DNA from: an uncultured Granulosicoccaceae bacterium
GTDB taxonomy: Bacteria > Pseudomonadota > Gammaproteobacteria > Granulosicoccales > Granulosicoccaceae
DNA: 32,959 nt
NCBI GenBank assembly: GCA_937951695.1
Contig: CALFBL010000274.1
Coordinates: forward strand, 1 to 32,959
Direction: 5' to 3'
In this document: one piece after another, positions 1 to 32,959 of the stretch
How the letters are laid out: every line of letters begins with the position of its first letter
Numbering within the stretch: position 1 is the stretch's first letter
Notes under the pieces: generated by a model
What the model saw: the letters and a program-made list of their open reading frames with translations, nothing else
Databases searched by the model: none
What the model was told of the DNA's origin: nothing
Position numbers and translations under genes: made by a program

Positions 1-1074
1 GGCACGAAAGTGGTTGAACGCTGGGATGCGGCATCCGGGCGATGGGATGTCATGAACCCGATGTTTTCCGATCGCCAGTACCATTCGATTGCGATTCTGG
101 TGCCGGATGGCCGCGTGTTGTCTGCCGGTGGAGGTATCTGCGGTGATTGTTACGCCATTGGCTACGAGGAAAAAAACGCGGAAATGTATTCACCGCCGTA
201 CCTGTTCGCAGCGGATGGTTCACTGGCCGAGCGACCTCACTTGTCATCGCTGCCGGAACAAGTCAATTACGCCCAGAGTGCGATTATCGGGGTCAGCGAT
301 GCGCAATCCATTGAACGCGTGCACTTGATCAAACTCGGCTCGGTGACTCATTCCCAAGACCAGGAACAGCGGCTGGTACCGCTGGAATTCGAACGCTTTA
401 CCGGTGCCTTGTCGGTACGTTTCCCGGATTCACGTTATATTGCGCCGCCCGGGCATTACATGATATTTGCCGTAAATAGCGACGGTGTCCCTTCCGAAGG
501 GGGCATCGTGCGCGTGGGTCATCCGCGTCCGCTGGTGGGTGAAAGTGTTCGCCATGATCTGGCAGCGGGCAGTATCGAATCGTTTGAGTACGAACTGGAC
601 CCGGGTGTGTTTCGGGTCAGTTTGACCGGGGCCGCCGGGGTCGGCGTCAGTATGGGGCAAGCACCTGCTGCCAGTGCAGAAAGCGCCACCCATGCTGCGT
701 GTCAGCCCGCTGTGATTAACGGACAAACGGTGTGTGAATTTTCCGTACCCCGTGCTGGTGTGTGGTACCTGTCACTGCAATCCCGGACGCGAATCAGTTA
801 CGACTTCTCGACTCAATTGACGCAAAGCACGCCAGCGACGCAGACCCCGGATGCCTCTGAAGGGCCGGTTGAGGTGTCCAACGAGACGGCAAGTAATCAA
901 CCCACCCCGTCAGCGTCGCCCGAGCCGACTGTTTTTGTAGCCGCCGCTGACGCGCCAGAGCCTCTATCGACGGTTGTGTCCGTCGGAGGTAGTTTGGGAT
1001 GGCCGATGTTGATGCTGCTCAGTGTGATGTTGGTATTGGGCAGGCGATATCCAATTGGTATACTGCGTTCATAA
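1..1074 (+). CDS. Galactose oxidase/glyoxal oxidase-like kelch protein with DUF1929-type C-terminal domain (5' truncated) and GlyGly-CTERM-like tail
   Basis: Frame is open to base 1. Kelch-like segment DRQYHSIAILVPDGRVLSAGGG, then YSPPYLF...RP and APPGHYMIFAVNSDGVPSEG, typical of the galactose oxidase early-set domain. C-terminus GGSLGWPMLMLLSVMLVLGRR. Confidence 0.85.
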   Translation, partial: GTKVVERWDAASGRWDVMNPMFSDRQYHSIAILVPDGRVLSAGGGICGDCYAIGYEEKNAEMYSPPYLFAADGSLAERPHLSSLPEQVNYAQSAIIGVSDAQSIERVHLIKLGSVTHSQDQEQRLVPLEFERFTGALSVRFPDSRYIAPPGHYMIFAVNSDGVPSEGGIVRVGHPRPLVGESVRHDLAAGSIESFEYELDPGVFRVSLTGAAGVGVSMGQAPAASAESATHAACQPAVINGQTVCEFSVPRAGVWYLSLQSRTRISYDFSTQLTQSTPATQTPDASEGPVEVSNETASNQPTPSASPEPTVFVAAADAPEPLSTVVSVGGSLGWPMLMLLSVMLVLGRRYPIGILRS

Positions 1075-1110
1075 TACGACCGCTTAAGCGGTAGGTGATT
1101 CGGATAATTT

Positions 1111-4065
1111 GTGAAAAACTTTTTGAAATCAGATCGTCACCTGCACAAGGATGAAGCAGTCAGACTGGACGCTATCAGTGAATTTGACGCCGAAAACCCA
1201 GAGCATCAATCACTGCTTGAGTTAATGGTGGTTGCCGACGAATCCATGTCGGTCAGGAAAGCTGCGATGATGAAGGTCGTGAGTTTTTCACGCTTGAATC
1301 AAGCCTTGATCACGTCAGACGATCCGGCCTTGACAGAGGTGGCGGCTATCCGAATGGGTGAGCTGGCGGGCATCGAAGCGCATGCATCTTCGCTCGACGG
1401 ATTCATGGTAAATGCCAGCGATGCGGCGTGTGAAATCATTGCAGCCATGGCAACCGATGCGGGTGTGCGGCAGCGGGCGCTGTCGAAAATCTCTGATGAT
1501 TTGAGCCTGGTTCGAATCGTTCAGGCTGCAAAATTTCATGACACGCGTCAGGCCGCTGCTGAAAAGCTCGTCAGTCACGATAGCCTGCGGGCTGCTTTGA
1601 CGGCTAGTCGTTCACGCGATAAAGAAGTTGCGCGGTATATCCAGCATCGCCTCGATGTCATCGCGAAGAAAGAGGCGTCAGAGCGAGCGGCTCAGAGCAA
1701 TGCCGCGGAAACCGCAGCGTCCATGAAAACGCTTGCCAGCAGTGTCTGGTCGCCCCAAACCAAAGGCCGATACGATGCACTGTTGGCGCGGTGGTCTAGT
1801 CTTGAGGGCCGCTTCAAAGACGCTCAGCAATCGGAATTTGATCAGGCTCGTAATAGCGTGGAGGCGATTCTAGCCGAGTCTGCGTCCAAGCTTGCCAGCC
1901 CGTCCGAGTTGCACTTTGACGGTGAAACCACCAGCCAGAGCGCGAACCCGGCGGCCAGTTCCTCCACCGATGTTCAGGGTAACGGTGTTGCAGTCCCAGC
2001 CACCGGCGCAAAAACCGACTCCGCAGCGAAGCAAGCGGGCGCTATAGCCGATGCAGCTTCTGAGTCTGTCGCGGCTACGCCGGTACCGCCGACGCTTGCC
2101 GTGCCGACGGTTCCGGTTGTGCCTGACGATGAGCCCATTAAGTCTATCAAGGTCGGTCTTGCGGTTGACACGCTGGATGAGCTACCGGCCAAACTGAGTG
2201 CGTTAAAAACTGACGAATTTCACGGCCTGTCGGATGCTAGCGAAAATGTTAAGAAGCTGCTGGCTCACGCGGCAGCCGTGGCTGTTTTGTTCGACCCTCC
2301 GTTTGAGATTAATTCGGCTCGGGTGAACGCCACGAAAGAGCGCACTACTCGGGTGAGCACATTGCTTGATGTCAATAAATTACTGGCGACCATCGACTTA
2401 AACGGGTTGAGTTATCTCGATCTATTGGCCGTGCACAAAGAAGATCTGGCGGCTCGATTGGGCAAAGCGAAGCAGGAATCAGAAGACCGTGTCAAAGCCA
2501 CCCATCGTCAGTTCTCGGCCCTGTCGGGTATCGTCAAAGAGGGCAAATGGGGTCCGGCAAGCAGCATGTTCCGGCGCTTGCAGAAAAAGATCAACGCGAT
2601 GGATCCCGGCGAGAAGGCAATCTTTAACGATAAGTTGTCGCGTGCCGAGGAAGAGCTGAACACCATGGGCGACTGGCAGGATTTCGCCGCACGGCCAAAG
2701 CTTGAAGCCTTATGCGAAAGAATGGAAGCTCTACCTGGTCAAGAACTGGCGCCCGATGACGTGGCGAAAGAAGTACGTTCTCTGCAGAACGAATGGAAAT
2801 CCCTAGGAGTCAGTCGCGCCTCGAACGATCTTTGGTCGCGTTTCAAGACGGCAGGCGACGTGGCCTATGAGCCGTGTAAGGCCTACTTCGATGAAAAGCA
2901 GAAAGAACGTCAGGAGAAGGTTAGCAACAAGAAGCAAATCTGCGATTTGCTGGAAGCGTCCATCAAGGAAGTGGATCTGAATGCGGAGAGCGTTGATTGG
3001 AAAGGTTTGCAGAAGCTCGCCAATGACGCCAAGCGCGATTGGAGCCGTAACCGGGTTACCGACAGAAAGCCTGATCGCAAACTGGAAGAGCGATTTACGC
3101 TACTACTGAAACCGATCGAAGCTAAGTTGGCCGAGCAGTACGACGCCAATGCAGCAGAGAAAGCCGATCTGATTGAGAAAGTCACCAAACTTGCCACAGG
3201 GGAGATCAATCAGCACGCCGCAAATCAGGCGCGCAGCTTACAGGCCAATTGGAAGTCCGTCGGGATCACTCGTCGTAAAGAAGATCAGGGTTTGTGGGAG
3301 CAGTTCAACGAGCAGTGCCGCACGATCTTTAAAACCATTAAAGATTCCGAGCGTGAAAAATACAAAGCGAGCATGGGCCATGTGTTTCGTGCCAAGGACA
3401 TCATTAAATCGTTGCGACAGAACGCCAAGTCTGGAGAGCTGGAAGATGCCGGCCTGCAGGCACTCATAACAGAATTCAATGGTTTGGCTGAATTTCCCGA
3501 ACGCGACAAGAAATTTTTGTTGCGAGATTTTCGGGCAGCGCTTGATGCTAATAGTAAGCGTCAGGAAACCAAAACGCGGCAAAAACGCCAACAGGTGTTT
3601 GATGAGATCAAGCGATGTGTCGGACTATGTGAGCAACTCGAGGAAGCGGTTGAGTCGCCTCAGATGATGACCGGCACCTTGATTGAAGAGGTCACTGACA
3701 GTTGGGAGGCCACGGACATCGTGTTGCCAAAAGAATGGTCGGTACCCTTAATGGGTCGCCGGAACGCGGCCATCGAACACCTAAAGGCATCGACGCAATA
3801 CGATTACACCAAGACCGAATCGGCGCGTCGCGATTTGTTGATTCGCATAGAGGTACTGGCTGATGTGGAAACACCGGCTGAAGACAAATCCTTGCGCATG
3901 CAGTTTCAGTTAGCGAACCTGCAACAGGGAATGACGGCGTCGGTCGTGGCGGATAAAAAATCGGAGTTGAAGTCATTGGAGCGAACCTGGTTGACGATGC
4001 CACCCGCATCCATAGCCAAGCGTGATGGTCTGAACTCGCGCTATCTGAAAGCGATGAAAGGCTAA
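1111..4065 (+). CDS. DUF349 domain-containing protein (984 aa) with HEAT-like N-terminal region
   Basis: Long ORF with GTG start. Repeated W-x-L/F-x-x-A units (e.g. LQNEWKSLGVSRASNDLWSRFKTAGD, LQANWKSVGITRRKEDQGLWEQFNEQCRTIF) are typical of DUF349. Confidence 0.85.
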   Translation: MKNFLKSDRHLHKDEAVRLDAISEFDAENPEHQSLLELMVVADESMSVRKAAMMKVVSFSRLNQALITSDDPALTEVAAIRMGELAGIEAHASSLDGFMVNASDAACEIIAAMATDAGVRQRALSKISDDLSLVRIVQAAKFHDTRQAAAEKLVSHDSLRAALTASRSRDKEVARYIQHRLDVIAKKEASERAAQSNAAETAASMKTLASSVWSPQTKGRYDALLARWSSLEGRFKDAQQSEFDQARNSVEAILAESASKLASPSELHFDGETTSQSANPAASSSTDVQGNGVAVPATGAKTDSAAKQAGAIADAASESVAATPVPPTLAVPTVPVVPDDEPIKSIKVGLAVDTLDELPAKLSALKTDEFHGLSDASENVKKLLAHAAAVAVLFDPPFEINSARVNATKERTTRVSTLLDVNKLLATIDLNGLSYLDLLAVHKEDLAARLGKAKQESEDRVKATHRQFSALSGIVKEGKWGPASSMFRRLQKKINAMDPGEKAIFNDKLSRAEEELNTMGDWQDFAARPKLEALCERMEALPGQELAPDDVAKEVRSLQNEWKSLGVSRASNDLWSRFKTAGDVAYEPCKAYFDEKQKERQEKVSNKKQICDLLEASIKEVDLNAESVDWKGLQKLANDAKRDWSRNRVTDRKPDRKLEERFTLLLKPIEAKLAEQYDANAAEKADLIEKVTKLATGEINQHAANQARSLQANWKSVGITRRKEDQGLWEQFNEQCRTIFKTIKDSEREKYKASMGHVFRAKDIIKSLRQNAKSGELEDAGLQALITEFNGLAEFPERDKKFLLRDFRAALDANSKRQETKTRQKRQQVFDEIKRCVGLCEQLEEAVESPQMMTGTLIEEVTDSWEATDIVLPKEWSVPLMGRRNAAIEHLKASTQYDYTKTESARRDLLIRIEVLADVETPAEDKSLRMQFQLANLQQGMTASVVADKKSELKSLERTWLTMPPASIAKRDGLNSRYLKAMKG

Positions 4066-4074
4066 CGGTTGAGC

Positions 4075-5259
4075 ATGAAAAACGAGTTACACCGGTATTC
4101 ACCGACGGCGCAACAAATTGCCCGTGCGATGGAGCGAGACGAGCTGGTTATGTATTACCAGCCCAAGGTGTGCCTGTTAACCGGTAACGTGGTGGGGGCT
4201 GAGGCTTTGGTGCGTTGGAATGATCCGCACAGCCGGGTACTCTCGCCGAGTGTGTTTCTACCTCAGGCCACCGCGGGTGGTTTGTTGCACGATATGACCG
4301 TGAGGTTGCTGGACGACGTTGTGGCGGCCTGCGGAACCGTCAGGCGCTCGGCACCCGATCTCGCCTTGTCAATTAACGTCGCTCCGAACGATCTGACCTC
4401 CCACACCATCAGCTCGCGAATAAGTAGCTATTTAAGCGGAGGCTCTATCGAGCCGCACGAGCTACAGATCGAAATTACCGAATCGATCGTGATGGAAAAA
4501 TTCAATGTTGTTCTCGATGAACTGAGCGCGCTTAGCGCGATGGGTATTAAAGTGTTGATGGACGATTTTGGTACGGGATATTCGTCTATAGACCGACTGA
4601 GCCAAATGCCGTTCTCGGCGTTAAAGCTTGATCAGGGTGTGGTGCGTCGCATGACCACGTCTTCGCAGAATCTAAACACCGTGCGTTCGGCGATTGCCAT
4701 GGCCAGGGAGCTGGGGATGACCTCCATCGCCGAAGGGGTCGAATCAATTGATCAATACAATATTCTGATTGCCACAGGCTGTGAGGAAGCGCAAGGGTTC
4801 TATATCAGTAAACCCATTCCGCTTGATCAGTTCATCCAGCTCGTAAAACAGGATCCCTCATTTCCGAGCTCGCAAATAGGCTGTGTGCATCAAGCCATAT
4901 TTAATGTGTTGCGTTACCGTAAATCGTTACTCGACATTTCTATCTGTTCGGCCTTGGGCAGTGGTAGTGTTGCGCCGTCAATCGCCGATACGCACCTATC
5001 GCAATCGGATCATGGTTTTCGCGCTGCCCAATGGTATTACGGTATTGGTCAGTTGTTAAACTATCACGAGTCGTTTCGAGCCGTCGAAGCGCCGTTGACC
5101 CGGCTGAACGATATGGGTTCAGCACTGCATCATGATCTGGTTACCAGAAAGCCCTCGCGTATGCCCAGCGATCGATTGCGCGATATCGATTTGTACGCCT
5201 CGGCCGTCGTGGTCGAACTTCAGCGCCTCGAAGCTGTGCTGCTGGCTGAGCTGGTTTAA
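4075..5259 (+). CDS. EAL-domain cyclic-di-GMP phosphodiesterase with C-terminal extension
   Basis: YYQPKV, EALVRW, INVAPNDL, EITES, DDFGTGYSS, LKLD, AEGVES and QGFYISKP motifs all present. ATG at 4075 preferred over TTG at 4069. Confidence 0.92.
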   Translation: MKNELHRYSPTAQQIARAMERDELVMYYQPKVCLLTGNVVGAEALVRWNDPHSRVLSPSVFLPQATAGGLLHDMTVRLLDDVVAACGTVRRSAPDLALSINVAPNDLTSHTISSRISSYLSGGSIEPHELQIEITESIVMEKFNVVLDELSALSAMGIKVLMDDFGTGYSSIDRLSQMPFSALKLDQGVVRRMTTSSQNLNTVRSAIAMARELGMTSIAEGVESIDQYNILIATGCEEAQGFYISKPIPLDQFIQLVKQDPSFPSSQIGCVHQAIFNVLRYRKSLLDISICSALGSGSVAPSIADTHLSQSDHGFRAAQWYYGIGQLLNYHESFRAVEAPLTRLNDMGSALHHDLVTRKPSRMPSDRLRDIDLYASAVVVELQRLEAVLLAELV

Positions 5260-5287
5260 CCTGACCACCTTTTTATTTGGAACACGC

Positions 5288-6487
5288 ATGAACGCTGACG
5301 ATCTCCGTTTTCGAAACGACCTTGAGCAAGCCGAGGCCTTGCGCGAGGAACCTGAGGTCAAGCGTGTTACCGAGTGGCTGGAAAAGCAAGAGGCGGAAGG
5401 CACCGCTGGGCTTCGACGCCGGCTTCTGGCCACCTCTGTTCGTTTAAGTCGCAAGATGGCGCCCGATGTATACAAACTCTCAGATGAATGCGTCGAGCGG
5501 CTACAGATGGATACACCACTGGAGCTCTACGTCTTTAACTCAGCCCAATTCAACGCCATGTGTTTCAAGCCAGAAGAGGGTCGGGTTTTTGTTATGTTCT
5601 CTTCAAGTTTGCTCGAGGGGTTCAGCCGGCAAGAACTGCAGTTCGTTATGGGGCACGAGTTTGGCCATCACATCTACAACCATCACGAAATCCCTATCGG
5701 TTATTTGGTGAAGGGGCGGCAGCGTCCGGACCCCAAGCTTGCACTGCGCTTGTTTGGCTGGTCACGCAACGCTGAAATTTCAGCCGATCGTGCGGGTGCC
5801 TATTGTGCGAATGACATGCACAGTGTGGCCAGCGCTTTGTTCAAGCTCTCTTCGGGGCTCACAGGCGACTTGGTGAAATTTGATCTGGACGAATTTCTGC
5901 TGCAAGTCAGTGATATGGAAAACATCGATGCAGAAGCTGAGCGCGACAGGCCGCAAGGTGACTGGTTTTCAACCCATCCGTTCAGCCCACTTCGCGTCAA
6001 GGCGTTGCAGTTGTTTTTTAAATCCAACCTGATGGGTACATCGGGAACATCAGTAGCGGACATGGACGTCGGCGTGCAACGGCTGATGAGTCTGATGGAG
6101 CCGAGTTACCTCGATGCCCGAAGCGATGCTGCGATCGCCATGCGCAATTTATTGTTTGCGGGAGGTCTTGTGGTGGCCGATGCGAGTAACGGCATTTCTG
6201 AAACCGAGATCGACGTATTCGAGCGCTTTTTCGATAAGGGGGATGTTAGTGACAAGCTGAACGTCAACCGAATCCGGGAAGAATTGCCTCAGCGCATCGA
6301 GCGAGCGGTAGAGCAGGCAACCCAGAGCCAGCGCATGCAGGTCATGCGCGACATCTGCGTGATCGCGATGGCCGAAGGCACCGTGACAGCGGCCGAGCGC
6401 AATATGCTCAACAGCATTGCCGATGGTCTGGGCATCTCCCGCACCTTCATTTGCCAAACTGTGGAACAAGACTGCGAGTTGGATTAG
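5288..6487 (+). CDS. M48-family metallopeptidase with C-terminal TerB-like domain
   Basis: HEFGHHIYNHHE zinc-protease motif and a downstream ISADRAGAYCAND glutamate-containing segment are M48-like. C-terminal ADASNGISETEIDVFERFF...AMAEGTVTAAERNML resembles TerB. Start set at ATG 5288, not the upstream in-frame 5132. Confidence 0.88.
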   Translation: MNADDLRFRNDLEQAEALREEPEVKRVTEWLEKQEAEGTAGLRRRLLATSVRLSRKMAPDVYKLSDECVERLQMDTPLELYVFNSAQFNAMCFKPEEGRVFVMFSSSLLEGFSRQELQFVMGHEFGHHIYNHHEIPIGYLVKGRQRPDPKLALRLFGWSRNAEISADRAGAYCANDMHSVASALFKLSSGLTGDLVKFDLDEFLLQVSDMENIDAEAERDRPQGDWFSTHPFSPLRVKALQLFFKSNLMGTSGTSVADMDVGVQRLMSLMEPSYLDARSDAAIAMRNLLFAGGLVVADASNGISETEIDVFERFFDKGDVSDKLNVNRIREELPQRIERAVEQATQSQRMQVMRDICVIAMAEGTVTAAERNMLNSIADGLGISRTFICQTVEQDCELD

Positions 6488-6539
6488 TCCGCATTCGTTG
6501 CAGCAGGCAGCCTCAATGGTGTGATAGTTTGGTGTTTTT

Positions 6540-6556
6540 TGCACTATTTTAGTGCG
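6540..6556. promoter_or_regulatory. NtrC-like binding site 1 (TGCACTATTTTAGTGCG)
   Basis: Dyad TGCAC-N7-GTGC, matching the known NtrC consensus (TGCACY-N5-RGTGCA), upstream of amtB. Confidence 0.6.
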
Positions 6557-6646
6557 TTTTTTGATTCTGAATATAAACACCGTTTCGGACTGTTGCACCC
6601 GAATTAGTCGAAAAGTCGGTAGTATTGGCGAAGATTATGGAAAGTA

Positions 6647-6663
6647 TGCACTAACTTGGTGCG
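6647..6663. promoter_or_regulatory. NtrC-like binding site 2 (TGCACTAACTTGGTGCG)
   Basis: Second dyad of the same form, centred 107 bp from site 1 and 46 bp before the amtB ATG. Confidence 0.6.
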
Positions 6664-6708
6664 ACTATCGAAGCGTAATCTTTCTCTTCGCTACCAACGG
6701 TCCGTGTT

Positions 6709-7902
6709 ATGGAAGCCATTCAATCCGGCAGTAACGTCTTGTTCGTCCTCATCGGCGCTATTCTTGTTTTGTTCATGCACGCAGGCTTTGCGTTTCTGGA
6801 AGTCGGTACGGTGCGTGAGAAAAATCAGGTCAACGCACTGGTAAAAATATTCTGTGATTTTGGTGCCTCCACGATCGCTTACTTCTTTATTGGCTATCAA
6901 GTCGCCTACGGGATGGATTTCTTCTCATCGGCCAGCGCCTTGTCGGCGGATAACGGCTATGAGCTGGTGAAGTTTTTCTTCCTGCTGACCTTTGCCGCTG
7001 CGATCCCGGCCATTATTTCTGGCGGTATCGCAGAGCGCGCAAAATTCTACCCCCAGCTGATGGCGTCTGCGTTGATCGTGGCGCTGCTCTACCCCTTGTT
7101 CGAAGGCATGGTGTGGAACGGTAATTTCGGATTTCAGGAAAAAATCAGCAACATCACTGGCGCTGAATTCCATGATTTCGCAGGCTCAGTGGTTGTTCAC
7201 GGGATTGGCGGCTGGATCGCTCTCGCTGCGGTCATGACGCTTGGTGCCCGTACCGGGCGCTACAACAAAGACGGATCGATTGCTGCCGCATTTGCCCCGT
7301 CGAGTATCCCTTGGCTAGCGTTGGGAGCCTGGATTTTAACCGTCGGTTGGTTCGGTTTTAATGTGATGTCGGCTCAGGAGGTTGAGGGCATCAGTGGTCT
7401 TGTGGCAATGAATTCCCTGATGGCAATGGTGGGGGGCTTGATGGCTGCCTTGTTTGTCGGCAAGAACGATCCGGGTTTTGTCCACAATGGTCCACTGGCG
7501 GGTTTGGTGGCGGTTTGTGCAGGCTCTGACGTGATGCACCCGATTGGATCCTTAGTGGTTGGCGCGATTGCTGGTGTGCTCTTTGTTTGGGCCTTTACCA
7601 TGGCGCAGAACCGCTGGAAGATAGATGACGTGCTCGGTGTTTGGCCCTTACACGGGCTTTGCGGTGCTTGGGGCGGAATTGCCTGCGGCATTTTCGGCAG
7701 TCAAGCGCTGGGCGGTCTGGGGGGGGTGTCATTCGCTGCCCAATTAATTGGTACCATTGCCGGTATTCTGATCGCGCTGGCAGGGGGGGGGCTGATCTAC
7801 GCTGGCCTGAAAGCGGTCGTAGGAATCCGACTCACTGAGGAAGAGGAGCATCAGGGCGCTGACCTCAGTATTCACAAAATTTCAGCTACCTCATCACGTT
7901 GA
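6709..7902 (+). CDS. amtB: Ammonium transporter (Amt family)
   Basis: 11-TM-like hydrophobic protein: GFAFLEVGTVREKNQVNAL, VVHGIGGWIALAA (first His), GVWPLHGLCGAWGGI (second His). P-II gene directly downstream. Confidence 0.95.
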   Translation: MEAIQSGSNVLFVLIGAILVLFMHAGFAFLEVGTVREKNQVNALVKIFCDFGASTIAYFFIGYQVAYGMDFFSSASALSADNGYELVKFFFLLTFAAAIPAIISGGIAERAKFYPQLMASALIVALLYPLFEGMVWNGNFGFQEKISNITGAEFHDFAGSVVVHGIGGWIALAAVMTLGARTGRYNKDGSIAAAFAPSSIPWLALGAWILTVGWFGFNVMSAQEVEGISGLVAMNSLMAMVGGLMAALFVGKNDPGFVHNGPLAGLVAVCAGSDVMHPIGSLVVGAIAGVLFVWAFTMAQNRWKIDDVLGVWPLHGLCGAWGGIACGIFGSQALGGLGGVSFAAQLIGTIAGILIALAGGGLIYAGLKAVVGIRLTEEEEHQGADLSIHKISATSSR

Positions 7903-7924
7903 TGGGCGCTTCACGACTGGGTAA

Positions 7925-8275
<351 letters not shown>

Positions 8276-8292
8276 AGCGACGCTATTACCAC

Positions 8293-8328
8293 GGCCGGCC
8301 TGTCAACGCAGACAGACCGGCCTTATTT
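8293..8328 (+). terminator. Rho-independent terminator after the P-II gene
   Basis: GGCCGGCCTGTC-AACGCA-GACAGACCGGCC (12-bp stem, one mismatch) followed by TTATTTAT. Confidence 0.75.
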
Positions 8329-8357
8329 ATCACAGTTTCCTATCAAATTCCCGTGAC

Positions 8358-9269
8358 TTAGGTGTTCTGTTCCCAAGGTGGATGGGGTGAGAACTTGGAG
8401 ACCATGAAGTCGGTGAACACGCGCACCTTGTTGCTCAGATGACGACGATGCGGATACACCAGCTGAATGGTGGATGAATCAGCGGCGTGATCTTGCAGCA
8501 ACGGCACGATCAAACCGGCTTTCAAGCTGGGCTGGACCACGTAGGTTGCCAGACGGGCAATACCGATACCTGCTTTAACCGCTTCGTGCAGCGCAGAGGC
8601 ACTGTTGGTGTGAAAGTTACCTTTCACCCGCAGCACCTTGATGCCGTTGTCGGTGTTGAATTCCCAGTCGTTGAAGTGCTGGATAGAGCTGTGGGTTAAA
8701 CAGTTCTGCGCCAGCAGATCTTCCGGGGAACGCGGCGTACCGTGCTTGGCCAGATACTCTGGAGCTGCACAGATGATGCGTTTATTCACCGCCAGACGCC
8801 GTGCTACCAGCGACTCGTCGGTGAGTCCGTCGCTTAACACAATGGCCACGTCAACGCCTTCACCCACTAAATCAACCTCGCGCTCGGAGAGCTCGAGTTC
8901 GACCCGAAGCTCAGGGTAGCTGGCCATGAATTCCGGCATCAGTTTGATCATCTGAATTCGGGCAAACGCCGATACGGTCGTGACTCGCAAGGTACCGGTA
9001 ACCCGATCGTGCAAGGCCATGACCGCATCCTCGGCCTGCTGAATTTCATCGAGTATGGCGCCACAGCGATCGTGGAAAGCATGACCTTCAGCGGTCAGAC
9101 TCAGTTTTCGTGTAGTGCGCTGAAACAAACGTGCGCCCAGACGATCCTCTAACCGAGTAATCAACTTACTCACAGCGGATGGCGTCAGGTCTAACTCTCG
9201 TGCTGCGGCCGAAAAACTGCCCATGTCGGCAGCCTTCGAAAACACCAGCATTTCGGTGTATTTGTCCAT
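8358..9269 (-). CDS. LysR-family transcriptional regulator
   Basis: MDKYTEMLVFSKAADMGSFSAAARELDLTPSAVSKLITRLEDRLGARLFQRTTRKLSLT, a canonical LTTR HTH, with a substrate-binding domain following. Confidence 0.95.
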   Translation of the reverse strand: MDKYTEMLVFSKAADMGSFSAAARELDLTPSAVSKLITRLEDRLGARLFQRTTRKLSLTAEGHAFHDRCGAILDEIQQAEDAVMALHDRVTGTLRVTTVSAFARIQMIKLMPEFMASYPELRVELELSEREVDLVGEGVDVAIVLSDGLTDESLVARRLAVNKRIICAAPEYLAKHGTPRSPEDLLAQNCLTHSSIQHFNDWEFNTDNGIKVLRVKGNFHTNSASALHEAVKAGIGIARLATYVVQPSLKAGLIVPLLQDHAADSSTIQLVYPHRRHLSNKVRVFTDFMVSKFSPHPPWEQNT

Positions 9270-9409
9270 CCGATTAGTGCCTCAGATGCGTGTAAAATGG
9301 GTGAGCCGCTTATATTACACTTAACTGAATAACAATTGCTATTCCTTGGATCGCACTATTTCAAGTAATGCGCAGTCGTTCAGGTAAAACGGGCTAATTA
9401 CGGTGAATT

Positions 9410-11353
9410 TTGTCGTTGATTCGGTTCGCTAAATCGATCGTACTCGGGGGTAGTGTGGACAGGGTGTACCGACTTTTTGAAAGCCTGATCGATCCGATGG
9501 ACGCGCCCTTGCAAGACACGCCGCCACCGGGAACCCTCGCCTTCTTTAAGCATTACCTGATGCCAGTCTGGAAGGTGATTCTGTTCGCATTGGTGCTGAC
9601 CGGTATCGCGACCATCGCTGAACTACTGATGTATCGTTATCTGGGTCAATTGTTGGACTGGATGACCGAAGGCACGCCAAAGCACTTTCTCGCCGAGCAC
9701 TGGGTGTCTCTGTTGTTGATGCTGGTGGTGACAGCGATCATCCGCCCAGCGGCTTTGCTGGGATCTCGCGCCACCATCAATCTGGCGCTGGCGCCGGGCA
9801 TTGCCAATCGAACGCGTTTGTTGAACCATCGCTACGTCTTGCGACAGAGCATTGGGTTTTTCCAGAACGACTTCGCCGGTCGTGTTGCACAAAAGGTTCT
9901 GCAAACTGGTAATTCCCTTCGTGAAGCGGTCATTAACGTGATCGATGGCGCCTGGATGATGGTGATCTACCTAACCGGTATCGTTTGGATGTTTGTCGAC
10001 ATACACCCGGGGTTGGTCATCCCTATGGCGATATGGTTCGTGTTGTACGCCTCGGTGGTGTACTGGATGGTGCCGCCAGTTAAGGCACGCTCGGCGGCTC
10101 TGTCAGAAGCGGTATCGGTGGTGACGGGTCGTATCGTCGACAGCTACACCAACATCCAAGCGGTGAAGTTGTTCGCACACCACGACATGGAAGACGAATT
10201 CGCCGCGGCAAGCATTCGAAGACACACCACTGCCTTTCGAACCATGATGCGCTTGATCCTGAACATGACGGTTGCACTAACGGTGCTCAATACCGTGTTG
10301 ATCGTAACTGTTGCGTCCTTGTCTGTTTGGTACTGGTACAACGACAGCATTACCTTGGGCGAAATAGCCATTGTCAATGGCTTGATATTTCGTTTGAACC
10401 ACATGTCCGGTTGGATCCTGCGCACCATTACGTCTTTGTTTGAGAACGTGGGGGTGGTACAAAACGGTGTTGAAACCATCTCCAAGCCACAATCGATTGT
10501 GGATGCATCAAACGCGGTCGAACTTAACGTCAGTGAGGGCCGCATAGAATTCGATGACGTCTCGTTTGGTTACCGGGAAAGCCAAGCCGATATCAACTTT
10601 ACAGCGCAGACGATCATCGATCACGATGCCAGGCGCGTTCCAATTGTTATCGAGCATTGTAATTTGACGATTGCTGCCGGGGAACGCGTTGGGTTGGTCG
10701 GTGTTTCAGGGTCCGGCAAATCGACGTTGATCAGTTTGCTGATGCGTTTTCATGACACCGAGAAAGGTGAGATTCGTATTGATGGACAACCCATTAGCCG
10801 GGTAACTCAGGACAGTTTGCGCCGCCAGATTGGTGTGGTCACTCAGGATACTGCGCTGCTGCATCGGTCGATACGCGACAACATTTTGTACGGCGCAGCT
10901 GGGGCCAGTGATGAGAGAGTGATGCAAGCGGCTGAAGCGGCGGCAGCGGCATCGTTCATTCCCGACCTCATAGATAACAAAGGTCGTCGTGGATTGGACG
11001 CGCTGGTTGGGGAACGCGGCGTGAAGCTATCGGGTGGGCAACGTCAACGCATTGCAATCGCTCGGGTCCTTTTGAAAAACGCACCAATTCTGGTATTGGA
11101 TGAGGCGACCTCGGCGTTGGACTCAGACGTGGAAGCGGTGATTCAGCAGAAACTCATCACATTAATGCAAGGCAAAACTGTGTTGGCGGTGGCTCATCGC
11201 TTATCGACGATTGCCTCCTTGGATCGACTCGTGGTCATGGACGCGGGCATGATTGTGGAGTCGGGTAAGCACGATGAGCTCATCGCACGAAAAGGGGTTT
11301 ATTCACGCCTTTGGGCGCGCCAATCCGGTGGTTTTTTGGGGAAAATCCGGTAA
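9410..11353 (+). CDS. ABC transporter, fused permease/ATP-binding exporter
   Basis: N-terminal TM domain; Walker A GVSGSGKS, Q-loop VVTQDTALL, signature LSGGQRQR, Walker B ILVLDEATSALD, H-loop VAHRLSTI. Confidence 0.95.
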   Translation: MSLIRFAKSIVLGGSVDRVYRLFESLIDPMDAPLQDTPPPGTLAFFKHYLMPVWKVILFALVLTGIATIAELLMYRYLGQLLDWMTEGTPKHFLAEHWVSLLLMLVVTAIIRPAALLGSRATINLALAPGIANRTRLLNHRYVLRQSIGFFQNDFAGRVAQKVLQTGNSLREAVINVIDGAWMMVIYLTGIVWMFVDIHPGLVIPMAIWFVLYASVVYWMVPPVKARSAALSEAVSVVTGRIVDSYTNIQAVKLFAHHDMEDEFAAASIRRHTTAFRTMMRLILNMTVALTVLNTVLIVTVASLSVWYWYNDSITLGEIAIVNGLIFRLNHMSGWILRTITSLFENVGVVQNGVETISKPQSIVDASNAVELNVSEGRIEFDDVSFGYRESQADINFTAQTIIDHDARRVPIVIEHCNLTIAAGERVGLVGVSGSGKSTLISLLMRFHDTEKGEIRIDGQPISRVTQDSLRRQIGVVTQDTALLHRSIRDNILYGAAGASDERVMQAAEAAAAASFIPDLIDNKGRRGLDALVGERGVKLSGGQRQRIAIARVLLKNAPILVLDEATSALDSDVEAVIQQKLITLMQGKTVLAVAHRLSTIASLDRLVVMDAGMIVESGKHDELIARKGVYSRLWARQSGGFLGKIR

Positions 11354-11509
11354 TATCTGCGAGAAAGTGTGGAACCGGTCACTAGTCACACCATCGAATG
11401 GTATATCTGTTGAGCCTCGGCGCCGATAGATTCATAGTAGCGTCGGACAAACGGATCAGGGTTAACCTGGTCCTTCAATATCCATACCTTGGAGCGAGCC
11501 CGTTCGGTC

Positions 11510-12460
11510 ATGAAGTTTCTTTTAACCTCAGCCTATCCGACCCACCCATGGCTGACCGCTCTGCTGTCGTATGCCCAAAATGATACCGTGGGCCGTCACG
11601 AGTTGTGCGACGATCCTGACGAGGCTGACATCATCGTGTTCGTCGAGAGCGGGCAATTTGACGACTACCTCTATAAAACGTTACTTCAGCATTCTTACGT
11701 TCTCAACTACCCGCACAAGACTTTCATGTACAACGAGGCGGACAAACCTTGGTGCACCTTGCCGGGGTTATACACTTCGATGCCCGAGAGTCGTTTCGAT
11801 GAATCCCGCCAAGTGGCGTTTCCCTTTCTGGTGACACCGAACCGTTTTGTCCCGCAAATCCATCGCTGGCAGATTAAGCGAGATTGGTTATTCTCCTTTG
11901 TCGGTGCCACTAGCCACCCAGTGCGCAAACGCGTTGCCGCTTTGCAGAATGTTTGCCAGGGTGTGTGTGATACTTCCGAATTCAGCGTCTGGCACGCCAA
12001 CGCAGCGGAGCGCTCCTCACAGGGATTGGTGTTTGCCGAATCGATGGCAAAAAGTCACTTCATCCTGTGCCCACGAGGGATAGGCGCGTCATCTTACCGA
12101 CCGTTTGAAGCCATGCAGGCAGCGCGAGCTCCGGTGATCATCGCCGACGCTTGGGTGCCCCCGCCCCACGTAGACTGGGAGTTCGCCCTGTTCGTGCCTG
12201 AAAGCGACGTGGAGGCCATTCCCGATCTTCTGGCCCAGAGTGTAAGCGAAGCGGGAGATCGCGGTCAGGCGGCGCGTAAAGCGTGGGAGTTGGCCTATGC
12301 GCCTACCGTTATGTTCGACACGGTTGCCCAGTCTCTGGAATTTTTGCTGCAGGCACCGGCATCCAAGCCGATTCCAGACCCATGGCTGCCAGTGCGTAAG
12401 TGGTGGATCAGCACCGAGACGGGCGCTCGTCAGTGGGTGCGCCGTTTGCGAACCTCATAG
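11510..12460 (+). CDS. Exostosin-like (GT47-type) glycosyltransferase family protein
   Basis: SFVGATSHPVRKRVAAL, SKAHFILCPRG-like segment (AKSHFILCPRGIGASSYRPFEAMQAARAPVIIAD) as in exostosin domains. ATG at 11510 chosen. Confidence 0.75.
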   Translation: MKFLLTSAYPTHPWLTALLSYAQNDTVGRHELCDDPDEADIIVFVESGQFDDYLYKTLLQHSYVLNYPHKTFMYNEADKPWCTLPGLYTSMPESRFDESRQVAFPFLVTPNRFVPQIHRWQIKRDWLFSFVGATSHPVRKRVAALQNVCQGVCDTSEFSVWHANAAERSSQGLVFAESMAKSHFILCPRGIGASSYRPFEAMQAARAPVIIADAWVPPPHVDWEFALFVPESDVEAIPDLLAQSVSEAGDRGQAARKAWELAYAPTVMFDTVAQSLEFLLQAPASKPIPDPWLPVRKWWISTETGARQWVRRLRTS

Positions 12461-12599
12461 CATCTTTGTGCAAGCCCGAAGCGCAGTCGCAGGCGATCGC
12501 TTGACAAACAGTGCGGTTCGTTGGCTATCGCGCACAGTTATGTTATACCAAGGGTAGGGAGGAAGTCGCGCACACCGATTGTGCGGGCCACATGAGTTG

Positions 12600-13157
12600 A
12601 TGAATGCGAAAGTGCTGCGCTTGAATAAAGCGGGAACCCCAATAGCGTGGTTGACTTGGCAGGAAACTGCCACAATTGTTGCCAAAGACCAAGTCTTGTG
12701 GAGCTTGGGGGAGACGGTCCGAACCGTCAGGGGTGGATTCAATAAGCAAGGCGATCGATCCTTGTTGGAACTGCCCAGTATCATTGCGTGTGACGGTCGG
12801 GTGGAAGACAGCCGTTTCACACCGACCCTAACCAACGATCTGCTGTTTGCACGTGATCAGCACCTGTGTATGTACTGCGGTGAGCAATTCTCGTCGCGGG
12901 ATTTATCACGCGATCACATCGTGCCCACCTCACGCGGAGGCCACGACGTCTGGACCAACTGCGTGACAGCTTGTCGACGTTGTAACAACCGAAAAGGTAA
13001 CAGCTTGTTGCAAGAGACCAACTTAGAGTTGCTCGCTATTCCGTTTGCACCGAACCGCTACGAGTTCTTTTATCTATCCAATAAAGACGTGCTGGCCGAT
13101 CAAATGGAATTTCTCAAACCCCGGTTCTCTCGTCACAGTCAGCGGATGCTGCAGTGA
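12600..13157 (+). CDS. HNH endonuclease family protein
   Basis: CMYCGEQFSSRDLSRDHIVPTSRGGHDVWTNCVTACRRCNNRKGN, a classical HNH with CxxC/CxxC. Confidence 0.9.
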   Translation: MNAKVLRLNKAGTPIAWLTWQETATIVAKDQVLWSLGETVRTVRGGFNKQGDRSLLELPSIIACDGRVEDSRFTPTLTNDLLFARDQHLCMYCGEQFSSRDLSRDHIVPTSRGGHDVWTNCVTACRRCNNRKGNSLLQETNLELLAIPFAPNRYEFFYLSNKDVLADQMEFLKPRFSRHSQRMLQ

Positions 13158-13204
13158 GTGGTTCGTTGGCAAAGCTTATACGATCGGATTCGGATCCGTC
13201 CACG

Positions 13205-14659
13205 CTATGTGCCGGAGCCCGAATTAACCAGATTGGTTAACACCGACGCTACGTAGTCCAGCGCTTTTTGTTGGGCGATATCAACACCCACAAGTTGCAA
13301 TACAAAGGCTTCGTTCGAGGCGACCAGCGCGGTGTGCGATCGGCCGTCATCCAGCACCGTAGCGACTGTGATCACAGACACGGGCACCGATTCATTCAAC
13401 CAAACGACCTGTTCGGAAGCGTTACTACCGCTGGTGTACACGAGGTTACTGGCCAACGACTGGCCGAATAGCTCAGCGGTTTGATTGGTTTCAGCGCTCA
13501 TCAACGTTACTTCAATCGGCGAGGCGTCGACGGCTGATTGATCGTAGTGCTGAAACGCCACCATGCCCTGTATTAATCGGGTGAAGCCATCGATGGCTGC
13601 CGCACGGCGGGTGGGGTCTGAGCGCAGGTTGACGCCTTTTAGTGGTGATGTCTCAACCCGAATCCAGGGCTGGGTATTCCATTCGTGACTAATTGTACCG
13701 CTGGCTTGCAGCAGTTGTTGGTTAAGGGCTTGCCGGTTCTGGTTCGGGAAACTGGATGGATCCAGAATCTGAATCGGATCGACCGGTGGTGTGCGGAGCG
13801 CTGACTCGATGAGTTGCTGTCCGTTAGTTCGCTTAGCCAGAGAGGAAACGAATCGTTCACCTTCGATATAGGAATATTCGAGTACGTTTCGGCTTACCGC
13901 CTGCACGGGTTGCGTTAATTGATTGGGCGTAAGCTTTTCGCCAAACATGAATCGGTCCAGAGACCCAAGACCCGCGAGACAACCACTGCGTTGGCAGATG
14001 CGGCGAGTCAAGTACTGAGCGTGGCCTTCATAAACCGCCGACTGAGCGAACGAGGCACGAAAATTCAAGTTGCGATTGCGATGAATGCCGTATGCAGAGT
14101 CATCGGCTGCGTGCACCAGTTCGTGAATCAGCAGGGCAGTTAATGCGTGCTTTATCGCTTGCGCATCATTACCCACAGATTTGATGTAGCTGCTGAGTAG
14201 CGAACTGCTCACCATAACCTGTTCAGTCTCGGTGGAATACAGAGCGGCGTAGGTGCCCGCCTGACCTGCCATGACATTGGTTAAAAAGTGTTTGGCGAAG
14301 CTTTTGTCGGTGAACTGACTGTGGGTCAGTCGACCGGTCTCGGCGGCAACTTCGACTTCAATAATCTGGTTCGATACGACAGCGAAATTTACGTTCGAAA
14401 GATCGGTACCGGTCTCCCGCTGGACCGAGTCCCTAGCGCGATTGAATAGAGGGGTGAGAGCGGCTTCCCAGTCGGCGCCGCTCATACGTTCAAATGCCTC
14501 AACGCTGTCAAAAAAAGTGATTGAGTCGGCGTCGGGTAATACCGGTGCGTTTGATTCCGGGTTGTAGGCACAACTGGCGACAGTAAGCGCCGTAGAGGCG
14601 ATGACTGCCATCACGTTCGAGCGTGATTGGGGAGAACGTGATGTTGCCGCTGAGTGCAT
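13205..14659 (-). CDS. Hypothetical lipoprotein with HExxH motif (putative zinc metallopeptidase)
   Basis: Lipobox-like LTVASC near the N-terminus; LTALLIHELVHAADD and downstream SAVYEGHAQYLTRR. No family recognised. Confidence 0.6.
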   Translation of the reverse strand: MHSAATSRSPQSRSNVMAVIASTALTVASCAYNPESNAPVLPDADSITFFDSVEAFERMSGADWEAALTPLFNRARDSVQRETGTDLSNVNFAVVSNQIIEVEVAAETGRLTHSQFTDKSFAKHFLTNVMAGQAGTYAALYSTETEQVMVSSSLLSSYIKSVGNDAQAIKHALTALLIHELVHAADDSAYGIHRNRNLNFRASFAQSAVYEGHAQYLTRRICQRSGCLAGLGSLDRFMFGEKLTPNQLTQPVQAVSRNVLEYSYIEGERFVSSLAKRTNGQQLIESALRTPPVDPIQILDPSSFPNQNRQALNQQLLQASGTISHEWNTQPWIRVETSPLKGVNLRSDPTRRAAAIDGFTRLIQGMVAFQHYDQSAVDASPIEVTLMSAETNQTAELFGQSLASNLVYTSGSNASEQVVWLNESVPVSVITVATVLDDGRSHTALVASNEAFVLQLVGVDIAQQKALDYVASVLTNLVNSGSGT

Positions 14660-14802
14660 AAATCGTCCGAACCTGACTAGTGATGAGGATCGAGTCTACG
14701 GGTGACGATTATAAACCTCGCAGTGACGAGTCACAATTACCGGATTTTGGGGCAAAAACCCCGGCAGCGGTTGGTCTGCCGGCCAGTAAATTCAAACCCA
14801 GT

Positions 14803-16227
14803 TCAAGGTTTTTGATAAGCCCGGATATAGTCAATGCTCATTCTTGCGGGCAGTGGTGTGCTGCCATCGGGCAGACCGGCCCACCAGCCGCCGACCGCTA
14901 GATTGACCAGTAGGTACATGTCTTCGTAGGAGACGTTGCCGTTCTCAAAACGATTTCGCTCAACGCCATCGATGTACCAGATGATGCGGCCGGGTTCCCA
15001 TTGCACGGCGTAGGTGTGGAAACCGGCAGAGTAGTCTGTGCCGCCGGCTTGAAAAGAAGGGGTTGATCTGAGCTGGTTGTTTTCGAAGTAGTGGTAGGTG
15101 TGGTACACCACACTCGGGTCCTGGCCTAGCATTTCCACCACATCAATCTCAGGTCGTTTATCGTAATCGGTGTTGTGGAGCAACCAGAACGCAGGCCACA
15201 AGCCCCTGCCGCTGGGAAGTTGGGCTCGCATTTCCACATAGCCGTATCGCATCGTGAATTTGTTATGCGTGGTTAAAGCGCCAGATAGGTACTCTTGCTG
15301 ACGGGCGCTGTCGCGCAACCAATCGGGTGTGCGCGTGGCGGTGATGGTCAGATGCTCGCCATTGAATTCAAATGGACTGTGGCCAAAGTCTGGCTGATTC
15401 AGCGTATCGACGTAATACTGACTTTCGTTGTTAATAATGAGGTCTGCCCCCCATCGATAGCTTGAATTCCATTTGGAACTGTCCAGCGAATACCCATTGA
15501 AGTCATCGCTGAATACGAGGTTATAGCCTGCCGGTACATTGCTGTTTGCGCTGGAGTTGCCGTCATAGAGTGCCTGATCATTGCTGGTTGTTGCGCCACC
15601 TGTGTTGCCGATGACCTCAGCGCTGGTCGAAGAGTGTTGATTCGCGTTATTGAACGATGAAACCGCGTAGCGATAATCGCGAGCCGAGTCCACCTGATCA
15701 ACAAAGCTCTTGCTGTCTCTGATCGTCGTAAGGTAGCGCCCATCCCGATAGACGTTGAAGCCCGCCGCGTTCTGCGTCTGCGCCCAATCGATTTGCAACG
15801 AATTGCTGTTAATGACAGCCACACTCAGCTCTGATGGCACCAAGGGCGCGCCGCCCATATCGGGCGTGACAGCGCCGGTTATCGAGGCGGCTGCCGAGCC
15901 GTAAGCTTGTACTGCAGTCGAGTGATTTGAAAAATTTCGCGCCTGATCAACAGCAACAATCTGATACTGGTAAGAGATACCCGGCTGCACGTTTCGATCA
16001 ATGTAGTTGGTGCCAAAGCCAAAGGCTAAGTAGTCCCCGTCGCGATAGATGTTGTAACCGTGAATGCCTGTATCGTCCCATGCCGGATTCCATGAGACCC
16101 GGATGGAGGTGTCGCTCAATGAGCTGGCGACGACGTTTTCTGGGGTGGACGGTGGTTGGGAGTCAGCGTGGGCGTAAGAGGTGATGGCACAGGCCGCAAT
16201 CAAAAGCGCTGTAGGCGAAAGTTTCAT
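14803..16227 (-). CDS. Glycoside hydrolase family 16 protein with fibronectin type III domains (secreted)
   Basis: Signal peptide MKLSPTALLIAACAITSYAHA; two FN3-like repeats (PPSTPENVVASSLSDTSIRVSWNPAWD..GYNIYRDG; PSELSVAVINSNSLQIDWAQTQNAAGFNVYRDG); GH16 catalytic EIDVVEMLG. Start moved from 16467 to the ATG at 16227. Confidence 0.92.
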   Translation of the reverse strand: MKLSPTALLIAACAITSYAHADSQPPSTPENVVASSLSDTSIRVSWNPAWDDTGIHGYNIYRDGDYLAFGFGTNYIDRNVQPGISYQYQIVAVDQARNFSNHSTAVQAYGSAAASITGAVTPDMGGAPLVPSELSVAVINSNSLQIDWAQTQNAAGFNVYRDGRYLTTIRDSKSFVDQVDSARDYRYAVSSFNNANQHSSTSAEVIGNTGGATTSNDQALYDGNSSANSNVPAGYNLVFSDDFNGYSLDSSKWNSSYRWGADLIINNESQYYVDTLNQPDFGHSPFEFNGEHLTITATRTPDWLRDSARQQEYLSGALTTHNKFTMRYGYVEMRAQLPSGRGLWPAFWLLHNTDYDKRPEIDVVEMLGQDPSVVYHTYHYFENNQLRSTPSFQAGGTDYSAGFHTYAVQWEPGRIIWYIDGVERNRFENGNVSYEDMYLLVNLAVGGWWAGLPDGSTPLPARMSIDYIRAYQKP

Positions 16228-16517
16228 GCAAAAACTCGAATTAGCGTAAACGGGTGGATAACAGTGATGGGACTCACTGAGCTCAGGGAGCGCATACTGA
16301 CGGAAAGTTGGGGGTGTGGGGAAGTTGAAGTTTTTACCGTACTGCAAGGTAATTTGACCGTTTTTGGGAAATCCGCGAGTGAACGGCGCCTGAGCCATAC
16401 TGAAGGTTGGCTGAGGCCTGCCAGACACCTCAATTCCTGCTGCTTGGTAAGGATTGGTTGCACCCAATTCCCCGATATCGCATGCGGGAAAGTGCCTAGA
16501 CGAGCCCGGCTAGCGGT

Positions 16518-16886
16518 TTAGCTCGACACGGCGAGGCGTAGGAACGGAGACAGCAGGGCGTACAGTAGAAACAGGCAGAACAGCACAATGCCCATGGTGG
16601 CTAAGGGGCGTTTGACGAACTGGTCGTACCAAAGTGGGGCTGTACCCCGAGCAGTATCGGCTTCGTGTTCGGAGCGGCGTTCGTCGGCGCGTGTCTGTTG
16701 GTAATCGTCGATGAGCTTACGGGCTTGTTGCACGTCCTCATCCGGGACCCAAATTCCCGGCATGGCGATGCCCCAATTGCCAGCGGTGGTTTCATAGAAT
16801 TCGATGCGGTGGGTCGCCAATACAGCGCGAACCGCCTCGGCCTCGTCATCAGGTACGTAGCGCAGTTTAAAAACGAGAGTCGACAT
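16518..16886 (-). CDS. Small membrane protein, DUF6164/DUF2007-like
   Basis: MSTLVFKLRYVPDDEAEAVRAVLATHRIEFYETTAGNWGIAMPGIWV followed by one C-terminal TM helix. Confidence 0.65.
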   Translation of the reverse strand: MSTLVFKLRYVPDDEAEAVRAVLATHRIEFYETTAGNWGIAMPGIWVPDEDVQQARKLIDDYQQTRADERRSEHEADTARGTAPLWYDQFVKRPLATMGIVLFCLFLLYALLSPFLRLAVSS

Positions 16887-17757
16887 GTTCGCTAGTATAG
16901 CGACTTAGCCAGGTTGAATAGCGGGATCTGAGTTCGGCAATCTCGGCGGTTCGGCCACGTTTCATTGCCCCGGCGGAATACACCTGAAATTTCTCCCCCA
17001 AGGTCTTGATGGCCTTATCCTTATCGGAATCATCCAACACACCGGCTGAGAGAATCTTGTCCAGAGCAATCAGACGAAACCGGTCCATGGCCATGAATCT
17101 GCGCGAGAGCTGATCCTGATGACCGCCGTGCTTGATGACCAGGGGCGCGTCGCAATAGGCCACCGCTTCGCGGGCGGTCAGGCGCAACCAGAAATCGTAA
17201 TCTTCACAGGCCGGTAGTGTTTCATCGAAGTAACCGATGTCGCTAAACACATCGCGGTGAATCATCGCAGCCGAAGGCGATATAGCGCACAGCGGCAGGC
17301 AGTGTTGAAAAATTCGTCCACCGCGCTTGGCGTGACGTTCGCGCTGATTGACTCGTTGTCCGTTGCGGATCCAGTGCTCGTCGCTGTGACAGAGCCGCAG
17401 CTGTGGTTCCCTTTCCAGCTCGCGCAGTTGCGCCTCGAGTTTTCCGGGGTACCACGCATCGTCTGAATCCAGCAGAGCGATCCAGTCGCCACTGGACGAT
17501 TCGATACCCCGGTTTCGTGCGTGTGAAACACCGTGGTTGGATTGGCGGTAAGTTTTGACCTTCGGATACTGGTTTTTTAACAGATCCCCAGTCGCATCGG
17601 TAGACCCATCATCGATGACGATGATCTCTTCCGGTTGTACGCTTTGTGCAATAACCGAGTCTAGCGCCCGTGCCAGCGTGTGGCAGCGATTGTGGGTCGG
17701 TATGACAACACTGATAGAAGGTTGCTCAGGCATCCCGCCACTGTATATCAGTGACAC
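16867..17757 (-). CDS. Glycosyltransferase family 2
   Basis: ISVVIPTHNRCHTLARALDSVIAQSVQPEEIIVIDDGSTDAT; LDSDDAWYPGKLEAQL; DFWLRLTARE. An internal ATG at 17733 is also plausible. Confidence 0.92.
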   Translation of the reverse strand: MSLIYSGGMPEQPSISVVIPTHNRCHTLARALDSVIAQSVQPEEIIVIDDGSTDATGDLLKNQYPKVKTYRQSNHGVSHARNRGIESSSGDWIALLDSDDAWYPGKLEAQLRELEREPQLRLCHSDEHWIRNGQRVNQRERHAKRGGRIFQHCLPLCAISPSAAMIHRDVFSDIGYFDETLPACEDYDFWLRLTAREAVAYCDAPLVIKHGGHQDQLSRRFMAMDRFRLIALDKILSAGVLDDSDKDKAIKTLGEKFQVYSAGAMKRGRTAEIAELRSRYSTWLSRYTSEHVDSRF

Positions 17758-18708
17758 TTACCGAGGTACCTCATCGCCAACGATCGCCAGTAACTGGTGC
17801 GGGGTGCAAACAGCGGTGTCTAGTTTTGCAAGCAACACCCCATTCATGCGCGCATCGACGGTGAGCGGTTCTGCAAAGGGTCGGTGTGGATCAATAATGC
17901 CAACGATAGGGTTACCCAGATGGACCGCGCAGCCGATGTCCACATACCAATGCACCAAACCGCTGATAGGAGCCGGGACGCGGCACTGATGCTTGCAGAC
18001 TTCAAGAATACGGGTGGAATTCAGTTCGAACCGTACGTCTTTAAGTACGCCAATGTGCAGCAACGCATTGCGAACCGCTGACACACACCTCACGTGCGAC
18101 AGCTTGTCGGTACGGTTGTAATGCCCGAAATCAAAACGCACAAAGGTAGTATCCAACTGTTCGGCAATAGCGGCCAGAGAGCCTGCCAGTGGCGCATCGA
18201 ATCGACGCACACTGTCCGATGCCCCGCTGGCGAACATGATCTCTTCAGCAAGAGCGTTGCGCTCGGCGTCTTCTCCAAGCCAAACGGAGGCGTGTGGGAT
18301 GGTTTCCACAAACGGCGCGCCGCTGCCAATTTCAATGATGACATCGGCCTTACTGAGCACATCGTCTGCAAAACTGTGTTTAAGGTATTCGTAATGATCA
18401 CTGACTAGAGGCTCTGCTGAGGTGGCCGGCAACAACGAAGGGCAAACCACCAAGGTGCCAACAACTTGCTCAAGCCCGATTTCTGCCACCAGGGCTTGCA
18501 GCACGGTTGTGCCAGTGACGTCACCGGGCTGCGTGCCCGAGAGCACGCACACAAACGGCCCATCGCCAGTACGCAGCACACACAGCGGCGTCTGATGAAT
18601 GGCCATAGGGTTGAGCGGATTTGCCAAGGGAGCGGTGTAGTGACCCACCTGACGTCCGTTGGTTGCGACATCCACGTTGAGTGCAGGTCCGGAATCCAGT
18701 GTTGTCAT
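17758..18708 (-). CDS. Succinylglutamate desuccinylase/aspartoacylase (AstE/AspA, DoeB-like) family protein with degenerate zinc site
   Basis: Overall DoeB-like layout: ADVIIEIGSGAPFVETIPHASVWL corresponds to ADVVxDLHSGG..., VRNALLHIGVL, and a C-terminal biotinyl-like domain (VDIGCAVHLGNPIVGIIDPHRPFAEPLTVDARMNGVLLAK). Confidence 0.75.
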   Translation of the reverse strand: MTTLDSGPALNVDVATNGRQVGHYTAPLANPLNPMAIHQTPLCVLRTGDGPFVCVLSGTQPGDVTGTTVLQALVAEIGLEQVVGTLVVCPSLLPATSAEPLVSDHYEYLKHSFADDVLSKADVIIEIGSGAPFVETIPHASVWLGEDAERNALAEEIMFASGASDSVRRFDAPLAGSLAAIAEQLDTTFVRFDFGHYNRTDKLSHVRCVSAVRNALLHIGVLKDVRFELNSTRILEVCKHQCRVPAPISGLVHWYVDIGCAVHLGNPIVGIIDPHRPFAEPLTVDARMNGVLLAKLDTAVCTPHQLLAIVGDEVPR

Positions 18709-18783
18709 GAATGATCTCTAGAGGGCAACGTCAAGTGCATCGACTGATAGAATGCAAAAGATGTGCTACGACCGAACGAACCG

Positions 18784-20562
18784 ATGACTCAGCAGCAAAT
18801 CGCCATCAGTGTTGTGCTGGTGGTCACGATGGTGTTGTTTGGCTGGGGCCGCTGGCGCTACGATCTAGTGGCTATGTTTGCCTTGGTGTCTTGCGTCTTA
18901 TTGAGGCTGATTGACCCTGCCGATGCCTTCACCGGATTCGGCCATCCGGCGGTTATTACCGTGGCGGCAGTGCTGATCATCAGTGCTGCGCTTAAGAATG
19001 CGGGGGTGGTGGATGAGATCGCTAGCCGTCTGAGTGGACTGACGAAAACCCCGATTATGCACATCGCAGCCTTAACCAGTGTCATTACAGTGGCGTCAGC
19101 GTTTATGAATAACGTCGGTGCCTTGGCATTGCTGCTGCCGATTGCTTTGTCCACGTCGGCTGAGCGCGACCGCTCGCCTGCGCTGATCTTGATGCCGTTG
19201 GCGTTTGGCAGTTTGCTCGGCGGCATGATGACCTTGATCGGTACACCACCCAATATCATCATTGCCAACATTCGGGCCAGTGAAGCCGGTGAGCCTTTTG
19301 GTATGTTTGCTTTCTCTCCAGTAGGTCTACCGATTGCGATTATCGGCGGTGCATTTATCACGTTCATCGGTTGGCGCTTGATTCCCAAAGCGCGAATGGA
19401 GAGTAATAACGCCAGCAGTTTGTTCGAGGTGGGTAACTACCTGACCGAAGCCAAAGTGCTGGAAGACTCCCCCATTGCCAACCAGACACTTGGCGAGATA
19501 GACGGCCTACAAGACAGTAATGTGGAAGTGATTGGAATTGCCGGTCGGCGACATTTTGCCCGTACCGTATCGGCAAACTACACGATTAAAATCGGTGATG
19601 TACTTATCCTGCAATCAGACCCCAATGAGTTAAAAGGGTTTTTGGATGAGTTCAATCTGGAACTGCAAACCACCGCAACGCCTGCATTCAACACGCCGAC
19701 ACCGGAAAACGATGTAATGACCGAAGGGGTGGTGAAAACTGATTCTCCGTTAATCGGTCGAGGGGTTGAATTCATTCGTCGCCGCACGGCTCGCTCGGTG
19801 GCTTTGGTAGGGATAGCACGAAATGGTGAATCGGTGTTGAGGCGCTTACGGCAGCAGACGTTTAAGCCTGGCGACGTGTTGCTACTGAATGGCGATGTCG
19901 AGTCCATCGATCAGCATATGGTGGACATGGGGTTATGGCCATTGGCTAGCCGGCCAATCGATTTACATCGCAGCCGGCGCGTGCTGCTTGCCGGGGCTAT
20001 TTTTGCCATCGCTATCGCCATCGGTATCGCCGGCATTACCTCGTTACCCATAGCGTTTTTGATAGCAGTCGGCGCCTACGTGGGCACCGGGATATTAACG
20101 CCACGGCAAATTTACGATGATATCGATTGGCCTGTCATTGTGTTATTGGCGGCGATGATTCCCGTGGGCAATGCGCTAACGACCACTGGCACCACATCGC
20201 TGGTGGCGAACGCATTGGTGACGCTGACCGATGGCTTTACAATTTACTGGATTATCACCCTGTTGCTGGTGGTGACCATGTTGCTCTCGGACGTCATCAA
20301 TAACGCAGCAACGGCCCTTGTTATGGCCCCTTTGAGCATCGCCATGGCAAATTCACTGGGCGTTAACAGTGACCCATTTCTAATGGCAGTGGCGGTGGGT
20401 GCATCTTGTGCTTTTCTGACGCCTATCGGTCATCAGTGCAACACGCTGGTGATGGGGCCGGGGGGGTATAAATTCAGTGATTATTGGCGTATGGGTTTGC
20501 CTCTGGAAATCATTATCGTGATTATCAGTGTGCCTTTGATCCTTTGGTTCTGGCCACTGTAA
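18784..20562 (+). CDS. SLC13/DASS-family permease with two RCK_C (TrkA-C)-like domains
   Basis: Multiple TM helices; FMNNVGALALLLPIAL and LLSDVINNAATALVMAPLSIAMA repeat motifs; internal soluble region ALVGIARNGESVLRRLRQQTFKPGDVLLLNGDVESI (RCK_C). ATG at 18784. Confidence 0.9.
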   Translation: MTQQQIAISVVLVVTMVLFGWGRWRYDLVAMFALVSCVLLRLIDPADAFTGFGHPAVITVAAVLIISAALKNAGVVDEIASRLSGLTKTPIMHIAALTSVITVASAFMNNVGALALLLPIALSTSAERDRSPALILMPLAFGSLLGGMMTLIGTPPNIIIANIRASEAGEPFGMFAFSPVGLPIAIIGGAFITFIGWRLIPKARMESNNASSLFEVGNYLTEAKVLEDSPIANQTLGEIDGLQDSNVEVIGIAGRRHFARTVSANYTIKIGDVLILQSDPNELKGFLDEFNLELQTTATPAFNTPTPENDVMTEGVVKTDSPLIGRGVEFIRRRTARSVALVGIARNGESVLRRLRQQTFKPGDVLLLNGDVESIDQHMVDMGLWPLASRPIDLHRSRRVLLAGAIFAIAIAIGIAGITSLPIAFLIAVGAYVGTGILTPRQIYDDIDWPVIVLLAAMIPVGNALTTTGTTSLVANALVTLTDGFTIYWIITLLLVVTMLLSDVINNAATALVMAPLSIAMANSLGVNSDPFLMAVAVGASCAFLTPIGHQCNTLVMGPGGYKFSDYWRMGLPLEIIIVIISVPLILWFWPL

Positions 20563-20609
20563 GTGCGCATCGGTATTAGCAGCTTGTAATCGCATAACTT
20601 AAGCGCAAA

Positions 20610-20640
20610 AAAAAGAGTGAGGACTCACCTCACTCTTTTT
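20610..20640. terminator. Bidirectional rho-independent terminator between convergent genes
   Basis: AAAAAGAGTGAG-GACTCAC-CTCACTCTTTTT, perfect 12-bp inverted repeat with A and T tails. Confidence 0.9.
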
Positions 20641-20687
20641 GGGTCTGCAATATGTGGTAGCACAGCGTTTTGCGCTACGACAAGCGT

Positions 20688-21368
20688 TTACACTGGCGAG
20701 CGAAACGCTTCGTTTTCGCGTCCTTCCACAAACGGCTTGAGGTAGATTTCAACGCGTCGGTTTTGTGTGCGTCCAGCGCTAGTGGAGTTATCGCCCACAG
20801 GCATCGATTCACCTCTTCCACCCAATCGCATGCGGTTTCTGTCTACACCACCTGAGGACAAGAACATGCCAACGCTGTTGGCACGGGTTTCAGACAATTT
20901 TTGGTTGTAGCTGGCAGACCCGGTGCTATCGGTATGACCGATGACGTGGACGGCGGTCTGGCCGTACTCTGAGATAACACCTGAGACCTTCTCCAAACTG
21001 TTCTTAAACCGAGGTTTGACTGATGAACTGTTCACGTCAAACGTCGATTCTGCATCCAATTCCAGTTTCAATGTTTCTTCGTCAATACGAACCAAGCGTA
21101 TGTCGTTATTCTCTCGTTCAACCGCGAGCTCTTGTTCGAGCTGGCGTTGTTGTTTGTCCATGTAGTTTCCGACCACAGCACCTGCTAGAGCGCCAACGGC
21201 GGCCCCGGCGTAGCGTCCGTTTTTGTCGTTTATCTGATGGCCGATCACAGCGCCCGAGAGACCACCGATCGCAGCACCGATTTTGGCCCGTTTGTTTGGA
21301 TCGTTGGCTGCACAGCCGGTGGCCAGTGTCATGGATGCGGCAAGAGCCGCGATTTTTAGGTGTCGCAT
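20688..21368 (-). CDS. OmpA-family lipoprotein with glycine-zipper domain
   Basis: Lipobox LATGCAAN; KIGAAIGGLSGAVIGHQINDKNGRYAGAAVGALAGAVVGNYMD; OmpA-like VIGHTDSTGSASYNQKLSETRANSV..NRRVEIYL. Confidence 0.93.
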   Translation of the reverse strand: MRHLKIAALAASMTLATGCAANDPNKRAKIGAAIGGLSGAVIGHQINDKNGRYAGAAVGALAGAVVGNYMDKQQRQLEQELAVERENNDIRLVRIDEETLKLELDAESTFDVNSSSVKPRFKNSLEKVSGVISEYGQTAVHVIGHTDSTGSASYNQKLSETRANSVGMFLSSGGVDRNRMRLGGRGESMPVGDNSTSAGRTQNRRVEIYLKPFVEGRENEAFRSPV

Positions 21369-21631
21369 AGCGCCCCTTGAAAAGTTTTGTCTTGTGGCAA
21401 GAACCGGTCGACGGTAAACGCTGTCCGGTCACTGGAGACTTCGTAAAGAATGTGTCGGCGTAATCTCGACAAGCTCAACCGAGCCGATGTGATGGAGCAC
21501 GCAAGCTTTGCATTACTTCAGCGACGGCTTGCGTCAATGGCCAAATTTTGTGAGGATGTTCCTCTGTACATGTGATCTACGTCCACAGGGGGTAGCACCC
21601 CACACGCTTGTGCACTGACTTCGGGAATACC

Positions 21632-21985
21632 ATGAACGACACTGCAGACGAACGCATCAGCTGGAACGATTTCGAGAAGGTTGACCTTCGCGTGGGAACC
21701 GTGTTGAGTGTGGAGGAATTTCCACAAGCCAGAAACCCCGCTTATAAGCTCACCATTGATTTCGGAGACGGCATTGGCATCCGTAAATCAAGTGCCCAAA
21801 TCACCGTGCACTATCTGCCCGATACCTTGGTCGGGCGACAGGTGGTGGCGGTGGTGAATTTTCCAAAAAAACAGATCGGACCCTTTATGTCCGAATGCTT
21901 GGTCACAGGTTTTGCCGATGAGAACGGCGCGATCGTGTTAACTGGAGTGGAACGCGCCGTGCCCAACGGGTCCAAGCTCATGTAG
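21632..21985 (+). CDS. csaA: CsaA-like tRNA-binding domain protein
   Basis: WNDFEKVDLRVGTVLSVEEFPQARNPAYKLTIDFGDGIGIRKSSAQITVHY...GRQVVAVVNFPKKQIGPFMSECLVTGF is strongly CsaA-like. ATG at 21632. Confidence 0.92.
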   Translation: MNDTADERISWNDFEKVDLRVGTVLSVEEFPQARNPAYKLTIDFGDGIGIRKSSAQITVHYLPDTLVGRQVVAVVNFPKKQIGPFMSECLVTGFADENGAIVLTGVERAVPNGSKLM

Positions 21986-22008
21986 CTATTTACTCATGTA
22001 GCTATTTA
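21977..22008 (+). repeat. Perfect 16-bp tandem duplication CTCATGTAGCTATTTA x2 spanning the csaA stop codon
   Basis: Direct reading: CTCATGTAGCTATTTA at 21977-21992 and 21993-22008. Confidence 0.95.
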
Positions 22009-22052
22009 AATGTGTAACGCCCTCGGTGCCATCGCCTCATTGACGTTGAATT

Positions 22053-22868
22053 TCACTGACACAGAACCTGGTGTGGCGAGTTGGGTTCTGCGGCGCCGTT
22101 ATGAACCAGCAGTGTTTGCCGGCCTTGGCAAGACGCGTTCGACGCATCGGTTTGTGGGCCATCCACGGTGGTATTGACCGACAGCACACCCGCGTCAGTG
22201 ATCTCGGATACCAATGCTGAGGTAATGGCCTCGCTTTCGGTGGCGGGATCGATGTAGTTGCTCAATGAGTCCAGCTGCGCAATGGATTCCCATTCTCTGC
22301 CATCATCGTATAAGACATGAGTGATGTCGCGTGGTTGGTCAGCGCCTTCGTCGAGTATGAAGTATTGCAGGGCAAGGGTGCTTTCAGCCAGATTCAGTGG
22401 GTTACTGGCAACGGCTTTCACCCCCGACACCCGAAATGGGGGGGTGGCGTTCAAGCCTGAGTTGATGAGTTTTTTCAGCTCTTGATCGAGGATGGCGCGA
22501 TGGCGCTCGCTAAGCTTGTCGATGCCATCGGTATCCAGCCATTCCGTGCACTCAAAGCCCCACTCACTTTCATATTTGGCACGAAGTTCATAAATTTTTG
22601 CCGAACAAAACATTGTCTCATTGTTGGCATACCACATAACCCGACGGGACTGATCTTGATAGGTCACCGCTACCTCACACAAATGTTCCTGGCCGGGCAG
22701 TTCTAACCGAATGAAACGGCTTTCGCCGGGCACTGAGCATTCAAACTCTTGCGCATCGGCTGTGTGGCCGGTGGTGATGGTTGCGAATACCGCGCACGCG
22801 CACAGTGTGTTCTTGAGAAGTGCAGGGGCGCTGGGTCGGTGGTCTCGATGCTGTGAAAGTGACATCAA
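22053..22868 (-). CDS. Secreted protein of unknown function
   Basis: 271-aa ORF with N-terminal hydrophobic segment (LLKNTLCACAVFATITTGHTADA) and several Cys. No family recognised. Confidence 0.6.
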   Translation of the reverse strand: MMSLSQHRDHRPSAPALLKNTLCACAVFATITTGHTADAQEFECSVPGESRFIRLELPGQEHLCEVAVTYQDQSRRVMWYANNETMFCSAKIYELRAKYESEWGFECTEWLDTDGIDKLSERHRAILDQELKKLINSGLNATPPFRVSGVKAVASNPLNLAESTLALQYFILDEGADQPRDITHVLYDDGREWESIAQLDSLSNYIDPATESEAITSALVSEITDAGVLSVNTTVDGPQTDASNASCQGRQTLLVHNGAAEPNSPHQVLCQ

Positions 22869-22939
22869 TGCGCTCTGGCGTATGGAGTAAATGAACTCCT
22901 AGGTATAGCAGATTCGCTAGCATGGCGCCACGTAACCGA

Positions 22940-23926
22940 TCACGGCAGCAGGATGATCTTGGGAGGCGCGATCCCTTGATCGATGTCGCGAAACGATTGG
23001 GGCCCAACCGACAGTGGACGACATTCCAGCCAAGGATAATCCCCCAAGGCTTGGCGGTCGAGTAAGTCCAGCGCAGCGGTGCAATCCTGGTCGTTGTAGG
23101 TGTAGTTACCAAGCACGGTAATTTCTTGTAAAGTGATTCGACGAACATCGAGACCGGGCTCATTATCTTGTAAACCGATGTGAGAGATAACCCCACCTTG
23201 TCGCACCAACTGGCTGGCGGTCTGGCGGGTGATTCCACTGCCTACAGCATCAAACACCACGTGCATCCGACCCTCGCCCGGGCTCGATGAACGCGGGTCG
23301 TAGCAATTGGCAAAATTCATACTGCGCAGTAGCTCAAGTCGCGTGGTGGAGGTTTCGGCGATGTGCAGCTCACGCACGCCTTTCTGATGTAACACCAGAG
23401 CGGCTAGCAGTCCGATCGCCCCACCTCCCAGAATGGCCACATTGGCTTCCGAGATGGGACGTGTCAGCACGCGTTCTACCAGACGAACTGCGTGCAGCGA
23501 GACGGCCAAGGGTTCCATTAATGCTGCGTGTTCGAACGACAAGGTATCGGGTATCGGGATGAGGTTACGGTCAGGGGCCACAGCGTATTCGGCATAACCA
23601 CCGGCGCGAAGCAGTCCGAGTAAATCGCGTTGCTGACAAAGATTGGGGTTGCCGGCGCGACAATCATCGCAGCTCATGCAAGTGACCATTGGGTTTATCG
23701 CTACTCGCTGGCTTTGCAGGGGTCCTGTCTCGACAACACCTGCGAGTTCGTGCCCCAAAATCATCGGTGGTACACGCCGTGCATCATGGCCATGCCATGC
23801 GTGCATGTCTGAACCGCAAATGCCCGCAGAAATGATCTTGACCAACGACTCCCCGTGAGCGGCTTCAGGCTTTGGCTCGTCACGGAATTCTAGGTGTTCC
23901 GTGCCGGTGTAAACAAGTGCTTTCAT
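22940..23926 (-). CDS. Zinc-dependent alcohol/polyol dehydrogenase (MDR family)
   Basis: ICGSDMHAWHG, GHELAGVVE, CMSCDDCRAGNPNLCQQ structural zinc, VAILGGGAIGLLAAL Rossmann motif. Confidence 0.92.
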   Translation of the reverse strand: MKALVYTGTEHLEFRDEPKPEAAHGESLVKIISAGICGSDMHAWHGHDARRVPPMILGHELAGVVETGPLQSQRVAINPMVTCMSCDDCRAGNPNLCQQRDLLGLLRAGGYAEYAVAPDRNLIPIPDTLSFEHAALMEPLAVSLHAVRLVERVLTRPISEANVAILGGGAIGLLAALVLHQKGVRELHIAETSTTRLELLRSMNFANCYDPRSSSPGEGRMHVVFDAVGSGITRQTASQLVRQGGVISHIGLQDNEPGLDVRRITLQEITVLGNYTYNDQDCTAALDLLDRQALGDYPWLECRPLSVGPQSFRDIDQGIAPPKIILLP

Positions 23927-23934
23927 ACGACGTT

Positions 23935-24705
23935 CTACAGTGCGGTGAACCCGCCATCAACATACAGGATCTGACCGGTAATGTAGTCCGAGGCGTGTGA
24001 GGCAAAAAACACAGTGACCCCTTCCAGGTCCTGCATGTCACCGTTACGCTTGATCGCGGTGCGTTGCGCCAGAGCGTCGCTGTGTTCAGGGTTGGCAAAT
24101 ACCGGGGCGGTCAGTTCGGTTGGAAAGAATCCAGGCGCAATGGCATTACAACTGATACCGTGCCGCGACCAGCTTTCCGCCATGGCCCGAGTCATCTGCG
24201 CGATGCCGCCTTTGGAGGCGCCGTAAGCCAATCCATTGGCAAACGCCTGTCGACTTTGCAGCGAGGCCACATTGATGATCTTGCCCCAGCCTTGCTGCTG
24301 CATATGTGGGATGAACTCACGTGCGAGGAAAAACGGTACCGCCAGATTCAAGTTCAGCGTGCTATCCCAACTCTCATAGGTGATGTCACCCGCTGCTTGA
24401 CGATGATTGATACCGGCCGTGTTGCACAAGATATCGATACCGCCAGAAAACGAGGTACAGGCTGCTGCCAGTGCTTGCAAAGTGTCCCTATCGGTTAGAT
24501 CCCAAGACACCACATGGGTGTGTGCTGTGGCTCCTGTGGCGACACCTCGTTCATTGATAAGGCGAACCGTTTCCTGCAAAGCCTCTTGACGCCGTCCAAT
24601 CAGCACAATCGATGCGCCAGCTCCCGCCAGTGCGATACATTGTTGTCGGCCAATCCCCGAAGAGGCACCGGTGACAACAGCCGTTTTTCCGTTTAAAGAA
24701 AACAC
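23935..24705 (-). CDS. SDR-family oxidoreductase
   Basis: GKTAVVTGASSGIGRQQC, CNTAGINH, YGASKGGIAQMTRAMA, SDYITGQILYVDGG. Confidence 0.94.
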   Translation of the reverse strand: MFSLNGKTAVVTGASSGIGRQQCIALAGAGASIVLIGRRQEALQETVRLINERGVATGATAHTHVVSWDLTDRDTLQALAAACTSFSGGIDILCNTAGINHRQAAGDITYESWDSTLNLNLAVPFFLAREFIPHMQQQGWGKIINVASLQSRQAFANGLAYGASKGGIAQMTRAMAESWSRHGISCNAIAPGFFPTELTAPVFANPEHSDALAQRTAIKRNGDMQDLEGVTVFFASHASDYITGQILYVDGGFTAL

Positions 24706-24711
24706 CGCCGA

Positions 24712-25353
24712 TTAAGCTCCCGACAGCATGGCCATGATCTCTGGCATACCCTCTATTAGCATATCGATGGCAACGTAGAAAATCAGCAAAAGCCCAATCC
24801 AGGCGATCCAAGGGTAACGTTGCAGTAGTTTTGAAATGAACGTTGCGGCGAATATCATCAACGCAACAGACAGTACAAGACCAAAGACCAGCAACAGTGG
24901 GTATTCTCTGGAGACACTGGCAATCGCCAACACATTGTCGACCGACATGGACAAATCGGCGATGACGATTTGAATGATGGCCGGGCGCATACTGGTGAAT
25001 TGCTCGGCCTGTTGATCTTCGTGATCGTCGTTGTTGGCATTTTTATGCGCCTCCCACAACTCTGTGCCAAGTTTCCAAACTACCCATAGCAGCAGTAGGG
25101 CACCCGCAACTTTTAGCCCCGGCACGCGGATCAGCTCTACGGCGATTAGTGAGAAGCCAATGCGCATTACAACTGCAGCGGCGATTCCCCAGAAAATAAC
25201 CTGCTTGCGCATCGCAGCGGGAACGCGCGAGGCCACCATACCAACAATAATTGCGTTATCGCCGGCTAAAACCAGATCAATAAACAGGATCTGTACGAAA
25301 ACATTTAAGGCATCAAGAGAGGCATAACTGCCAAGGTTTGAGAATAGATCCAT
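24712..25353 (-). CDS. TerC-family integral membrane protein
   Basis: IDLVLAGDNAIIVGMVASRVP and IADLSMSVDNVLAIASVS paired TM motifs. Confidence 0.92.
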   Translation of the reverse strand: MDLFSNLGSYASLDALNVFVQILFIDLVLAGDNAIIVGMVASRVPAAMRKQVIFWGIAAAVVMRIGFSLIAVELIRVPGLKVAGALLLLWVVWKLGTELWEAHKNANNDDHEDQQAEQFTSMRPAIIQIVIADLSMSVDNVLAIASVSREYPLLLVFGLVLSVALMIFAATFISKLLQRYPWIAWIGLLLIFYVAIDMLIEGMPEIMAMLSGA

Positions 25354-25441
25354 CAGTGGTGTACGTCATTTGGGGTAAGGGGAGGATGCAAGGCGCCCGC
25401 ACCACCTTGCGGCAGTGCGGGCCAACAGTGGTAATTGCCGA

Positions 25442-26827
25442 CTAACGATTGGCGTCAATGTAGGTCGGTAGCCACAGTGCAATGGACGGAAATACGATGA
25501 TGAGAATCAATCCCAGCAGCTGTATGACCATGAACTGCATCATACCAATGTAGATGTCTTTCAAATCCCATTCAGGCACAACACCTTTTAGGAAGTAGGC
25601 CGACAGTGCCACCGGCGGAGATAGCCAGGCCGTTTGCAGATTAACCGCCACCAGTATTCCGAACCAGGTCAGCCGCATGTTCATGTCTTCCAGAGCGCCG
25701 GTGAATTCCAATGATTTAACCAGTGGTAGCAAAATGGGTACGATGATCAACACGATCGGTACCCACTCCAGTGGCCAACCCAACAAAAAGATCAACGCCA
25801 TGATGATCAGCAGCGAGGCGTAGGGTGGCAGATCCATATCGAGCAAAAATTCAGTCATCATGCCCGGCGTGCCGAGCTTGGAGAATACCGCACCGAAGAA
25901 GTTGGAAGCGGCCACCAGGAACAGAATCAGAACCGAGATTTCCAGCGTTTTGATAACCGCGTTGTTCAATCCTTTGAAGCTGAACTTACCGTACAACAGC
26001 GTAAGCAGAAACGAGCCAAAGGCCCCGACCGCAGCGCCTTCTGTCGGCGTTGCCCAACCGGCCAGAATACTGCCTAGAGCGAAGCCCACCAGAATCGCTG
26101 GAGGCAGCAGACCCAAAGCAAATTCGCGAACGATAATCCAGTAGGAGGAGGCCCGAAATTCTTCTGGCAAGGCAGGCCCAAGACTTGGGTTGATCTGGCA
26201 GCGAATCAATGCATAAGCCACATACAAAGAGGCCATCAAAATGCCCGGGATAATGGCTGCAGCAAACAAATCGATCACCGGCACTTCCAGAATAGGGCCC
26301 ATGACAACCAGCATGATGCTCGGCGGTATTAATATGCCGAGGGTTCCTCCGGCGGTTATAGCGCCAGCCGACAAACGCACATCATAACCGGAGCGGTTCA
26401 TGGTTTTGGCAGCCATGATGCCCAGAATGGTGACTGACGCACCAACGATCCCTGTGGCGGCTGCAAAGATCGTAGAGACGAATAGCACCGCGATATAGAG
26501 TGAGCCTTTAACGCGAGAGAGCATCAACTGAACGGCTGTGAACAGCCGCTCCATCAAGCCCGCCTGTTCCATCAGGATGCCCATGAAAATAAACAGCGGC
26601 ACAGCAGAGAGCGTGTGCTCCATCATGACACTCGATATCTGTAAGGTCTCCAGATACGAGGTGAAGTCCATATTTCTGAACGAGAAATGATCGTCGGTCA
26701 GACCCCAGAAACCAAATACAGTGCCTAGAAAAATCAACGTGAATGAAATAGGAAAGCCAACAAATATGGCAAACAACATGGCCCCGAGCATCACGAGGCC
26801 GATCATTTCCGAACTCATACTGGCCAC
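25442..26827 (-). CDS. dctM: TRAP transporter large permease subunit (DctM type)
   Basis: Hydrophobic 461-aa protein: FIFMGILMEQAGLMERLF, GIVGASVTILGIMAAKTMNRSGYDVRLSAGAITAGGTLGILIPPSIMLV. Confidence 0.94.
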   Translation of the reverse strand: MASMSSEMIGLVMLGAMLFAIFVGFPISFTLIFLGTVFGFWGLTDDHFSFRNMDFTSYLETLQISSVMMEHTLSAVPLFIFMGILMEQAGLMERLFTAVQLMLSRVKGSLYIAVLFVSTIFAAATGIVGASVTILGIMAAKTMNRSGYDVRLSAGAITAGGTLGILIPPSIMLVVMGPILEVPVIDLFAAAIIPGILMASLYVAYALIRCQINPSLGPALPEEFRASSYWIIVREFALGLLPPAILVGFALGSILAGWATPTEGAAVGAFGSFLLTLLYGKFSFKGLNNAVIKTLEISVLILFLVAASNFFGAVFSKLGTPGMMTEFLLDMDLPPYASLLIIMALIFLLGWPLEWVPIVLIIVPILLPLVKSLEFTGALEDMNMRLTWFGILVAVNLQTAWLSPPVALSAYFLKGVVPEWDLKDIYIGMMQFMVIQLLGLILIIVFPSIALWLPTYIDANR

Positions 26828-27513
26828 CTCCCACGAGTCATGGCATACCAGCTTTTCAAGGTTTCAGACACGCCCTGAAGAATCAGTAGAAACACGCCAA
26901 TCGGAATCGCCGAGCGAACTGGCCACAGCAATGGCATGAACGCGGTGTCCATGGCTCTCTCATTTTTATCGAACGCGCCGAAGGCATACTCAAAGCCGTT
27001 GTAAAGCAGGAATGCCATGCCAGGGAAGTAGAGGATGCAATACAGAAAGAAATCCACAGTGCCTTGAGATCGATCAGACCAGTTCCGATACAGAAAGTCG
27101 GCGCGTATGTGAATGCCTTTCGACAAGCCGTAGCCTGCGCCAAGCATGAACATTGCACCGTAGATCATTCGGGTAAGGTCGTAGGCCCAGATAGTTGGGG
27201 CGAACTTGACCAAAGGTTCGGTTTCGACGCCGGTGAAAATAGCGACAAGTTTTCGTTTTAGTTCGGGCAGATACAACGACGGATCCAGACCCAGATTTCG
27301 GGTCACAACTTCATACACTACGATCAAGCACAGTGGCACCAAAAGCCAGGCAACAGAGCGCCCCACCCACTCATTCAGGGTATCGATGACACCGATAATG
27401 GTTCGATGTTTCGGGTTCATGTCATCGGGTAATTCGCCAGGACTTGCTGATCGTCTTTCAGCGATCAGTTCATCGGCAATCTCCAATTCGCCCGGGTTGA
27501 TTTCTTCAGCCAT
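26815..27513 (-). CDS. dctQ: TRAP transporter small permease subunit (DctQ type)
   Basis: 4-TM protein between dctP and dctM: VYEVVTRNLG, GAGYGLSKGIHIRADFLYRNWSDRSQGTVDF. ATG at 27513 chosen. Confidence 0.88.
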   Translation of the reverse strand: MAEEINPGELEIADELIAERRSASPGELPDDMNPKHRTIIGVIDTLNEWVGRSVAWLLVPLCLIVVYEVVTRNLGLDPSLYLPELKRKLVAIFTGVETEPLVKFAPTIWAYDLTRMIYGAMFMLGAGYGLSKGIHIRADFLYRNWSDRSQGTVDFFLYCILYFPGMAFLLYNGFEYAFGAFDKNERAMDTAFMPLLWPVRSAIPIGVFLLILQGVSETLKSWYAMTRGRWPV

Positions 27514-27575
27514 TGCTTCTCGTAAGTCTGGTATCTGTTTGGGGAGCGTGTATTGAGTGTGTGTGGTTGGCGAGC

Positions 27576-27611
27576 AAAAAAGAGGCCCCGCCACGGAGTG
27601 GACGGGGCCTC
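27576..27611 (-). terminator. Intercistronic terminator/attenuator between dctP and dctQ
   Basis: On the minus strand GAGGCCCCG(T)CCAC-TCC-GTGGCGGGGCCTC (13 bp, one bulge) followed by TTTTTT. Confidence 0.75.
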
Positions 27612-27645
27612 GCTATCGCACTGCCCTTGGTTACAAGAGCAAGGT

Positions 27646-28749
27646 TTATTTCTTTAAGGAGTTTGCAAACGCAGCACCAAGTGACGCATTCGACGCTTGC
27701 GCGCCGGCCCAGAAAGGAACAGCGATTTCAGCAAATTCGCGCATGGATCCCCACACTTCCGCAAAGAACTCATTGTCTTCTGCGTTGGTCACCAGAGTGG
27801 CGTTAGCCGCTGCCATATACTCGGAAAAGTAGTCTGCAGGAGTGTCGTGCAGTTGAACTTCCCAGTTATCTGTTAAGTCTTTCAGAGCTTTGCCGTTTTC
27901 ATAGATACGGTAGCTGATCGCTTTGGACAAAGACGCATTGGCTGCCACTTGCATGGCTGTTTGCTCGACGGGAGTGAGCTTTGCCCAAACGTCACCGTTA
28001 ATGTACATATCAGCGTTTACCACCACCTGGTGCAAGCCTTGGAGGTAGTAGTGCTTTAGTACTTTCTGGAAACCGAACACGCTATCTGGCTTCGGGCAAC
28101 ACCATTCAGCAGCGTCGATGGTGCCTTTTTCCAGCGCAGGCAAAATATCACCACCGCCCATAGCAACAGCGGATACACCGATGTCGTTATAGGTTTGGCC
28201 AGGAATGCCTGGAGGTGCACGAAAACGCAGCTTGCGGAAGTCGTCCATGCTATTGATGGGTTCTGAGAACCAACCCAAGGCTTCAGGGCCAACCGGTTGC
28301 AGCATCAGGCCTTTAACGTTCACGCCCATTTCATCCCACAAACGGTCGTACAGTTCTTTGCCGCCGGCGTATTGAAACCAAGACAGAAACGCAATGTTGT
28401 CAATGCCAAGACCGGCGCCGGCTACAGGGGAGCCAAACAACATTGCTGCAGGGTGCTTACCGGACCAGTAGTGTGTCCAGGCAAAACCGCCATCGATAAG
28501 GCCTTTGTCCACGGCGTCGAGTACGTCAGCGCTGGGAACCACAGCGTTGTTAGGCAAGACCTCTATCGTGACTTCACCTTCGGTCAAGTCTGAGACGGTT
28601 TGAGCAAAATCGCGCAACATAACGATTTCATCGGCTGCATCCGGAACCACGGTCTGGATCTGAATATTGGTGGCTGCATTTGCCTCAACAGCTGTCAGCA
28701 TGCTCAGGCCAACCGTTGAGGCTGCGAGAGTTTTGAACGTACCGCGCAT
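27646..28749 (-). CDS. dctP: TRAP transporter substrate-binding protein (DctP; TakP/FcbT1-like)
   Basis: Signal peptide MRGTFKTLAASTVGLSMLTAVEANA; KLRFRAPPGIPGQTYNDIGVSAVAMGGGDILPALEKGTIDAAEWCCPKPDSVFGFQKVLKHYY. ATG at 28749 chosen. Confidence 0.92.
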   Translation of the reverse strand: MRGTFKTLAASTVGLSMLTAVEANAATNIQIQTVVPDAADEIVMLRDFAQTVSDLTEGEVTIEVLPNNAVVPSADVLDAVDKGLIDGGFAWTHYWSGKHPAAMLFGSPVAGAGLGIDNIAFLSWFQYAGGKELYDRLWDEMGVNVKGLMLQPVGPEALGWFSEPINSMDDFRKLRFRAPPGIPGQTYNDIGVSAVAMGGGDILPALEKGTIDAAEWCCPKPDSVFGFQKVLKHYYLQGLHQVVVNADMYINGDVWAKLTPVEQTAMQVAANASLSKAISYRIYENGKALKDLTDNWEVQLHDTPADYFSEYMAAANATLVTNAEDNEFFAEVWGSMREFAEIAVPFWAGAQASNASLGAAFANSLKK

Positions 28750-28893
28750 GGTATTTCCTCCAGTAGAGATTGTTTTTGTATAAAGAGATCTGGACATCCG
28801 CTAATGGATGAACAGCATCATCACTACCATGACATTGAATTAGCTATTCCGCACCTAAAATATCAGGTTTGTGCTCTATTCAAAATGCAGCAG

Positions 28894-28939
28894 TAATGAG
28901 ATACAGAGTCTCATTATAGCTGCCTTGTGTCAAACACAA
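28894..28939. promoter_or_regulatory. Two adjacent inverted repeats upstream of dctP (candidate operators)
   Basis: TAATGAGA-N7-TCTCATTA (28894-28916) and TTGTGT-CAA-ACACAA (28925-28939); both perfect. Confidence 0.45.
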
Positions 28940-29106
28940 AGGTAAGAGGAAGGGGGGGATTTAAGCTGTGGAGGAATTAAATATCGAATTTGGGTGCTAA
29001 TTGCCTTTCAAATGGAGGGTAATCGCCGCGAACAGTGGATGCCGTCGACAAAAATAGTGAAGTCGGCACCCACTGCCGTGGTGGTTAAAAAGGGCGCAGC
29101 GGGCGA

Positions 29107-30480
29107 TCACGCCGTACGCATGAAGCCCAGATTGCGTTGACTGAAGTTGTTCAGCGTGGGTAGAGTTTGATTGAGTTCCGACTCAGACAGTCCCATCCAG
29201 TCGAGCAAGGTGCTCGCGTATTGGGTAGCACTCAAGGTCGGTAACACCCGGCCATTGCTGACTGAGTCGGGCCCATTGACGGCCAGCCGGGGCAGTGAGC
29301 CGTAAATATCACCACCCTTGACAGCTCCGCCCATTACCATCAGATGGTTACCCCAGCCATGATCGGTGCCATCACCGTTGCTGCTCAGTGATCGGCCAAA
29401 ATCCGAGGCGGCAAACGTGGTGACGTTGTTTTCCTGTCCCATGGATTCCATCGCGGTCTGGAAATATTGCATGGCTACGGAGAGCTCGGCAAACAGTTCT
29501 GGCATCTCTTTGTTCTGATTGTCGTGAACATCAAACCCACGCATATTGACAAAGAAAATTTGGCGTCGCATACCGAGCTGTTCGCGAGCAGCGATTAACT
29601 GCGCCACCATATTCAGTCGTTGAGCGAGGCTATTGTCTTCACTGGGTGCGATGCTGATGCCTTCGTTCTGCGCGAGGACTGCGCCCAGTTCTGAGGTCAC
29701 CTGCATAGCGCGTTGTTGAATGGAGGCGTACTCTTTCACAAATTCGTGTTTTTGTGATAAACCTTGCACGTGCGTGAATGCCTCCAAGCGAGCCTGCTGC
29801 CAGTGCGCTCCGCTTGACATGCCTGAGTACTGTAATAAGCCGGTCTCTTTCATACTGTAAGGACGTGAGGAAAAACCGGTCTGCCAATGGTTACTGCCAT
29901 CGAGCGTAATTGACGTCAGGTGCTGACGATTCTGGTGTTGTGCGAGGAAGCCTGCGGCACGAGCGCCCCAGCCTTCAGTGCCTCGATCGCGACCTTGCAG
30001 TTGCTGCCATTGCATTTCCTGATCGGCGTGGGAGAAGAGTTGCGCCGGCAATGATACATCCTTGTTGTTGTATTGTTCGACCGTGGTGGGTTGAATCAAA
30101 TTACCCACGTTGCTGATCATGGCGAGTTTTTGTTCAGCAAATAATTGCTGCAACGGTGCCGCCGATGGGTGCAAACCCATGTTTGACGCGTTTGGCGTTG
30201 TCGCCGAGATGTTTAACAAGTCACCTCGTGGCACTGCCAATGCCCTGCGAGCCTGGGCGTACTCTTTGTATGCTGCGTTGTCGGTTGGCACCATTAGACT
30301 AAAACCGTCGCTCCCGCCTTGCAGGAACAGGCACACAAGAGCGCGATAATCTGATCCTGCACCCGGATCATTCGCTGCATGGGCTAACGACCAAAAAGGA
30401 TTGCTACCGAGTGCGAGACCCGCACCTGCAATGGTTTTCGCCCCAAGCGATAAGAACCGTCTTCTGTTTTGGTTTTTCAT
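29107..30480 (-). CDS. DUF1501 domain-containing protein (Tat-exported)
   Basis: Tat signal NRRRFLSLGAKTIAGAGLALG; CLFLQGGSDGFSLMVP; TFAASDFGRSLSSNGDGTDHGWGNHLMVMGGAVKGG. Confidence 0.93.
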   Translation of the reverse strand: MKNQNRRRFLSLGAKTIAGAGLALGSNPFWSLAHAANDPGAGSDYRALVCLFLQGGSDGFSLMVPTDNAAYKEYAQARRALAVPRGDLLNISATTPNASNMGLHPSAAPLQQLFAEQKLAMISNVGNLIQPTTVEQYNNKDVSLPAQLFSHADQEMQWQQLQGRDRGTEGWGARAAGFLAQHQNRQHLTSITLDGSNHWQTGFSSRPYSMKETGLLQYSGMSSGAHWQQARLEAFTHVQGLSQKHEFVKEYASIQQRAMQVTSELGAVLAQNEGISIAPSEDNSLAQRLNMVAQLIAAREQLGMRRQIFFVNMRGFDVHDNQNKEMPELFAELSVAMQYFQTAMESMGQENNVTTFAASDFGRSLSSNGDGTDHGWGNHLMVMGGAVKGGDIYGSLPRLAVNGPDSVSNGRVLPTLSATQYASTLLDWMGLSESELNQTLPTLNNFSQRNLGFMRTA

Positions 30481-30531
30481 GAGTGTCGTCTTTTTTTTAT
30501 ATGTTTATTTGACGAAAAATTGAATCTGAAT

Positions 30532-32190
30532 TTAGTGCTGTATGGCTGCTTCTGGTGAAGACGCAATAAGGAAAATCGCGTTAACCACTTTGTTTGAGTC
30601 TCGAGTGGTGTTGGCAATCAGCGTTAAGGTTGCCTTGCGTAATCCTTGCGACATACTGCCACCGAGTAACATTCGGTCTAGATGATCGACCAGTTTTTCT
30701 GCATCCTGTACCAGCTGCATCTCGTGATCAATATTGATGGCGATTGCTTTGGAGTTTTGATCCGCGGTGAAATTATTCGCCCACAACGTATTGGCCAATA
30801 ATCGATTTGTCAGGGTAATGATTCCTGATTCGTCAATAATTTGCAGTTCCGGTGTTTTTAAATCCTGCATATTCAATGTTCCGGGCTGGCGATAATCTGG
30901 ACGATAGAAATTAAAGACGGTGGGAGAATTTAGTGGTGATTGTTGAATTTCTTTGTGTACCCAGCCGTAGTTGAAATTGTCAGGAATTCTCTCAGGCTGA
31001 AACGCTCGCCAAACACCGCTTACCCGGAGCAGCGGTTCTTTTACTTTGCCGAACGTTGTCGGGTACAACTCGCTTCCCAAACGAGCTTCTTTGTGCATCA
31101 AAATCGCTTTTACCGTGCTGCCAAGATTGCCGCGTTCACCGTTGATGTTGCTGTCAAACACAGCGGCTACATCGCGCACGTAACCGGGTGTTGGATTACT
31201 GGTCACTAAACGCTGGATCAACTGTTTGACAATAAACGGAGCTACGTTAGGGTGGTTGAACACACTGTCCAGCGCCATCTCTAAATCTTGTTCGGGTGTC
31301 TGGTTTGCTGGCAGTACCAGTCCGTTAAGTAGCACCTTCTCATTGCTGTCATGATATTCAGGGAATGATGTCATTGGCGAGATATAGTCTTTGGTTGATG
31401 GCCAGCGGAAATCATCGGCGTTAGCGTAGTGCCAGCCTGTGAAAACCCGTGCGTAGTTTTCCACGGTGTCCTGATCGTAAGTGGGCAGCGCTACCCCGTC
31501 AGCATCGTATTTGATTGTGCCATCAGGATTCAGCTGATCCAATCCGATTGTGAACAGCTGCAGCAGCTCACGAGCGTAATTTTCGTCGGCGTGCACGTTG
31601 TTTTCAGGCTCCGGTTTCCGGTTGCCTTTCATGCTGAGGTATTCGCCCATGATGGGGTTCAGCGTGACTTCTTCTAGCAAATCGCGGTAGTTGCCAAACG
31701 CGTTTCTTATCAGGATGTCGTAGTAGTTAGCCAGACCATACTGTTCTTCGCTGAAACTGCTCTGAGCCGATACAACCAACAACTGGCTTAACGCAAACGC
31801 AACACGATGGCGCAGTTGGTCGGGTGCGTAAATGCCTTGGCGCCACCAGACGTTCACATACTCGTTCCATTGGCTTGTGTTGGCTTTGTCGAGGCCTTGG
31901 CTCAGGTAAGTGGCTGGCAGTTGCATCTGAGCATCTATCCAGTCTTCTGCCGTTGTACCTTTCAACGCGTTCATATCAACCAGCGTCGGGCCGTAGGTGG
32001 TTTGAGTCAATAGGCGGTGAACTTGTGTATCCGACATGGGTCTGGCTTCTGCTGCATTCGCCACCTCACTGCTTGGCAGTGCAGCAAAGACCGCTGGAGT
32101 TGCACCTATTGTCGAGTCTGTGCCAGAACCACCGCCGCAAGCGATCAAAACTGTGGTAGCTAGCAGCAGGGTTATTGTTTTTCTTATCAT
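30532..32190 (-). CDS. DUF1800 domain-containing lipoprotein
   Basis: Lipobox LLATTVLIACGGG; HRLLTQTTYGPTLVDM; HADENYARELLQLFTIGLDQLNPDG; ENYARVFTGWHY; SPTVFNFYRPDY. Confidence 0.93.
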   Translation of the reverse strand: MIRKTITLLLATTVLIACGGGSGTDSTIGATPAVFAALPSSEVANAAEARPMSDTQVHRLLTQTTYGPTLVDMNALKGTTAEDWIDAQMQLPATYLSQGLDKANTSQWNEYVNVWWRQGIYAPDQLRHRVAFALSQLLVVSAQSSFSEEQYGLANYYDILIRNAFGNYRDLLEEVTLNPIMGEYLSMKGNRKPEPENNVHADENYARELLQLFTIGLDQLNPDGTIKYDADGVALPTYDQDTVENYARVFTGWHYANADDFRWPSTKDYISPMTSFPEYHDSNEKVLLNGLVLPANQTPEQDLEMALDSVFNHPNVAPFIVKQLIQRLVTSNPTPGYVRDVAAVFDSNINGERGNLGSTVKAILMHKEARLGSELYPTTFGKVKEPLLRVSGVWRAFQPERIPDNFNYGWVHKEIQQSPLNSPTVFNFYRPDYRQPGTLNMQDLKTPELQIIDESGIITLTNRLLANTLWANNFTADQNSKAIAINIDHEMQLVQDAEKLVDHLDRMLLGGSMSQGLRKATLTLIANTTRDSNKVVNAIFLIASSPEAAIQH

Positions 32191-32301
32191 GACCTGCATC
32201 ACTAGAACTGTCAGTACGCTTTAACGGACCTTCAATGGAAAAGTGGAGTGGTCAAACTGAAAGGCTGTGATATAGCCTGTATCGTTAGGTCACAATGTGA
32301 C

Positions 32302-32959
32302 TTAGGTGACGATCAAAGCGTCGATTTGTTCAAGTATTGCTTGCGGGTTCCCATAATCGATGCCGATGGGATGAACCAATTGCTCTGGAGTTGTCAGGAA
32401 TAGGCTGGGAAACCCCTGTGCACCAATTCTCGCAGCAAAAGCGCGTTCAGCGTTGTGCTCCTCATGCACTGACTCACTGTTTAAGGCGGCGCTAAATGTC
32501 GTTCTTTCACAACCGACCGTCTCGGCTATATCCGCTAGAATCTTGTGATCAGAAGGATTTTTTGCCTGTAAGTAATACGCGGCTTGTATCGCATGAATCA
32601 TTGGTGCTTCAAACGATTCGTTTTGCCGGCGAGCGGCGATCACTGCACGGCAGGCGGGCCAAGTGGATCGGCGCGGTGTGTTTTGCGTCCAGAAGTTGTG
32701 ATTAAATTCTGTGCCGGGTATGGTTTGCGCAATCCGCCTCCAGGTGCCCTGCAGCATCGTGCGCATATCGTTAGGCATGGGGACGTCAGAATCGGGCGCT
32801 AGACCACCGAGCAGCAGGCGTATCATCACGTTATCAGCGAGCGATGTTTCAACTGATCGCCAAGTTTTCTGAAACCCCCAGCACCAACTGCACATATCGT
32901 TAGGCATGGGGACGTCAGAATCGGGCGCTAGACCACCGAGCAGCAGGCGTATCATCACG
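32302..32959 (-). CDS. DsbA/FrnE-like thioredoxin-fold protein (truncated at window edge, N-terminal region anomalous)
   Basis: MCSWCWGFQKTWRSVE (CxxC), LLGGLAPDSDVPMP, TEFNHNFWTQNTPRRSTWPACRAVIAARRQ, GAQGFPSLFL. Confidence 0.88.
   Translation of the reverse strand, partial: VMIRLLLGGLAPDSDVPMPNDMCSWCWGFQKTWRSVETSLADNVMIRLLLGGLAPDSDVPMPNDMRTMLQGTWRRIAQTIPGTEFNHNFWTQNTPRRSTWPACRAVIAARRQNESFEAPMIHAIQAAYYLQAKNPSDHKILADIAETVGCERTTFSAALNSESVHEEHNAERAFAARIGAQGFPSLFLTTPEQLVHPIGIDYGNPQAILEQIDALIVT
32764..32959. repeat. 67-bp perfect direct repeat with 129-bp period at the window end
   Basis: CATATCGTTAGGCATGGGGACGTCAGAATCGGGCGCTAGACCACCGAGCAGCAGGCGTATCATCACG at 32764-32830 and again at 32893-32959. 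Confidence 0.95.

Follow-up and report, generated by a model that had tools for sequence, protein, structure and literature searches.

Can a protein with the fold of a zinc-dependent deacylase be kept in a genome once the residues that should hold its metal have been replaced, and if so, what is kept? This question is raised by a gene in the stretch of DNA that was analysed here (the window, 32,959 nucleotides), which is part of a 3.09 Mb MAG of a marine gammaproteobacterium of the Granulosicoccus type. From the letters alone, a catalytically dead member of the AstE/AspA superfamily had been proposed at this locus (the original prediction). The explanation that fits the data best, to which we assign a probability of roughly 0.85, is that the gene encodes an orthologous pseudoenzyme that is present throughout the genus, in which an ancestral, transporter-linked DoeB-like deacylase has been made non-hydrolytic.

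The gene and its neighbourhood

The gene encodes a protein of 316 amino acids and spans positions 17758..18708 of the minus strand, with its ATG at 18708 and its TAA at 17758-17760. The span given by the original prediction was exact; the strand had been left unstated and is minus. The plus strand of the same interval contains several stops. Upstream and divergently oriented lies a transporter of the SLC13/DASS type (18763..20562, plus strand; CitMHS with TrkA_C domains), which was identified by Pfam, homology and synteny (VcINDY E=4e-23, weaker matches to NaDC3). Next downstream of the gene follows a family 2 glycosyltransferase (GT2; 16867..17757, minus strand) and then a DUF6164 protein (16518..16886, minus strand), both assigned by Pfam and synteny. 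Throughout the genus the GT2 gene is syntenic wherever the contig extends to it, and so is the DUF6164 gene.

Further syntenic genes were noticed in the window. The one at 13205-14659 (minus strand) has no Pfam family and a weak likeness to a Hvo_1808-type surface protein (E=1.6e-8), and the one at 22053-22868 (minus strand) has neither a Pfam family nor an NCBIfam match.

Fold and family of the window protein

Among proteins with solved structures, the window protein is closest to DoeB/EutE (6twm, E=3.4e-15), and the gene tree with DoeB likewise places it in the AstE/AspA superfamily. An AlphaFold2 model, built from the window protein aligned with 36 homologs from the fetched loci, had a mean pLDDT of 93.2 and a pTM of 0.91. 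In a Foldseek comparison of this model, the structural check that the original prediction had called for, the best PDB match was DoeB 6twm with a TM of 0.88 over essentially the full protein; 6twm, 3cdx and 3na6 matched with TM values (query) of 0.85 to 0.89. The model contains both domains of the superfamily fold, the N-terminal hydrolase and the C-terminal beta domain. By sequence and predicted fold the window protein is a DoeB-type AstE/AspA protein.

It shares with DoeB/EutE (N(2)-acetyl-L-2,4-diaminobutanoate deacetylase; TIGR02994; PDB 6twl, 6twm) the fold, the domain order, the overall length and the C-terminal beta domain. However, the gene does not adjoin doeA, and the NCBIfam DoeB model TIGR02994 matched with E=1.6e-23 and 83.2 bits, below the curated cut-off of 402.7 bits. 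No Pfam family was assigned to the protein at E 1e-3, and a search of the window's own genome with PF24827 returned two other genes only. The DoeB-like identity that had been proposed thus holds for sequence similarity and fold, whereas the protein lies outside the family as delimited by the curated models. From the AstE/AspA zinc deacylases (PF24827; aspartoacylase, succinylglutamate desuccinylase, CphZ), with which the superfamily fold is common (TM 0.5 to 0.7), it also differs in having no zinc site.

Remnants of the active site

An HxxE motif and a later His as zinc ligands, plus a catalytic Glu, are the positions that we take to be functional from established knowledge of the AstE/AspA family. 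In an alignment with intact relatives, the GxHGDEyeG zinc motif corresponds to GTQPGDVTG (residues 58-66; 18511..18537, minus strand, as are all features of the gene), in which the first ligand is changed from His to Gln60 (18529-18531) and the second from Glu to Asp63 (18520-18522). DLHSGG corresponds to EIGSGA (residues 126-131; 18316..18333), where Gly128 (18325-18327) replaces the third ligand His. The NRxFPG substrate-binding segment is missing: 18 residues are gone between residues 99 (E99) and 100, at the junction 18411..18412, and the segment is equally absent from the orthologs G011, G019, G004, G008 and G016. These substitutions and the deletion are those of the original prediction, all of which were borne out by the alignment. 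It had further read the region of the catalytic Glu as DFG. RFDFG is indeed found around residues 191-195, with Asp193 at the position of the catalytic Glu in a pocket loop (R191..S204; 18097..18138), but the window clade still keeps an acidic residue at this position (D, D, E, D).

The window clade comprises four proteins, the window protein and those of three other MAGs with 60, 50 and 47% identity to it, all showing the same motif pattern. Because this pattern recurs in three further MAGs and the fold is predicted with a pLDDT of 93, the losses go beyond chance or a sequencing slip. The C-terminal beta domain (residues about 232-316; 17761..18015) is intact, with GLVHWxVxxGxxVHxGNPI and QLLAxVxDEVP invariant in the clade; together with the open frame and the predicted fold, this agrees with the intact scaffold that had been described over 316 amino acids.

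That Gln and Asp are in principle able to ligate zinc counts against a loss of the site. Csd4 of Helicobacter pylori, a more distantly related metallopeptidase of similar fold (Foldseek matches 4wcm, 4wcn and 4wck), reportedly uses an atypical Gln in place of the zinc His. The window protein could accordingly still bind a metal and hydrolyse a substrate by means of Gln60, Asp63 and a ligand from elsewhere, and Gln does occupy the first position in three of the four clade members, while an acidic residue is kept at the catalytic position in all of them. Yet in Csd4 the Gln is reportedly needed as a ligand, whereas the window protein has lost the third ligand too, position 3 being Gly or Ala; in the ortholog of G004 the three ligand positions are occupied by Asp, Tyr and Ala, and the substrate loop is deleted in 4/4 members. 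The zinc ligands are absent from all four, and no single alternative set of ligands is conserved at those positions. Further His and Cys residues that do not vary within the clade are H38, H139, H218, H253, H263, C43 and C54. We therefore regard a remaining metal-dependent hydrolase as very improbable. The window clade has no zinc site left, which makes hydrolysis very unlikely.

Orthologs show a graded loss of the metal site

A syntenic ortholog was found in 27/27 genomes of the genus, located between the SLC13-type transporter and the GT2 and DUF6164 pair as far as the contigs reach. The transporter adjoins the gene in 25/27 of them and in all three orthologs from two sister genera (G028, G030 and G031), where the same gene lies beside the same transporter. 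In the gene tree the genus members form one branch (SH-aLRT 99, bootstrap 83), and a tree of concatenated neighbour proteins resolved three groups within the genus that match the motif states. In G028 and in several genomes of group III, the gene adjoins one for a protein of about 230 amino acids with a conserved glycine-rich N-terminal part, which may be TerB-like (loci L028, L029, L030, L032, L033, L035 and L076).

Across these 30 genomes three orthologs are fully equipped, 12 are without the third His, nine also without the catalytic Glu and six without an intact zinc site. HGDE, NR, DLH and the catalytic Glu are all kept in the three sister-genus orthologs. The third zinc His, intact in these 3/3 outgroup proteins, has given way to Arg, Gln, Gly or Ala in 27/27 genomes of the genus; the homologs with like substitutions, which the original prediction had suggested collecting, thus reveal a wider phenomenon than it had described. 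In group II (12 genomes) the first ligand His and the second ligand Glu are kept, and so is the catalytic Glu in 11/12; without exception, Arg stands at the third ligand position and Asp replaces the Asn of NRxFPG. In the nine genomes of group III the third ligand is Gln or Arg and the catalytic Glu is found in 0/9, with the first ligand also lost in 7/9 (Arg, Phe or Glu) and the second replaced by Gln in one. Group I (6 genomes, the window included) has Gly or Ala at the third position, no His at the first and no Glu at the second, and lacks the NRxFPG loop. The simplest history is a single loss of the third His at the root of the genus, with several later losses that were independent of one another; the residue that first took its place was probably Arg, which is one base away from His.

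The replacement Arg of group II is coded by CGC, CGT and AGA, which indicates that the residue was kept while the codon drifted. Within this group, where only 66/327 columns (20%) are invariant, none of the four residues His, Glu, Arg and Asp varies. One might imagine that, at this one locus, a metal-free protein took the place of a metal-dependent deacylase in the whole genus, with the Arg at the third zinc position and the Asp at the old NRxFPG Asn forming, in group II, a new salt-bridged, metal-free pocket round the kept His and Glu. Such proteins could be dedicated sensors of the ancestral substrate that control the SLC13-type transporter, or could carry out a new metal-free chemistry. We consider this extended scenario tentative and rather unlikely.

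Outside the genus, in 369 genomes of the class, a profile of the window clade matched only DoeB-like proteins in which the zinc residues are kept; window-like proteins beyond the genus were hence discarded as a candidate. One DoeB-like protein (L178 in G405) carries HGEE instead of HGDE as its zinc motif.

Selection on the pseudoenzyme genes

Reading frames are open in the 27 genomes, with the gene of G007 running to the contig end. As the original prediction had proposed, dN/dS was determined (pairwise NG86, in which many or most dS values were saturated). In pairs with little saturation it amounted to about 0.11-0.13 among G024-G026 and 0.09 for G012/G018, and for the window and G011 to about 0.16 (0.30/1.93), with dS near saturation. 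The open frames and the values of about 0.1 in close pairs indicate that the proteins are under selection, and on these substitution rates the family is maintained by purifying selection.

Of 316 columns, 104 are invariant in the window clade. They include the blocks SVRRFDxP, RxxxGxYxxTDKxS (the pocket loop) and GLVHWxVxxGxxVHxGNPI, none of which was seen in the enzymes. E155, R168 and R233 are nearly invariant over the 27 genomes and common to most intact outgroup orthologs, not to most DoeBs. That these three residues were kept while catalytic residues were lost suggests that selection acts on a non-catalytic feature of this orthologous group.

A functionless gene, caught in decay before its frame was lost, would equally show progressive loss of catalytic residues and fast protein evolution. 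The gene in fact evolves fastest among five genes of the window clade (dN 0.30-0.55; the four neighbours in the comparison have 0.08-0.36, the transporter among them 0.08-0.11), and constraint is therefore weakened. Nevertheless, none of the 27 genomes has a stop in the frame despite their deep divergence, dN is far lower than dS, and the window clade has sharply conserved blocks that are new to it (SVRRFDxP, TDK and GLVHW). We therefore consider decay highly improbable. A pseudoenzyme, as originally proposed, is favoured by the loss of the ligands in 4/4 members of the window clade, by a gene that is intact and orthologous genus-wide, and by the same excess of dS.

Partners and the transporter link

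Instead, the protein might serve as a subunit that regulates or stabilises a catalytically active paralog, DoeB or AstE, of the same cell. EutD and EutE (DoeA/DoeB) act as a pair, presumably through transient contacts (PMC8739950), and two AstE-like paralogs with intact zinc motifs are present in the window's own genome. However, a DoeB over the curated cut-off was found in 0/4 genomes of the window clade (81 to 97% complete) and in only 6/27 of the genus, so DoeB is not a general partner and regulation of an active DoeB was rejected as the general role. The subunit idea as a whole appears doubtful to us, with a link to the two AstE-like paralogs being possible. A role in ectoine catabolism was also rejected, as doeA-like genes lie elsewhere and do not track the pseudoenzyme gene; in the window genome the doeA-like match is on another contig (G000:C238:11985-13145; 546 bits, cut-off 613). 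The window clade has a DoeA-like hydrolase just below the curated cut-off, yet no DoeB above it.

Mammalian NaDC3 transports N-acetylaspartate, the substrate of aspartoacylase, which is an AstE/AspA enzyme (PMC11021635). By analogy, the ancestral carrier may have brought in an N-acyl amino acid that its partner enzyme then deacylated, and the present protein may still bind the ancestral ligand, or a partner, without hydrolysing it. In G008 (L082) and G016 (L081) the transporter is missing from the locus, the remaining best transporter matches being distant, and the pseudoenzyme gene stays, which argues against a strictly transporter-bound role. The pseudoenzymes of these two genomes are the most decayed. 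Outside the family, in a record of Nitrosomonas sp. OFTM113 (L142:4786-5832), a related SLC13-type transporter is directly preceded, on its upstream side, by a DoeB-like frame in two parts; the pairing may therefore be older, or may have arisen more than once.

Discussion

We propose that the ancestor was a DoeB-like zinc amidohydrolase whose gene adjoined that of an SLC13-type anion transporter and whose substrate was probably an N-acyl amino acid taken up by the cell. The third zinc His would have been the first to go, at or near the base of the genus; later losses, differing between lineages, would have affected the catalytic Glu, the two other zinc ligands and the NRxFPG substrate loop. 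Purifying selection for a non-hydrolytic job, most likely the binding of a small acidic ligand or of a protein partner, would have preserved the fold together with the C-terminal domain and a remodelled pocket. The analysis shows the homology, the fold, the loss of the ligands, the orthology, the open frames and a dN lower than dS, whereas the loss of activity is inferred; regulation of the neighbouring transporter, like the identity of the ligand, is speculative.

Pseudoenzymes as such are familiar, and in pseudopeptidases of the M14 carboxypeptidase family (for example CPD domain III and AEBP1/ACLP) a metallohydrolase fold likewise outlasted its active-site residues and took non-catalytic roles (PMC11266112). 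In contrast to the window protein these are eukaryotic and belong to another family. A paper on an AstE/AspA pseudoenzyme was not found in a literature search that covered few subscription journals.

Common as pseudoenzymes are, intermediate stages at one orthologous locus are seldom preserved. With its 30 genomes and open frames, the graded series allows tests of the order in which a metal site is dismantled and of the function that persisted after catalysis was lost. It also carries a warning for annotation, since automatic naming as desuccinylase or aspartoacylase would assign to these proteins an activity that they probably lack.
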